From NCBI GenBank assembly GCA_017450695.1, contig JAFSTA010000021.1, positions 1-48,833 of the forward strand: a stretch of 48,833 nucleotides of DNA. The letters run 5' to 3'. Positions within the stretch are counted from its first letter, which is position 1. Every line of letters starts with the position of its first letter. Shown piece by piece: positions 1 through 48,833 of the stretch. The position numbers and the translations under genes were made by a program. Source of the DNA: Kiritimatiellia bacterium (lineage in GTDB: Bacteria > Verrucomicrobiota > Kiritimatiellia > RFP12 > UBA1067). The notes beneath the pieces were generated by a model. The model worked only from the letters and a program-made list of their open reading frames with translations, ran no database searches and was not told the origin of the DNA.

Positions 1-252
1 GCCGAGCCACAGCCCTCCGAAGAGCTTTTTGAAGTCCTTCTTCGCGTTCAGGTCGTAGTAGCTTTCCATCATCGAGAGGAAGAGCGACTTCCCGAACCGG
101 CGCGGCCGCACGAAGAAGATGAAGCGGTCCCTCTCCTCCATTCTGGCGAGGTATCGCGTCTTATCGACATAGTACAACCCCTCATTACGGATTGTCCTGA
201 AATCCGAAACGCCGTAAGGGATCTTCAGGTCTGTTTGCTTCTTTTGAATCAC
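1..252 (-). CDS. AAA-ATPase-like protein (PF09820-type), N-terminal part only
   Basis: This leftward reading frame runs off the window edge, so only about 84 N-terminal residues are visible. They read VIQKKQTDLKIPYG, then DFRTIRNEGLYYVDKT, then FFVRPRRFGKSLFLSMMESYY. The order 'YG…DF..IR..G.YYVDKT' followed by 'RPRRFGKSL' (Walker A) is the signature of the AAA-ATPase-like family that usually carries a C-terminal PD-(D/E)XK nuclease-like domain. That C-terminal part lies outside the window. There is no in-frame ATG, so I chose the GTG at 252. A GGAGGGG-type ribosome site lies about 25 bases upstream, which is far, so the start is uncertain. These proteins are abundant in gut bacteria; their function is unknown, and a mobile or defence role is only suspected. 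Confidence 0.8.
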   Translation of the reverse strand, partial: MIQKKQTDLKIPYGVSDFRTIRNEGLYYVDKTRYLARMEERDRFIFFVRPRRFGKSLFLSMMESYYDLNAKKDFKKLFGGLWLG

Positions 253-398
253 AACACGACAATGATACCATTTCCCCTCCCTCCGCGCAAGGGGAACGGC
301 GCGGTTTTCATGGAACACGAATAACGCGTCCCCACCTGCCGACAGAAATGGTCAAAATATTTTTTTGCAATTTTTTGAACGCACGGAGCGGTTGAATT

Positions 399-407
399 TG
401 CTATGAT
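399..407 (+). promoter_or_regulatory. Extended -10 promoter candidate for the LamG surface protein
   Basis: TGCTATGAT at 399-407 matches an extended -10 element (TG-N-TATGAT), 40 bases before the chosen ATG. No good -35 hexamer is seen at the usual spacing. The surrounding sequence is strongly AT-rich, unlike the flanking coding DNA. Confidence 0.35.
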
Positions 408-446
408 TAGCATTGTCTTTTGTATGTGAGGAAAAGGAGCAGGTCT

Positions 447-3400
447 ATGGATACAGGAAATGGCAAGCTGGACATTGGTCAGTTCTTGGTGTCATGTCGG
501 GCGGGTATCGCGTGCGCACTCGTTTTGACATGTGTTTCTCCGCTGGCGTTGCTGGCGGACGGTGAATGGATCGCTGGGAGCGGCGGGAACTGGGAGACGC
601 CTGCGAACTGGCTCGACGATCTCGTCGCCGCGTCCGGCACGGCGTACTTCACCAATGCTATCGCGGTCAATCCGGAAATCCGGATCAACAACTCCTATGC
701 GCTCGACGCGATCCTGCTCTATCCTCCGGCTGGTCGCACGTTCAACATCGATGCCACCTATCCGGTTGGTTCCTCCGACCAGTATTCATTCACCCCGTCG
801 GGTGACGTTTTTTCGGCCGGTGTCGCCGCGAACGGGAGCCGAGTCGAATGGAACGTGCCGATCGCCGGAAACAAACCCATTAAAATCTACTGGGGAGGTG
901 GATTTTTTCTCCGTTGCCCCTGGATCGGTACGGGTACCATCACGAGGCAAAGCGGAACGCTGGAAGTGGATCATCGCTTCACGATCGCGACGCAGGACGG
1001 CACGGTGTCGAGCAACCTGCTTGCCAGCCGCGCCATGAACCTGAACGGCGGCGCGAACCTGATTCTCGGCGGGCGTTTCCCCAAGCGCAAGGGGGAGGGC
1101 TACTTCGTCCTGACGCCCGGCTCACCCATTGCCGAGCTGGTGCCGACCAATTCCACCACCCGCAGCACGGCCACCGCCGGACAGCTCGTCACGGCAGATG
1201 GGTTGCCCGAAGGAACGCGCGTCGCGCGTGTATTCTCCTCCGCCGCCGGAAAGATCGCATTGACCAAGCTGCCGCTCGACACCGTGACGGAGGTGACGAC
1301 GCAACTCCTGACTTTTGCCGCCGCGCCGCGCTGGGACGTAGTTCAGGATTTCGACTTGCTGACCGTCAGCAACGGGCAGTGTGCCGTTACGCTCTACCCC
1401 TTCCTCTACGGCGCCGGCAACAACCAAGAGCCGTCCGGCACCAATACCGTCACCCTGAATGTCGGGAAAATCATCGGAAACGGGAACCTCAACGTGAAAC
1501 TCGACACGACCTACCACGGCTCGGACGGAACGCTCGCAGTCGATGACCTCTCCAGTTTCAGCAAAGACCTGATCCTGAATTCGACCGCTCGTCTCACGCT
1601 GAAGAAATTGACGGACGAGTCCAACATACCCCCCCCCGTTGGCGAACCCGCGCTCTGGATGGACGCCAGCGCGGCTGGTACGGTGACGGCGGACGCCAAC
1701 GGTCATGTCACCTCTTGGACGGATGTGCGCGGCTCGTCTTACGCCGAGGCGACACCCTGGCTGGAGAGTCCGACGGTGATGCCGAACGAGCTGAACGGGC
1801 GTCCGGTCATCGATTTCGGTACGGTCGGTTCGCGACAGGCATTGCAGTGGAACCGGGAAATCACAGGAATCAAAGCGGTGTTCCTCGTGCTGGGTTCGCA
1901 GGAAACGGGCGGATGCCTGCTCGGCGCCATGCCCGGCTGCACAACCTCGTACCTGCGCGGATTCAACCCGATTGACGCGGTTGCGAATAATACGGCAAAT
2001 GCCACCACCTACCGTCTGCACAAGGCGAACGGGTTAGTCCCAGTTAATCCGAGCGGCACGTATCGAGTCGCCATCAACGGAAGCCCGGTCGAACTTGGAG
2101 GATCCGGAATGTCGGGTGGATACGATGTCTATACGGTCTCTCTGCCCAACCTGAACTACAAGGCATCCGCCTTCGCCTTCGATGCGGGGAATGACGCCGA
2201 CGGAGGACGCCTCTCCGGCGGGCAGCGGTTGGCGGAAGTGCTGGTTTATACCAACTCGCTGACGTTCGCGCAATGCGTCGAGGTCGAAAACTACCTGCGG
2301 AAAAAGTGGATGGATATCGATGCCGAAGGTCGCGGACGCGCTCGCGTGAACAGCCTGGCTGTTAATGATACGCCTATCATCGAAACGCGGGACGGTTCAC
2401 CCATCCGTATCGGAAAGATGACCGGCACGGGAAACCTGACGGTCGAGACGAACAACGATGTGTCCGTGGAACTGATCGCGACGAATCTCTCGACAACCCT
2501 GCGCGACGGCGCGACGCTACGCGTCAACGCGCGGCGTGTTCCGAGCGTTCCCGCACTTGACGACGCCCTGCTCTGGCTGGACGCGGCGGATGCGGATTCC
2601 TTCACGCTGGATGGAAACGGCGACGTGCTGGAGTGGAAGAACCGTGTACCGAACGCGATTGAATCGGTAACGGCCGGTCCTGGTTCGGGGAGCGTGACGC
2701 CGACGCGTCCGCAACGCATCCAGGACGCGAACGGGCGTTGGCTGGTGGACTTCGGCAGCATCGGGAACGGATGCGCCTTGCGTTGCGCGAGCAACCTGTG
2801 GGCACGCACCCTTTTCATGGTCTGGATTCAGAAGGATCACGGGTGTCAGCCTTTCGGGAACATGAAGCAAGGATACACCACGACAACCCCCGGATTCAAG
2901 GGGAACACATTCCGAGGATCCCAGTTCCTGCGGCATAACGGAACCACGATGGGAAGCGCCATTGTCACGAGTTGGTCTGGCTCGAACGAGAGGAACGGAA
3001 GCTGGTACAGGAACGGTTCTCTGATCGAAAACGTGACGCTTGTGTCGATGCCCAAAAACCAACTCATTCTGAACTCCGGCGTGATGCAAGGAGGCGACCG
3101 CGTCTCCGCCGTCGGCGGATATAACTATGACGACAAGAATGCGGGTAACTGGGTGTGTTCCGGCGGTTTTCAGCTGGCTGAGATGATCCTTTACGGAACA
3201 ACGCTGGATGACACGGCGCGGCGTGACGTGGAGGCATATCTGCAACGGAAGTGGTTCGGCACGATTCCAGACGGCTATGCCGACGGCGCACTCACGCTCT
3301 CCAGCCTGACGGTCGATGGCAACGTCTCCGTAGAGAACACGGGGAACGCCCCGCTCACGGTCGAAAGCGTGAACGGTACCGGTACACTCAGTGTCACGGG

Positions 3401-4859
3401 CGAGGGTGGATTCATCTACGATAAAAAGGCTGCGACGGTGGTTCTCACCGGTGGAAGCGACGGTGTCTGCCTGTTCCCGGCAGAAGCACCCACTGCTGGC
3501 GAAAGTCCGATTCTCCATATCGATGCCACAAACCGAAACGCGATCACATTCTACAAGAGTACTTACACGCAATATTACACGGACCTCGCGCAGGGCATCC
3601 GGATCGGATCGGCGGCAGGTGAACAGTCCTGGCTTCCGATTTACCGTACCGGCGCAGATGGATGTAACGGCAAGGCGATTATCGACTTCGATATTCGTTC
3701 CCAAGGCAACGGTCGTGACTGCCGTTCCTATCGTTGGGATCCCCCGCTGACCAACATCCGTACTGTCTTCTGGATGTTCCGCGATCATCCGACACGCGGG
3801 GGCGGCTTCCTGTTGGGACTGACCAACGGAACCGATTTCCTGCGCGGCAGCTTTGGGACGTTACTGAATGCTTCGCCGCTCTTCGATGACAATGCAGCCG
3901 ACTACGTGAAGGCTGGCTCACTGCACGTGGACGGAATCTCCGTGCCGTACAACCACGTGCCCGAAGCGAATTGGCAGGTGCTGTCACTGGTGACGACAGG
4001 GAACGGGACCGCCAACATGATCGCAGCGGACCGCGACAACAAGAATAACTGGGGCGGACTCCAGCTCGGCGAACTGCTCGTTTACTCCCGCGCAATGGAT
4101 GACGTGGAAAGGATAAACACGGAAGCGTATCTGATGGACAAGTGGCTCGGGAAGCGCCATCCCGAACTCTACCGTGAAAACAGCGGCTGGTTCATCCATG
4201 CCGCAGGTCAGACCGTCACAAACACGGCTGGCGTCGCACACGGAAATATCGCCGGACTCCAAGGGAACGGCACGGTGTTTTTCCGCAACGCGAACGCGAG
4301 CGTGTTGGGCGATGTCCGAAACTTCGCCGGCACGGCGCGTCTTACCGGGAACAGCGTCGTGACGCTCGACAGTTCCGCCTACGCCGACTCCACATGGATC
4401 GTGGAGGAAGGCAGCGTACTGGACCTCGACGGCAAGACGGTGACACTCGGCGGCATCGGCGGCGGCGGTACGGTGAGTAACGGGAACCTGGTGGTGTCGA
4501 ACCTCATTATCGGCGCGACGGACGCACGTGCCGACCTGACGGTGATGGGAAACCTGACTCTGGCGGCAAACGCACAGGTGTCGGTACTCTCGCCCGAACG
4601 GTACGCGAGCTGTGTTCATGTGCAAGGCAAACTGTCTCTGACGGACGGCGAGGTCTCGGTACAGCTTTCGACGCCAATACCCTTCCCTGCGCACGCGATT
4701 CTGAGCTATGGGTCGCTGGCAGCGGAAACGCCGATGGATCAATGGCCGTGCGAATACAACCTTCCGACGGTTGGCGGTTACACCACGACTGTTCGTTCCG
4801 TCCTCGGCGCATATATGCTGGACGGCAGCTCGGCAGGAACACGAATCATGATCCGGTAA
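447..4859 (+). CDS. Giant secreted LamG-repeat surface protein
   Basis: The product has 1470 residues. The ATG at 447 follows AAGGAG with a 7-base gap; an upstream in-frame TTG at 420 lacks such a site. A long signal peptide ends near LALLA|DGEW. Three modules of about 220 residues follow (roughly 401-622, 706-937 and 1021-1232). Each opens with a P/D-A-L-L-W-(L/M)DA-type strand and closes with 'LAE(V/M)LVY' and a 'V(E)AYL…KW' helix, as in LamG/concanavalin-like domains of PVC surface proteins. Between and after them are Gly/Thr/Asn-rich strands ('GNLTV', 'GTVSNGNLVV', 'DLTVMGNLTLA') typical of beta-helical, autotransporter-associated repeats. No beta-barrel, LPXTG or sorting tail is recognisable, so the anchoring mode is unknown. 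It probably binds carbohydrate at the cell surface and is followed by a sialidase-family gene. Confidence 0.85.
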   Translation: MDTGNGKLDIGQFLVSCRAGIACALVLTCVSPLALLADGEWIAGSGGNWETPANWLDDLVAASGTAYFTNAIAVNPEIRINNSYALDAILLYPPAGRTFNIDATYPVGSSDQYSFTPSGDVFSAGVAANGSRVEWNVPIAGNKPIKIYWGGGFFLRCPWIGTGTITRQSGTLEVDHRFTIATQDGTVSSNLLASRAMNLNGGANLILGGRFPKRKGEGYFVLTPGSPIAELVPTNSTTRSTATAGQLVTADGLPEGTRVARVFSSAAGKIALTKLPLDTVTEVTTQLLTFAAAPRWDVVQDFDLLTVSNGQCAVTLYPFLYGAGNNQEPSGTNTVTLNVGKIIGNGNLNVKLDTTYHGSDGTLAVDDLSSFSKDLILNSTARLTLKKLTDESNIPPPVGEPALWMDASAAGTVTADANGHVTSWTDVRGSSYAEATPWLESPTVMPNELNGRPVIDFGTVGSRQALQWNREITGIKAVFLVLGSQETGGCLLGAMPGCTTSYLRGFNPIDAVANNTANATTYRLHKANGLVPVNPSGTYRVAINGSPVELGGSGMSGGYDVYTVSLPNLNYKASAFAFDAGNDADGGRLSGGQRLAEVLVYTNSLTFAQCVEVENYLRKKWMDIDAEGRGRARVNSLAVNDTPIIETRDGSPIRIGKMTGTGNLTVETNNDVSVELIATNLSTTLRDGATLRVNARRVPSVPALDDALLWLDAADADSFTLDGNGDVLEWKNRVPNAIESVTAGPGSGSVTPTRPQRIQDANGRWLVDFGSIGNGCALRCASNLWARTLFMVWIQKDHGCQPFGNMKQGYTTTTPGFKGNTFRGSQFLRHNGTTMGSAIVTSWSGSNERNGSWYRNGSLIENVTLVSMPKNQLILNSGVMQGGDRVSAVGGYNYDDKNAGNWVCSGGFQLAEMILYGTTLDDTARRDVEAYLQRKWFGTIPDGYADGALTLSSLTVDGNVSVENTGNAPLTVESVNGTGTLSVTGEGGFIYDKKAATVVLTGGSDGVCLFPAEAPTAGESPILHIDATNRNAITFYKSTYTQYYTDLAQGIRIGSAAGEQSWLPIYRTGADGCNGKAIIDFDIRSQGNGRDCRSYRWDPPLTNIRTVFWMFRDHPTRGGGFLLGLTNGTDFLRGSFGTLLNASPLFDDNAADYVKAGSLHVDGISVPYNHVPEANWQVLSLVTTGNGTANMIAADRDNKNNWGGLQLGELLVYSRAMDDVERINTEAYLMDKWLGKRHPELYRENSGWFIHAAGQTVTNTAGVAHGNIAGLQGNGTVFFRNANASVLGDVRNFAGTARLTGNSVVTLDSSAYADSTWIVEEGSVLDLDGKTVTLGGIGGGGTVSNGNLVVSNLIIGATDARADLTVMGNLTLAANAQVSVLSPERYASCVHVQGKLSLTDGEVSVQLSTPIPFPAHAILSYGSLAAETPMDQWPCEYNLPTVGGYTTTVRSVLGAYMLDGSSAGTRIMIR

Positions 4860-4860
4860 G

Positions 4861-4898
4861 AATCGAAAGCGGCCGAGAGCAATCAACGGCTTTCGATT
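4861..4898 (+). other. Intercistronic hairpin between the LamG gene and the sialidase
   Basis: A perfect 10-bp inverted repeat (4861-4870 pairing with 4889-4898, 18-base loop) begins one base after the stop codon of the LamG gene. No T-run follows, so it is not a classical terminator. A role in transcript processing or stability between the two co-oriented genes is an inference. Confidence 0.5.
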
Positions 4899-4929
4899 GC
4901 CATCGAAAACGACGAAAGGTAATGCGAAG

Positions 4930-6642
4930 ATGAGAAAAGCGATTGCATTTGGTTTGGTATTGTGTACCCTGGTCTGCCGAGCGGAAACAGGCTCGTTGTC
5001 AATCCTGCCGGAACAGTGGACGTTGTTGACTCCCACCGCGAAGGTGACGACAGACGGGACCTTGCTGCTAGACGGCATGAATGCGCCGACCTACGCATTC
5101 TACAATGCGGCATCGTATGGCGATGTCTCGCTGGAGGCCCGGTATTCCGTCGCGAAGACCGATGGCGTGATGGCGGTCGGTTTCGTGATCGCTTCGACAG
5201 ACTCGGAGTCGTTCCTGCGCGTGCATTACGACCGCCGCAGCGCGATCCTCTACCGGAACACGGAGGGCGGCGCGTTCCAGGAGATCAAGCGCGTCGGGAA
5301 CAAGCCGCAGGAGCCGGCCAAATGGTACACCGCCAAGCTGATCCGAAAGGGAAAGACGCTGGAGGTGTTTTTCAACGGCGCGAAACTCTATGACGCGGAG
5401 GTACCCGACACCCCCGGTCGCGTCGGTTTCTACGCCAGCCAGACGATCGGTACAATCCGCGACATCCGCCTCGACGGAACGCGCATAGCACTCGCCGCAC
5501 CATGGAGAAACATGGAAGAAGGGCGCATCCACGGTGCGCCGAAGGTGCAGGCGCGCGCGGAGATTATCTGGACGCGAGCCATCTGCAAAGAACCGGATCG
5601 GTACATCGGCTGGCCGACGGTCTGTCGTCGTAAGAACGGGGAGCTGCTTGCCGTTTTCTCCGGCGACCGCCAGTACCATGTCTGCCCGTGGGGTAAAGTC
5701 CAGCTCGTGCGTAGCATGGACAACGGCGAGACATGGACCAAGCCCGTAACGATCTGCAACACGGTGAATGACGACCGCGACGCGGGGATTACGGAATTGC
5801 AGAACGGGGACCTGCTCGTGACGTGGTTCAGCTCGCTCTGTTACGCGGGAAATTTCCCGGCAAATGCGGTTTTCGCCAAACAGGACAGCGAGCGGTACTT
5901 CTGGCAGCGTCACTTTGAAAAGTTGCCACGCGCACTGGTGAAGGAACAGCTTGGTTATTTCACGCGCCGTTCGACCGATGGCGGTAAGACGTGGGAACCA
6001 CCCGTGCGGACTACCGGATCGGCGAACCACGGCGGCATCCAGTTGAAGGACGGACGCCTGCTGATGATCGGCCGTCGCTGGAACAGCCAAGGCAATTTCC
6101 TGCCGGAGGATCCCGCCGGACAGAAGACGAAGCACGAGCTGACGGTCGATGAATCGACCGACAACGGGCGCAGCTGGCACCAGATTGCGAGCATCCACCC
6201 GGAAGAGGACATCTCCAAATTCCACGAACCGCACCTGGTGGAAGCGGCGGACGGCATGATCGTCGCGCAGTTCCGTTGCCACATCGACTTCAACCTGCGC
6301 CAGTCCGAAAGCAAGGATGGCGGCAAGACGTGGACCCCCGTTCATCGTCTGGATATCCACGGCCATCCGCCGCACCTGATCCGTCTCGCGGACAACAAAC
6401 TGCTCACCGTGTACGGCATCCGCGACGGGGCGTTCGGCGAATACGCCTGTATCAGCGACGACAACGGCAAGACCTGGGATGTGAAAAACCAGATCAAACT
6501 GGCGGGACACTGGTGCGGAGATCTCGGCTATCCCGCCTCCGCCCAGCTGTCCGACGGCACAATCATCACCGTCTATTACCAGTCGGAAAAGAACGGCGAA
6601 AAGCCCTGCCTCATGGCCACCAAGTGGCGCGTAACCCGTTAG
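4930..6642 (+). CDS. Secreted sialidase-family (BNR/Asp-box) protein
   Basis: The product has 570 residues. The start is the ATG at 4930, giving a clean signal peptide (MRKAIAFGLVLCTLVCRA|E). An earlier in-frame start at 4897 would bury it behind a charged extension. Residues about 25-190 form a LamG/DUF1080-like beta-sandwich. From about 205 a six-bladed propeller follows with five Asp boxes: SMDNGETW (~262), STDGGKTW (~348), STDNGRSW (~409), SKDGGKTW (~461) and SDDNGKTW (~508). This is the architecture of exo-sialidases (GH33) and of related BNR hydrolases. The Arg triad and Tyr/Glu nucleophile cannot be assigned with confidence, so 'sialidase-like' is safer than sialidase. It lies 70 bp after the LamG surface protein on the same strand, suggesting joint use in glycan degradation. 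Confidence 0.85.
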   Translation: MRKAIAFGLVLCTLVCRAETGSLSILPEQWTLLTPTAKVTTDGTLLLDGMNAPTYAFYNAASYGDVSLEARYSVAKTDGVMAVGFVIASTDSESFLRVHYDRRSAILYRNTEGGAFQEIKRVGNKPQEPAKWYTAKLIRKGKTLEVFFNGAKLYDAEVPDTPGRVGFYASQTIGTIRDIRLDGTRIALAAPWRNMEEGRIHGAPKVQARAEIIWTRAICKEPDRYIGWPTVCRRKNGELLAVFSGDRQYHVCPWGKVQLVRSMDNGETWTKPVTICNTVNDDRDAGITELQNGDLLVTWFSSLCYAGNFPANAVFAKQDSERYFWQRHFEKLPRALVKEQLGYFTRRSTDGGKTWEPPVRTTGSANHGGIQLKDGRLLMIGRRWNSQGNFLPEDPAGQKTKHELTVDESTDNGRSWHQIASIHPEEDISKFHEPHLVEAADGMIVAQFRCHIDFNLRQSESKDGGKTWTPVHRLDIHGHPPHLIRLADNKLLTVYGIRDGAFGEYACISDDNGKTWDVKNQIKLAGHWCGDLGYPASAQLSDGTIITVYYQSEKNGEKPCLMATKWRVTR

Positions 6643-6730
6643 GACGAGCGACAAAACCGTATGGGGTGACCTGTCCAGCAGACGCCATATAGGTCTTGCC
6701 TATAAGTTCAAAGTTGGGTGGTTGGGTGGT

Positions 6731-6771
6731 CAGCCCGCCGCCCGCGCTCTGCATGGGAATGTAAATGAGGG
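6731..6771 (-). repeat. REP-like hairpin module (family C)
   Basis: On the minus strand it reads CCCTCATTTACATTCCC, a GC-rich hairpin, then a GGGCTG flank. Related copies lie at 11421-11459, 22013-22056, 30177-30228, 35890-35928, 40541-40581, 41030-41082 and, partial, at 46051-46080. Confidence 0.65.
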
Positions 6772-6817
6772 CAAGTTTGTCTCGTGCCAAGTCTGCGGAG
6801 ACGCGGAGGGAAAAACG

Positions 6818-6894
6818 AATCGGGGAAGCGACACTCCTGTCGCCTCTGCGTAGCAACAGAACTGAATGAAGCGGCAGGAGTGCCGCTTCCCCGA
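6818..6894. repeat. Long inverted-repeat element (family A), copy 1
   Basis: This 77-bp element has two 24-base arms (TCGGGGAAGCG… and …CGCTTCCCCGA) that pair with two interior mismatches, around a 29-base loop. It is identical to 11494-11570 except for one base. A shorter relative (45661-45684) keeps only the right-hand portion. Confidence 0.85.
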
Positions 6895-7134
6895 ACGTCC
6901 CGCTCAGAACTTCGGATAAGCAAGGACAACAACTTCAACAACAGATAGACAACTCGCTGGTGATCGTCGCGCAACCGCACGACGGGACTTATCCGGCTCG
7001 CGGTTGCGAGCCGTCCCCTCTGAAGTTGTTCCCAAGTTGTCCGTGTTGTTTCCCAATCCCCGCGCGAGGTCCCTCCCTTCTCCCTTTGAAACTCAAAACA
7101 AATCCCAACAGAGAAATTTTCATAATCGTATATT

Positions 7135-7188
7135 TTGGCGTAAAATCAACGATTGAATCGTGTAAATTGGCGTAAAATCAACGATTGA
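7135..7188. repeat. Two 22-bp direct repeats
   Basis: TTGGCGTAAAATCAACGATT plus GA occurs at 7135-7156 and, identically, at 7167-7188, a 32-bp period in AT-rich DNA. There are only two copies, and the intervening 10 bases are AT-rich. Confidence 0.8.
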
Positions 7189-7245
7189 CAGTTGTTTTTC
7201 CCCTAAATTCATCTGTTGAACAATTTAAAACCACGGAATACACGG

Positions 7246-7283
7246 AGGCGCTATGCGCCAGCTGAGAGGCTGGGAAGCTAGTA
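7246..7283 (+). repeat. GGCGC-loop-GCGCC hairpin followed by CAGCTGAGA (family F)
   Basis: GGCGCTATGCGCC is followed by AGCTGAGAGGCT. Similar GGCGC-TAC-GCGCC plus AG(C/T)TGAGAAG units are at 40586-40616 and 46083-46110, and in reverse at 9629-9652, 31432-31459 and 32980-33010. Confidence 0.6.
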
Positions 7284-7302
7284 TGCGTGTCGCGTCCGCT
7301 GC

Positions 7303-7345
7303 GTAGCGACGGTGCCCTCGCCGTTGGCTTTCGTGGAAGCGGCCG
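7303..7345 (+). repeat. GCTGCGTAGCGACGG repeat (family I), copy 1
   Basis: The unit GCTGCGTAGCGACGG-N-GCCCTCGCCGT-N-GGCTTTCG recurs at 40733-40775. The GACGG/CCGTC-like arms form a short hairpin, and both copies end in GG(A/C)AGCGG. Confidence 0.6.
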
Positions 7346-7369
7346 TGTGAGCAAGGATGGATGCAGACC

Positions 7370-7448
7370 TCGTCTATAACTTCAACCTCCAACGTGTAGT
7401 ATAAGTTATCTGAATAGAATCACTCACGCAGCGCGTGAGCGGGGGCTA
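7370..7448 (+). repeat. TCGTCTATAAC element with covarying hairpin (family B), copy 1
   Basis: It begins TCGTCTATAACTTCAACCTCC, continues through AAGTTATC and (A)GAATCACT, then has the hairpin CTCACGC-AGC-GCGTGAG and the tail CGGGGGCTA. The other copies are at 19767-19838 and 20148-20226. The hairpin arms change between copies but pairing is kept. Confidence 0.75.
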
Positions 7449-7659
7449 AAAGCTACTACCTTCTAACGCCCACCCGCTAACGGCTACGCCACCTCGCCCT
7501 CCTCAGCACTTGGGTGGATGTTTATGTCGTCGCCGGGGGTAGCATTTCGCTTACCCCCGGCTGTACAATTCATGTCCCTTCAGGGCTTTTCACGTCCGTT
7601 CTCGGATAGTAGAACAGACTGTCAGCCCGTTTGTGTCAGCGGACGCGACGGGGGCTTGT

Positions 7660-8640
7660 TCAAAACTTTATTCTGATACGGCAATAATCCATCGCTATGC
7701 TTGACAAAACGGGGCGGTCTGACACCTTCCCTTCAATTTCAAGGATCGTTCCCCGACGAATGGATGCGGCATCGTTCTTCGACATGCCGTCAAAGCGGGC
7801 CGAGATGGTTCCGCCTTTCCGACTGAGTATGATTTTGACCTCGTCCGTGAAGAAAGTGGTTTCCACCGTGTCAACTGTGCCTCTTAGAACAAGGCGTTTC
7901 CCACGGAACCGTGCATGTTCTTCAGCATCCTTTTGCCGATCGTAAAGCTTATTCCCCGTGTCAGACGAGTAATTGACTACGCGGACGATTTCGGCGAATG
8001 CCGCGTCGCTCAACAGGATGCCGTTTTCTATGCAGTATTCAGGGGATTCCTTCCGCCGCCGTTCCTCCTCTTCCGCTTGGGCGCGACGTGCAGCCTCCTC
8101 GGCAAGGCGTTTCTTCTCCTCTTGTTTTCTGCGTAGTTCCTCCTGGCGTCGGAGTTCGGCTTGACGCTCCTCCTCTTGGATACGAAGTTCCTCCTGTCTC
8201 TTTCGCTCCTTCGCCCTATTGACCTTGTCCTCCGTCTCGGACAACTTGGCAGTCAGAGCTGCCAGCGTTTCAATGGATGCGTCCAGCTGGTTTGTGCAGC
8301 CTGCCATTTTTGCCTTGTCATAAAAGTTCCCCGCTTTGGCCAAGGTCTGTCTCGCTTGTACAAGCCAAGTATCGTAGCCGTTGGCGTAGTCGCTGGCATT
8401 CTCAGGCGAAAGCAGGACGTACTCGTTTAAAATCATCAAATCGCCAAGCTGCTTCAACGCATCAGCATTTCCCATTGAGGCTGCTTCTGCATACTTTTCG
8501 CGCGCTTTGTCGTATTCCGATCTCATTTCAAGAGTATATCCTTCTTGAAGGAGTCTTACATCCTTTGGCATTTTGTCGGAACATCCAACTAGGCAGACCG
8601 CTCCTACTACAGCGACAACTATATGCTTTATGCACTTCAT
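7660..8640 (-). CDS. Lipoprotein with coiled coil and C-terminal OB-fold-like domain
   Basis: The 326-residue product has a lipoprotein signal (lipobox LVGC, Cys at about residue 20). A helical part (about 25-140) has a Sel1/TPR-like segment 'YDKAREKYAEAASMGNADALKQLG'-type repeat. An extremely Glu/Arg/Lys-rich coiled coil (about 140-205) follows, then a C-terminal domain (about 235-326) with strands 'GKRLVLRGTVDTVET', 'VKIILSRKGG' and 'GTILEIEGKV'. The last pattern resembles the tRNA_anti-like OB fold of putative periplasmic proteins. AAGGAGG lies 8 bases before the ATG. It is the second gene of a likely two-gene unit with the 66-aa ORF at 8653, 12 bp upstream. It is probably anchored to a membrane and acts in the envelope; the function is unknown. 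Confidence 0.8.
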   Translation of the reverse strand: MKCIKHIVVAVVGAVCLVGCSDKMPKDVRLLQEGYTLEMRSEYDKAREKYAEAASMGNADALKQLGDLMILNEYVLLSPENASDYANGYDTWLVQARQTLAKAGNFYDKAKMAGCTNQLDASIETLAALTAKLSETEDKVNRAKERKRQEELRIQEEERQAELRRQEELRRKQEEKKRLAEEAARRAQAEEEERRRKESPEYCIENGILLSDAAFAEIVRVVNYSSDTGNKLYDRQKDAEEHARFRGKRLVLRGTVDTVETTFFTDEVKIILSRKGGTISARFDGMSKNDAASIRRGTILEIEGKVSDRPVLSSIAMDYCRIRIKF

Positions 8641-8652
8641 AACATGTCCTCC

Positions 8653-8853
8653 TTATTTGACGCTCTGCATCAGTTCGGCAAACTTCGTCCAATTAAGTTT
8701 AGTGCCGACCTTTTTGTTCTTCGGGAACCACTCAATCGCTCCATTGGAAATGTTGAGCCTTCCCAGCTTCTTTTCGCCTTCGCTGACGTGCAGCTCAATG
8801 CCGCCCTTCTTGATATGCAGGCAACCTGTCTGCATTATGACTGTCTGTGCCAT
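8653..8853 (-). CDS. Small conserved-looking protein of unknown function (66 aa)
   Basis: I chose the ATG at 8853 because TTAGGAGA sits 7 bases upstream; a longer in-frame version from 8874 lacks a ribosome site. The protein is a compact, basic alpha/beta candidate: alternating strands 'CLHIKKGGIELHV' and 'KKLGRLNISNGAIEWFP', then 'LNWTKFAELMQ'. The motif LGRLNIS-GAIEWFP with a terminal W--F--LM helix suggests a real small domain and not a random frame. I do not recognise the family. It has no signal peptide although its partner gene 12 bp downstream encodes a lipoprotein. Confidence 0.65.
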   Translation of the reverse strand: MAQTVIMQTGCLHIKKGGIELHVSEGEKKLGRLNISNGAIEWFPKNKKVGTKLNWTKFAELMQSVK

Positions 8854-9540
8854 ACCGATTCTCCTAAAGCCCATTAGTTGAGTTACACTTCACTTGAACC
8901 GGGCCAGTCCTCGTGTCGTTTTGAAGTGGAACGGGGCACCCCGCTCTCACCCCCAACCGCTCACAGTCAGACACGAATTGAAGGCATAGAAAAACCTCCC
9001 TTCGTGTCCAGTAGAGGTCTTAGGAAACCATGAGGAAACACAAAGAGAGGTAAGCGCATAATGCACTTCCTCTGCAAGGTGTCGTCCTCGTTGAAAGTTC
9101 CTAAGTTTCTACTGGCGACCGCGTTGCAGCGTTACAAATCAGCGTCCGAGGGTGGAAAAGGATGTCGGCTCACACGAAGTAGCTTGACGTTCCTAATCAG
9201 TTCTCAGAGCATGTCCGTTCCGCCGTCGCATTGCCAATTGACAATATTCAAGCGAAACAAATGTACATTACCAAACTTCATGACCATTGACAAGCGAATT
9301 TTAAAACAAAGAGAAAAGGAGAAATTTCTTGAATGCAACTCCACATTTCACCGCATCCTCTCTTTCGAAGAGGTGCAACTTAGATAACTTCTTTCCTATA
9401 AACCGATTACGAGTGTTCAGCATTGCGGTCGCGACGAAGCGCACCTCAGTCTCGGCGCCTCCGCGTTCTCTGCGTGAGGCAAAAAGACACGCGATATGCA
9501 GGACGCGAGACAGGAGACGAGTCCCAGTGCCGTTTCGCGG

Positions 9541-9640
9541 TTAAGTCAACTTAGGGGAACCAGCCCCATTTAGGCCCGCAGGGCCACTTTGGCGGCGCAA
9601 CCGCCACTTACTTCTCAGCGTCCCCACTTCTCAACTTGCG
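9541..9640 (-). repeat. Composite of small GC hairpins (family H), copy 1
   Basis: Read on the minus strand the order is AAGTGGCGG-loop-CCGCC, AAGTGGCCC-TGC-GGGCC, AATGGGGCTG, then AAGTTGAC. The same order of modules occurs on the plus strand at 40600-40690, with different loops (CTGTT for TTGCG, TTC for TGC). Confidence 0.75.
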
Positions 9641-9743
9641 CGTAGCGCCTCTGTGTATTCCCGCGCGAAGAGCGAGTGGCTGGCTTGCCGCTTTTCGAGC
9701 CACTTCCTTCCCGCCGCCTCTCTGTCGTTACCCTCACCAATGA

Positions 9744-9829
9744 GGCGTGAATTTTTGTTTTTTGAATTTCACGCCCAAAGTGTGAGACAAAAATCGGGCG
9801 TGAAATTTGTTTTTTTGAATTTCACGCCC
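9744..9829. promoter_or_regulatory. Two tandem hairpins upstream of the ATPase gene
   Basis: The second hairpin is perfect: GGGCGTGAAATT (9796-9807) pairs with AATTTCACGCCC (9818-9829) around a T-rich 10-base loop. The first (9744-9753 with 9765-9775) has the same arms and one bulged base. Both lie 70-155 bp before the ATPase start. The T-run is in the loop and not after the stem, so these are not normal terminators. They may bind a regulator or form an RNA structure in the leader. Confidence 0.6.
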
Positions 9830-9898
9830 AGATTTTTCTTGCGTAGATGACTTCATGTGTGTAATAATCATTCCGTTTTTGCAAAATGGAGAATGGGA

Positions 9899-11338
9899 AT
9901 GTTTATTGGACGGACCGAATATCTTGACGACCTCTGTTCGCTTTGGAAGAAGCGGGCGCCTTCGTTTGTTGCCTGTCGGGGGCGACGGAGAATCGGCAAA
10001 AGCACGTTATTTCGTGAATTCGCCAAGCGTACCGCGCAGGATTATATTGAGATTGAAGGATTGCCGCCCAGCAAGTTCATGGACAATCAGCAACAGCTTG
10101 ACGGCTTCATGGAAGCGCTGGCAAGCCAGACTGGGATGCCCTGCGGAAAGGTTGACAACTGGTATGCGGCTTTTCACTGGCTAGACAGGGCGATCGATGA
10201 CAGGAAACGGACGGTTGTTCTTCTTGATGAGATATCTTGGATGGGTTCATTCGACAAGAATTTTCCGGGGCGATTGCGTTCCGCTTGGGAAACGTTCTTT
10301 CATCGCCACGAAAAACTGATTCTCGTCATTTGCGGAAGCGCGTCTGCCTGGATCAAGGAGAACATTCTCGACAACACGGGTTTTGCGGGACGCCTTTCGC
10401 GTGACTATGTCTTGACTGAGCTTCCTCTTTCCGATTGTATTCGTTTCTGGGGGAAGGCTGCGGAGCGAATTGAAACGCGAGAGATCCTGGACGTGTTGTC
10501 CGTAACCGGCGGAGTGCCTCGGTATCTTGAAGAAGTCGATCCGGGACTATCGGCTGATGAGAACATCAGACGTCTTTGCTTCTTGGAGGAAGGCGTACTG
10601 TATAAGGATTTCGATGCCATGTTTGCCGAGGTTTTCGGTGGAGATACGGTGGAGCGGCGTCGAATATTGGAATGTCTGACCGATGGTCCACGCAGCGCTG
10701 TAGAGGTTGCAGAACAACTCAAGATCGAGAATAACGGACACCTTTCCGCCCAGCTTCGGTCATTGGAAGAGGCGGGGTTGCTGTCTTCGGATGTCGGCAA
10801 GAATCCCGCGACCGGCAAGGACGCACGTATCTCCAAATATAGGATGCGGGACAACTATGTCCGCTTCTATCTCCGCTACATTGCTCCGCACCAGACTGAG
10901 ATCAAAGTCGGATCGTTTCGCTTCTCCTCTGTTTCCATGCTTCCCGGCTGGAACGCGATTCTAGGTTTGCAGTTCGAAAATCTTGTTGTCAACAACCTGC
11001 CTGCACTCGTTCCATTACTCGGTATCGGTTCAGGCGTCATTCTCTCGGCGGCCCCCTACAGAAATATGCGCAAGGCGGCGGATGGCGGTACAAGGGGACT
11101 CCAAATCGATCTCCTCATTCAAACGGCGCGTACGGCATACGTGGTCGAGATCAAGCGCAAGCGGTATATCGACGAGAGTGTGGAAAACGAAGTCGAACAT
11201 AAAGTGAGGCTCCTCCCGCTACGAAAGGGGGTTTCTGCCCGACCGGTACTCGTCTATGACGGAGAACTCGATCCGGTGGTCTTGGGAAACGGTTATTTCG
11301 ATGCGGTGATACCCGCCAGAAGGCTTCTAGGACTTTGA
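9899..11338 (+). CDS. AAA ATPase with DUF234-like C-terminal domain
   Basis: The product has 479 residues. I chose the ATG at 9899 (MFIGRTEYL) because GGAG lies 7 bases upstream and family members begin MFIGR-x-x-E-L. Walker A is CRGRRRIGKST (~21-31) and Walker B is VVLLDEISWM (~108). A sensor-like 'LVICGSASAWI' follows at ~140. Residues ~260-330 form a winged-helix-like segment ('GPRSAVEVAEQL…LRSLEEAGLL'). The C-terminal ~110 residues ('LQFENLV', 'GLQIDLLIQT…YVVEIKRK') match the DUF234 domain, whose D…ExK pattern is PD-(D/E)XK nuclease-like. These STAND-like ATPases are widespread in gut bacteria and archaea. Their function is not established, and a mobile or defence role is inferred. Two hairpins precede it. 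Confidence 0.88.
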   Translation: MFIGRTEYLDDLCSLWKKRAPSFVACRGRRRIGKSTLFREFAKRTAQDYIEIEGLPPSKFMDNQQQLDGFMEALASQTGMPCGKVDNWYAAFHWLDRAIDDRKRTVVLLDEISWMGSFDKNFPGRLRSAWETFFHRHEKLILVICGSASAWIKENILDNTGFAGRLSRDYVLTELPLSDCIRFWGKAAERIETREILDVLSVTGGVPRYLEEVDPGLSADENIRRLCFLEEGVLYKDFDAMFAEVFGGDTVERRRILECLTDGPRSAVEVAEQLKIENNGHLSAQLRSLEEAGLLSSDVGKNPATGKDARISKYRMRDNYVRFYLRYIAPHQTEIKVGSFRFSSVSMLPGWNAILGLQFENLVVNNLPALVPLLGIGSGVILSAAPYRNMRKAADGGTRGLQIDLLIQTARTAYVVEIKRKRYIDESVENEVEHKVRLLPLRKGVSARPVLVYDGELDPVVLGNGYFDAVIPARRLLGL

Positions 11339-11420
11339 GCGGCAGGACTTGTTGACAGGCTACGATATCTGAAACACTACGATATCGGGTGTCGAACTTG
11401 CCTACAAGTTGGCCGGGTAA

Positions 11421-11459
11421 GCGTGTCGCCCGCACTCCGTGCGGGAATGAAAATGAGTG
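11421..11459 (-). repeat. REP-like hairpin module (family C)
   Basis: CGCCCGCAC-TCC-GTGCGGG gives a perfect 7-bp stem, followed by AATGAAAATGAG. It is the reversed form of the unit at 22013-22056, with different arm bases but intact pairing. Confidence 0.7.
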
Positions 11460-11493
11460 TACGGTTGTTTCGCGTGAAAAGCGCAAGTCGCCC

Positions 11494-11570
11494 AATCGGG
11501 GAAGCGACACTCCTGTCGCCTCTGCGTAGCAACAGAACTGAATGAAGCGGCAGGAGTCCCGCTTCCCCGA
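11494..11570. repeat. Long inverted-repeat element (family A), copy 2
   Basis: It matches 6818-6894 at 76 of 77 positions; the single difference is a C for G in the right arm. It sits between two convergent genes. Confidence 0.85.
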
Positions 11571-11640
11571 TAAGAGCGGAAAGCACGAGATGCACAACGA
11601 CTTTCCAACACGCGCAGCCGCCATCGGCTCTCCCCGTTTT

Positions 11641-12657
11641 TCAGCTGGAGGAGGCTTTGCCGCCATGTTGCTTGGAGCAGAGCAGGTAGAGGAAGAAGGG
11701 ACCGCCGCAGAGGGAAGTAATAACTCCAACCGGGATTTCGTATGGTGGCACGACACAACGGGAGAGGGTGTCGCAGACGACCAAGAAGACGCCGCCCACA
11801 CAAGCGGCCCAGGGAATGAGAGTGCGGTGGTTCGCGCCGAATAACCGCCGGACGGCATGCGGCACGATTAATCCGACGAACCCGATGACTCCGGAGAGCG
11901 CGACGGCCGCCGCCGAGGCGAGCGTGGCAGCTCCCAGTATCAGCGGTACTTCCACGCGGAGCCTCACCCCGGCGTGATACGCCCGATCCTTTCCCAGCAC
12001 CAACACGTTGAGCGTACGCGCTTCCAAAAAGAGCGAGAGAATCGAGAGCGCGATCAGGAAACCTGCCGTACCCAGCAATCGCCAGGATGTGCTTTGCAGG
12101 TTTCCCAGCAACCACCAGGTGACACCGTGTACCGCACGCGTCGGCGCAAAGGTCAACAGAAGAAGCAACAGACTGGAGACGATTGAACCGACCACGACAC
12201 CGGTCAGGATCAACACGGTCGGGCGATACTCCCCTCCTACGCGATGCGCCAAAAGCCAGACCCACACCAGCGTGAGCGAGGCGGCGACGAACGCGCCGAG
12301 CGGCAGCACGAAGGAATGAAAGGCGGCGAGTCCAAGAACGATGACAAGCGCCGCGCCCAAGGCGCCGCCACTGCTGACACCAAGCACATACGGTTCCGCC
12401 AGCGGGTTTCGCAGTACCGCCTGCAACGCCGTTCCCGAAGCCGCCAGCCCCGCCCCCACGAAGAACCCTGTCACGAGACGACTCAACCGCAACTCCATCA
12501 AGGCGGCACCTGACACCGTTTTCCAATCGGGCAATCCGAATCCCGCCGGACCGCACGACAGGCAAAGGAATAGTACCGCCAAGATGGCGGCGATGGCGGC
12601 TAACGTCGTCAACGAGGCGTGATGCGGCTGCCGGGAAGCGGGAGTCGGATGCATCAC
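11641..12657 (-). CDS. FecCD/BtuC-type ABC transporter permease, orphan
   Basis: A 338-residue integral membrane protein with about nine to ten hydrophobic segments. It carries hallmarks of iron-siderophore/cobalamin permeases: 'ELRLSRLVTGFFVGAGLAAS', 'LQAVLRNPLAEPYVLGVSSG' near residues 57-95 and 'SGVIGFVGLIVPHAVRRL' near 260-276 (the ATPase coupling region), then 'GGPFFLYLL' at the end. Such permeases work as a dimer with an ATPase and a binding protein; neither gene is in the window. The start is GTG at 12657, overlapping the TGA of the helicase gene by four bases (GTGA), with an ATG one codon later. This implies translational coupling to a helicase-nuclease, an odd pairing. Confidence 0.9.
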   Translation of the reverse strand: MMHPTPASRQPHHASLTTLAAIAAILAVLFLCLSCGPAGFGLPDWKTVSGAALMELRLSRLVTGFFVGAGLAASGTALQAVLRNPLAEPYVLGVSSGGALGAALVIVLGLAAFHSFVLPLGAFVAASLTLVWVWLLAHRVGGEYRPTVLILTGVVVGSIVSSLLLLLLTFAPTRAVHGVTWWLLGNLQSTSWRLLGTAGFLIALSILSLFLEARTLNVLVLGKDRAYHAGVRLRVEVPLILGAATLASAAAVALSGVIGFVGLIVPHAVRRLFGANHRTLIPWAACVGGVFLVVCDTLSRCVVPPYEIPVGVITSLCGGPFFLYLLCSKQHGGKASSS

Positions 12658-15600
12658 ACCAATCCTTTTCCAGCTTCCACAAAAACGGGACGCTGGGTGG
12701 CGGTGACACGGGCGAATCCGAACCGCTTGGCGGTTTCCAGATACAGCGTCTCCTCCGGCACGCTCTGCAACGACCGCAGGATAGCGCGTTCGGCATTGGC
12801 GATCTCCTGCGCAGGGATTTCATCCAGCGCACGTTTCGTCTTTTTGTCCTCAGTCGGAACGCGGTAAATGGTATAGCTCTCGGGCGTCACGCCGTCGGGC
12901 CAGAAGACCAGCTGACGTTCCTCGCCCGTTCCCTGCGAGGTCGTGCGGATGTCTTTCGGGATGGAGCGCAGCAGGACATCTTCCATGTTCGGCTTCAGCC
13001 GCTTGAAATCCCACTCCTGCATGATCCGCTTGCGCAGGAGCGAGAAGACAATCGGACCTTCCGCCGCAACGATCCGCCGAATCTGCTTGTCGAGAATCGG
13101 AGGCGCGTCAAGCAGGTTGAACTTGTCCTGCTTGCGCGAATAGTCTTCCGGCTTAGCCATGACATAAGGTCGCACAGACTCATCCGCGACAGCCGGCTGC
13201 GGTTGCGGGGCGACTGTCTCCGGACGGGGCATCTTGTAGGTCGGCATCCCGCCGGAGGGAGCGGGCTTCCCTTCCACGGCCGCTTCGACCTCGGCGAGCA
13301 ACTTGGCTTTCGCACGATCGGCATCGAACCACCATTCGGCGGACCAGACGCGGCACATTCTCCAGCCCAGCCCTTCCAGCACACTGCGACGCAACTTGTC
13401 GCGGTCGCGTTCGGAGCTCGCGTTCCGGTAGTAGTCGCCATCACATTCGATACCGATCGCGTACCGGTCAGGAGTGACGCGACTCATCACGCCGATGTCG
13501 ATCCGGTAACCGGAACAGCCGACCTGTTTCTCGACCTGATAGCCCTGGCAGCGAAGGAACTCAGCAACCTCATCCTCCAGTCGCGAATCGCTCTCCTGCT
13601 TCGTTCCGGCGGCGATGCCGAGATTCGACACGCCATGCTCCGCGTAGGAAAGGAAGTTCTTGAGGTGCATCGCCCCCGTCGCCTGGGTCCGTCCGAGATC
13701 GATGTCCACCGCGTGGATCGAGGCGAAGACCACGACCTGTTCCTTCGCGCGGGTGATCGCCACGTTCAAGCGACGCTCACCGCCCACGCGGTTCAGGGGA
13801 CCGAAGTTCATCGCGAACTTTCCGCTCTGGTCTTTCGCATACCCGCAGGAGAAAAAGATCGCGTCTCGTTCGTCCCCCTGTACGTTTTCGAGGTTCTTCA
13901 CGAAGAACGGCTCTTCCAGATCGTCGCTGAAGAACTTCTCGATTTCCGGATGCTTCTCCCGTTCCTCGTCCATCAGGTCTTCGATGAGTCCCTGCTGCGC
14001 CTCACTGAAGGTGACAACGCCCGTCGATTTCTTGGCGAAGGCGGGATCCAGCAACCGCGCCATCACCGCCCGCACGACTGCCTCCGCCTCCACACGGTTC
14101 GTCCGGGTCTTGCACCGGTCATAGACGCCGTCTGGAACGAACTGGAAGCTGACGCCCAGACGATCATTCTGCTTTTGGGAAGACGGGAATGTGAAGAGGC
14201 GGTTCCCGTAGTAGTACCGGTTGCTGAAGGCGATCAGCGACTCGTGGCGGCTACGGTAATGCCATTGCAGATAGGTCTCCGAAATTCCCGAAGCCTTACA
14301 CTCGTCGAGAATACTTTCGAGTTCCTCGATGTCCACATCGGAAACAGGTTCGTCGCCCGCGTCCTGCTGGCGCTGGAAGAAGGTGGTCGGCGGCAACTGC
14401 TTCGGATCGCCGACAATCACGCACTGCTTTCCGCGCGCGATCACGCCGATCGCGTCCGGCACGGTAATCTGCGAAGCCTCGTCGAAGACCACCACGTCAA
14501 ACGGTTCGTGCTGCGGAGGCAGGTACTGCGCGACGGAAAGCGGGCTCATCAGGAGGCACGGCTTCAGGTTCGGCAACAGGGTGGGAATGGACTCCAGCAA
14601 GGTGCGAACGGGTTTGTGGCGGGATTTCTTCTCGCACTCGCGTTTCAGCACGCCCAGTTCGGTTCCCGCCGGACAGGTCCCGAAACGTGCCGACGGCAGA
14701 CGGGCGGAGAGTTTCGCGACGATCATCTGTTGCGAGAGCGCGGCGAACTGGTCGTCCAGCTGCCAGAACCGTTTGATCTGCTCGTCCTGCACGTTTCCGA
14801 GGAAATCGCGCAAAGCGGAACGTTCCGCGATCACCTTCTCGATCACTTTCTCGCAGTAGCGTTTGCGGACGGCCTCTTCGGTCCAGTCCAGTTCCAGATC
14901 GCCGCGCTCGATCGCGTCCGTCACGGGTTGCAGCCCCAGCGAGACGGCGTTCTCACGCTCTTTGTTCCACAAAAGCCAGCGACGAAGTTCCGACTGGTTT
15001 TCGAGAACCGTTCCCGTCATCTTCACCAGTTCGCGAATCGTCCGCGCCGTCTCCTTCGGCGCATCGGCGGGAGTCCCCTGCCCTGCGGTCGCTTCGCGTC
15101 CGCCACCCAGCGTGGCGAAAAATCCGTCGCGTTTCTCGCGGAAGGAATCGACGGCCTGCAGCACGGCATCGCACACCGATCTGTCGGTGCGCGACGCCAA
15201 GACGGAGGTCAGTCCCGTCGGCTTGCCGCCCAAGGCCTTCGCGGCCTCCCATGCGGTTTTCGCGCTGGTGACAAGCGTCTCCAGCGACCGCCAGACCTGG
15301 TCGTCCTTCGGCACGGCGGTGAAGGTGTATTCGGGTACGCCGAAGGAGGTCCCCTTCACGATGGCAGCGGCGTCCTGGTAACTCTCAAACCGGTCGATCC
15401 ACTTGTTGATCGGACGGGCATCAAACGTCGCCCGTCCCGGATTGTGCAGACAACTGATCTTCAGCTCTTTCATCAGCGACCGTCTGCGGAAGAAGCGGAA
15501 GATCGCGTTGGAGATCTCAATCTTGCGCCACCGCTGACGCAACTCGGCGATGTTCAGTTTCTCCACCGCGTCCCAATCGATGTTCGGAGTCTCGGCGCGG

Positions 15601-18506
15601 AAACGGGCCGTCTCCTGCCCAGCGCGCAACAGCTTCTCCGCAGCTGCAGCCTTCGACTCCCAGTTCGCCCACAGGTCGGCGGGAATCTCCGGCGCCTCCC
15701 TGCAGGTCGCAGCGAGTTCACGGAAGCGCGTGATCTGGGTTTCGTCGAGCGCGTCGAAATCCCCGATTTCAAGAAGTGAAGCGAAGTCGCGGGAAGCTTG
15801 TTTCAGCGACTCCAGCGCATACGCGAATTCCTTTGCGCTCGCGACCGCCGCCGATTCCCATGCGGCATTCCACTCGGTCACCCGGCAGAACGACAGATCG
15901 TCGAAAAGCTGCGGCGGCAACTCCTCGCCGCAGACGCGCAGCTTGCGCGCGCATTCCAGCAATCGATCCAGTTCTTCCGTCGTGAAACGCAATGCGGTAA
16001 ATGCTCCGACATGGCGAATCTCGTGTTCGTCGCCCGCATGGGTGAAGAGATAGGAGAAAACGTGGTAGGGCGTCATTCCGCAGCTGTCGGGCTGATGCAG
16101 CGCCTGAACGTAGGTCGTCAAGGCGGTGCGCGCCTCGCCCAGTTCGCGGGCGATGGATTCCCACTCCGCCGGTTCCTTTGTTCCGGAGAAGGAGAGCGTT
16201 TCCTGGAACTGCGCCAACACCTCCGACTTGCCCGCCTTGTTCGAATGAAGCTCCAGGCAGAACGGCCCCAGCCCGATACGGCGCAGGCGGCGCTGCACGA
16301 CTTCCAGCGCGGCGCGTTTCTCGGCGCAGAAGAGAACCGTCTTGCCGGCGGCGAGACAGGCGGCGATGAGATTGGTGATCGTCTGCGATTTGCCGGAACC
16401 GGGAGGCCCGTGCAGGACAAAGCTCTTGCCGTTGACGGCGGAGAGGACGGCGGCCAGCTGCGAGGAATCCGCGCTCATCGGGCAGAACAGCTTGTCGATC
16501 GGAATGCAGGTGTCCACCTCTTCCGGCTTCACCATCACGGCGCCGTCGTCGAACGATTCCTTGTTTTCGATCAGGTGGTTGACGACGGGGCTTTTCCGCA
16601 AATCGTCCAGACGCCGCCCCAGGTCGTCCCACATGATGAACTTGCTGAACGAGAAGCGACCGAGCCAAACGCCATCCACGACTTCCCATCCCTGCATCGT
16701 CTTGACGGCTTCTTTCACGATCGTCAGAATTTTCGCGACATCCAGCCCGCTCTCGTCCTCCGGCGGCGGATTCAGCCCCTCGACCTGCAACCCGAAATCG
16801 TGCTTCATCATCTCCAGCAGCGTGATGTTGACGATTGTGTCGTCGTCGTTGCGCGAGAGGGAGTACCCCTCCTGAACCGTCTTTCGGGAAAGCGTGACCG
16901 GTATCAGTAACAAAGGGGCCAGATAGGTCGGCGAGCTGGGCATCGTGCCGTCCTTCCAGCTCAGGAATCCGACAGCGAGGAAGAGCGTGTTGACGCCCCC
17001 CTCCTCCAGATCCGATTTCGAGGTTCGGAACAGTTCCTTAAGCCGATTGTCCAGATCCTTCTGTCCCAAATAGGAGAAGAGCCGGTACTTGGAAATCTCC
17101 TCTTTCGCAAACGCCAGCTCCAGCGCGTTGGAATCGAACCGCTTTCCTTCCGTGCGCGGGTCGTTCTGGGAGAACTGCGTAGGACGCGAGTGGAGCGTGA
17201 AGGTCTTCCCTGCCGCAAACTCGTCCTCGATACCGGGCATGTCGCAACAGATGAGGGGGATCGCCTGTTTGGAGTCCTTGAAATTGAGCAGCCGGTTTCG
17301 ACGCGAGAGATCCAGCAGCTTAGACCGCCATTTGCGGACACGCGGCGGCAACTGCTCCTCTTCCGGTTTCGCGGGTTCTTCAGAAGCGGAGTCATCGGAA
17401 TCCATCTTCGGCAACGGCTCGTCGTCGGTGTCGAGGCGTTTCGCCGTGCCGCCGGGCGTGACGGCATCCGAATCCTGACGCTCCGATGAAAGCGGACGGA
17501 TTCCGAATTTGCGGCACTGCTCCACGTCCAGCGCGTATTCGAACTTCTCGTCCTCCTGCAACTTCGTCTGCGCGGTCTCCAGCGCGGAGGAGAACCTGCC
17601 GCCGTTGACGACGGCGAGTGTCGTCTCGATGGCGCAGATTTCGTTCAGGTCGATCCGCTTGCGGATCGCCTGGACGTCCTCCGTCCGGGTGTCCGGGAAC
17701 TGCGCGTCCAGCAGGTGGCAACCGACGAAGGCGTGTCCCTTGACGAGGAAGACGATCGGATGGAATCCGCACGCCTCCATCAGCGAGGCGAAGAGGAGCG
17801 TACTGTCCAGACAGGTCGCGAATTTCTTCTCCGTGATTTCCTTCGCGGTACGGATCCGCTGGCCCGACTCCCCGAAACTGGGAGGCGGTTCCATGTAGTG
17901 AATCCCCTGTTCCAGCACGGTGTCGTAGAGGCATTTCAGAACCTGCATCACCGCGTCGCGGCTTCCGCTCTGATACCCGCTGAGCTTGGCTTCAGGATAA
18001 CGATCCTGCAACAGCTCCTGAATACGCTGGAGCAAAGGCTTGAGAGCGGAATCGTTCGGCATCACGAACGCGGCGAGCAGTTCGGGCATGAACTCCGAAC
18101 CGAACCAGTCGTCGTGCGGACAAATCTCGACGGGAACGGACTTCTTCTCGGAGACCGTTTCCTCCGTTCCGTCATCCTGCATCCATACCCCCGAAACCTC
18201 AATCGTGATGCTGCCGCGAATGCGCTCGGCGATCTTGGACAAGTAACTGTACTGATAGACCAATTGCAGGGACGAGAAATCGACCGGCACGGAGGGCGGC
18301 AGCGAGTCGGCGGGCAGCTCGGCGGGCGGGAAAAACTCGGGATCCGACGTGACGCGGCAGACGACCTTCCGGAGCGGACGTTCCCCGCTCCAAGTCACGC
18401 GCAGACTGCGGATCAGCTGAATCGCATTCTGCTGTAACACCAGCCCCGCTTTGCCCAACAGCGTCTCTTCAATTTCCAGTTGCCTCTTCCCCGCATTCGT
18501 TTCCAT
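12654..18506 (-). CDS. DUF4011 / SF1 helicase / Vsr-like nuclease / DUF3320 protein (HheA-like defence candidate)
   Basis: A 1950-residue multidomain protein; the ATG follows AAGGAG by 8 bases. The N-terminal part contains a transglutaminase-like segment with C232 ('ATCLDST'), H258 ('KGHAFVG') and D267. DUF4011 begins near 385 ('WRSKLLDLSRRNRLLNF'). The SF1 helicase core has Walker A HGPPGSGKSQT (~695), DEASQ (~1340), GDPKQLPPT (~1365), then HYRSRHESL, VQGDERDAI and NVAITRAKEQ. A Vsr/REase_MTES_1575-like nuclease follows (~1650-1740: 'RLEDEVAEFL', 'YRIDIGV', 'GIECDG'), then a DUF3320 region (~1795-1850). This DUF4011-helicase-Vsr-DUF3320 order matches the single-protein anti-phage system that I recall as Hhe. 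A role against foreign DNA is inferred from architecture. A FecCD permease gene is coupled to its 3' end. Confidence 0.9.
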   Translation of the reverse strand: METNAGKRQLEIEETLLGKAGLVLQQNAIQLIRSLRVTWSGERPLRKVVCRVTSDPEFFPPAELPADSLPPSVPVDFSSLQLVYQYSYLSKIAERIRGSITIEVSGVWMQDDGTEETVSEKKSVPVEICPHDDWFGSEFMPELLAAFVMPNDSALKPLLQRIQELLQDRYPEAKLSGYQSGSRDAVMQVLKCLYDTVLEQGIHYMEPPPSFGESGQRIRTAKEITEKKFATCLDSTLLFASLMEACGFHPIVFLVKGHAFVGCHLLDAQFPDTRTEDVQAIRKRIDLNEICAIETTLAVVNGGRFSSALETAQTKLQEDEKFEYALDVEQCRKFGIRPLSSERQDSDAVTPGGTAKRLDTDDEPLPKMDSDDSASEEPAKPEEEQLPPRVRKWRSKLLDLSRRNRLLNFKDSKQAIPLICCDMPGIEDEFAAGKTFTLHSRPTQFSQNDPRTEGKRFDSNALELAFAKEEISKYRLFSYLGQKDLDNRLKELFRTSKSDLEEGGVNTLFLAVGFLSWKDGTMPSSPTYLAPLLLIPVTLSRKTVQEGYSLSRNDDDTIVNITLLEMMKHDFGLQVEGLNPPPEDESGLDVAKILTIVKEAVKTMQGWEVVDGVWLGRFSFSKFIMWDDLGRRLDDLRKSPVVNHLIENKESFDDGAVMVKPEEVDTCIPIDKLFCPMSADSSQLAAVLSAVNGKSFVLHGPPGSGKSQTITNLIAACLAAGKTVLFCAEKRAALEVVQRRLRRIGLGPFCLELHSNKAGKSEVLAQFQETLSFSGTKEPAEWESIARELGEARTALTTYVQALHQPDSCGMTPYHVFSYLFTHAGDEHEIRHVGAFTALRFTTEELDRLLECARKLRVCGEELPPQLFDDLSFCRVTEWNAAWESAAVASAKEFAYALESLKQASRDFASLLEIGDFDALDETQITRFRELAATCREAPEIPADLWANWESKAAAAEKLLRAGQETARFRAETPNIDWDAVEKLNIAELRQRWRKIEISNAIFRFFRRRSLMKELKISCLHNPGRATFDARPINKWIDRFESYQDAAAIVKGTSFGVPEYTFTAVPKDDQVWRSLETLVTSAKTAWEAAKALGGKPTGLTSVLASRTDRSVCDAVLQAVDSFREKRDGFFATLGGGREATAGQGTPADAPKETARTIRELVKMTGTVLENQSELRRWLLWNKERENAVSLGLQPVTDAIERGDLELDWTEEAVRKRYCEKVIEKVIAERSALRDFLGNVQDEQIKRFWQLDDQFAALSQQMIVAKLSARLPSARFGTCPAGTELGVLKRECEKKSRHKPVRTLLESIPTLLPNLKPCLLMSPLSVAQYLPPQHEPFDVVVFDEASQITVPDAIGVIARGKQCVIVGDPKQLPPTTFFQRQQDAGDEPVSDVDIEELESILDECKASGISETYLQWHYRSRHESLIAFSNRYYYGNRLFTFPSSQKQNDRLGVSFQFVPDGVYDRCKTRTNRVEAEAVVRAVMARLLDPAFAKKSTGVVTFSEAQQGLIEDLMDEEREKHPEIEKFFSDDLEEPFFVKNLENVQGDERDAIFFSCGYAKDQSGKFAMNFGPLNRVGGERRLNVAITRAKEQVVVFASIHAVDIDLGRTQATGAMHLKNFLSYAEHGVSNLGIAAGTKQESDSRLEDEVAEFLRCQGYQVEKQVGCSGYRIDIGVMSRVTPDRYAIGIECDGDYYRNASSERDRDKLRRSVLEGLGWRMCRVWSAEWWFDADRAKAKLLAEVEAAVEGKPAPSGGMPTYKMPRPETVAPQPQPAVADESVRPYVMAKPEDYSRKQDKFNLLDAPPILDKQIRRIVAAEGPIVFSLLRKRIMQEWDFKRLKPNMEDVLLRSIPKDIRTTSQGTGEERQLVFWPDGVTPESYTIYRVPTEDKKTKRALDEIPAQEIANAERAILRSLQSVPEETLYLETAKRFGFARVTATQRPVFVEAGKGLV

Positions 18507-18556
18507 ACAGTTTCTCCTTGTACCGTCCAGTATAGCAAGAAGTGCCGCGCCTGTGA

Positions 18557-18714
18557 AGCGGGAAGCGAGGCCTGCTTGAGAACCTATGCGACTCGGCGGA
18601 GATACAGCGCGCGATCGGCGCGTTTATCGGCGCGTTCACAAGGACGCGGGAGGAGATGGAACGGGCGGTACTGTACGCCGTGGCGGAGCGCCTGCGCGCC
18701 GAGAGGGACGCCCG
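18557..18714 (+). pseudogene. Possible gene fragment with phage-protein-like helices
   Basis: After a stop at 18554-18556 a rightward frame with no good start reads 'LLENLCDSAEIQRAIGAFIG', then 'TREEMERAVLYAVAERL'. This is strongly helical and more protein-like than its other frames. The frame stays open to 18901, but beyond 18714 it is antisense to the small membrane-protein gene. It could be the tail of a third unit of the cassette described next, cut by the helicase gene. Low confidence. Confidence 0.25.
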
Positions 18715-18855
18715 TCAGGCAAGCAGCCACGAAAGCAGCTCCACGAGCAGCCACGAGATCGCGGCGAACGTGAGCGCCCCGAGCACCCACGGCCAGTCCG
18801 GCGGCGTCCCGCCGTCCGGCCCCGCACTGTCGAACTCTTCCCAAAATCCAGCCAT
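18715..18855 (-). CDS. 46-residue single-span membrane protein, cassette unit 1
   Basis: This gene is too short for usual gene finders. The product begins MAGFWEEFDSAGPDGG, then PPDWPWVLGALTFAAISW and a Leu-rich end. A soluble head of about 20 residues is followed by one transmembrane helix. It is supported by a same-length relative at 19100-19240: both are exactly 46 residues, share M-G-F-W--F, P-x-P-D-W and G-x-A-L, and both are transcribed away from a rightward ORF that starts 39 bases beyond the ATG. A weak GGGA lies 6 bases before the start. Size and topology fit holins, small toxins or membrane regulators. No specific family is recognised. Confidence 0.6.
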   Translation of the reverse strand: MAGFWEEFDSAGPDGGTPPDWPWVLGALTFAAISWLLVELLSWLLA

Positions 18856-18893
18856 AGCGATCCCATTATGCCAAACAAAGGGGGGGGTGTCAA

Positions 18894-19091
18894 GTGAGTA
18901 GGGAGCTCAAGTTCAGGATCGTCACCGAGGCGGAGATGACGGCGATAGCGCGGGCGAACGCGCAGCTGTCGAAGTTCGCCACGACCGTCGGCGTAGATTT
19001 CAACAGGCTGTCCCAGATCGTCAGGTCGTCCGGCGGCGACTGCGACAAGGTGTGCCAGGAGATTGACGGGATGGCACCATTGCCTTTTTGA
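18894..19091 (+). CDS. Small helical protein, cassette unit 1 (65 aa)
   Basis: It starts with GTG at 18894 behind a run of eight G's (GGGGGGGGTGTCAA). The product reads MSRELKFRIVTEAEMTAI… and '…ANAQLSKFATTVG', a short strand followed by amphipathic helices. The start resembles N-termini of phage tail tape-measure proteins, but this is a loose impression. It is divergent from the 46-aa membrane protein at 18715. A counterpart at 19279 has its start exactly 385 bp further on and the same GGTGTCA just before it. The stop falls 8 bp before the stop of the second membrane gene, with which it converges. The function is unknown. Confidence 0.45.
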   Translation: MSRELKFRIVTEAEMTAIARANAQLSKFATTVGVDFNRLSQIVRSSGGDCDKVCQEIDGMAPLPF

Positions 19092-19099
19092 CTGCCGCG

Positions 19100-19240
19100 C
19101 TAATCGTAGAGGGATGCAATCTTGCAAATGGCGAAAACAACACAAAAAACCAAGAGCGCGACGCCCGGCCAGAAACACCAGTCGGGCGCCGGCCCCCTCG
19201 CCGGGTTTATTTCCTCGAACATTTTCCAGAATCCGCCCAT
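19100..19240 (-). CDS. 46-residue single-span membrane protein, cassette unit 2
   Basis: This is a paralogue of the gene at 18715: MGGFWKMFEEINPARG, then APDWCFWPGVALLVFCVVF and the end 'KIASLYD'. Length is identical (46 residues). Aligned identities include M-GFW--F, P-PDW and G-AL, with one hydrophobic helix at residues ~25-42. The divergence between copies shows that this is an old duplication kept as protein sequence, which argues for function. No clear Shine-Dalgarno is visible before the ATG. Confidence 0.6.
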   Translation of the reverse strand: MGGFWKMFEEINPARGPAPDWCFWPGVALLVFCVVFAICKIASLYD

Positions 19241-19278
19241 TACGACCGCAAGTGTAGCGCGTTCCGCGGGAGGTGTCA

Positions 19279-19776
19279 ATGCCGAAAAATGAAATCAGAA
19301 TCTCGCTCGCGTCGTCGTTCGACAAGACCGGTGTGTCATACGCCTCGCGAGAACTCGCGAAACTCCGCCGGGAACTGATCGAGAACAACAAGGATATGGC
19401 CCGGGTAAACTCCGAACTCGCGTGCCAAGCGATGTCTATGGCGAAATTCTTCGAGGTGGACTACGTAGCCGAGGTGGACAAGGCATACCGGACGTCCGGC
19501 GGTCTCGATCCCTGTGGCAGTCGAGGCGACCGCGCAGGCATGGGCTTCACGCAGATCAACGCCACCTACTCCGTGGAGACGGCCGTCGAGACGGTGGCGG
19601 GAACGCCCGACGCAGCGGCGAACGAATTCACCCAAATGGTGAAAGTCCGCAAAATTTCAACGCGCCATGATTCACCACGGAATACACGGAACTTACGGAA
19701 TCGACGTTCCAAGAAACTCATAACCTTTCCGTGTATTCCGTGTGTTCCGTGGTTTTTTCAATTGTCTCGTCTATAA
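19279..19776 (+). CDS. Helical protein of cassette unit 2, 3' end made of repeat DNA
   Basis: The ATG at 19279 follows GGGAGGTGTCA (6-base gap). The first ~115 residues look like protein: MPKNEIRISLASSFDKTG, then 'ASRELAKLRRELIENNKDM' and 'VAEVDKAYRTSGGLDPCG'. From about 19624 the frame enters the CACC/GGTG hairpin and the CACGGAATACACGG repeat, so the C-terminal ~50 residues (rich in Arg, Asn and Pro) are repeat-derived. The true gene was probably truncated there. The N-terminal half may be distantly related to the ORF at 18894 (E-(L/I)-(K/R)-(F/I)-x-I start, similar helix spacing). A phage tail origin is possible but not shown. Confidence 0.4.
   Translation: MPKNEIRISLASSFDKTGVSYASRELAKLRRELIENNKDMARVNSELACQAMSMAKFFEVDYVAEVDKAYRTSGGLDPCGSRGDRAGMGFTQINATYSVETAVETVAGTPDAAANEFTQMVKVRKISTRHDSPRNTRNLRNRRSKKLITFPCIPCVPWFFQLSRL
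19624..19757 (+). repeat. CACC/GGTG hairpin plus CACGGAATACACGG inverted repeat (family E), copy 1
   Basis: It starts with TTCACC-CAAAT-GGTGAA and AGTCCG, continues through CGCGCCATGATT, then ACCACGGAATACACGG and, 40 bases on, the opposite TTCCGTGTATTCCGTG. The two CACGG tracts form an imperfect long hairpin. Relatives are at 45488-45620 (same order) and, in reverse, at 21661-21882. Confidence 0.75.
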
Positions 19777-19838
19777 CTTCCAAAAATCAATGAAGTCATC
19801 CGAATGGAATCACTCGCGCATGGCGTGAGCGGGGGGCT
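19767..19838 (+). repeat. TCGTCTATAAC element with covarying hairpin (family B), copy 2
   Basis: The hairpin here is CTCGCGC-ATG-GCGTGAG; the A-to-G change in the left arm is tolerated as a G-T pair. The tail is CGGGGGGCT. Confidence 0.7.
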
Positions 19839-20256
19839 TCCTCTGTTATCTTTCCCGAACAACGGTTTTATCTCTCGCAGAGGCGCAGAGACGCGGAGAT
19901 TTTGTGGGGTTACGACAGTTTTCCGAAGGTTGTTCGATTCACCTATCGTTGTTTAACAAACAGATTTGCTCACGCCTAACGGCCTTCGCCATTTCTGAAT
20001 CAGTGAGGCGCGTGAACAGCGAACAAATCCGTTCGTTTCCTTCCTCGTGGAGAGTCATGCTGCCGCCATCCCTTTGGTTCAATGTTCGCTGCGCTCACTT
20101 TAAAGCGGCTAGCTGGTAACTCCCATTTTCGAGTACTTCTCAGCCTCTCGTCTATAACTTCAACCTCCGGATACAGAGCAAGTTATCGGAAAAGAATCAC
20201 TCATGCAACGCATGAGCGGGGGGCTAACAGGGAAATGCGAAGCGCCGCACCGCTCT
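19777..20256. other. Gene-free gap with two family B elements
   Basis: Between the truncated cassette ORF and the M14 peptidase gene no supportable gene is seen. The family B elements at 19767-19838 and 20148-20226 flank an AT-richer middle with no recognisable feature. Confidence 0.6.
20148..20226 (+). repeat. TCGTCTATAAC element with covarying hairpin (family B), copy 3
   Basis: The hairpin is CTCATGC-AAC-GCATGAG. Compared with copy 1 (CTCACGC/GCGTGAG) both arms changed together (C-G to T-A). The flanks TCGTCTATAACTTCAACCTCC and CGGGGGGCTAA match copy 1. Confidence 0.75.
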
Positions 20257-21495
20257 TTACTTGCCGGCGGATTCAGTCACCGTATGGACTGCCGCCTTGA
20301 GGAGACTATGTCCCAGTCCGCGTCCGCTCTCCCGCGAATAGACTCCGCCGCAGAGCGAATATCCGAACTCGCAGCAGATGCTGGAATAGCAGTTCGGCAG
20401 AGACTCGACCCAGTGACGGGAGGTCAAGAGACCGGACTTGCGGGCTTTCTCGAGTCTTGCCTCTTGCCCCTTCCCTGCCCGTTGGTCGAACTTGCCGTTA
20501 TAAACCAACAGACCGTCCTTTGTCGCCTCCGCCCAGTTTTTACGGAATGCATCCACATGTTTGTTTTGCTGCTCGTTCGTCGAAGCGAACGTGAACACGC
20601 TGTCTTGCTGCGGACTGCGCGTGCTACCCCGCACGAACGGAGAATGAAGGTCGAAGAAGACGATCGTCTTGCCGACCGATTCGCGCACGAGCAGTTCCTT
20701 GAAGGCGCGCACGGAAGTGTACCGTCCCTCGATGTAGTCGCGGTTGTGATCGTGCGGATTGCGGTTCTTCCCTTGGTCGCCGTCCTCCACGCCGTCCTTG
20801 TCCATGAACGGAATGAACACGCAGTCGGCATTGTCGCGAATCCATCCCCCCTCTTTGGAGTCGGAGAGGATTTCGTCGATGATTCCCTCCATCACGGGAT
20901 TCGCCGTCACCTCGCACGCATGGTGGCGAGCCGTGAACGCGAAGATCCATTTCGCCTTCCCTTTGCGGCAGGGTATGCGCAGAAGCTCCGTGTCCCGTTT
21001 CCCGCTCTGGGATTTGCAGAGGACATCGAACTTCACCCCCTCTTTTCCACGCCACCGCGCCGACGCGGCATCCCACTCCTTCTGTGTGTAGGGAATGGCG
21101 ACGGCGAAGCGCGTCTCGTTCTCGTCCGCGCCGAAGGTGTAGTCGAAGGCGTTATTCGGCTCATGGCGTTTCCCGTCCGCGTTGAGCCAGCGCCACGTCG
21201 TGCCGCCGTCGCGGCTGATCGCGGGACCGAGCGAGGTGAGATAGGGGTAGTGGTTTTTCGGAAACTGGAAATGGAGCGTCTTCCCAGCTGCGCCTGACAA
21301 GGTAAAGTTCCAGTGGAACCACTTTCCCTGCGTGTCGCGGAGATCGGGAGCGACAGAAACGACACCGCCCGCCTCATCGATTTTTACGACCTTCACGTTC
21401 CCGCCGGGATAATCGCACCGGATTTTGATTTCCCCGAACGCAACGGCGGACACGGCCACCGCGCACAACACCATTCCCAACCTAACCCTGTTCAT
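20257..21495 (-). CDS. Secreted M14-like zinc carboxypeptidase
   Basis: The product has 412 residues, with a signal peptide (cleavage near VAFG|E) and AAGGGGA before the ATG. An N-terminal beta-rich domain (~25-140) resembles the domain preceding the catalytic core in cytosolic-carboxypeptidase-like M14 proteins. The core shows the zinc ligands RHHACE (H-x-x-E, ~186-190), the third ligand in 'FFDLHSP' (~280) and the catalytic Glu in 'SICCEFGYS' (~374), all in the expected order. It probably removes C-terminal residues from peptides outside the cytoplasm or in the periplasm. It stands alone: both flanks are repeat-filled gaps. Confidence 0.85.
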   Translation of the reverse strand: MNRVRLGMVLCAVAVSAVAFGEIKIRCDYPGGNVKVVKIDEAGGVVSVAPDLRDTQGKWFHWNFTLSGAAGKTLHFQFPKNHYPYLTSLGPAISRDGGTTWRWLNADGKRHEPNNAFDYTFGADENETRFAVAIPYTQKEWDAASARWRGKEGVKFDVLCKSQSGKRDTELLRIPCRKGKAKWIFAFTARHHACEVTANPVMEGIIDEILSDSKEGGWIRDNADCVFIPFMDKDGVEDGDQGKNRNPHDHNRDYIEGRYTSVRAFKELLVRESVGKTIVFFDLHSPFVRGSTRSPQQDSVFTFASTNEQQNKHVDAFRKNWAEATKDGLLVYNGKFDQRAGKGQEARLEKARKSGLLTSRHWVESLPNCYSSICCEFGYSLCGGVYSRESGRGLGHSLLKAAVHTVTESAGK

Positions 21496-21660
21496 TTATC
21501 TTCCCCTTGAAGCCGATTATCAAAACTTGCCGAGGACACCCTATCCCCGAAACGCGAAAAAGTGTACAACACATCCCTAGGGTAGTCAAGCGAGTACGTG
21601 GGATGCCGCCAGCTGAAAGGCTAAGAGACGAGTGGTAAAAAAGCCTTGCCGACATATTCA

Positions 21661-21882
21661 AATTCCTCTGTTGGACAATTTATGAACCACGGAATACACG
21701 GAAAAATCATAAGTATCGATTCCGTCTCTTTATTTGGTATCACATTTTGCAAAGTGTGATACCTGTCAACTGGGGAATACAGGAACAACAGCCACCGCCT
21801 CATCTATCCGTTCCGTGGTTCACATTCAGGAAGAATATCGGCACTCCGGAATAAGACGGACTTTCACCATTTGGGTGAACAG
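21661..21882 (-). repeat. Family E element, rearranged reverse copy
   Basis: On the minus strand: GTTCACCCAAATGGTGAAAG, TCCG, then about 35 bases on, CCTGAATGTGAACCACGGAA. Further left, CCACGGAATACACGG appears on the plus strand. A leading CTCTGTTGGACAATTTA is shared with 7208-7230. Confidence 0.6.
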
Positions 21883-22012
21883 CCTTTCTGTCGCAACAGG
21901 ATATGTTTGGGGTTGAAAAACCTCTGTTTTTGACACTTTCTCTGCGTACTTTGCGTCTCTGCGTGAGAACCCAAACGAGGAATCCAGGTTGGATGGTGGA
22001 AGGATGGGAACT

Positions 22013-22056
22013 TACCCTCATGTACATTCCCGCGTGAGCGCGGGCGACGGGCTAAC
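22013..22056 (+). repeat. REP-like hairpin module (family C)
   Basis: TACCCTCATGTACATT, then CCCGCG-TGAG-CGCGGG, then CGACGGGCTAAC. This is the cleanest plus-strand member; read on the minus strand it starts GTTAGCCC before the hairpin. Confidence 0.7.
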
Positions 22057-22061
22057 CGGCT

Positions 22062-23582
22062 TTACACGCAGGGTGGCGTCAGCCGCCCTGCGGGAAGATG
22101 AGCAATGATAGAGCGGGCGGAGAGGGCAGATTGGCCTTCGGTCAGGGCGGCGAGATCGCCCGCCTTACCGTGCGACCAGACACCGATGCAGGCGGCGGCG
22201 AAGGCGGGGATTCCCTGCGCCCACCAGCCACCGATCAAGCCCGCCAGCACATCGCCGGATCCGGCGGAGGCCATGCCGGGATTGCCGGTGCGGTTGAGCC
22301 ACGGTTTCCCGTCCGGCTCGCAGACAAGCGTACCGGCACCCTTAAGCACGGCGACGGCCCGGTAGCGGCTGGCGAGCGCGGCAACGGCGGCAGGCCTATC
22401 CTTCTGCACATCGGCCACGCTCACGCCCAGCAAACGAGCCGCCTCGCCTGGATGGGGTGTGAGAATCCATTCGGTTTCCTCCGCCGGTCTGGCGTTCGGC
22501 GTCTGCGCAAGCAGGTTCAGTCCGTCCGCGTCGATCACGAGTCGTCTGGCGCGAACGGAAAACCGTTCTTCCGCAGAGGGCGCACCGCGTCCGGGACCGA
22601 AGACAACCGCGTCGTATCCGTCCAGCGCGGCGGTGTACTCGCGGAGAATCGCCTCGGGCAAATGGACGGCGGCAGCTGTCCGACTCTCTTCCGGCACCTG
22701 CAGGCAGATGAGACCGACGCCGCTGGCGCGTGCGCCCAAGCCCGCAAGAACGGGCGCGTGGGGATACGGGCGGCTTCCGCCCACGATACAGAGTTTCCCG
22801 AACGTTCCCTTGTTCGCGTCCCAAGGACGAGGCGGCAACCAACGGCGCAGTTCTGGTTCCGCGATCAACTGCTGGACACCGGCGACCTCCGCCAAGGTGT
22901 CGGCGTCGGCAATGGAATCGGGCATACCGATGTCGGCGACGGAGAGCGATCCGATGCGTTCCGCGCAGGGGGCGAACGCGAACGCGGCCTTGGGACGCGC
23001 AAAGGTGACGGTGCAGTCGGCAGTCACACAATCGCCCGCAATCTCCCCCGTGTCACCGTTCATGCCGGAAGGGATGTCGGCGGCAACCACGCAAGCGCAA
23101 CGCCGCATCTCGTTGATCCAGCGAATCGCGCGCGCGGCGGTACCGCGAGGAGCGCCGCGACAACCCGTACCCAGCACACCATCCACGACCACGCCGTCGC
23201 GGAGCAGGAATCCGGTGCGCAGTTCCGGCGCGTCCCAATCCGACTCCGCGGGACAGGCGAGGCAGGGGACACCGGTGCGCTCCAGAATCCGGAAGGCAGA
23301 GAGGGCATCGCCCTTCAGGATGTCGGGGGAACACGTCAGAAGCACCTGCACGGAAAAGCCGTCGCGGTGCAGACCGGTTGCCGCCACGAAGATGTCGCCG
23401 CCGTTGTTCCCGTGACCGGCGACCAAGACGACGCGGCGCGTGCCGCGCAGACGAGAGACACGCGCGACGACACGCGCGAGTTCATTCCCGGCGCGAAGCA
23501 TCAGGGAAAGCCCGCCGCATTCGGGAAGGCGCATGGCGGCGGCATCCGCCGCCCGCATTTGCTGGACAGAGACGAAACGCAT
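22062..23582 (-). CDS. nnr: Bifunctional NAD(P)HX epimerase / ADP-dependent dehydratase
   Basis: The product has 506 residues and repairs hydrated NADH/NADPH in the cytosol. The N-terminal epimerase domain (about 1-215) has AGHGNNGGDIFVA (the family usually has GNNGGDG, so Ile replaces Gly here), VDGVLGTG and DIPSGMNGDTG. The C-terminal ribokinase-like dehydratase domain (about 225-506) has 'GTFGKLCIVGGS', 'TPHPGEAARLL' and 'TGNPGMASAGSGDVLAGLI', the nucleotide-binding signature. Both active regions appear intact. It starts 9 bp after the GYF_2 membrane gene and probably shares its transcript. The 3' end is directly followed by a REP-like hairpin. Confidence 0.93.
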   Translation of the reverse strand: MRFVSVQQMRAADAAAMRLPECGGLSLMLRAGNELARVVARVSRLRGTRRVVLVAGHGNNGGDIFVAATGLHRDGFSVQVLLTCSPDILKGDALSAFRILERTGVPCLACPAESDWDAPELRTGFLLRDGVVVDGVLGTGCRGAPRGTAARAIRWINEMRRCACVVAADIPSGMNGDTGEIAGDCVTADCTVTFARPKAAFAFAPCAERIGSLSVADIGMPDSIADADTLAEVAGVQQLIAEPELRRWLPPRPWDANKGTFGKLCIVGGSRPYPHAPVLAGLGARASGVGLICLQVPEESRTAAAVHLPEAILREYTAALDGYDAVVFGPGRGAPSAEERFSVRARRLVIDADGLNLLAQTPNARPAEETEWILTPHPGEAARLLGVSVADVQKDRPAAVAALASRYRAVAVLKGAGTLVCEPDGKPWLNRTGNPGMASAGSGDVLAGLIGGWWAQGIPAFAAACIGVWSHGKAGDLAALTEGQSALSARSIIAHLPAGRLTPPCV

Positions 23583-23591
23583 AGAAGTCCC

Positions 23592-24740
23592 CTACCGTTT
23601 CAACGGCACCAGAGCCGGTTGCCAAGAGGAGAAAAAGTACAGCGAATAACTCCGGAAGAAAAGCGTCATCGGCAAGAGAAAGAGATCGCCCACGAACGGG
23701 ATCATAAAGAGATACAAACCGCCGAACGGCATCAAGACCAGAAAGATGAGGAAGTAGAAAGCGCCCCAGATGAAGCAGAGCGCAAACTGTAGGAGATAAA
23801 ACCCGAACACGCGACCGGGGAAAAGGCAGAAGAAAGTCCAGACGATACGCCATGCCTGAAGCGCGGAAAGCTCAGGATGCCAATAGAGCAAGGGCACCAC
23901 GAATTCCGTCGCCATTCCCTGAAGGGAGAAACAGATGACGGAAATGAGCGCGATTCCGAGCATACCATACAGGAACTGCGGGTTGAGCCAAGGTAACTTA
24001 TCGGACGAAAACCCGCTGGTGACGTAAGGGACGAGGACATTACGGTACAAAGAGCCGAAGATCGGGAGAATACAGAAGAGCGTAATCGTAAACACGACGA
24101 TCCGCCAGAGGAAAAGCGAGTGTGCCGGATGGCGCGAGAGTTGCCAGCCGACGAAGAGACGATCCTGCGGGGCGTACCACTTGTGGAGAAGCATGAACTC
24201 ACCCCGGTTGCGAAGCCAGCAGAGCCAGACGAACAGCACGAGGTAAAAGATGATCGCAATGCCCGTCTGGACAAAGGCTCTGACCGTAGAGAACGACTGC
24301 GTCAGCTGGGTACAAAATTCTTGGAACGCCTTCAAAGAGAGTGCCGCAAGTTGCTCCATACTCTGCATGGCCGAATTGGGTTGCGACGGGGGCGTGGAGA
24401 CGCGCACAGGGAGAGGGACGCCGAGAGAGCAAATCCAGGCGCAACACGCGAAAGTGACCCACTGAAGAAAGGAGAACGGACGAAAGAGAAGTTCCTTCAT
24501 CCGGGAGAAGGCACTTCGGGCGGCGAAGGTCGCAGAAGGAGCATCGCCGTGGGCAAGATCGGGAGGCGGAAAGAGATCGGCGACCAAACCGGCGGCTTTC
24601 CACTCCGAACCGAGGTCGGGACACCAGACCAGCGTGTCGCGCCGAATCCTGCCGGATGAGATTTCGGCAAGGATTTCCTCGCGATCCACCGGACCGACCT
24701 GATTGTCCCCCTCCGCAAAATACCACACTTTCTCACTCAT
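23592..24740 (-). CDS. GYF_2-domain membrane protein
   Basis: The product has 382 residues. The ATG at 24740 follows CAAGGA by 8 bases; an ATG three codons upstream has no such spacing. Residues 1-60 form a GYF_2 domain ('KVWYFAEGDNQVGPVDREEI', then 'DTLVWCPDLGSEWKAA'), a presumed peptide-binding module. The rest contains about six hydrophobic segments (near 95-115, 160-180, 210-235, 260-285, 305-345 and 350-370). This layout occurs in PVC and Bacteroidetes membrane proteins of unknown role. The GYF_2 part most likely faces the cytoplasm because no signal peptide precedes it. Confidence 0.75.
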   Translation of the reverse strand: MSEKVWYFAEGDNQVGPVDREEILAEISSGRIRRDTLVWCPDLGSEWKAAGLVADLFPPPDLAHGDAPSATFAARSAFSRMKELLFRPFSFLQWVTFACCAWICSLGVPLPVRVSTPPSQPNSAMQSMEQLAALSLKAFQEFCTQLTQSFSTVRAFVQTGIAIIFYLVLFVWLCWLRNRGEFMLLHKWYAPQDRLFVGWQLSRHPAHSLFLWRIVVFTITLFCILPIFGSLYRNVLVPYVTSGFSSDKLPWLNPQFLYGMLGIALISVICFSLQGMATEFVVPLLYWHPELSALQAWRIVWTFFCLFPGRVFGFYLLQFALCFIWGAFYFLIFLVLMPFGGLYLFMIPFVGDLFLLPMTLFFRSYSLYFFSSWQPALVPLKR

Positions 24741-24906
24741 GACATTCATCCTTGTCTTACCGGTTCAGCCGGGTAAGCGTGTTCAGCCGGGTAAGCTAGG
24801 TAAGCCGGTTAAGCGTGTGAAGCCATGCGGACGCGACGGGGCGCGTCCCTCCCGCTACCTAACTAACCACCCAACCACCTAACCACCCTGCCGATAGACA
24901 GAAAAA

Positions 24907-24933
24907 GGCGGGGACAAACGGATCGTCCCCGCC
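24907..24933 (-). terminator. Rho-independent terminator of the rplI operon
   Basis: On the minus strand GGCGGGGAC (24933-24925) pairs perfectly with GTCCCCGCC (24915-24907) across a 9-base loop, and TTTTTC follows directly. It lies 21 bp after the rplI stop. Confidence 0.9.
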
Positions 24934-24954
24934 GAAACGTTCGACAGACGTGAA

Positions 24955-25407
24955 CTACTCTTCCACGACCGCGACCTTGATGACCGGCGCGACCTTGGCG
25001 TGCAGTTTCACGGTGATCTCGAATTCGCCGACTTCCTTGATCGGCTCGGCGAGGTCAATCTGGCTCTTGTCCAGATCGACGTTCTTCGCTTCCTTGACAG
25101 CCGCGAGGATTTCCGCGATACCGACGGAGCCGTAGAGGCGGATGCCGTCCACAGTCTTCGCCTGGATCGTGACAACCGCGTCCTTGAGCTGGGCGGCCTT
25201 GGCGTTCGCCTCGGCGAGCTGCAGCTTGGCGAGTTCCTCACGTTCCTTGCGGAGTTTCTCCAAACGACGGAGCGCGTATTTCGTCACGGGGGCGGCGAGA
25301 TCCTTCGGAAGGAGATAATTGCGGGCGTACCCGTCCTTCACGGTCACGACCTCACCGGCCTTGCCGAGGTGTTCGACGTCAGACAACAACAACAGTTCTG
25401 TAGCCAT
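24955..25407 (-). CDS. rplI: Large ribosomal subunit protein bL9
   Basis: The 150-residue product has the bL9 N-terminal RNA-binding domain 'LLLSDVEHLGKAGEVVTVKD', then 'GYARNYLLPKDLA', a long central helix (~55-80) and a C-terminal domain. Length and order are normal. AAAGGA lies 8 bases before the ATG. It is the last gene of rpsF-ssb-rpsR-rplI and is followed by a strong terminator. Confidence 0.97.
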   Translation of the reverse strand: MATELLLLSDVEHLGKAGEVVTVKDGYARNYLLPKDLAAPVTKYALRRLEKLRKEREELAKLQLAEANAKAAQLKDAVVTIQAKTVDGIRLYGSVGIAEILAAVKEAKNVDLDKSQIDLAEPIKEVGEFEITVKLHAKVAPVIKVAVVEE

Positions 25408-25424
25408 AGTCCCAATTCCTTTCG

Positions 25425-25685
25425 TTAGGCCATCAGCCCCATGTTCCGTGCGCGGCGGACACCCTTCTTGATCTGGCGCTGCTGGGCAGCGGTCACGCCG
25501 GTGATACGGGCAGGAATAATCTTGCCGTATTCGGTCACGAAACGTTTCAGGAAGTCAACGTCGTTGATGTCCACGATCTCCTCGTTGGACATCGGACGCT
25601 GACGCTTGTGGGAAGGGATGACATCGCGATCGCGATCACGCCCGTCCCGGTCACTACGAGTATTCGGTTTCTTCTGCATAGGCAT
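25425..25685 (-). CDS. rpsR: Small ribosomal subunit protein bS18
   Basis: The product has 86 residues with the ATG at 25685 behind AAAGGA; a longer version from 25703 would start with TTG inside the ribosome site. The core 'YKDVDFLKRFVTEYGKI'-type stretch and 'RITGVTAAQQRQIKKGVRRARNMGL' identify bS18. The N-terminus has an added, highly charged stretch with alternating Arg and Asp ('RSDRDGRDRDRD') before the usual core. The protein binds 16S rRNA with bS6, encoded two genes upstream. Confidence 0.95.
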   Translation of the reverse strand: MPMQKKPNTRSDRDGRDRDRDVIPSHKRQRPMSNEEIVDINDVDFLKRFVTEYGKIIPARITGVTAAQQRQIKKGVRRARNMGLMA

Positions 25686-25706
25686 AAGACACAATCCTTT
25701 CAATGG

Positions 25707-26174
25707 TTAAAATGGGAGATCTTCTTTCGTCTCTTCCTGCGTGGGAGACGGTGGCAAGGGATTTGCGAAAGCGGGCGGCGGCACCGGGACGGACGAAGCG
25801 GCGGCCGGCGTCATCGGGGCGCCCTGCGGGCGCGAACCGATGAACTTGACCGTGTCGGCGCGGACGCGCAGCTTAGAGCGCTTCTCGCCGGTCTTGGTCG
25901 TCCACTCGTGCTGTTCCAGCTTTCCCTCGACCAACACAGGGCTGCCTTTCGAAAGATACTGGGCGCAGAGGTCGGCCAGATGGCCAGTCTCCCCGCGGTT
26001 CCAGATATCCACGTCAACAAAGCAAACGCGTTCCTGCTGCTGGCCGTCTTTCGTCTTCCAGACCTCAGAAACAGCGACCGTGACGGAAGCGACCTTCGAT
26101 CCGGACGGCGCGGTGCGCAGTTCGGGATCCCGGGTCAGGTTCCCCATGATGATCACTTTGTTGAAGCAAGACAT
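25707..26174 (-). CDS. ssb: Single-stranded DNA-binding protein
   Basis: The 155-residue product has an OB fold (about 1-108: 'NKVIIMGNLTRDPELRTAPSG', 'FVDVDIWNRGE', 'VLVEGKLEQHEW'). A flexible Pro/Ala-rich linker and the acidic tip EDLPF follow, a variant of the DD(I/L)PF tail that recruits replication and repair proteins. It sits between rpsF and rpsR in the widely conserved order, with 18- and 21-bp gaps. Confidence 0.96.
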   Translation of the reverse strand: MSCFNKVIIMGNLTRDPELRTAPSGSKVASVTVAVSEVWKTKDGQQQERVCFVDVDIWNRGETGHLADLCAQYLSKGSPVLVEGKLEQHEWTTKTGEKRSKLRVRADTVKFIGSRPQGAPMTPAAASSVPVPPPAFANPLPPSPTQEETKEDLPF

Positions 26175-26192
26175 AAAATCCCCCGTCCGGTA

Positions 26193-26624
26193 CTAGACGT
26201 TCTCTTCTGTTGCGGCAGGCTCGTCCTGCACGGCAGAAGCGGCGGCGGCCTGGGCGGCGTTCTCGGCCTCGGCGGCAGCCTTGGCCTCCTCACGCGCCTT
26301 GCGGGCTTTCGCCTGCGATTCCAAGATCGCCTCGCGCTTTTCGTCCACGGCGAGAATCTGGACGCGGAAGACGTCGCCCGTCAGGTGGTAACGCGCGATC
26401 AGCGCCTTCACCTTGTCCGGCTCGAGTTCGAAACGAACCCTCACGTAAACCCCGCTGTCCTTCTTCTTCATCCGGTGCGCGAACGTCTTGCGTCCGAGCA
26501 CGGTCGAATCGATCACGGTGCCGTTCAGGCGCGTGATCTCGGCGGTCGCTTTCTCAATCTGTTTTTCCAAGGCTTCATCTTTCACCGATCCGACGAAGAT
26601 GTACAAGCCATCGTATTTGTTCAT
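26193..26624 (-). CDS. rpsF: Small ribosomal subunit protein bS6
   Basis: The product has 143 residues from the ATG at 26624 behind AAGGA; the longer open frame upstream is an out-of-context reading of pth DNA. Core: MNKYDGLYIFVGSVKDEALE, 'VIDSTVLGRKTFAHRMKKKDSG' and 'RVRFELEPDKVKALIARYHLTGDVFR', a typical bS6 fold. The C-terminal ~35 residues are a mixed Ala/Glu/Lys helix ending in an acidic stretch; tail length in bS6 varies widely. Confidence 0.95.
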   Translation of the reverse strand: MNKYDGLYIFVGSVKDEALEKQIEKATAEITRLNGTVIDSTVLGRKTFAHRMKKKDSGVYVRVRFELEPDKVKALIARYHLTGDVFRVQILAVDEKREAILESQAKARKAREEAKAAAEAENAAQAAAASAVQDEPAATEENV

Positions 26625-26650
26625 GGTAACAATCCTTCGTTCCAAACCGT

Positions 26651-27250
26651 TCACACCGCCGCGGGGGCGGCAGCCGGGGGTTCCAGACTCCAGCTGTTGA
26701 AACGGTTCATTGTTTCGTTCAATCCATTTTCCGTCCAGCAGAGCGCCGCGTCCGCGGCGGCCTTGACCACGGTGCCGACCTGCGCCAGCCTCTCCGCGTC
26801 GTAGCGTCCCAACACATGGCCGATGAGCGAGCCTTCCCCCGTGCGCCCCATGCCGACGCGGACGCGCGCGAAGCGGTCCGTTCCGAGCTGCGCGATCACG
26901 GAGTCCAACCCGTGGTGCCCGCCGCTGGTGCCTCCGCCCCGGACGCGGAGCTTGCCGAAGGGCAAGTCGCAGTCGTCCTCGACGGTGATCAGGTCCGCGG
27001 GGGTTCCCTGGTAATAGTGGAGCAGAGGGGCGATGGCGTTCCCGCTCAGGTTCATGTACGTCAGCGGCTTCACCAGCCACACCGTCTCCCCGTTCACCTC
27101 GGCCTTGGCCGTCAGGGCGTGAAACTTGGAACTGTTCCTCCAGTCGGCGGAGAGACGGGAGGACAGCTCATCCACGACATCGAACCCGATGTTGTGGGGC
27201 GTGTTCTCGTACTCCCTGCCTGGATTTCCCAGTCCCGCGATCAATTTCAC
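26651..27250 (-). CDS. pth: Peptidyl-tRNA hydrolase
   Basis: The 199-residue product releases tRNA from prematurely dropped peptidyl-tRNA in the cytoplasm. Active-site signatures are all visible: IAGLGNPG with N8-type Asn, TPHNIGF with the catalytic His (~19), YMNLSG (~66-71), EDDCDLPFG with the catalytic Asp (~92-95) and 'GTSGGHHGLDSV'. It lies 25 bp after rplY and 26 bp before rpsF, the usual genomic arrangement. Confidence 0.96.
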   Translation of the reverse strand: MKLIAGLGNPGREYENTPHNIGFDVVDELSSRLSADWRNSSKFHALTAKAEVNGETVWLVKPLTYMNLSGNAIAPLLHYYQGTPADLITVEDDCDLPFGKLRVRGGGTSGGHHGLDSVIAQLGTDRFARVRVGMGRTGEGSLIGHVLGRYDAERLAQVGTVVKAAADAALCWTENGLNETMNRFNSWSLEPPAAAPAAV

Positions 27251-27275
27251 GTGTCGCCCTGCCTTTCCGGAAGCG

Positions 27276-27971
27276 TTACTTCTTCGCGGCCTTGTCCTTG
27301 TCGCCCTCGGCTTCGGCCTCCTCCTTCTTGCCCTTGGAGATCACTTCGGGCTGCAGGGGCTTGCCATCCTCGCCGACCGCGGCAGCGGCGGCTTCCGTCT
27401 CAGCGGTTTCCGCAGCCGTGACAAGCGCAATCACGTTGCCCTTGCCGGTCACGATCGTGTACTTGTCGCCCAACTGGAGATCCTTGACGAACAGGGATTC
27501 ATCGACCTTGAGCGCGGAGACGTCCACGGTGAAGCTCTCGACCACGTCGATCGGGCTGCATTCGACCTCGATGCTATGCAGCATTTGCTGCAGGATGCCG
27601 CCTTCGAGGCGGACGCCCTCCGGCTCGCCGCTGACGAACAGCGGGATACGGATGCGGATCTTGCGGTTCAAATCAATCTCGCCGAAGTCTGCGTTAATCG
27701 GCAGCCCGGTGAGGGGGTGATACTGGATTTCACGCAGCATCGCGTGAATTTCCTTTCCGGAGACGTCGAGCTTCAGCAGCTGCTGTTGCTCGCCGCGACT
27801 GCGAAGCAACGCCATGAACTCGCGGGCGTTGATCTTCAGCAGCAGGGATTTGCTGTGATCGATACGGGTCACCGCGCCCGGGACGAACCCCGCGCGGCGC
27901 AGCCGACGGGACGCGGCGGAACCCTGTTCCTCGCGCTCTTCGGCTTTCAGAATCGTTAACTCTTCTGCCAT
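27276..27971 (-). CDS. rplY: Large ribosomal subunit protein bL25, CTC type
   Basis: The product has 231 residues from the ATG at 27971 behind AAAGGA. The bL25 domain, about the first 95 residues ('GSAASRRLRRAGFVPGAV', 'REFMALLRSRG'), binds 5S rRNA. The TL5/CTC-type beta domain follows ('IDLNRKIRIRIPLFVSGEPEGV', 'VVESFTVDVSAL…'). The C-terminus is a charged Ala/Glu/Lys tail of about 40 residues. The order prs-rplY-pth is common across bacteria. Confidence 0.94.
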   Translation of the reverse strand: MAEELTILKAEEREEQGSAASRRLRRAGFVPGAVTRIDHSKSLLLKINAREFMALLRSRGEQQQLLKLDVSGKEIHAMLREIQYHPLTGLPINADFGEIDLNRKIRIRIPLFVSGEPEGVRLEGGILQQMLHSIEVECSPIDVVESFTVDVSALKVDESLFVKDLQLGDKYTIVTGKGNVIALVTAAETAETEAAAAAVGEDGKPLQPEVISKGKKEEAEAEGDKDKAAKK

Positions 27972-28091
27972 TTTGTTGTTTTCCTTTTTGCCATCCGCTT
28001 GTCCACCGGGATGTCGAGATCGCTCTCTCACCCAGCCTCTCAGCGGCGGCCGTTTGGTTAGTCCGCTGGCACACGCCCCGATGTCACCCGG

Positions 28092-29048
28092 TTAGTGCCG
28101 GAAGAGTGTGCTGACGGATCGGTTCTCGTGGATTCGCCGGATTGCCTCGCCCAGCACGCCGGACACGGAGAGCGTGGTGATCTTGGTGGGGATGTTGCGA
28201 GACCGCAGATCCGACCGCAGCGGAATCGTATCCGTCACGATCAGCTCCGTCAACCCGGTCTCCCCCTCCAGACGTTCCACGCCCTTGTCCGTCAGCGGGA
28301 TGTGCGTGACTGCGGCGCGTATGGAAACGGCGCCCCTGTCCCGCAGCATCTTCGCCGCCGCGCAGAGCGTTCCGCAGGTCGCGGTCATGTCATCGATCAT
28401 GATGACATCGCAACCCGACACATCACCGACCACGGTGAATGCATCCACATCCGCGTCTCCCAACCGCTGTTTCGCCACAATCGCCAGGTCCGTTCCCAGC
28501 ATTTGTGAGTAGGCATAAGCCGTCTTCGCCCCTCCGGTATCGGGCGATACGACGATCGGCTTGTGCAGCTGTAGCTCTCGCAGGTACTTCACCAATACCG
28601 GCGTGGCGTGCAGGTGGTCAACGGGAATATCGAAAAATCCTTGGATTTGCGCCGCGTGCAGATCCATCGTGAGGATCCGGTCGGCGCCGGCGGTCACCAG
28701 CAGGTTGGCGACGAGTTTCGCCGTCAGCGGGACGCGCGGCTGGTCTTTGCGGTCCTGGCGGGCGTAGCCGTAATACGGCAGGACGGCGGTGATGCGGGCC
28801 GCCGACGCGCGTTTCGCCGCATCGATCATGATCAGCAGTTCCATCAGCTTGTCGTTGGGCGCGACGCAGATCGGCTGCACGATGAACACGTCCTTGCCGC
28901 GCACCGTCTCCTCGATCTTGACATGGATCTCACCGTCGAGGAACTGATGAATGGTGATGCTCCCCAACTGCCCTCCGAGATACTGCATGATTTTATCGGC
29001 CAACGGCGGGTTCGCCGTTCCCGTAAAAACAATCAAGTCATCTGCCAT
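28092..29048 (-). CDS. prs: Ribose-phosphate pyrophosphokinase
   Basis: The 318-residue product makes PRPP from ribose 5-phosphate and ATP, feeding nucleotide and histidine synthesis (pyrE and hisI lie in this window). The ATG at 29048 follows TGGAG by 7 bases. Motifs: 'GTANPPLADKIMQYLG', 'FLDGEIHVKI', 'LPYYGYARQDRK', 'TMDLHAAQIQGFFD' and the PRPP-binding loop 'IMIDDMTATCGTL', whose ATCGT replaces the more common DTAGT. The tRNA-Gln gene lies 38 bp upstream. Confidence 0.97.
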   Translation of the reverse strand: MADDLIVFTGTANPPLADKIMQYLGGQLGSITIHQFLDGEIHVKIEETVRGKDVFIVQPICVAPNDKLMELLIMIDAAKRASAARITAVLPYYGYARQDRKDQPRVPLTAKLVANLLVTAGADRILTMDLHAAQIQGFFDIPVDHLHATPVLVKYLRELQLHKPIVVSPDTGGAKTAYAYSQMLGTDLAIVAKQRLGDADVDAFTVVGDVSGCDVIMIDDMTATCGTLCAAAKMLRDRGAVSIRAAVTHIPLTDKGVERLEGETGLTELIVTDTIPLRSDLRSRNIPTKITTLSVSGVLGEAIRRIHENRSVSTLFRH

Positions 29049-29086
29049 GATTCGCTCCATCGCTCTCCAACAAAAAAGGACGCAGC

Positions 29087-29160
29087 TGGTTGCCCGAGGT
29101 GGACTCGAACCACCTCAAACAGCGTCAAAGGCTGCTGTGCTGCCATTACACCATCGGGCA
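29087..29160 (-). tRNA. tRNA-Gln (anticodon TTG)
   Basis: This is a 74-nt cloverleaf on the minus strand. The acceptor TGCCCGA pairs with TCGGGCA, the discriminator is A, and CCA is encoded. The D arm is GTG…CAC. The anticodon stem GCAGC/GCTGT encloses CTTTGAC with TTG at positions 34-36, which reads CAA. The T arm carries GGTTCGAGTCC. Its first 15 bases overlap the 3' end of ispE. Confidence 0.95.
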
Positions 29161-30042
29161 AGTATGCGCCAAAACATTCCAAATGCCGTCGGCCTCCAAC
29201 CGCCGGCAAATCTCCTCACCCTGCGCACGATCCCGAACCAGACCGAACACCGAGGCACCGCTCCCGGAGAGCAGCACGCCCAGGCACCCGACCCGGCGAA
29301 GCGTCTCCGACAACCTCGCAATCGCCGGATACCCCTCGAACGCAGCCGCCTCCAAATCGTTGTGCAGAAGACTGGCAGCCCGTTTCACATCGCTTGCACG
29401 GATAGAGAAAGCCATATTTTGCACCATTTTAGGGGGAGTAGTCAAGCCCGATTTCCATCTGCTGAAAATTTCCGCCGTGGAACAATGGATGCCGGGATTG
29501 GCGATCACCAGGTCGAAGCCGCGCACCGGCCCGTCAAGCGCCAACCGATGCACCCGTTCTCCGCGCCCTTCCATCAGTACCGTCCCGCCCAGCACCAGCG
29601 CGGGAATGTCGCTGCCCAGCTCCGCGCCGAGTGCGGCCAGTTCCTCGTCTGGCCTCCGCAGTCCCCACAACTCGTTGAGTCCCCGGATCACACCCGCCGC
29701 GTCGCTGCTGCCGCCGCCCATGCCGCCGCCCACGGGGATGCGCTTGCGGATGTGGATGCGTACGCCGGCGCGGACACCGTACCGATCCTTCATCAGCCGC
29801 GCCGCGCGCATGGCGAGATTCTTTTCAACGGGTCCGATCTGCACCGCGCTGATCCCGCGATCCGTCGTGAGCGTGAGGGAAAAGACGGCTGGCGTGCGCG
29901 TGAGGGTGATCGTGTCGCTGAGGCTGACCGGCATCACGATGCTGCGCAGGTCGTGGTATCCGTCCGGCCGTATCCCCAAGATCTCCAGCGTCAGGTTGAC
30001 TTTGGCGTGCGCCTCGATCGTTATTTCGTCTCTCACATTCAT
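29146..30042 (-). CDS. ispE: 4-diphosphocytidyl-2-C-methyl-D-erythritol kinase
   Basis: The 298-residue GHMP kinase of the non-mevalonate isoprenoid pathway. Residues near the N-terminus 'AKVNLTLEILGIRPDGYHDL' and the ATP-binding 'IPVGGGMGGGSSDAAGVI' (~103-120) are diagnostic; 'LLSGSGASVFGL' is the third GHMP motif. The last residues C-P-M-V and the TAA stop lie inside the tRNA-Gln gene. The start ATG at 30042 has no clear ribosome site. Confidence 0.95.
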   Translation of the reverse strand: MNVRDEITIEAHAKVNLTLEILGIRPDGYHDLRSIVMPVSLSDTITLTRTPAVFSLTLTTDRGISAVQIGPVEKNLAMRAARLMKDRYGVRAGVRIHIRKRIPVGGGMGGGSSDAAGVIRGLNELWGLRRPDEELAALGAELGSDIPALVLGGTVLMEGRGERVHRLALDGPVRGFDLVIANPGIHCSTAEIFSRWKSGLTTPPKMVQNMAFSIRASDVKRAASLLHNDLEAAAFEGYPAIARLSETLRRVGCLGVLLSGSGASVFGLVRDRAQGEEICRRLEADGIWNVLAHTCPMV

Positions 30043-30104
30043 GTTTCGTTGACAGGTGCCAGCTGAAACGTCACTCCGACCTCTAAGTTCCGAGTTCTCA
30101 GCGA

Positions 30105-30194
30105 GTGGTTGGGCAATCGATTGCCGTCGATCGCCTTCGATGATTCACGACTGCCTACTCCCCACTGCCTCAACTTGCCCTCATTTCCATTCCC
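30105..30194 (+). repeat. Composite GCAATCGATTG / CACGACT module (family D), copy 1
   Basis: The order is GTGGTTGGGCAATCGATTGC, CGTCGATCGCCTTCGATGATTC, ACGACTGCC, then CTCAACTTGCCCTCATTTCC, running into a REP-like unit. The same order is at 40956-41049 and, reversed, at 37719-37800. Confidence 0.75.
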
Positions 30195-30228
30195 ACACGG
30201 ACGCGACGGGGCGCGTCCCTCCCGCTAC
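30177..30228 (+). repeat. REP-like module (family C)
   Basis: GCCCTCATTTCCATTCCC, then GGACGCG-ACGGGG-CGCGTCC forming a 7-bp stem, then CTCCCGCTAC. The hairpin GGACGCGACGGGGCGCGTCC also occurs at 24830-24851. Confidence 0.6.
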
Positions 30229-30303
30229 CAAACCACTAACTACCTAACCACTAACTACCTAACCACCTAACCACCCAACCACCTAACCACCCAACCACCT
30301 AAC
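30229..30303. repeat. CTAACCACC-type low-complexity tract
   Basis: About nine degenerate CTAACCAC(C) / CTAACTAC units run into the plsC 3' end; the plsC stop codon (30299-30301) lies within the tract. Similar short tracts are at 24859-24892 and 37796-37830, always beside other repeat modules. Confidence 0.8.
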
Positions 30304-31129
30304 TCGTAACCGCTAACCCCCATTCCGTGAGTTTCCCGGCGATGAACTCGATCGACCGTTCCTGCATGGTTTTCGCCCCCAGTTCGGGCGGAAGCACGGG
30401 GCCGCACGCGAAGCGGATCGGCTTGCTGGGATCGACCGCGCCGAAGTCCTCAAACATTCCCGGTTTCCCCTTGGCGAGGAAATCCGTCTGGCAGGCGATG
30501 GGAATCACCGGCACCTTCGCCTTCTCCGCGAGCTTCACGCCGAGGCTGCTGAAATGGTGGCGGTCAAAAACCGCCGACCTCGTCCCCTGCGGGAAAATCA
30601 CGATGGAGTAGTCCCGGCTGATCCGGTCGCACCCCTCGCGGAAGACGGTTTTCAAATCCTCACGAGGATTCGTGCGGGTCACGGCGATATCCCCCACCGT
30701 CCGCATGGCGCTCCCGATAAAGGGAATCTGGTCGATCGACTTTTTCAGGATGATCGAGATTTTTCCGAACGGGATCAGCATGGGCGGCAACGCCATCGTC
30801 TCCAGCGTGCTCATGTGGTTGCACAGGTACACGACTGGCCCGGAATAGGCGTTGCGGTTCTGGAACCCGGTGACGATCACCTCGCTTCCCATCTGCTCCG
30901 GAAAGAGCAGCGAATGCCAGGTCGTGTTCGCCCAGTAGTCGTGGTCGAACCGGCGCAGGACATTGCGGAACGAACAGCTGCCAAGCATGTACATATTGCA
31001 CAGGAAGTAGCGGAAGCTGATCCACGCGCTCTGCTTCCTCGGCGGCATACGCCGGTTCTCCGGCGCGGTCCGGTATTCCCCCTTCTCGCGCAACTGCCGG
31101 ACAAATTCGCTGTATGGTGTCTTTTTCAT
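30299..31129 (-). CDS. plsC: 1-acyl-sn-glycerol-3-phosphate acyltransferase (PlsC family)
   Basis: The 276-residue membrane-associated acyltransferase is inferred to make phosphatidate. Motif I is CNHMSTLE, that is H-x4-E where the family has H-x4-D. Motif III is FPQGTRS (usual FPEGTRS), followed by 'KVPVIPIACQT' (motif IV region). The N-terminal ~60 residues are basic and then hydrophobic ('SFRYFLCNMYML'), fitting peripheral or membrane attachment. The substrate may differ from E. coli PlsC because of the altered motif. It is preceded 15 bp upstream by a 77-aa ORF. Confidence 0.85.
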   Translation of the reverse strand: MKKTPYSEFVRQLREKGEYRTAPENRRMPPRKQSAWISFRYFLCNMYMLGSCSFRNVLRRFDHDYWANTTWHSLLFPEQMGSEVIVTGFQNRNAYSGPVVYLCNHMSTLETMALPPMLIPFGKISIILKKSIDQIPFIGSAMRTVGDIAVTRTNPREDLKTVFREGCDRISRDYSIVIFPQGTRSAVFDRHHFSSLGVKLAEKAKVPVIPIACQTDFLAKGKPGMFEDFGAVDPSKPIRFACGPVLPPELGAKTMQERSIEFIAGKLTEWGLAVTS

Positions 31130-31144
31130 GGTCGAGGTACGGAA

Positions 31145-31378
31145 TTAAAACTCTCGCTGGTCATCGGGGATCCCGAGCAACCGGTTTACCGCCCGGTCGA
31201 TTTTCTCTGGATCGGTCTCGTCCGTACCGAGATGCCGCAACTTGAGAGCCGTGACCCCAAAAATCCGAATGTGTTTCCACCCCAGTTGCCCCGGAAACAG
31301 ATCGTCTTGAACCCGGCTGCGTTTGGTTCGGGTCGTTTGTTTTTTCGCCTTTCCTGAAACGCTGCTCTTTCTCGGCAT
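31145..31378 (-). CDS. Small basic protein of unknown function (77 aa)
   Basis: The ATG follows GAGGAGAG by about 7 bases, and the gene ends 15 bp before plsC, so it is probably translated with it. The first 25 residues are Lys/Arg/Ser/Thr-rich ('KSSVSGKAKKQTTRTKRSR'). The second half is ordered: 'LGWKHIRIFGVTALKLRHLG', then 'PEKIDRAVNRLLGIPDDQ'. It looks like a real cytoplasmic small protein, perhaps nucleic-acid binding by its charge. No family is recognised. Confidence 0.55.
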   Translation of the reverse strand: MPRKSSVSGKAKKQTTRTKRSRVQDDLFPGQLGWKHIRIFGVTALKLRHLGTDETDPEKIDRAVNRLLGIPDDQREF

Positions 31379-31431
31379 TTTCGTCTCTCCTCTTCTCCGC
31401 TTCCACCGCTTCTCAGCTTCCCCGACTCTCA

Positions 31432-31459
31432 GCTTCTCAGCTGGCGCGCAACGCCCCGC
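31432..31459 (-). repeat. GGCG hairpin plus AGCTGAGAAG (family F)
   Basis: Read on the minus strand, GGGCG-TTGCG-CGCC precedes AGCTGAGAAGCTGAGAG. It sits directly upstream of the 77-aa ORF and abuts the M20 peptidase stop. Confidence 0.5.
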
Positions 31460-32854
31460 CTATTCCGCCAACGCCTGCAGGATGAGGGTCGCCCAGGTCA
31501 TGGAGCGGACGAACTGGTCGAGGCTGAAGGATTCGTTCGGGCTGTGGATCTTGTCCTTCTCCGACCCGAACCCCACGAGCAGCGGCGCTCCGCCGGAACG
31601 GTGCCGCAGTTCGCTGACGATGGGAATGGAGGCACCTTCCCAAACGAAGACTGTTCCCTTGCTGTCGATCTTCTCCAGCTCTTCTTTCGCGATCCAGAAG
31701 AGCGGGCTGTCCAACGGCAGACGGAAACCCGACGCGCCAAGATGCACCTCGGTAATTTCAACGGTCATTCCCGCAGGACAGTGCTTCTCCACATGCGCCT
31801 TCACCGCGTCGAAGACGTGCTGCGGCGACTGGTCCGGCACGAGCCGTGCGGAAATCTTGGCGAAGGCGCGGGAGGGAATGATCGTTTTCGATCCCTCGCC
31901 CCCATAACCGGAATGGATGCCGTTCACCTCAATCGTCGCGCGGAAACACTTGCGATCGACGGGCAGGAGCGCGCGTTCCCCGCCAACCGGCGGCACGCCC
32001 GTCTCCTTCTCGTACTCCTCGTCCGTGATCTCCCCGCGTTTCGCCTCCTCGATCTCCCGTTCGGTAGGCGGGTACACACAGTCGTTGAACCCTGCGACAG
32101 CAATGGAACCGTCCGGATTGTGGAGCGACGCGACGAGTTCCGCGATGCCTTGCGCGGGATTGGGCGCGATGCCGCCGTGCGCCCCGGAGTGCAGGTCGTA
32201 GTCCGCACCCTTCAGCTCAATCGTGTAATGCTGGACGCCGCGCAGCCCCGCGACGATGGCCGGCTGACCGTTCGGCGCCGCCGCCGTGTCGCAGACCAGC
32301 AACACATCCGCATGAAGACGCGGCGTGAGTTCGGGCAACAGGTTGAACAACCCCATGCTGCCGTTTTCCTCCTCGCCCTCCAGCACCAGCTTGAAGTGCG
32401 GTAACTCCGCGCCCGATTCAACCAGCGCCTTCAGTCCGCAGAGGAAGGAGAAGAACTGCCCCTTGTCGTCCTGCGCCCCGCGCGCATACACTCGCCCGTC
32501 CTCTTTCAAAGTCGGCTCGAACGGCGGCGTCTCCCACAGTTCCAGCGGATCCGGCGGCTGCACATCGTAGTGGCCGTAGAACAGGACGGTCTTGGGCGAG
32601 CAGCCCGGACGCGGCGTCGCCTTCCGTTCCGCGAAAACGACCGGCACCGGCGGCACCGTGGATGGCGTGATGATCTCGACCTCGAACCCCAACGGCTTCA
32701 GGAACTGCTTGAGCCAGGCCGCCGCACGCGCGCAATCGCCCAGATGAATCGGCTGCGCCCCGACCGTGGGAATGCGAACGAGTTCGTAGTACGATTGCAG
32801 AATCGCGTCCCGGTTCTTTTCGAAATAGCTCTTCGCGAAAGTTGCGTCAATCAT
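31460..32854 (-). CDS. M20-family metallopeptidase (dipeptidase-like)
   Basis: The 464-residue cytoplasmic di-zinc peptidase has its metal and catalytic residues in order: YGHYDVQPPD (~94; His ligand and catalytic Asp), 'GAQDDKGQF' (~128; bridging Asp), 'EGEEENGS' (~160; catalytic Glu and Glu ligand), 'LLVCDTA' (~188; Asp ligand) and 'KIHSPNE' (~437; His ligand). The lid domain lies about 205-390 ('DLHSGAHGG', 'GYGGEGSKTIIPS'). This subgroup hydrolyses dipeptides or similar amides; the exact substrate is unknown. The intergenic region upstream (32855-33012) contains another family F hairpin. Confidence 0.93.
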   Translation of the reverse strand: MIDATFAKSYFEKNRDAILQSYYELVRIPTVGAQPIHLGDCARAAAWLKQFLKPLGFEVEIITPSTVPPVPVVFAERKATPRPGCSPKTVLFYGHYDVQPPDPLELWETPPFEPTLKEDGRVYARGAQDDKGQFFSFLCGLKALVESGAELPHFKLVLEGEEENGSMGLFNLLPELTPRLHADVLLVCDTAAAPNGQPAIVAGLRGVQHYTIELKGADYDLHSGAHGGIAPNPAQGIAELVASLHNPDGSIAVAGFNDCVYPPTEREIEEAKRGEITDEEYEKETGVPPVGGERALLPVDRKCFRATIEVNGIHSGYGGEGSKTIIPSRAFAKISARLVPDQSPQHVFDAVKAHVEKHCPAGMTVEITEVHLGASGFRLPLDSPLFWIAKEELEKIDSKGTVFVWEGASIPIVSELRHRSGGAPLLVGFGSEKDKIHSPNESFSLDQFVRSMTWATLILQALAE

Positions 32855-32979
32855 AATGAGGTCCTTTGGTGATAGTGGGTGGCTTGTAGCTAGTAACTTT
32901 TAAGGTCGGGTGGTTTCTAGGATTCTAGATATCTAGGCTTCTAGGTTCCCTCCTCGATCTCTTCTCAGCCTCTCTGCTT

Positions 32980-33010
32980 CTCAGCCTCTCTGCTGGCGCG
33001 TAGCGCCCTC
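32980..33010 (-). repeat. GGCGCTACGCGCC hairpin plus AGCAGAGAGG (family F)
   Basis: The minus strand reads GGCGC-TAC-GCGCC, AGCAGAGAGGCTGAGAAGC. It is located 2 bp after the hisI stop, where it could act as a 3' structure. Confidence 0.6.
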
Positions 33011-33012
33011 CC

Positions 33013-33423
33013 CTACTTATCCACGAACTCCAGTTCGCAGGTGTCCAAATTGATGCGGCGGTAATAGCAGTTGCGAGGCTCGCCCTTTTCGTTCTTGGTG
33101 TGGCAGATGCCGCCACGGCAGGGACGCACGATGTAAAGCAACGAGTTCTGCTCGCAGTTGACATACGCTTCCAGGAGATCGAAGGTCTCGCCGCTCGTCT
33201 CGCCCTTGAACCAGTGCTGGTTGCGCGAGGTGCTCCACAGGATGAGTTTCCGTTTCTCGAACGATTCCTTCATCGCCTGCTCGTTGGTGTACGCGACCAG
33301 GATCACCTCCTTGGTGTCGGCGTTCTGAACGGCGACGGGAATCACATCCTTGCATTTTTCCGCAATCTTCGCGATCTTGCTGAAGTCCAGCATCAACTTG
33401 GTTGTCTCTTCGATGATACCCAT
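33013..33423 (-). CDS. hisI: Phosphoribosyl-AMP cyclohydrolase with altered Mg site
   Basis: The product has 136 residues. The ATG at 33423 follows GGAGGT by 7 bases; longer in-frame starts upstream lack a site. It performs the third step of histidine synthesis. Family signatures are WSTSRNQHWFKGETSG (~67-82), 'GGICHTKNEKG' and 'NCYYRRI', giving the zinc cysteines. The usual DCDxD magnesium motif is NCEQN here, so the zinc Cys is kept but the three Asp are N, E and N. It ends a likely secG-kinase-hisI unit (39-bp gap). There is no fused HisE domain, and other his genes are absent from the window. Confidence 0.9.
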   Translation of the reverse strand: MGIIEETTKLMLDFSKIAKIAEKCKDVIPVAVQNADTKEVILVAYTNEQAMKESFEKRKLILWSTSRNQHWFKGETSGETFDLLEAYVNCEQNSLLYIVRPCRGGICHTKNEKGEPRNCYYRRINLDTCELEFVDK

Positions 33424-33462
33424 TTCTCTTACCTCCGGGACACGCGGCTCTGCCGCGCACAT

Positions 33463-35124
33463 TCAGTAGTTCAGCTGGCTACCGCCGATGGTTTCGCGCA
33501 GGATCGAATCGCCCGGCACCACGTCCGCGGCCAGCGTGGAAAAGTTGTGTAGCATTCCCGACAGCCGACGCGCCACCAGGTATTCCCTGTGCCAGGGTTT
33601 GATCTGGTTCAACAGAATCGACGCCATCGGCTTCAGCACCGCCAGCTCGTAGTCCAGCGCCGAGTTGAACACCGCGTCAGCGAGATGCTGGAACGGGTAG
33701 ATCCAGCGGCGTTCCCCGCGTCCGACAGATGGCCACATCCGCAACGTATCAACGGGGTCACGCTTACGGAAATGGAAGTCGCGCACCAGACGGCGCACCA
33801 GACGGGTGTCGGTCGTAGAGATCCGGTTACTGCAATCAAGCCCCAACTGCGTCAGCGTATTGAGGTAGATCAGGAATTTCTCTTCCGGCAAGATGTCCGG
33901 CGTCAAGTCGGGATTGAGACTGTGGATGCCCTCCATCACGATGATTCCGTTCCCATCCATCTTGGTCTCGAACGGCTGGTCGTATCCGTCATGCCGGGCG
34001 AAATCGAAACTGCGCATCCGTACCGGTTCCCTCTGCATCAGGCGGCGCATGTCGCTGTTCAGGCGGGGACGATCCACCGCGTCCAGATGTTCGTAGTCGA
34101 GGTTGCCATCCTTGTCGCGGGGATTCCGCGCGTCTCCCACAAAGTAGTTGTCCGTCGAAATCAACAACGGTCTCAACCCGTTCACACGCAGGTGAGTGCA
34201 GAGGCGCGTGGCGAATGTCGTCTTGCCGGCGGAGGACGGTCCCGCCACCAGCACCAGTTTCACCTTCGGACGCGAGGCGATCTGGTTGGCGATCTCCCCC
34301 AACCGCTTGTCGTGCAACGCTTCGACCGTCCGCACGAAATCATCAGCCTGATGAGAGGTAATCGCCCGGTTCAAGTCCCCTACCGTGGAGATGCCAATCG
34401 CCCGACCCCACACAATGTGCTTCCGGTACACCTGGAAGACACCCTTCGACGAGGGAAGCGGCGGAAGCGTGTCAGGATGGGCAGATTCCGGTACGCGCAG
34501 CAGGAAGCCGTCCTCGAACGGCGTCAGGTCGAACTTGTGGATCAGCCCGAGTCGCGGCAGCAGGGGCTGCTGGGAAATCTCGGAGAAGCCGCCGCACTGC
34601 GAGAGCAGGACGAACGGCGGGTTGCGATGCTCCAACAGATTGAGCTTGTCTTGCTGTCCCGTCTTCTTGAAAAGGCTCACCGCAGACTCGTAGGAAACCG
34701 TCTCCATCGTGATCGGCAGATCCTGCCGGATCAGATCATCCATCGATTTCTTAAGCTTCGCGATCACTTCCGGGTTGTCTGGCAGATCCCCCTCCGGCTC
34801 TTCCAGCGTGCAGTAAAACCCAGAACCGAGAGAATTGCGCACGCGACAGTCAATCGCCGGATTCAGTTCGTGGCAGACCTTGGCGAGCAGGAAACAAAGC
34901 GTGTTGCGGTAAATCGACCAGCCGTAGGCATCCGAGAAGGTCAACGGCTCGACCTTCGCATCCACATGGAGCGGTGTCACCAGCGACACCACCATGTTGT
35001 TGACAATCGCCCCCAGAACACGCTGTCCGTTGGAACAAACAGAGGGCAAGACCTGACTCACCAAAGTTCCCTTGGCGACGATCAACGGATCTTTCCCTTG
35101 AACGGTGACCGATACCGTGTTCAT
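33463..35124 (-). CDS. TGS-domain uridine kinase-like nucleoside kinase
   Basis: The 553-residue product starts at the ATG at 35124. The N-terminal ~65 residues are TGS-like ('VSVTVQGKDPLIVAKG'), then a ThrRS second-additional-domain-like part ('YGWSIYRNTLCFLLAKV'). The kinase domain from ~290 has Walker A LVAGPSSAGKTTFA, 'LISTDNYFVG', 'EHLDAVDRP' and 'GIIVMEGIHSLNP', as in uridine/cytidine kinases. This TGS-plus-kinase fusion is common in anaerobes and gut bacteria. The nucleoside used and the purpose of the N-terminal part are not known. It lies 19 bp after secG. Confidence 0.88.
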   Translation of the reverse strand: MNTVSVTVQGKDPLIVAKGTLVSQVLPSVCSNGQRVLGAIVNNMVVSLVTPLHVDAKVEPLTFSDAYGWSIYRNTLCFLLAKVCHELNPAIDCRVRNSLGSGFYCTLEEPEGDLPDNPEVIAKLKKSMDDLIRQDLPITMETVSYESAVSLFKKTGQQDKLNLLEHRNPPFVLLSQCGGFSEISQQPLLPRLGLIHKFDLTPFEDGFLLRVPESAHPDTLPPLPSSKGVFQVYRKHIVWGRAIGISTVGDLNRAITSHQADDFVRTVEALHDKRLGEIANQIASRPKVKLVLVAGPSSAGKTTFATRLCTHLRVNGLRPLLISTDNYFVGDARNPRDKDGNLDYEHLDAVDRPRLNSDMRRLMQREPVRMRSFDFARHDGYDQPFETKMDGNGIIVMEGIHSLNPDLTPDILPEEKFLIYLNTLTQLGLDCSNRISTTDTRLVRRLVRDFHFRKRDPVDTLRMWPSVGRGERRWIYPFQHLADAVFNSALDYELAVLKPMASILLNQIKPWHREYLVARRLSGMLHNFSTLAADVVPGDSILRETIGGSQLNY

Positions 35125-35143
35125 AACAGGAACGGATGCCGCG

Positions 35144-35755
35144 TTACTTCTTCGGGGCGGGCGCGGGTGCCGTCGGGGCGGGCGTAGCAGGAGCCGGAGT
35201 AGGCGCGGGCTTCGCCGCCGCAGCGGCCGGCGCGGGTGCCGGTGCTGGTTTCTCAACCGCGGGCGCCGGTGCGGGCGCGGGTTTCGCCGGAGCTGGTGCC
35301 GCTGTCGGGGCAGGGGCTACCGGTACAGGGGCAGCCGGGGCCTTCGTCGCATCCGCCGCAGGGGCGGGCGCGACCGGTGCCGGAGCTTCCGCAGCTGGAG
35401 CGACAGGAGCCGGAGCTTGAGTCGGCATATCGCTGGCGGGAACCGCAGCGGGGGCCTTCGTCGCGGCGGCAGCTTCCGCAGCAGCCTGCTCCGCAGCCGT
35501 CGTGCTGATGCTCTTCGTGCGCACACCGGACAGGCGGGAAAGCACCAGCGTATTCAACAGAAAGATGATGCCGAGCACAACCGTAGTTCTTGTCAGTACG
35601 TTCCCCATCTGCGCGCCAAACACGGACTCGCCCAGACCGCCGCCCATCGCTGGATTCAATCCGCCGTCCCTCGGCTTCTGCAACATGACCACGCCGCCCA
35701 ACAGAAAAGCGACGAGAACTTCCAACACCTTCAAAATTCCAATCAGAATGCCCAT
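35144..35755 (-). CDS. secG: Preprotein translocase subunit SecG with long Ala/Pro tail
   Basis: The product has 203 residues from the ATG at 35755 (GAGGAG, 6-base gap). The first ~75 residues form SecG: two transmembrane helices ('ILIGILKVLEVLVAFLLGG', 'TTVVLGIIFLLNTLVL') around 'VVMLQKPRDGGLNPAMGGG' and 'GAQMGNVLTR'. The remaining ~125 residues are almost only Ala, Pro, Val, Thr and Lys, with many (A/P)PAP-type repeats. SecG is normally 70-110 residues, so the tail more than doubles it. SecG works in the inner membrane with SecYE. Confidence 0.93.
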   Translation of the reverse strand: MGILIGILKVLEVLVAFLLGGVVMLQKPRDGGLNPAMGGGLGESVFGAQMGNVLTRTTVVLGIIFLLNTLVLSRLSGVRTKSISTTAAEQAAAEAAAATKAPAAVPASDMPTQAPAPVAPAAEAPAPVAPAPAADATKAPAAPVPVAPAPTAAPAPAKPAPAPAPAVEKPAPAPAPAAAAAKPAPTPAPATPAPTAPAPAPKK

Positions 35756-36470
35756 GAAAAACTCCTCGTTAACACATTCGTGCAAAAACGGGCAACATTA
35801 AACCAAATTCCGACCGCACCTGCCAAGCAAAAAAATCATCAAAGTTACGGCGAGACGCTGGGCACGACCTTGCCTAGAAGTTGGCAGGTTCACCCGACGA
35901 CCGCGTTTGCACGGGAATGTGTATGAGAAAGTAAGCCTAAATTCCTCTCTTACCTTTCCCGAAGAGACTCGGAGATTCTGTAGGTTTGCGACGGTTTACC
36001 GAGCAAAGCGATTTGATAGGAAGACATTCGCGCTTGCGGACGGAACAAAGCTTGTCTCCCGAATGCCGGTTTCGAGCCGTTTCGTATCCTAGCGGGAAGG
36101 CCTCGCTCCGTCGCGGCTGGATTTCGCCTCGACCGATTCTCACCCGTTTGGTGAAGGGGCGTACACTTCCTTTCGGTTCGTTCATATCGCTTGTCTATCC
36201 CCTCAAAAGGGATTCTCTTGCGCACTCTGCGCCCTAAGCGGCTCTGCGTAAAAACCAAGCGCGGAATCTAGGATCAATGCCTATCGATTAGATTCCCAAA
36301 AGTTCACCCCGACAAAAGTTCACTTTGCGCTTGACATTTTGCGGTTTTTATGAAATTCTACGCGCCTTTTTGTTACCAAAAAGAGGTAACGAATTATGTT
36401 TGTTCTAACATGACCGGATTCATTTTCCCGCGTAAGGAAAATATCTAGATCAAAATCAAGGAGAAATAAA
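35756..36470. other. Gene-free gap upstream of the RtcB-like gene
   Basis: The left part holds a reversed REP-like unit (35890-35928). A CACC/GGTG hairpin (TCACCCGTTTGGTGA) lies at 36136-36158. The right part, 36240-36470, is much more AT-rich and likely regulatory: two AAAAGTTCAC direct repeats (36298-36307 and 36314-36323), TTGACA at 36331-36336 and a GTTACC/GGTAAC inverted repeat (36372-36390). No gene is supported. Confidence 0.6.
36298..36390 (+). promoter_or_regulatory. Candidate control region of the RtcB-like gene
   Basis: Tandem AAAAGTTCAC boxes (16-bp period) are followed 7 bp later by TTGACA (36331-36336) and by GTTACC-7-GGTAAC (36372-36390). The -10 box cannot be assigned with confidence. 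The arrangement suggests an activator site upstream and an operator downstream of a promoter. Confidence 0.4.
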
Positions 36471-37622
36471 ATGTACACATTAGATGGAAGATTCGCGTCG
36501 GCGTTGTTGACGATCGACAACCTAGATTCCGGGGCGATTTCGCAGTTGTACGGACTGCTGAACGCCCGTTCCTCGGAAGGATCGCACATCGCGATCATGC
36601 CAGACGGCCACGAGGGTGGCGCGTGCCTCGTCGGATTCACGCAAAAGTTTGCCGACGGTGCGGAAACGCGCATCGTGCCGAATTTCGTGGGCGGCGACAT
36701 CGCCTGCGGAATCTTCGCGTGGCCGATCGGAACGGAAGCTCCGGATTTCAACCGTCTCGACTCCTTTTTGCGCGCCAAGTATCTGCACCGGGCGACGCGG
36801 GAGGATTCCGTCAGCGCGTTTGTCAACAACAGCGACAAGGCGTATTTCGAAGATGCCGACGCGCAGTTGGCGAAGATGGAACGAGTCGTATTCGGGAGTG
36901 ATCCCGACCATATCCCGGCGATCCAGCAGTTGGGTACGCTGGGTGGCGGAAACCATTTCATCAGTCTGGAACGCTCCGAAAAGACGGGGGTGATTTACCT
37001 CATCATCCATACGGGATCCAGGCTCTTCGGAAAGTCGGTCTGCAAGCTCTTCCAGAAGATGGCCGCGAACGCGCACGCGACAGGGTGCCCGCACGGGCTG
37101 GAATATCTGTCGCCCGCGGACGACGGATATGCGTCGTATCTCGATTTCATGGATATTGGCATCGAGTTCGCGAAACGCAACAAGGAGATTATCGCAGCGG
37201 AAATCCTGGACCATCTCAGGCTCGAAGCGCATGACGGCGCGGTGAAGACGAACCACAACTATTTCGATCGCAAGACCTGTACGATCCGAAAAGGCGCGGT
37301 ATCGGCGCAGGCGGGTGAAACATACCTCTGCCCGATCAACATGCGGGACGGCACGTTCATCTGCGTCGGCAAGGGTAATCCTGACTGGAACTGCTCCGCG
37401 CCGCACGGTGCGGGACGGTTGATGTCACGCGGCGACGCGAAGGCCGTGCTGGATATCGCCGAGGTGAGGCGCAACCTCGGTGACCTTTTCACCACGACCA
37501 TCGAATCGTCGCTGGATGAAGCCCCCGAAGCCTACAAGAGCTTCGACTTCATCCGGGAGCATATCACGCCCACGGGCGAGATTGTCGATCACTTGAAGCC
37601 CATCTACAACTTCAAGGGATAG
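36471..37622 (+). CDS. rtcB: RtcB-like RNA ligase
   Basis: The 383-residue product has AAGGAG 6 bases before its ATG. RtcB seals 2',3'-cyclic phosphate and 5'-OH RNA ends using GTP and Mn. Metal and catalytic residues are present: 'VGGDIACGIFA' (Asp and Cys ligands, ~73-83), 'LGTLGGGNHFIS' (His), 'IIHTGSRLFG' (His), 'TNHNYFDR' (His) and 'APHGAGRLMS' (the guanylylated His, ~310). It is shorter than E. coli RtcB (about 408 residues), in the size range of the RtcB2 group, and has MPDGHEGG where many have a MPDxHxGYG. No archease, rtcA or prfH is nearby. Confidence 0.9.
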   Translation: MYTLDGRFASALLTIDNLDSGAISQLYGLLNARSSEGSHIAIMPDGHEGGACLVGFTQKFADGAETRIVPNFVGGDIACGIFAWPIGTEAPDFNRLDSFLRAKYLHRATREDSVSAFVNNSDKAYFEDADAQLAKMERVVFGSDPDHIPAIQQLGTLGGGNHFISLERSEKTGVIYLIIHTGSRLFGKSVCKLFQKMAANAHATGCPHGLEYLSPADDGYASYLDFMDIGIEFAKRNKEIIAAEILDHLRLEAHDGAVKTNHNYFDRKTCTIRKGAVSAQAGETYLCPINMRDGTFICVGKGNPDWNCSAPHGAGRLMSRGDAKAVLDIAEVRRNLGDLFTTTIESSLDEAPEAYKSFDFIREHITPTGEIVDHLKPIYNFKG

Positions 37623-37718
37623 GCGGGCGTTTGGCCGAAATTCTCTTTGGGCCAGACACGGAATGATGAGGGGAGCCGGTGGCTGGTGGTTGGTAGCCAG
37701 CCGCCAGCCCTTCGCGTA

Positions 37719-37800
37719 GGTTGAGGCCTTAGGGAGTCGTGAATAATCGATAGCTATCGAATGCGATCGACTGCAATCGATTGCAATCGATTGTCCAACC
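37719..37800 (-). repeat. Composite GCAATCGATTG / CACGACT module (family D), reverse copy
   Basis: The minus strand reads GGACAATCGATTGCAATCGA, TTGCAGTCGATCGCATTCGA, TAGCTATCGATTATTCACGA, then CTCCCTAAGGCCTCAACCTA. It is joined on its left by TTAGGTAGTTGGGTGGTTGG. Confidence 0.75.
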
Positions 37801-37859
37801 ACCCAACTACCTAACTACCCAACCACCGAACCTTGAACTATAGGTACGGCAGACCGATG

Positions 37860-38867
37860 CTACGCCTTTGCCGCCGCCACCTGGTCGATTGCCTGGAGGA
37901 GTTTCTTCTCGCTGTTTTTGGACGTGAAGAACCAGGGGGCCATGAGGAAGCCCTTCAGCAAGTTCGGGGAAAGGTTCTTCGTGCAAAACTCCACGGTTCC
38001 CCCGAAGTTGGTGTCGCAACTCCAGTTCGAGCCGCAAGGCACCTGCTCGTACCCTGCCTTGTCCAACGCCTGGTAGGCCTTCACATAATTCACCTTGGAG
38101 GCGTCGAACGAGGCGCCATAGTACCAGTTGCTCTGCAGGACGCTCTTGGGCATGCGCTGGAGGAAAAGTTCGGGGTGATGCCAGTAGTAGTCCGACCAAA
38201 TCCAGGCGCGTGAACCCAAGTCTTCAACCTTCTGCACGAAGTACAGGAAGTCACGCCACCAGAGGTCTCCCTGACGGACCACACAGTAGGCATACTTGCT
38301 TTGGTGCCCCGCCGTCTCCTCGTCATATCCCAGGTGGAAGAAGCGCGGCTTGTCGAAGATCTCGTACACCTCCTGGATCACGTCCGTGCAGACGCGGTAG
38401 TAGAGCGGCGTGGAAATCTGTCGGGAGTAATCCTTCAACCAGATATCGTGCGCGGTGGAGAAGTTCAGTTTGGGAATCACCTCCAGCCCCATGCCCCGCA
38501 GACGGGCCAGTTCTGCCCGGAAGCGGTCGATCGGCCACGACCCCTTGACCGCGAGTTCGGGATGGCTCTTGAGCTGGATCCCCTCGCCGACATCGATCAA
38601 AACCATGTTCATCTTGATTGCCGCCATGCGGCTCGTAACGGTCTGCCAAACCTTCTCGTCCATACGGAGGTGGTCAGCCGCGCACACGGTACTCAGTTCC
38701 TCGGGAGTCTTGCAGTTGCCCCAGCTGTCCACGGGAATATCCGACCACATGTTCGTCCCGAAGTGGAGCAGCATGCCCCAGATCTTCTGCTGCGCGGCAG
38801 GTGCCGCCCCCATGCCGACAGCCGCCATCGCAGCCGTTCCAGTCGCCAAAAACTCGCGTCTTGTCAT
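37860..38867 (-). CDS. Tat-exported glycoside hydrolase-like (GH20-like) protein
   Basis: The 335-residue product has GGAGGA 9 bases before the ATG. It begins MTRREFLATG, a twin-arginine signal, so it is exported folded. The rest reads as a TIM barrel: 'MNMVLIDVGEGIQ', 'GMGLEVIPKLNFSTAHDIWL', 'PRFFHLGYDEETAGHQ' and 'GSRAWIWSDYYW'. H-x-G-x-D-E at ~180 is reminiscent of the catalytic H-x-G-x-D-E of GH20 hexosaminidases. Length and other motifs do not prove that family, so the substrate is unknown. It lies 37 bp downstream of a DppB-like permease gene. Confidence 0.7.
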   Translation of the reverse strand: MTRREFLATGTAAMAAVGMGAAPAAQQKIWGMLLHFGTNMWSDIPVDSWGNCKTPEELSTVCAADHLRMDEKVWQTVTSRMAAIKMNMVLIDVGEGIQLKSHPELAVKGSWPIDRFRAELARLRGMGLEVIPKLNFSTAHDIWLKDYSRQISTPLYYRVCTDVIQEVYEIFDKPRFFHLGYDEETAGHQSKYAYCVVRQGDLWWRDFLYFVQKVEDLGSRAWIWSDYYWHHPELFLQRMPKSVLQSNWYYGASFDASKVNYVKAYQALDKAGYEQVPCGSNWSCDTNFGGTVEFCTKNLSPNLLKGFLMAPWFFTSKNSEKKLLQAIDQVAAAKA

Positions 38868-38904
38868 TGTCTTGTTCCTCCGTTTCTCGTTGGTTGCGAT
38901 CCCG

Positions 38905-39849
38905 TCAGTTCAGCCGGATTCTCGGATCGAGACGAGCGTAACACAGGTCTGTCACGAGCTGAACCGCCTGATAGAGCAATGCGCCCAGTACAACCACCGC
39001 GCGCACCACGGCCATGTCTGACGAATTGATCGCGTTGATACTGATATTCCCCAGTCCGGGAATACCGAAGAAGCTTTCCAACAGGAGCGAACCCGTAAAA
39101 AGGAAGGGGATGGAGAGGCTAATGTAGGTCAGGATCGGCAACAGGCTGTTCCGGAACACATGGACCAGCATGATCCGCCAGCCGGGAAGTCCTTTCGCCT
39201 GTGCCGTGCGGACGTAAGGCTTGTACACCTCGTCGAGGATCACCGCGCGGAAGAAACGGACGTCCCGCCCCAGTCCGCTGAAAATTCCGATGCAAACGGG
39301 AAGCACGAGGTAGAATGCGGACTCGAACCCCCAGATCGGGAAGAGATGGAGCCGGTACGCCAGCAGGAACTGCCCGGACAAAACCCAGATGACGTAATTC
39401 ACGCTCATCAGGATGGTGGAGAAAACCAGAATCGCACGATCCCACTTGCCACCCCGCCAAGCGGCGCAGAGGAGAGCCAACCCCACGCCCAGAATCGAAC
39501 CGCCGATCAGGATTGGGACCGTCAACATCAAAGAGGCCCCTACCCCCTCTTTCAGCACGTCGGCAACCGGACGCTGGTGTTCCGTCGAAATCCCCATGTC
39601 TCCTTTCGCCAACGCGCCGACATAATGGCAGAACTGCGAATCCTTCCAGTCGGGCGCCCCGATGAAAAGCGGCTTGTCGTACCCGTACTTCGCGTCGAAG
39701 GCGGCAATCGCCTCCTTGGTCGCGTTCTTACCCAGCACCACCTGCGCAGGAGACCCGCCGACCACATGGAAAAGCAGAAACGTCAACAGGATGATCCCGA
39801 ATGTGGTCGGGATCACCTCCAGCAGTCGCCGTATCAGGTAACGTTTCAT
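38905..39849 (-). CDS. DppB/OppB-type ABC transporter permease, orphan
   Basis: A 314-residue inner-membrane permease with about six hydrophobic helices. It opens MKRYLIRRLLEVIPTTFGI, the characteristic peptide-permease start, then 'FDAKYGYDKPL', 'GDMGIS', 'DEVYKPYVRTAQAKGLP' (coupling-helix EAA region, ~207-223), 'NSLLPILTYISLSIPFLFTGSLLLE' region and 'PGLGNISINAINSSDM'. It ends with 'YARLDPRIRLN', as family members do. The partner permease, ATPases and binding protein are not in the window; the neighbours are pyrE and a Tat-exported glycosidase-like protein. Substrate: peptide or oligosaccharide, unknown. Confidence 0.9.
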   Translation of the reverse strand: MKRYLIRRLLEVIPTTFGIILLTFLLFHVVGGSPAQVVLGKNATKEAIAAFDAKYGYDKPLFIGAPDWKDSQFCHYVGALAKGDMGISTEHQRPVADVLKEGVGASLMLTVPILIGGSILGVGLALLCAAWRGGKWDRAILVFSTILMSVNYVIWVLSGQFLLAYRLHLFPIWGFESAFYLVLPVCIGIFSGLGRDVRFFRAVILDEVYKPYVRTAQAKGLPGWRIMLVHVFRNSLLPILTYISLSIPFLFTGSLLLESFFGIPGLGNISINAINSSDMAVVRAVVVLGALLYQAVQLVTDLCYARLDPRIRLN

Positions 39850-39879
39850 GGTGCGCCGCAGTCTCCGTCCCTCCGCGTG

Positions 39880-40452
39880 TTACGATCCCGGATGAACAAA
39901 CGGCTCGTGCTTCGCGCAAAGCGGGCAGGCGTCCGGCTCCCAAACCTGCGGCGCCATCTGGAGCAGGGAAAACGTCGGGTAGTCGAAGTGCGCATTTCCC
40001 GCACTGCGATCCACCAGCACGAGTACGGCGGCGACCTCCGCGCCAGCAGCTTTCACGATGTCGATCGTCTCCTGCACGCGCCCGCCACGCGTAATGACAT
40101 CTTCCGCCACGACATACCGCTCTCCCGGCTTGAGGGTGAAACGGCGCATCACGAGCTGACCGTCCTGCTTCTCCGCAAAGACACACTTCGTGTCGAGCGC
40201 ACGCGCCACCTCATGTCCCACAAGGATGCCGCCGAGCGCGGGCGAAATCACGCCATCCACTTTCCCGATGTCGGTCGCTGCATTTATTCGCTTGACCAGT
40301 TCTGTGCAAAGCTCGCCCGCGATACGAGGGAAACGAAGCACATTGGCGCATTGGAAGAAACGGTCGCTATGGAGACCGGAACGCAGTTGGAAATGCCCCG
40401 ACAGCAAGGCGCCGGTGTCCGCCAAAACCTTCAAGATGTCCTGTTCGTTCAT
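39880..40452 (-). CDS. pyrE: Orotate phosphoribosyltransferase
   Basis: The product has 190 residues from the ATG at 40452, with GAGGAGAGGAA just upstream (a TTG six codons earlier would lie inside that site). It makes orotidine 5'-phosphate from orotate and PRPP. 'LSGHFQLRSGLHSDRFFQC', 'SPALGGILVGHEVARAL' and the PRPP loop 'YVVAEDVITRGGRVQETI' are diagnostic. The C-terminal ~25 residues ('VWEPDACPLCAKHEPFVHPGS') carry a Cys-x2-Cys. Confidence 0.95.
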   Translation of the reverse strand: MNEQDILKVLADTGALLSGHFQLRSGLHSDRFFQCANVLRFPRIAGELCTELVKRINAATDIGKVDGVISPALGGILVGHEVARALDTKCVFAEKQDGQLVMRRFTLKPGERYVVAEDVITRGGRVQETIDIVKAAGAEVAAVLVLVDRSAGNAHFDYPTFSLLQMAPQVWEPDACPLCAKHEPFVHPGS

Positions 40453-40540
40453 GTTGATTCCTCTCCTCAAAACGGCCGTATCCTACCATATCCCAAACGC
40501 ATCTTCAAGGTAAAATAGGTTTTACTTAGCTTTTTAGGTG

Positions 40541-40581
40541 TAGCTATTAGCCCGCCACGCAACGCGGAAATGTACATGAAG
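40541..40581 (-). repeat. REP-like hairpin module (family C)
   Basis: Plus strand: TAGCTATTAGCCCGC, CACGCAACGCGG, AAATGTACATGAAGG. The TAGCCC flank is conserved; the hairpin is shorter and looser than in other copies. Confidence 0.55.
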
Positions 40582-40585
40582 GTTG

Positions 40586-40616
40586 GGCGCTACGCGCCAG
40601 TTGAGAAGCGGGGAAA
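40586..40616 (+). repeat. GGCGCTACGCGCC hairpin plus AGTTGAGAAGCGGGG (family F)
   Basis: A perfect GGCGC-TAC-GCGCC stem directly followed by AGTTGAGAAGCGGGG, which leads into family H. Confidence 0.65.
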
Positions 40617-40690
40617 CAAATAAGTGGCGGCTGTTCCGCCTAAGTGGCCCTTCGGGCCTGAATGGGGCTGATGCCCAAGTTGACGTGACA
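40600..40690 (+). repeat. Composite of small GC hairpins (family H), copy 2
   Basis: TAAGTGGCGG-CTGTT-CCGCC, TAAGTGGCCC-TTC-GGGCC, TGAATGGGGCTGATGCCC, AAGTTGAC. The order matches the reverse of 9541-9640, with different loops. Confidence 0.75.
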
Positions 40691-40732
40691 ACTGAGAAGC
40701 GGTACGGGGGAAGGGGCGGTGCATCGCGACAG

Positions 40733-40775
40733 CTGCGTAGCGACGGCGCCCTCGCCGTCGGCTTTCGCGGCAGCG
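40733..40775 (+). repeat. GCTGCGTAGCGACGG repeat (family I), copy 2
   Basis: It differs from 7303-7345 mainly at two paired positions (GGTG/CCGTTGG versus GGCG/CCGTCGG), keeping the arm complementarity. Confidence 0.6.
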
Positions 40776-40955
40776 GAGAAGATGGGGACACGCGACAAGC
40801 GACGGGCGACACGCATGTCGAAAAGTCGAGGGGGCGTCGTGTGTCGCGTGTCGCATATCCCCGTAGCATTTCCTCTCGCGGAGAACGGGAGGGGCGGCGC
40901 TTCGTGACCGCAATGCATATCCGCCCTAACCTGCTTCACACAACTGATCGGCAAG

Positions 40956-41049
40956 GTGGTTGGGCAATCGATTGCGTTCGATCGCATTCGATAGCTATCG
41001 ATTATTCACGACTCCCTGCCGCCTCAACTTACCCTCATTTCCATTCCCG
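40956..41049 (+). repeat. Composite GCAATCGATTG / CACGACT module (family D), copy 3
   Basis: GTGGTTGGGCAATCGATTGC, GTTCGATCGCATTCGATAGC, TATCGATTATTCACGACTCC, CTGCCGCCTCAACTTACCCT, joined directly to the REP-like unit that follows. Confidence 0.75.
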
Positions 41050-41082
41050 TGCTGAGCCCGGGCGGAGGGCTACTAGCTAACA
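41030..41082 (+). repeat. REP-like hairpin module (family C)
   Basis: TACCCTCATTTCCATTCCCG, a hairpin CCCG-TGCTGAGC-CCGGG, then CGGAGGGCTACTAGCTAAC. It ends 39 bp before the stop of the HAD phosphatase gene. Confidence 0.6.
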
Positions 41083-41121
41083 CCCGCAACCTACCAGCTT
41101 CCTACCCCTACCCCGTTCACG

Positions 41122-41775
41122 TTACAGCATCTCGGTTCGGAATGCGGAGAGGTCGGAGAGGACGAGGTCTGCAAGGGGGTTCAGCTGGTCGGTTGCGAGT
41201 CCGCAGCGATCCAGCGCAACACAGCGCATCCCTGCGTTTTTCGCGGAGAGAACCCCGGCTGGCGAGTCCTCGAAAACAACGCAATCTGCGGGCGGAACGC
41301 CTAACCGTTTGGACGCCTCCAAGTAACAGTCGGGAGCCGGTTTACCGCGTTCGTAATCCTCCGCTCCCAAAATGAACGCAAGCCGACCGGCGATACCGAG
41401 CCGTCGAGCGGCATCTTCCACATCGTCATGGCAAGAGCCCGAAACGATACAGCATGGCGCGAGTTCGGAGAGGCGGCACAGCGTCTCAACAGAAGACCGG
41501 ATAACTTGGCTTTCGGGATCCGTGCAGAGCTTCTGGTAATAACCGCGCAAGGCGGCAGATACGTCATTGATCGCGGTTCCCGATAAAGGCGGGAAGCGTT
41601 CGCAGAGTTTACGGTAGATGTCGAACCAGGAGTGACCGAAAACGAGCCGGAGGATTTCATCCGTAGAAACAGGGAAGCCGCGATCCGTCAGATACTGGCG
41701 AATCGCGACTGCCCAAGTTTGTTCCGTATCGATCAACGTACCGTCAAGATCGAAGAGAAACGCGCGAATCGGCAT
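41122..41775 (-). CDS. HAD-superfamily phosphatase (beta-phosphoglucomutase-like)
   Basis: The product has 217 residues from the ATG at 41775 behind AAGGT; the longer open frame upstream is antisense reading of the preceding gene. HAD motifs: I 'FLFDLDGTLIDTE' (~6-18; nucleophile Asp and acid Asp), II 'CIVSGSCHDD' (~105), III Lys in 'ERGKPAPDCY' (~145) and IV 'VVFEDSPAGVLSAKNAGM' (~166). A helical cap lies between I and II. The substrate could be a sugar phosphate or phosphoglycolate. It is the last gene of the fab operon, 4 bp after ychJ. Confidence 0.9.
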   Translation of the reverse strand: MPIRAFLFDLDGTLIDTEQTWAVAIRQYLTDRGFPVSTDEILRLVFGHSWFDIYRKLCERFPPLSGTAINDVSAALRGYYQKLCTDPESQVIRSSVETLCRLSELAPCCIVSGSCHDDVEDAARRLGIAGRLAFILGAEDYERGKPAPDCYLEASKRLGVPPADCVVFEDSPAGVLSAKNAGMRCVALDRCGLATDQLNPLADLVLSDLSAFRTEML

Positions 41776-41779
41776 GGCT

Positions 41780-42280
41780 CTAGACCTTGCCCTGCCCGCA
41801 GCATTTCTTGTATTTCTTCCCGCTTCCGCAGGGGCACGGATCGTTACGCCCGACTTTGGGGGCTTCCCGGTGGATCGGTTTCGGTCCGAAGATCTTACCA
41901 TCTATGAACCGCCATTCCCCGTTCTGCTTCTCGAAGAAAGAAAGCTCGTGGTGGTTGAAGTTCGTGCCGTTCACCTCGTAGTGCGCAACGAACTCGACGG
42001 AACCACGCTCGTCATTCTCGCCGCCTTCCGTGATGTTGAGCACCTCGATTCCCGACCACTTGGCGGACTCCGCCCACTTCCGGCTTTCCTCCGCGTTGAA
42101 TTCCCGCTGGACTTTCGCGCCGGAGGTCCGGTAGAGGTAATCGATCGCACCAAGCGCGTACGCGCTATAACGCGAGCGCATCAAGTCCGCCGCTGTTTTC
42201 GGCTTCTCTTTCCCGGAGAGGAACGGTTCGCAACAAGTCTCGTAAACCAGACCGCTGCCGCAAGGACACAAGTCGCTCAT
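41780..42280 (-). CDS. ychJ: YchJ-family protein with two SEC-C zinc motifs
   Basis: The 166-residue product has SEC-C motifs at both ends: '[14 protein letters not shown]' (~4-17) and '[18 protein letters not shown]' (~147-164). The middle is an NTF2-like YchJ domain ('[19 protein letters not shown]', '[20 protein letters not shown]'). Family members often have one or both SEC-C modules; the molecular role is unknown. It starts 1 bp after fabZ, with AAGGTGGGA inside the fabZ 3' end, so coupling is likely. Confidence 0.93.
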
Positions 42281-42281
42281 C

Positions 42282-42737
42282 TTAGATTCCCACCTTCTCT
42301 TTAGGGACCAGCATGCAACTGAACTCGGCTTCCGCAGCCAAGTCCTCGCCCACGTAGCACTTGCCGCTCAGCTTCGCGACCCGCGAGGTCACCTTGTCGT
42401 TCGTGATGACGAGCCGCACAGTGTCTCCGGGACGAACCTGACGCCGAAACTTCGCCTTGTCCACGCCAATCAGCAGGAAGAGACCTCCCTGTTGCACCTT
42501 GCCGGTGGCGACCAGTCCCGCGCCGCCGCACTGGGCCATCGTCTCGACAAGGATCACACCAGGCACCACCGGATATGTGGGGAAGTGGCCCTTGAAGAAC
42601 CAGGTGTCAGGCGTATAGGTGTACACACCCTCCGTTCCCGCGTCATCCGCACGAACCAGCTTCTCTACGAACAAGAAGGGGGGACGATGGGGAAGCAACT
42701 GTTCAATCGGGGTTTCAATGCCATTCAATTCGCTCAT
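42282..42737 (-). CDS. fabZ: 3-hydroxyacyl-ACP dehydratase FabZ
   Basis: The 151-residue hotdog-fold enzyme removes water from 3-hydroxyacyl-ACP in the fatty-acid cycle. '[14 protein letters not shown]' and '[24 protein letters not shown]' contain the catalytic His (~50) and Glu (~64). Length is normal. It lies 15 bp after fabF and 1 bp before ychJ. Confidence 0.96.
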
Positions 42738-42752
42738 TTTTCACCGTCCCGT

Positions 42753-43991
42753 TTACTGATACTTCTTGAACACGACACACCCGTTGTGCCCGCCGAATCC
42801 AAGCGAGGTCGAGATCGCCACATTCAACGGTGCGGCGACGCCCTTGTTCGGCACGATGTCAAGATCGCACTCCGGATCGGGATTGACGTAGTTAATGGTC
42901 GGAGGATAGAAGTCGTCATGCACCGCCAACGTGCTAAAGACAGCCTCGATCGCCCCCGCTGCGCCAAGCATGTGTCCGGTCATGCTCTTGGTGGAGGACA
43001 TCCGCAGCTTCCGCGCGTGGTCTCCGAACGCACCCTTCATGCAGGTGGTCTCCATCGCATCGTTGAGCTTGGTGGAGGTTCCATGCGCATTCACGTAATC
43101 GACCTCTTCCGGCTTCACGCCCGCGTCCGCGAGGGCCAGGGTGACAGCCTTGATTGCGCCCGCTGCCGAAGGATCAGGGGCGGTGAGGTGATAGGCGTCA
43201 CTCGTGCTGCCGTAACCGGCAAACTCGGCGTAAATCTTCGCGCCGCGAGCCTTGGCGTGCTCCTCGGACTCCAGAATCAGAATCGCCGCGCCTTCGCCCA
43301 TGATGAATCCGTCACGCGTCGCGTCAAACGGACGACAGGCAGTCTGCGGCGTGTCATTGTAGCTATGGCTCAACGCCTTCATGGAACAGAAGCCCGCAAT
43401 GCAGTATTCGGTAATCGTCGCTTCCGTGCCGCCCGAGACGACCACGTCCGAACGTCCGGAACGGATCATGTCTAGTGCGTGGCCGAGAGCGTCCGTACCC
43501 GACGCGCAAGCGGTCGCCAGCGTGTGGGAGGGTCCCTTGGTCCCCAGCAGGATCGAGACGTTTCCGGCAGCCTCGTTCGCGATCAGTTTGGGAATCAGCA
43601 TGGGGGAAAGCCTCGCGGGGCCTTTCTCAAAGAGGGTGAAATATCCCTCCTGATCGACTTCGCGTCCGCCGATTCCGCATCCGAGCATAACGCTCACGCG
43701 ATCCTTGTTCAGCGATTCGCACGCATCCAGCCCCGCATCCTTCCATGCGTCCATTGAAGCCGCGACCGCGTATTGGGTGAAGAGCGCCATTCGCTTGGAG
43801 GTCTTGAAATCGACATAGTTCTTGATGTCGAAATTCTTCACCTCGCCGGCGACCTTCGAATCGACGCGGCTGGCATCGAACTTCGTGATCGGGCCGATTC
43901 CGCTAACCCCGTTTCGGATGTTTTCCCACGCTTCAGCAACGGAATTGCCGACCGGTGAAATCACGCCCAATCCAGTGACTACTACCTTCAT
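42753..43991 (-). CDS. fabF: 3-oxoacyl-ACP synthase II
   Basis: The product has 412 residues from the ATG at 43991 (AAGGAG 6 bases upstream; an earlier in-frame ATG lies before that site). The condensing enzyme triad is complete: Cys in 'LATACASGTDALGHA' (~163), His in 'NAHGTSTKLND' (~303) and His in 'SMTGHMLGAAGAIEA' (~338). N-terminal 'VVVTGLGVISPVGN' is typical. It elongates acyl chains with malonyl-ACP. It is 14 bp downstream of fabH; acpP, fabD and fabG are not in the window. Confidence 0.97.
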   Translation of the reverse strand: MKVVVTGLGVISPVGNSVAEAWENIRNGVSGIGPITKFDASRVDSKVAGEVKNFDIKNYVDFKTSKRMALFTQYAVAASMDAWKDAGLDACESLNKDRVSVMLGCGIGGREVDQEGYFTLFEKGPARLSPMLIPKLIANEAAGNVSILLGTKGPSHTLATACASGTDALGHALDMIRSGRSDVVVSGGTEATITEYCIAGFCSMKALSHSYNDTPQTACRPFDATRDGFIMGEGAAILILESEEHAKARGAKIYAEFAGYGSTSDAYHLTAPDPSAAGAIKAVTLALADAGVKPEEVDYVNAHGTSTKLNDAMETTCMKGAFGDHARKLRMSSTKSMTGHMLGAAGAIEAVFSTLAVHDDFYPPTINYVNPDPECDLDIVPNKGVAAPLNVAISTSLGFGGHNGCVVFKKYQ

Positions 43992-44005
43992 CTCATTCTC
44001 CTTCA

Positions 44006-44971
44006 TTACCATCTGATCAATGCCCCCGCGTAGGCGAGGCCCGCGCCGAAGGCGACCGAGGCGATCAAGTCGCCTTTCTGGATCGCCCCTCGCTGCACGG
44101 CCTCGTCCAGTGCGATCGGCACCGACGCTGCGGATGTGTTCCCAACGTTCTCCATGTTCAGGAAGAATTTCCCCATGGGTTGACCCACGCGCCGGGCGAC
44201 CGCCTCTATGATGCGGGCGTTCGCCTGATGCGAGACGACGAGTTTGAGGTCGTCGTACGTCTTACCCGAGCGAGAAAGCATCTCCCCAATCATCTCATCG
44301 AAAACCTTCACCGCAAAATTGAACACGGCTCGCCCGTTCATGCGGAGCTTGCCTTCCGGTGGGTCTCCCGGCACGAGTAGCGTCCCTCCCGTGTGCTGTA
44401 GCACCGGCGGGTTTGCCGTCCCGTCCGCTCCGATGATCATCTCCAGGATACCGCCTGGCTGGTCATCGGCCTTCAACACCGCGGCACCCGCTCCGTCCCC
44501 GAAGAGGATGCACACGTTGCGATCTTTCCAATCCAAAGTCCTTGTCATGGTTTCCGCACCGACCACGAGGACCGGGCGGGGATCCGTCTGCATCAGCCCG
44601 TAGGCGATCCGCAGCGAATACAGAAAACCGGAACAGGCGGCCTGCACGTCAAACGCGCCGACACGCTTGCAACCGAGCCTTCCCTGCAACAGGCAGGCGA
44701 CGGACGGATAGCCGTAATAGTCACCGGTGGAGCTGGCGACGATTATCGCCCCCAGTTCTTCCGGCTTCACGTTCGCGCGTTCCAGCGCCTTCACGGCAGC
44801 CTCGTAGGCCATCGTGGAGGTCTGCTCATCGTCGGACACAACATGACGCGCGTGGATTCCCGTGTGGGAAAAAATCCACTCGTCACTCGTATCCAGCGAT
44901 TGCGCGATCTCGTCATTCGTCACAATCCGCTTGGGCAGATACGACCCAGTTCCTGCAATATGAACAAACAT
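44006..44971 (-). CDS. fabH: 3-oxoacyl-ACP synthase III
   Basis: The product has 321 residues from the ATG at 44971 behind AAAGGA; the longer frame to 45031 has no ribosome site. It primes fatty-acid synthesis from acyl-CoA. The triad Cys-His-Asn is visible: 'FDVQAACSGFLYSL' (~112), 'VVSHQANARIIEAV' (~249) and 'NVGNTSAASVPIAL' (~279). 'SDEWIFSHTGIHARH' near 31-45 is characteristic. First gene of the fabH-fabF-fabZ-ychJ-HAD operon. Confidence 0.97.
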   Translation of the reverse strand: MFVHIAGTGSYLPKRIVTNDEIAQSLDTSDEWIFSHTGIHARHVVSDDEQTSTMAYEAAVKALERANVKPEELGAIIVASSTGDYYGYPSVACLLQGRLGCKRVGAFDVQAACSGFLYSLRIAYGLMQTDPRPVLVVGAETMTRTLDWKDRNVCILFGDGAGAAVLKADDQPGGILEMIIGADGTANPPVLQHTGGTLLVPGDPPEGKLRMNGRAVFNFAVKVFDEMIGEMLSRSGKTYDDLKLVVSHQANARIIEAVARRVGQPMGKFFLNMENVGNTSAASVPIALDEAVQRGAIQKGDLIASVAFGAGLAYAGALIRW

Positions 44972-45002
44972 TGAAATTCCTTTCGGTCGGAAAGTCGGAA
45001 TC

Positions 45003-45031
45003 CATAATGACATTTTTTTGATTTTTGTCAA
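45003..45031 (-). promoter_or_regulatory. Candidate promoter of the fab operon
   Basis: On the minus strand a perfect TTGACA (45031-45026) is followed, after 17 bases of mostly A/T, by ATTATG (45008-45003), about 30 bases before the fabH ATG. The -10 match is only moderate. Confidence 0.4.
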
Positions 45032-45487
45032 TATGGAAGTTTGTCACGCTTCCGACAAAATAATTTTAGCAGAACGCCCGTACAGGTCAATTTTTTTCTG
45101 CGGAAAAATGTGCCGCACCCCGATTTTTCAAGGTTTTCCGCGTCGTTTTCAAGGTCATAGCCGCACAGAAAATGACCGTTTCTATCTCACTTTCCCACCC
45201 TAATTTTTTTTGATTCACGTACCAGTTGGGTGGTGGGAGGAGGCTAGCGCCACCAGCGTATTAGGAGTCTCAAGCTGGGTAAGCAATCGTCAATTGCGAT
45301 TGATTGCCATCGAGTATCTTCCAAAGGAAGCGTTTCCATGACTGCTCATTCCGCGAGTTCCGCCGGTTTCAACCTAGATTCCTCGATTGGGTTCTCACGC
45401 AGAGGCGCTGAGGTCGCAGAGTACGCAGAGAAAGTGGAGACAACAGAGGCTTTTCGCCTACAAGTACACACGGGACGAGAGAAAACG

Positions 45488-45620
45488 ATTCACCCCAATG
45501 GTGAAAGACCGTCGTGTTCCAAAGCGCCATGATTCTCCACGGAATACACGGAACTCACGGAATCGCCGTTTCAAGAAAGGGATGATTTTCCGTGGATTCC
45601 GTGAGTTTTTCAAAGTGTCC
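45488..45620 (+). repeat. CACC/GGTG hairpin plus CACGGAATACACGG inverted repeat (family E), copy 2
   Basis: ATTCACCCCAATGGTGAAAG, then CCG, AGCGCCATGATT, CTCCACGGAATACACGGAAC and, later, TTTCCGTGGATTCCGTGAG. Order, spacing and orientation match 19624-19757, with scattered differences. Confidence 0.75.
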
Positions 45621-45660
45621 AAGATGAGGTTAAATGGTTAAATTGACGAGCCGCCGAAAA

Positions 45661-45684
45661 GCGACAAGAGTGTCGCTTCCCCGA
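45661..45684. repeat. Short relative of family A
   Basis: GCGACA-AGAG-TGTCGC followed by TTCCCCGA. The corresponding part of the 77-bp elements is GCGGCA-GGAG-TGCCGC at 6818-6894, so a paired G-C became A-T. Confidence 0.65.
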
Positions 45685-46082
45685 TGAGAAGACGGGGCGA
45701 ATCTGGCCGATTGAAAGCCTCCGAAGGAGGCGATTTAACCATTTAACCTTTTCACTTTCTCCTAGCTTGTCTCCCGGAACTGGCGGTCATGCCGCCTTTC
45801 TTCCGTGTCTTTTCGTGTCCCGCGCCAGCGGGTTTTCGTGTCCTGGCGCGATCCGAAGAATGTCGGGATGTGGCGGCGGGTGAAGGACGCACAGCGGACT
45901 TCAAGCCCGGCCGGCGCCGCCTCACGCCGTGCGCGGTATAACCGCGCCGCGTCAGGCTTTCGTGGTCGCGCGAAGTGCCCTCGCCGGCAGATTCCGTCTT
46001 CCGTGCTTATTTCAAATTCTCCAACAGAAGAATTGATCACCTTTTATGTGCCGCCTCCTGCGCTCACGCGGGAATGAGCAGA

Positions 46083-46110
46083 GGTGCTACGCGCCAGCTG
46101 AGAAGTAGCG
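46083..46110 (+). repeat. GTGC-TAC-GCGCC hairpin plus AGCTGAGAAG (family F)
   Basis: GGTGCTACGCGCC is followed by AGCTGAGAAGTAGCG. The left arm has a T for C, giving a G-T pair. A REP-like remnant (46051-46080) directly precedes it. Confidence 0.55.
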
Positions 46111-46231
46111 CTGGAGCTCGTCTCACGTCTCGCGTCCCGCATGTCGCGCGTCATATGTCTCACGCAGAGTGTTCTGGGCGCGCCCCATCACAGCCACATT
46201 GCTTTACACGCTGAACCGGACAACTGATAGG

Positions 46232-46540
46232 CTAGATTACTGCCACCCTTTGATAAATCACCAAGAAAAACCCGAAAAGGAAAAGGACTGCGGCCGTCGT
46301 GCTGATTGATGTGATCGAAACAATCAATAAATGCCTTTGTTGTTCTTTACGCGATTTCCATAGTCGCAGAATGAAAAAGCTGTACATGAAATACAGCGCT
46401 ATTCCACCGTAAAAGCAGATATGCGTAGCGCCGGGAAGCATTTCAGCTGGCGCGCTTTCGCGACACAACACATACGATAAACAACACATCGAAGCCTTGA
46501 TCAATTCACATAAAGAGAGAACACCGCATTGCAGATTCAT
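46232..46540 (-). CDS. Small membrane protein of unknown function (102 aa)
   Basis: It starts 3 bp after the upstream lipoprotein stop, with AGGGGTGAGGA before the ATG, so both are probably one transcript. The N-terminal ~35 residues are Cys-rich ('LQCGVLSLCELIKASMCCLSYVLC'). Two clear transmembrane helices follow ('HICFYGGIALYFMYSFFILRLW', '…TTAAVLFLFGFFLVIYQ') separated by a short basic loop. No family is recognised. GC content is lower than in core genes. Confidence 0.55.
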   Translation of the reverse strand: MNLQCGVLSLCELIKASMCCLSYVLCRESAPAEMLPGATHICFYGGIALYFMYSFFILRLWKSRKEQQRHLLIVSITSISTTAAVLFLFGFFLVIYQRVAVI

Positions 46541-46543
46541 TCC

Positions 46544-47014
46544 TCACCCCTTATTGCATAGAGCTTTTGAACGCCCCTCCTCACCAGAGGGAAGCTCGCT
46601 CGGTTTCTTGCGTCCGTCGAATTCGTAAAACCCAGGGCAAATGCGATTGGCACATATGCATTCCAGCTGCCGCGCAAGACTTTCGAACAACCGGGCTATG
46701 GGCATCGCAGGAAGATAGATGGTACATAGATTCGTGGACGAATACTCATCGGGAAAACGATGGATCCCGCTGATTCCATACTTCACCCCCTGGTTGGAGA
46801 GTTCCTGATTGAGCAAATCAATCAAGGAGGCGAAAACCGACACTTTGGGTTGATTCGTGAACACGTAAGGGCCGAACGGCTTCTCTTCCAGCAGGACAAA
46901 GAAACCTTCTCTTGCTACCGGATCGTCCAGACGGTTTTCCGCATCGTTCGCACAAGAGAACTGACAAACGAGTAAACCGAAAAATAGAAACCAGAATCCC
47001 AAATTGATCCGCAT
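46544..47014 (-). CDS. Small putative lipoprotein of unknown function (156 aa)
   Basis: The ATG follows AAAGGAGG by 5 bases. A signal sequence ends in a plausible lipobox (CQFSC, Cys ~21). The mature part has mixed helices and strands: 'EGFFVLLEEKPFGPYVFTNQ', 'ASLIDLLNQELSNQGVKYGI' and 'MPIARLFESLARQLECI'. The middle ('DLLNQEL…GVKYGISG') recalls short secretin- or STN-like domains, but the match is too loose to name. It pairs with the membrane-protein gene 3 bp downstream. Confidence 0.55.
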   Translation of the reverse strand: MRINLGFWFLFFGLLVCQFSCANDAENRLDDPVAREGFFVLLEEKPFGPYVFTNQPKVSVFASLIDLLNQELSNQGVKYGISGIHRFPDEYSSTNLCTIYLPAMPIARLFESLARQLECICANRICPGFYEFDGRKKPSELPSGEEGRSKALCNKG

Positions 47015-47206
47015 CTAACCTCCTTTCGGCATGGTTCAAACAACCGCATGGATATTTTGTATTTTACACGGGCAGCACAACAATATCAAGATAGCATTTT
47101 CGGGTTGAACACCATCGCGACCTTGTTCCATGGCGAAATATTTTTATCGGGCGCGGGAGCGAACGCATAGCCACTTTATATCTCACTTTCGATGTTCACT
47201 TCTGCT

Positions 47207-47962
47207 TCACGTCGTTCTTCCCATAGTCAATCCACTCCCCACCAGTTCCCCCTCCCTGTCATCCCAAGAACGTTCCTTTATCTTACGCGCTTGAATTTCA
47301 TCGTATGTCCTGAATAATTTCCCGTCAACCAGATACGCCCCAAAGGCAAAACGCGGACGCACCTTGATGATCTGACTGTTGTCAAATTCCTCTGGGAAAG
47401 TCCAGAAACGACGGTCAAGAGATATGGGATACTCCCATTGACGATTAGGCCCCAGACTTTTCCACATACGCATTATTGAAAAGGAAGATGGCATCTCCGG
47501 TTTCACGGTGAGTATGTCTCCCGATCCTGTCATAAAATCTAGTTCTAGACCGAAATAATTCGCAAAAGGTTCAAAAACGAATGGCCAAGGCGAATTGTTC
47601 ACAAGAACGATTTTATAATCCACCTTGACCGCAGTTAAAACATCATACTCCAACGATTCAGGCAAGGACGGATCTTCCTTTGCAGGTACTATGCAAACAG
47701 ATACCGTATGGTCCGATTTCAGATCCGGATTGATTATCGGGAAAATAACACCTATATCAGGTGGCCACGAATATTTTTCCCCATCGGCCGATCCGGGGGC
47801 ATCGTCTTCCAGTTCAGCCAGCAGCTGTTGGGCAGACACCACATGATTCGATCTCGTCGAAGAATCTGCCGTCGGAGAAATGGCCCCATCCATATCCTGC
47901 GCTGCAACAGCAAACACAGTCAAACCGATCATTCCTATCATCCGAGTCACGAAATCAATCAT
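47207..47962 (-). CDS. Secreted protein of unknown function (251 aa)
   Basis: I chose the ATG at 47962, giving a signal peptide 'MIDFVTRMIGMIGLTVFAVAA|Q'. A GTG five codons earlier is possible. The mature protein has an acidic linker ('LLAELEDDAPGSADG') and then a beta-rich body ('IGVIFPIINPDLKSDHTVSV', 'VDYKIVLVNNSPWPFVFEPF', 'RRFWTFPEEFDN'). 'YKIVLVNNSPWPFVFEPFAN…LELDFM' might be an Ig-like domain. It is separated by 192 bp from the lipoprotein gene on the same strand. No homologue is recognised. Confidence 0.5.
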   Translation of the reverse strand: MIDFVTRMIGMIGLTVFAVAAQDMDGAISPTADSSTRSNHVVSAQQLLAELEDDAPGSADGEKYSWPPDIGVIFPIINPDLKSDHTVSVCIVPAKEDPSLPESLEYDVLTAVKVDYKIVLVNNSPWPFVFEPFANYFGLELDFMTGSGDILTVKPEMPSSFSIMRMWKSLGPNRQWEYPISLDRRFWTFPEEFDNSQIIKVRPRFAFGAYLVDGKLFRTYDEIQARKIKERSWDDREGELVGSGLTMGRTT

Positions 47963-48146
47963 TGGGCAGTTCCCCACGTAGTGACAAACACTATTCGGTT
48001 TTCGATACGGGTTTTATTTTACCTTTCGTTTTCCCGCAGGTCAATCCCAGACCTTTCATTTCCCGCCTGAGAAAACGCCGAGTATATCTCCATGTTTTAT
48101 ACACGAAGGAGAATGACTACGACAGATAAGAAAACACAGACCCTCG

Positions 48147-48833
48147 CTATCGGTTGGTAAGCGGAGCAGGCGTGGCGAAAACGCGGAAGAACCGATGCGT
48201 CGAATTGGTCGGGGCAATCCATTCCGGATCGGTCAACCGAACCTTTCCCTTGACCGTGTAAATCCGGTTGGGAAGATTCGCTTCCCACGTGATACGCGGC
48301 GTTTCCGGATCCAGCATCTCGATGAACGCCGTCAACTCTCCGGAAACATCCGTTGTGGAAGTATCCAGCGAGACGCCGTCCGCTATCGGAAGGGTGCGTT
48401 GGACAACGACCGTGAATGTCATGGTGTCGCTCTGCCCACCCGAATCCGTCACAGTCACAGTGATGGTATAACGCTCTTCCTTCGTTCCCGCCGCCAAAGT
48501 ACCGCTCAAGATCGCCCCCGTCGCGGAGGTCGGCGTTACCGTGCCGATGTTCGACGGGGAGATCGTCGGTGTCACCGTGTAGGAATACGTCAGTGTACCG
48601 CCGTTCACGTCCTGTTGCTGCGCCCCGTTCAGTTCCTTGATCCAATTCCCGTTCCCGTCCGCTACGATGACGATTTCATCTCCCGCCACCGTTTCCTTCC
48701 CATCGATCAGAACTGTCGCATAAAACGCCGTTGGAGAGACGGTCACTTGACGGACCGCGTATCCGTTGGCTTCATAGAGTTCCCCGTTGGACAATGACGG
48801 CAGGGACGAATCTGCGTCAACTCCGCCAGCCAC
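48147..48833 (-). CDS. C-terminal part of a large surface protein with Ig/cadherin-like repeats
   Basis: The frame is open to the window edge, so the start lies outside; 228 residues are visible. 'RQVTVSPTAFYATVLIDGK' and 'EIVIVADGNGNWIKELNGA' precede a Thr/Ser/Gly-rich domain ('TYSYTVTPTISPSNIGTVTP', 'EERYTITVTVTDSGGQSDTM') like bacterial Ig or cadherin-type modules. It ends 'NRIYTVKGKVRLTDPEW', then 'THRFFRVFATPAPLTNR', a short closing module that I associate with secreted PVC proteins. It is probably displayed at or released from the cell surface. Confidence 0.75.
   Translation of the reverse strand: MAGGVDADSSLPSLSNGELYEANGYAVRQVTVSPTAFYATVLIDGKETVAGDEIVIVADGNGNWIKELNGAQQQDVNGGTLTYSYTVTPTISPSNIGTVTPTSATGAILSGTLAAGTKEERYTITVTVTDSGGQSDTMTFTVVVQRTLPIADGVSLDTSTTDVSGELTAFIEMLDPETPRITWEANLPNRIYTVKGKVRLTDPEWIAPTNSTHRFFRVFATPAPLTNR

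Follow-up and report, generated by a model that had tools for sequence, protein, structure and literature searches.

Giant proteins in which a transglutaminase (TGase)-like peptidase is combined with a superfamily 1 (SF1) helicase, a Vsr nuclease and the winged helix-turn-helix (wHTH) domain DUF3320, together with HEPN, were described in 2013 by Anantharaman and colleagues, and the fusion was seen as suggesting a further line of defence through protein cleavage (PMC3710099). The ProA protein analysed here has in common with these giants of the MTES_1575 group the run from TGase domain to wHTH in a single chain; the giants add a HEPN RNase domain (PMC3710099), whereas a Pfam search detected none in this ProA, HEPN domains being fast to diverge. 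A preliminary description of the locus had taken the TGase-like segment for an addition to a known helicase–nuclease system, but both the architecture and the idea of cleavage are already contained in that earlier work. What is new here is a correction of the probable acidic residue of the active site (to E294), a clade in which the site has degenerated, and the finding that the whole front module is repeatedly and cleanly lost. A literature search found no experiment on the TGase-like domain of ProA.

Family assignment and domain layout

The gene lies in a window of 48,833 nucleotides, the whole stretch of DNA that was analysed, from a rumen bacterium. It occupies positions 12654 to 18506 of the minus strand as a single open reading frame of 1950 codons with an ATG start (1950 aa), and its codon-usage score exceeds that of every other frame in the window, while the plus strand of the same interval is interrupted by stops; the preliminary description had placed the frame exactly, without naming a strand. 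The best curated model for the protein is NCBIfam NF058533 (anti-phage protein ProA, ‘anti-phage’ being the name given by NCBIfam), which scores 1954.5 bits against a cut-off of 1500, 454 bits above it, and aligns residues 24–1933 with positions 4–1903 of its 1903, the N-terminal segment included. No architectural difference separates the protein from this model.

The protein had previously been called HheA-like, that is, a Hhe protein which has acquired an extra N-terminal domain. Hhe does share with ProA the order DUF4011, SF1 helicase and Vsr-like nuclease, and the Hhe models match the helicase–nuclease part. However, the Hhe model NF042953 fails on this protein, scoring 839 bits where its cut-off asks for 2000, and position 4 of the model aligns to about residue 392, at the start of DUF4011, leaving 390 residues to precede it. 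In PADLOC the best match is PDC-S37, at 1279 bits over residues 385–1939 compared with 583 bits for Hhe, although the PDC-S37 model spans DUF4011 onward only and is without the TGase module present in ProA. Since the N-terminal segment is inside the ProA model and absent from that of Hhe, the protein is not Hhe with an added segment; membership of Hhe was rejected, and an acquired domain on a Hhe protein is in our estimation very improbable. Residues 1–395 are some 26–35% identical to plasmid-borne homologues of Pseudomonadota and Bacteroidota. The system named Prometheus in DefenseFinder may be the same family as ProA. On the best reading of these sequence comparisons, the protein would be an ordinary member of an already known single-protein anti-phage system, to which the present analysis adds modest refinements.

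Behind the N-terminal segment the domain order that had been proposed is borne out, with every domain above its Pfam cut-off. DUF4011 (residues 396–567; 16806..17321, minus strand; PF13195, E 1.1e-43) is followed by a Upf1/Sen1-like SF1 helicase core (residues ~680–1596; 13719..16469, minus; AAA_11 and AAA_12), by a Vsr-like nuclease of the REase_MTES_1575 type (residues 1644–1739; 13290..13577, minus; PF18741, E 6.7e-31) and by DUF3320 (residues 1801–1837; 12996..13106, minus; PF11784, E 2.4e-6), which is a winged helix (PMC3710099). The helicase motifs GPPGSGKS (Walker A, at 700), DEASQ (at 1342), GDPKQLPP and VAITRA are all intact, the closest solved structures of this part being the Sen1, SMUBP-2 and UPF1 helicases, and the nuclease residues D1670, D1689 and D1701 are conserved.

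Predicted fold and active site of the front module

Residues 1–395 of this protein have no Pfam match, and a search of PDB sequences with the N-terminal profile returned nothing at E 1. Transglut_core is, however, matched by nine of 31 aligned family members (best 1.5e-4) and the TGase-like DUF553 by ten of the 31, and one family member (G006) passes Pfam's own cut-off with 23.4 bits. AlphaFold2 modelling of residues 1–395 (eight sequences, pLDDT 71) predicts a β-sandwich at residues 10–130 (18117..18479, minus) and then an α/β domain at residues 132–345 (17472..18113, minus). The sandwich resembles an Ig domain or the C-terminal barrel of TGases, with VIA giving Z of about 10 to the β-barrel domains of protein 4.2, TG2 and TG3. 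Because the sandwich dominated the Foldseek matches of the whole model (top E 3.8e-3), the second domain was modelled alone; the best of five models of residues 132–345 reached pLDDT 83 and pTM 0.85, the remaining four standing at 50–61 and the alignments resting on seven to eight sequences. The VIA matches of this model belong mostly to the TGase superfamily and are headed by yeast PNGase (Z 10.3 over 163 residues at 4.4 Å), with BDI_1141 (9.1), the TGase 4xz7 (8.9), TglA (8.8), TG2 (8.7), XPC (8.6), PeiP (8.6) and LapG (8.3) also among them, as well as TG3 and arylamine N-acetyltransferases. A profile alignment to 20 TGase domains from related genomes (Prob 65%, E 8e-6) pairs C232 with the TGase Cys and H258 with the His. 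The TGase-like context that had been noticed upstream of DUF4011 thus holds when predicted structures are compared, and on these models residues 132–345 have the fold of the TGase superfamily.

In the predicted structure C232, the putative nucleophile (17811..17813, minus), opens a helix of residues 232–245, while H258, the predicted catalytic His (17733..17735, minus), at the start of strand 258–264, and E294 lie on the strands that follow, which is the order of a TGase site. Both C232 and H258 had been named in the preliminary description as members of a C-H-D triad, and both are found where it put them and are near-invariant (Cys in 39 and His in 40 of 43 homologues). Its third member did not survive comparison. 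Although D267 (17706..17708, minus) is present at its position, Asp occurs there in just 17 of the 43 homologues, and in the 39 homologues whose Cys, His and Glu are all kept the position holds D, E, P, N, Q, K, G or A, so that it is for D267 only that loss in homologues, proposed as a test of all three residues, counts against the assignment. D267 was rejected on this ground. Because Glu is kept at position 294 in 40 of 43 homologues and Asp at 267 is not, the third catalytic residue is very probably E294 (17625..17627, minus). The E294 column was left unpaired in the profile alignment to TGases; the residue nevertheless stands at the expected strand end, behind strand 290–293, as Glu and not the usual Asp, and its motif ETT would stand where TGases have DPT. 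Q216 (17859..17861, minus), invariant among members that retain the triad, is a possible oxyanion-hole residue.

The ProA module is predicted to have its fold, and its Cys-His order, in common with PNGase and with the bacterial TGase-fold peptidases PeiP, LapG and TglA. It differs from them in the Glu in place of Asp, in an insert of 20–25 residues that separates the strand of the His from that of the acidic residue, and in being fused to a DNA machine.

Maintenance and loss of the module

Comparison with the nearest relative, L022 from a sheep-rumen Kiritimatiellae metagenome-assembled genome, gives dN/dS values of 0.087 for the TGase domain, 0.085 for DUF4011 and 0.124 for the sandwich, against 0.021 for the C-terminal part of the helicase and 0.023 for the nuclease. 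The TGase domain is thus more variable than helicase and nuclease, with their values of about 0.02, but a ratio of 0.087 indicates that it is maintained and under purifying selection. The module is missing or degenerate in several relatives, as might be expected if the front segment had lost its function here and were decaying; yet with this ratio to the nearest relative, no lesions and the Cys, His and Glu intact, we regard decay here as extremely improbable.

The N-terminal segment is not universal, a point on which a check had been proposed. Among 53 DUF4011–helicase–Vsr proteins the sandwich and the TGase domain are present together in 39 and both absent in 14, one of which (L012) has the module and is merely cut by the edge of its locus, leaving 13 of the 53 truly without it. 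On a quick tree of the helicase–nuclease core, presence and absence change at least eight times, five of these changes being forced by well-supported branches. The clearest case is a pair from one genus, L073 (G151:C68) and L026 (G153:C11), whose loci are syntenic on both sides (87% and 90.5% identity) and in which ~1.2 kb carrying both sandwich and TGase domain is missing in frame from G151 relative to G153. What remains in G151 is an open frame of 1617 codons with its motifs intact and a dN/dS of 0.115 to G153, and because this frame stays intact after the deletion, the helicase–nuclease appears to be useful without the module. A split system, with the TGase domain supplied by a neighbouring gene, was considered and rejected, no gene for such a module being found within the 7–16 kb fetched around each TGase-less homologue. 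The front module therefore comes and goes as a unit, the front end having been dropped repeatedly while the DNA machine is kept, and an accessory arm fits better than an obligatory gate.

A different kind of loss is seen in four homologues of a single genus (L044, L045, L049 and L050), which form one branch of the tree with support 85. Sandwich and TGase domain are still recognisable in this clade, but Q216 and C232 are gone from all four and H258 and E294 from three of the four.

Relatives of the TGase domain are also found outside ProA. One is a 759-aa protein of genome G120 (L080) that has sandwich and TGase domain as well as a CHAT match, which is weak (E 0.005) and falls short of the cut-off; the protein lies in a cluster (L080:1258–11907, G120:C14) together with caspase-domain, DUF5675/lysozyme-like, clostripain-family, YdjC-like and subtilase proteins. 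Another gene (L085:7182–8951, G051:C57) places a ProA-type TGase domain before an SF1-like AAA domain and is truncated by the end of its contig.

Possible roles of the module and genomic surroundings

The reading that we somewhat favour is that ProA acts on its own as an anti-phage restriction factor, with a cysteine peptidase or amidase as an accessory front end that adds a second activity, directed at protein. To judge by its domain content, ProA would engage invading DNA through DUF4011 and the winged helix of DUF3320, translocate on it by means of the Upf1-like SF1 helicase and cut it with the Vsr-like nuclease; the front module, with its β-sandwich and TGase fold and with Q216, C232, H258 and E294 as its putative site, would serve as the accessory enzyme, and a phage or host protein would most likely be cleaved once the DNA machine is engaged. 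Because the module is dispensable, we lean towards its being an effector or a phage-specific adjunct. A more specific proposal, which we hold only tentatively, is that a swappable, active Cys-His-Glu peptidase couples surveillance of DNA by the helicase–nuclease to the cleavage of a specific protein, and that the arm is turned on or off in different lineages as the module is gained or lost in its entirety. The correction to E294 and the natural in-frame losses make a published guess, that of a protease arm in a DNA-cutting defence protein, simply testable; if it is true, DNA cutting and proteolysis are combined in one polypeptide.

The TGase fold need not imply catalysis. In XPC and Rad4, chains of which match the module with Z 8.0–8.6, the fold can act as a DNA-binding scaffold, and a module that recognises DNA or protein in the same manner, with a Cys-His-Glu site that is not catalytic, would suit a protein whose remainder is a DNA machine and would agree with the persistence of a recognisable module in the clade that has lost its site. 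Conservation speaks against such a scaffold: it is exactly the Cys, His and Glu that are near-invariant in 43 diverse members, with Q216 in those that retain the site, a pattern unexpected for a scaffold, and we consider a purely binding role unlikely. The module might also be catalytic without being a protease, modifying a target protein as an acyltransferase or transglutaminase or as an amidase, and its best structural matches do include PNGase, which is an amidase, TG2 and TG3, and the arylamine N-acetyltransferases. Against this, the neighbours of the module in G120 are proteases of three other families, which by association only favours a peptidase over a transferase, and prokaryotic TGase-fold proteins that belong to conflict systems are as a rule regarded as peptidases (PMC3710099, PMC7159879); we therefore judge a non-proteolytic enzyme to be rather improbable as well.

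ProA is widespread: of 289 genomes sampled from the phylum, 28 exceed the cut-off for it, and 435 plasmid records have a tblastn match to this protein. Six relatives were found on viral contigs; one further scan of viral contigs gave none, and the Klebsiella homologue, used as a blastn query against genomes of E. coli, had no match there. Downstream of the ProA gene, and overlapping it, lies a gene at 11641–12654 on the minus strand; its ATG and the stop codon of ProA overlap in the sequence TGATG. This gene was considered as a partner and rejected as such, since it encodes a FecCD transport permease and not a defence protein; the nearest relative keeps this arrangement, but next to two further ProA genes from the genus it was not found. 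The ProA gene is also adjoined by a plus-strand gene (9857–11338) for an ATPase_2 and HTH protein that matches the PADLOC candidate defence family PDC-S27 (252 bits). Elsewhere in the window, a plus-strand open reading frame of 1479 aa at 420–4859 scores well as coding sequence but matches nothing in Pfam, and is followed at 4897–6642 by a gene for a BNR-repeat/3-keto-disaccharide hydrolase-like protein.

Follow-up and report, generated by a model that had tools for sequence, protein, structure and literature searches.

Overlap of ispE with tRNA-Gln in a bacterial class, and a predicted promoter for a tRNA-Gln–prs unit within the ispE coding sequence

Introduction

How is a protein made, and its message ended, when the stop codon lies inside a tRNA? 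The question is raised by a 48,833 nt stretch of the draft genome of a Kiritimatiellia bacterium (contig JAFSTA010000021.1; this whole stretch is termed the window), in which ispE, coding for 4-(cytidine 5'-diphospho)-2-C-methyl-D-erythritol kinase, runs into a tRNA-Gln on the same strand. An earlier note on this DNA had described the overlap and proposed that RNase P cleavage at the start of the tRNA would take the stop codon off ispE mRNA and thereby couple tRNA maturation to ispE expression. Related layouts are known. In mitochondrial tRNA punctuation a coding sequence runs into a same-strand tRNA and tRNA processing sets the message end. In E. coli, operon mRNAs are reportedly cut by RNase P, an observation attributed to Li and Altman in 2003. 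The coding sequences of these messages are not known to share bases with a tRNA. An internal prs promoter is also present in this organism within ychB (ispE). Unidirectional overlapping genes can form by loss of a stop codon (PMC3887535).

Results

ispE ends within tRNA-Gln

Gene order on the minus strand of the window is an acyltransferase-like gene, ispE, tRNA-Gln(UUG), prs, a bL25/Ctc gene and pth, the first of these scoring 71.5 bits with TIGR00530, under the cut-off of 102.95. The ispE coding sequence (29146..30042, minus strand) comprises 298 codons and a stop, and its product matches NCBIfam TIGR00154 with 216.8 bits (cut-off 138.7) over residues 7-280, both the GHMP N and C domains being matched. 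As a recognised IspE, it is ruled out as a chance open reading frame. ARAGORN detects a single tRNA in the window, tRNA-Gln(ttg) at 29087-29160 on the minus strand, and the Rfam tRNA match (61.7 bits, E 1.4e-12) places its 5' end at 29160; the anticodon is TTG and the CCA is encoded, at 29089-29087. The 15 nt at 29146-29160 are shared on the minus strand: the last 15 nt of ispE, TGC CCG ATG GTG TAA, are tRNA nt 1-15, the C-terminus reads ...HTCPMV* and the TAA stop (29146..29148) occupies tRNA nt 13-15 in the D arm. The same-strand overlap described in the earlier note is thus confirmed by ARAGORN, Rfam, the open reading frame and TIGR00154. prs, coding for ribose-phosphate diphosphokinase (28092..29060, minus strand), begins 26 nt 3' of the tRNA.

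The 5.0-Mb draft genome yielded 45 tRNAs, with a single copy each of tRNA-Gln with the TTG anticodon and tRNA-Gln with CTG. For ispE one match was obtained in this genome, in which a tmRNA is also matched (140 bits). In a survey restricted to frames of at least 100 codons, seven same-strand frames enter one of the 45 tRNAs, and a Pfam match is observed only for that of ispE (328 codons); the six next longest frames, having no Pfam match, were dropped as further cases.

The overlap is conserved within the class

An ispE match was obtained in 56 of the 60 nearest genomes. A tRNA-Gln was called 3' of ispE in 45 of the 57 loci from these genomes, and the two genes overlap in 45/45. One of the 12 remaining loci, L057, reaches the contig end inside the tRNA after a TAG at the same place, and was therefore set to overlap by hand. 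Across the 101 distinct class loci obtained with a class sample added, a set of our choice made up of loci with kinship codes and 10 named loci, three of which were lost as duplicates, 80 overlap (10-122 nt), nine have a gap (3-128 nt) and 12 are without tRNA-Gln, the last meaning that no tRNA-Gln was called on the same strand within ∼1.2 kb of available stretch, with some contigs ending sooner (L317 after 60 nt). Recurrence in many genomes rules out assembly error as the source of the overlap. ispE and tRNA-Gln are conserved same-strand overlapping genes. The gene order also extends downstream, prs being seen in 76 of the 89 overlapping loci with >450 nt available there, duplicates included.

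The named relatives are metagenome bins of Kiritimatiellae, 'Verrucomicrobia' and 'Lentisphaerae'. The ispE ends of two are identical to those of genomes from the family of the window (L115 to L045, L117 to L061), and those of others are identical to class genomes; the class sampled is therefore probably Kiritimatiellia. In the rest of the phylum, tRNA-Gln was found 3' of ispE in 0/39 loci (L265-L303), the available stretch being short in two. Outside the class, overlap was observed in L130, L177 and L187, in 6/22 linked loci of a sample centred on a gammaproteobacterium and in 3/18 of a sample centred on Pyrinomonas, in which L369 is the L187 place again. Stops in these overlaps fall at tRNA nt 8-10 or 19-21, or behind the tRNA in L177. 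From these positions, the ispE/tRNA-Gln overlap probably arose more than once.

Changes at the ispE end were also seen among loci without the tRNA. In five family members (L077, L081, L082, L084, L089) the IspE alignment ends near residue 267-271, ∼27 residues short. In L077 and L081 the ispE TGA is followed by the apparent start of a pth-like frame in an ATGA overlap, which suggests that the intervening stretch was lost. In the class sample, 70/154 genomes gave any match to the IspE of the window, several of them weak, and many members may be without the kinase.

The stop codon drifts with the reading frame

Overlap lengths in the class loci are predominantly 44 nt (25 loci), 15 nt (25 loci) and 50 nt (19 loci), the others being 10, 37, 77, 83, 86, 95 and 122 nt, apart from L057 with its contig end. 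The frame of the window stops at tRNA nt 13-15 with TAA or TAG. In a frame one base off, TGA or TAG is encountered at tRNA nt 42-50, a stop used by over half of the overlapping loci in the class; where this stop has been lost, the open reading frame continues through the whole tRNA including the CCA (L056, L062, L069, L076, L083, L086, L088, L124, L134). The third frame is used by L066, stopping at a TGA in the anticodon loop, and by L118, stopping at a TGA at tRNA nt 8-10. Thus, all three frames relative to the tRNA occur, and the overlapping loci inspected have an in-frame stop either within the tRNA or beyond it.

In a quick tree of moderate support, in which the outgroup does not form one clade and the order of events is therefore a suggestion, the one-base-shifted frame lies deep in the class and that of the window is derived in its family. 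Gapped loci (family f7, L199, L160) appear in three places inside overlapping groups and the gaps therefore seem to have been regained from an overlapping state. L056, with its overlap of 122 nt, is still scored as lacking the tRNA in this tree; it was corrected by hand in the set of 207 genes used below.

Coding continues to the tRNA junction

The codon preceding the tRNA is Thr in 17/17 family members, with A, C or T as the third base. Four-fold degenerate sites of the last codons vary about as elsewhere, a comparison resting on two columns in the last eight codons of the family set, and a conserved promoter or leader directly before the tRNA was rejected on this basis. The alignment column of T294 directly adjoins the tRNA in 76 of 83 overlapping loci, although alignment ends tend to be drawn flush. 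In the AlphaFold model of the IspE of the window the last strand covers residues 288-294 (mean pLDDT 94), and in that of L119 it covers residues 285-291, just before the tRNA-encoded tail, which forms a two-residue bridge only and has a pLDDT of 43 in its last five residues. With the last modelled strand ending there and no residue between the T294 column and the tRNA in those 76 loci, the tRNA appears to start at the point where the IspE fold is complete, and just supplies the stop.

A predicted promoter within ispE

The earlier note suggested checking whether the tRNA has a promoter of its own inside ispE. Synonymous variation along ispE drops in the block 80-99 codons ahead of the tRNA, in the family set (0/5000 random draws as low), in f29 (0/5000), in order relatives (0.008, four columns) and in f3 (0.041). 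The promoter candidate was singled out by this synonymous-site test only; an earlier scan had listed the same site. In the window it consists of a predicted -35 box, TTGACT (29440..29445, minus strand), which encodes Leu200-Thr201 of IspE, and a predicted -10 box, CAAAAT (29416..29421, minus strand; promoter scan and family alignment), with a spacer of 18 nt, located ∼285 nt upstream of tRNA-Gln. The family alignment reads TTGAC(T/G), 18 nt, then CATAAT, CATACT, AATAAT or CAAAAT, L036 being the exception in its -10 box among the other family members.

Conservation carries the claim rather than the window alone. In 207 distinct ispE genes, kept after exclusion of duplicates, genes shorter than 600 nt and loci in which no stop was reached, TTGAC is present at -345..-225 in 109/120 genes linked to tRNA-Gln versus 5/87 unlinked genes. 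Synonymous shuffles yield a mean of 29.5 and a maximum of 41 for the linked genes, and 6.2 and 12 for the unlinked genes; in five other blocks of the linked genes TTGAC occurs 5-13 times. Given TTGAC, the -10 match is 4.27 of 6, compared with 3.50 (maximum 3.63) in synonymous shuffles. Mean best promoter score is similar with overlap (9.77, n=83), a gap to 150 nt (10.1, n=20) or a larger gap (10.18, n=17), and is 7.91 when no tRNA-Gln is called (n=87). The boxes have left an imprint on the protein: Leu occupies aligned residue 200 in 107/120 linked IspE proteins, encoded by TTG in 106/107 compared with 21% gene-wide, versus 6/87 unlinked proteins (TTG in 4/6), and while the loop alignment behind these Leu200 counts is uncertain, the TTGAC counts are independent of it. 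In the AlphaFold model the Leu-Thr dipeptide falls in an inter-helical coil, where model confidence is lowest (191-210 blocks, pLDDT 81 and 77).

Outside the class, TTGAC is observed in 28/31 linked loci, in records from Myxococcota, Thermodesulfobacteriota, Nitrospirota, Omnitrophota, Zixiibacteriota, Acidobacteriota, Elusimicrobiota and others. The consensus is TTGACA, 17 nt, TA..AT; as it was built only from TTGAC-bearing loci, the -35 box is given and the -10 box is the informative part. L184 (Geobacter) matches 12/12 bases of the promoter consensus. Sigma-70-like hexamers spaced by 16-18 nt are above chance for the set of 120 linked genes, with a weaker signal in three further samples. 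A sigma-70-type promoter thus seems, from comparative evidence, to lie inside the ispE coding sequence, and the linked versus unlinked TTGAC counts suggest that tRNA-Gln and prs probably have their own transcript.

Extent of the promoter signal

Taken alone, the predicted promoter of the window matches 9 of 12 bases and is not significant (p 0.283 in synonymous shuffles), and the promoter scan of the window, with two sites versus 0.9 expected (sd 1.0), is not above chance. Gene by gene, p 0.05 versus synonymous shuffles is attained by 62/120 linked and 2/87 unlinked genes. Synonymous lows also occur elsewhere, at codons 20-59 in f29 (0.045, 0.019), 40-59 in the order set (0.047) and 20-39 in f3 (0.0098), the last being stronger than the f3 promoter block. 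TTGAC is absent in 11/120 linked genes. Four of these (L067, L070, L079, L118) carry GTGACA-18-TATAAT in the same position, a pattern that would fit perfection of the -10 box alongside weakening of the -35 box, and a fifth carries TTGCAA-18-TATAAT.

TTGAC counts in three additional phylum samples (centres L129, L184 and L187) were 12/22, 18/24 and 12/18 for linked loci and 1/8, 2/4 and 5/12 for unlinked loci, respectively. Pooled, this is 42/64 versus 8/24 (Fisher p 0.008), and comparison of best scores gives a Mann-Whitney p of 0.11. The 64 linked loci include three sample centres already in the first set (L310 = L129, L339 = L184, L369 = L187). With >700 nt in view, TTGAC is present in 40/58 loci with tRNA and prs, 0/2 with the tRNA alone, 5/8 with prs alone and 2/13 with neither. 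The promoter therefore goes with the tRNA-Gln/prs unit, and not clearly with the tRNA alone. The arrangement of ispE followed by prs with the internal TTGAC kept and no called tRNA-Gln was seen in L384, L386, L340, L363 and L390. On supported branches there are six independent pairs, of which 4.4 agree on average and none opposes (median p 0.0625). E. coli K-12 ispE has no TTGAC in the region, the best match being 9 of 12 at -188; prs is present, with no tRNA annotated between the two genes.

Discussion

We propose, with a probability of about 0.72, that the 3' part of ispE harbours a nested tRNA-Gln–prs unit with its own internal promoter and an RNase P-processed leader, and that the tRNA supplies the ispE stop. 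A sigma-70-type promoter at a protein loop would start a short transcript ∼250 nt upstream of the tRNA, covering tRNA-Gln and prs, from which RNase P would remove the leader to yield tRNA-Gln. IspE would be made from a second, longer transcript with its start upstream of ispE. In the class ancestor the spacer between ispE and the tRNA may have shrunk to nothing and the ispE stop been lost, the frame since ending wherever the tRNA offers an in-frame stop, or behind it. On the long transcript, the RNase P cut at the 5' end of the tRNA would leave the message without a stop and so end further IspE synthesis. Translation would therefore have to precede the cut, with cut messages left to tmRNA. Loss of the long message would be tolerable because tRNA-Gln would be independent of it.

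As to the regulatory proposal of the earlier note, the sequence and the known cleavage site support the part that a cut at the tRNA 5' end would strip the ispE stop from transcripts containing both genes. A useful coupling of tRNA maturation to ispE expression is unsupported, as the stop drifts, gaps recur and the tRNA has a predicted promoter of its own. If coupling exists it would be negative, since the cut message has no stop. In its selected form, RNase P cleavage at the tRNA switches off IspE synthesis and isoprenoid synthesis follows tRNA maturation. Such selection would account for retention of the overlap in most class loci and for its presence in L130, L177, L187 and the linked loci of two further samples, but the frame varies, overlap ranges from 10 to 122 nt, the fixed geometry that we take as its mark is absent with gaps in 9/101 loci, gaps recur, several family genera lack the tRNA at this place and transcription from an internal promoter would free the tRNA from such coupling. 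We consider it unlikely; the drifting stop and frame favour an overlap that is tolerated rather than useful. Similarly improbable is a bolder extension in which an old ispE-internal promoter, kept across several phyla, wrote Leu-Thr into an essential enzyme whose gene, in this class, also lends its last codons to a tRNA; competition between IspE translation and tRNA-Gln excision on long transcripts would then switch the cell between making isoprenoids and supplying tRNA-Gln/PRPP.

Of the other explanations, the one that comes closest, although still doubtful, is that the internal promoter serves prs with tRNA-Gln as a passenger. Retention of TTGAC in loci with prs alone, its scarcity where neither gene follows and its absence from the two loci with the tRNA alone are consistent with this, but in the first set TTGAC is still present in 18/24 loci with the tRNA and no prs seen, some of these stretches perhaps being too short for prs. 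A single transcript from a promoter upstream of ispE, covering ispE, tRNA-Gln and prs, would fit the compact gene order, prs following in the majority of overlapping loci, and would require TTGAC...TA..AT to reflect protein constraint on the Leu-Thr loop. This is improbable, slightly more so than selected coupling, as the 87 unlinked genes show no conservation of Leu-Thr, linked genes encode the leucine almost invariably by TTG and TTGAC is not reproduced by synonymous shuffles. Least probable of all is a mitochondria-like scheme in which the ispE 3' end is generated by RNase P cleavage and the protein is completed through poly(A) addition or ribosome rescue, the tRNA stop being unused. The unconserved frame relative to the tRNA and the tmRNA of the genome are in its favour; against it, loci with a one-base overhang have T, C or A immediately before the tRNA, so that poly(A) would not always make a stop, and poly(A)-completed stops were rejected as a general rule on these grounds. 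IspE is held to be an essential enzyme and tmRNA tagging, which marks proteins for decay, would act against it.

The nested tRNA-Gln–prs unit resembles known systems in part. With mitochondrial punctuation it shares a coding sequence entering a same-strand tRNA and processing that would define the message end, but it differs in the full stop in or behind the tRNA, the use of all three frames and the apparent internal promoter for the tRNA. Like the E. coli operon mRNAs, a long ispE transcript would be a message with an RNase P cutting site. The ychB/prs region of E. coli shares with the window a prs transcript starting within ispE, as proposed here, and differs in K-12 by having neither a tRNA annotated between the genes nor TTGAC in the region. 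In a limited set of literature, represented by titles and abstract openings, nothing was found on ispE with tRNA-Gln or on a bacterial coding sequence ending inside a tRNA, nor any paper on the promoter internal to E. coli ychB. As far as the available text of each extends, PMC3848588 and PMC11143913 contain no description of an overlap of the ispE/tRNA type. The stop-loss overlapping genes of PMC3887535 are like ispE in that the upstream gene uses a stop inside the next same-strand gene, and differ in that the gene downstream of ispE is a tRNA, a fold-fixed RNA excised by RNase P, and not a protein gene.

The ispE region seems to be a clear natural example of three functions, those of protein code, promoter and tRNA, in one stretch, in which the effect of a promoter on enzyme sequence is countable across phyla. 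The layout also offers a way to test what bacteria do with a message that loses its stop to tRNA processing. It may matter for annotation as well: coding sequences overlapping a tRNA are dropped or shortened by common pipelines, and ispE may therefore be wrongly missing in genomes with the overlap.

Two repeat arrays were also observed in the window: ∼ten copies of an 8-base unit (ACCTAACC) at 30227-30303, between the acyltransferase-like gene and ispE, and an array of AACCACCCAACCACCG at 37797-37832.
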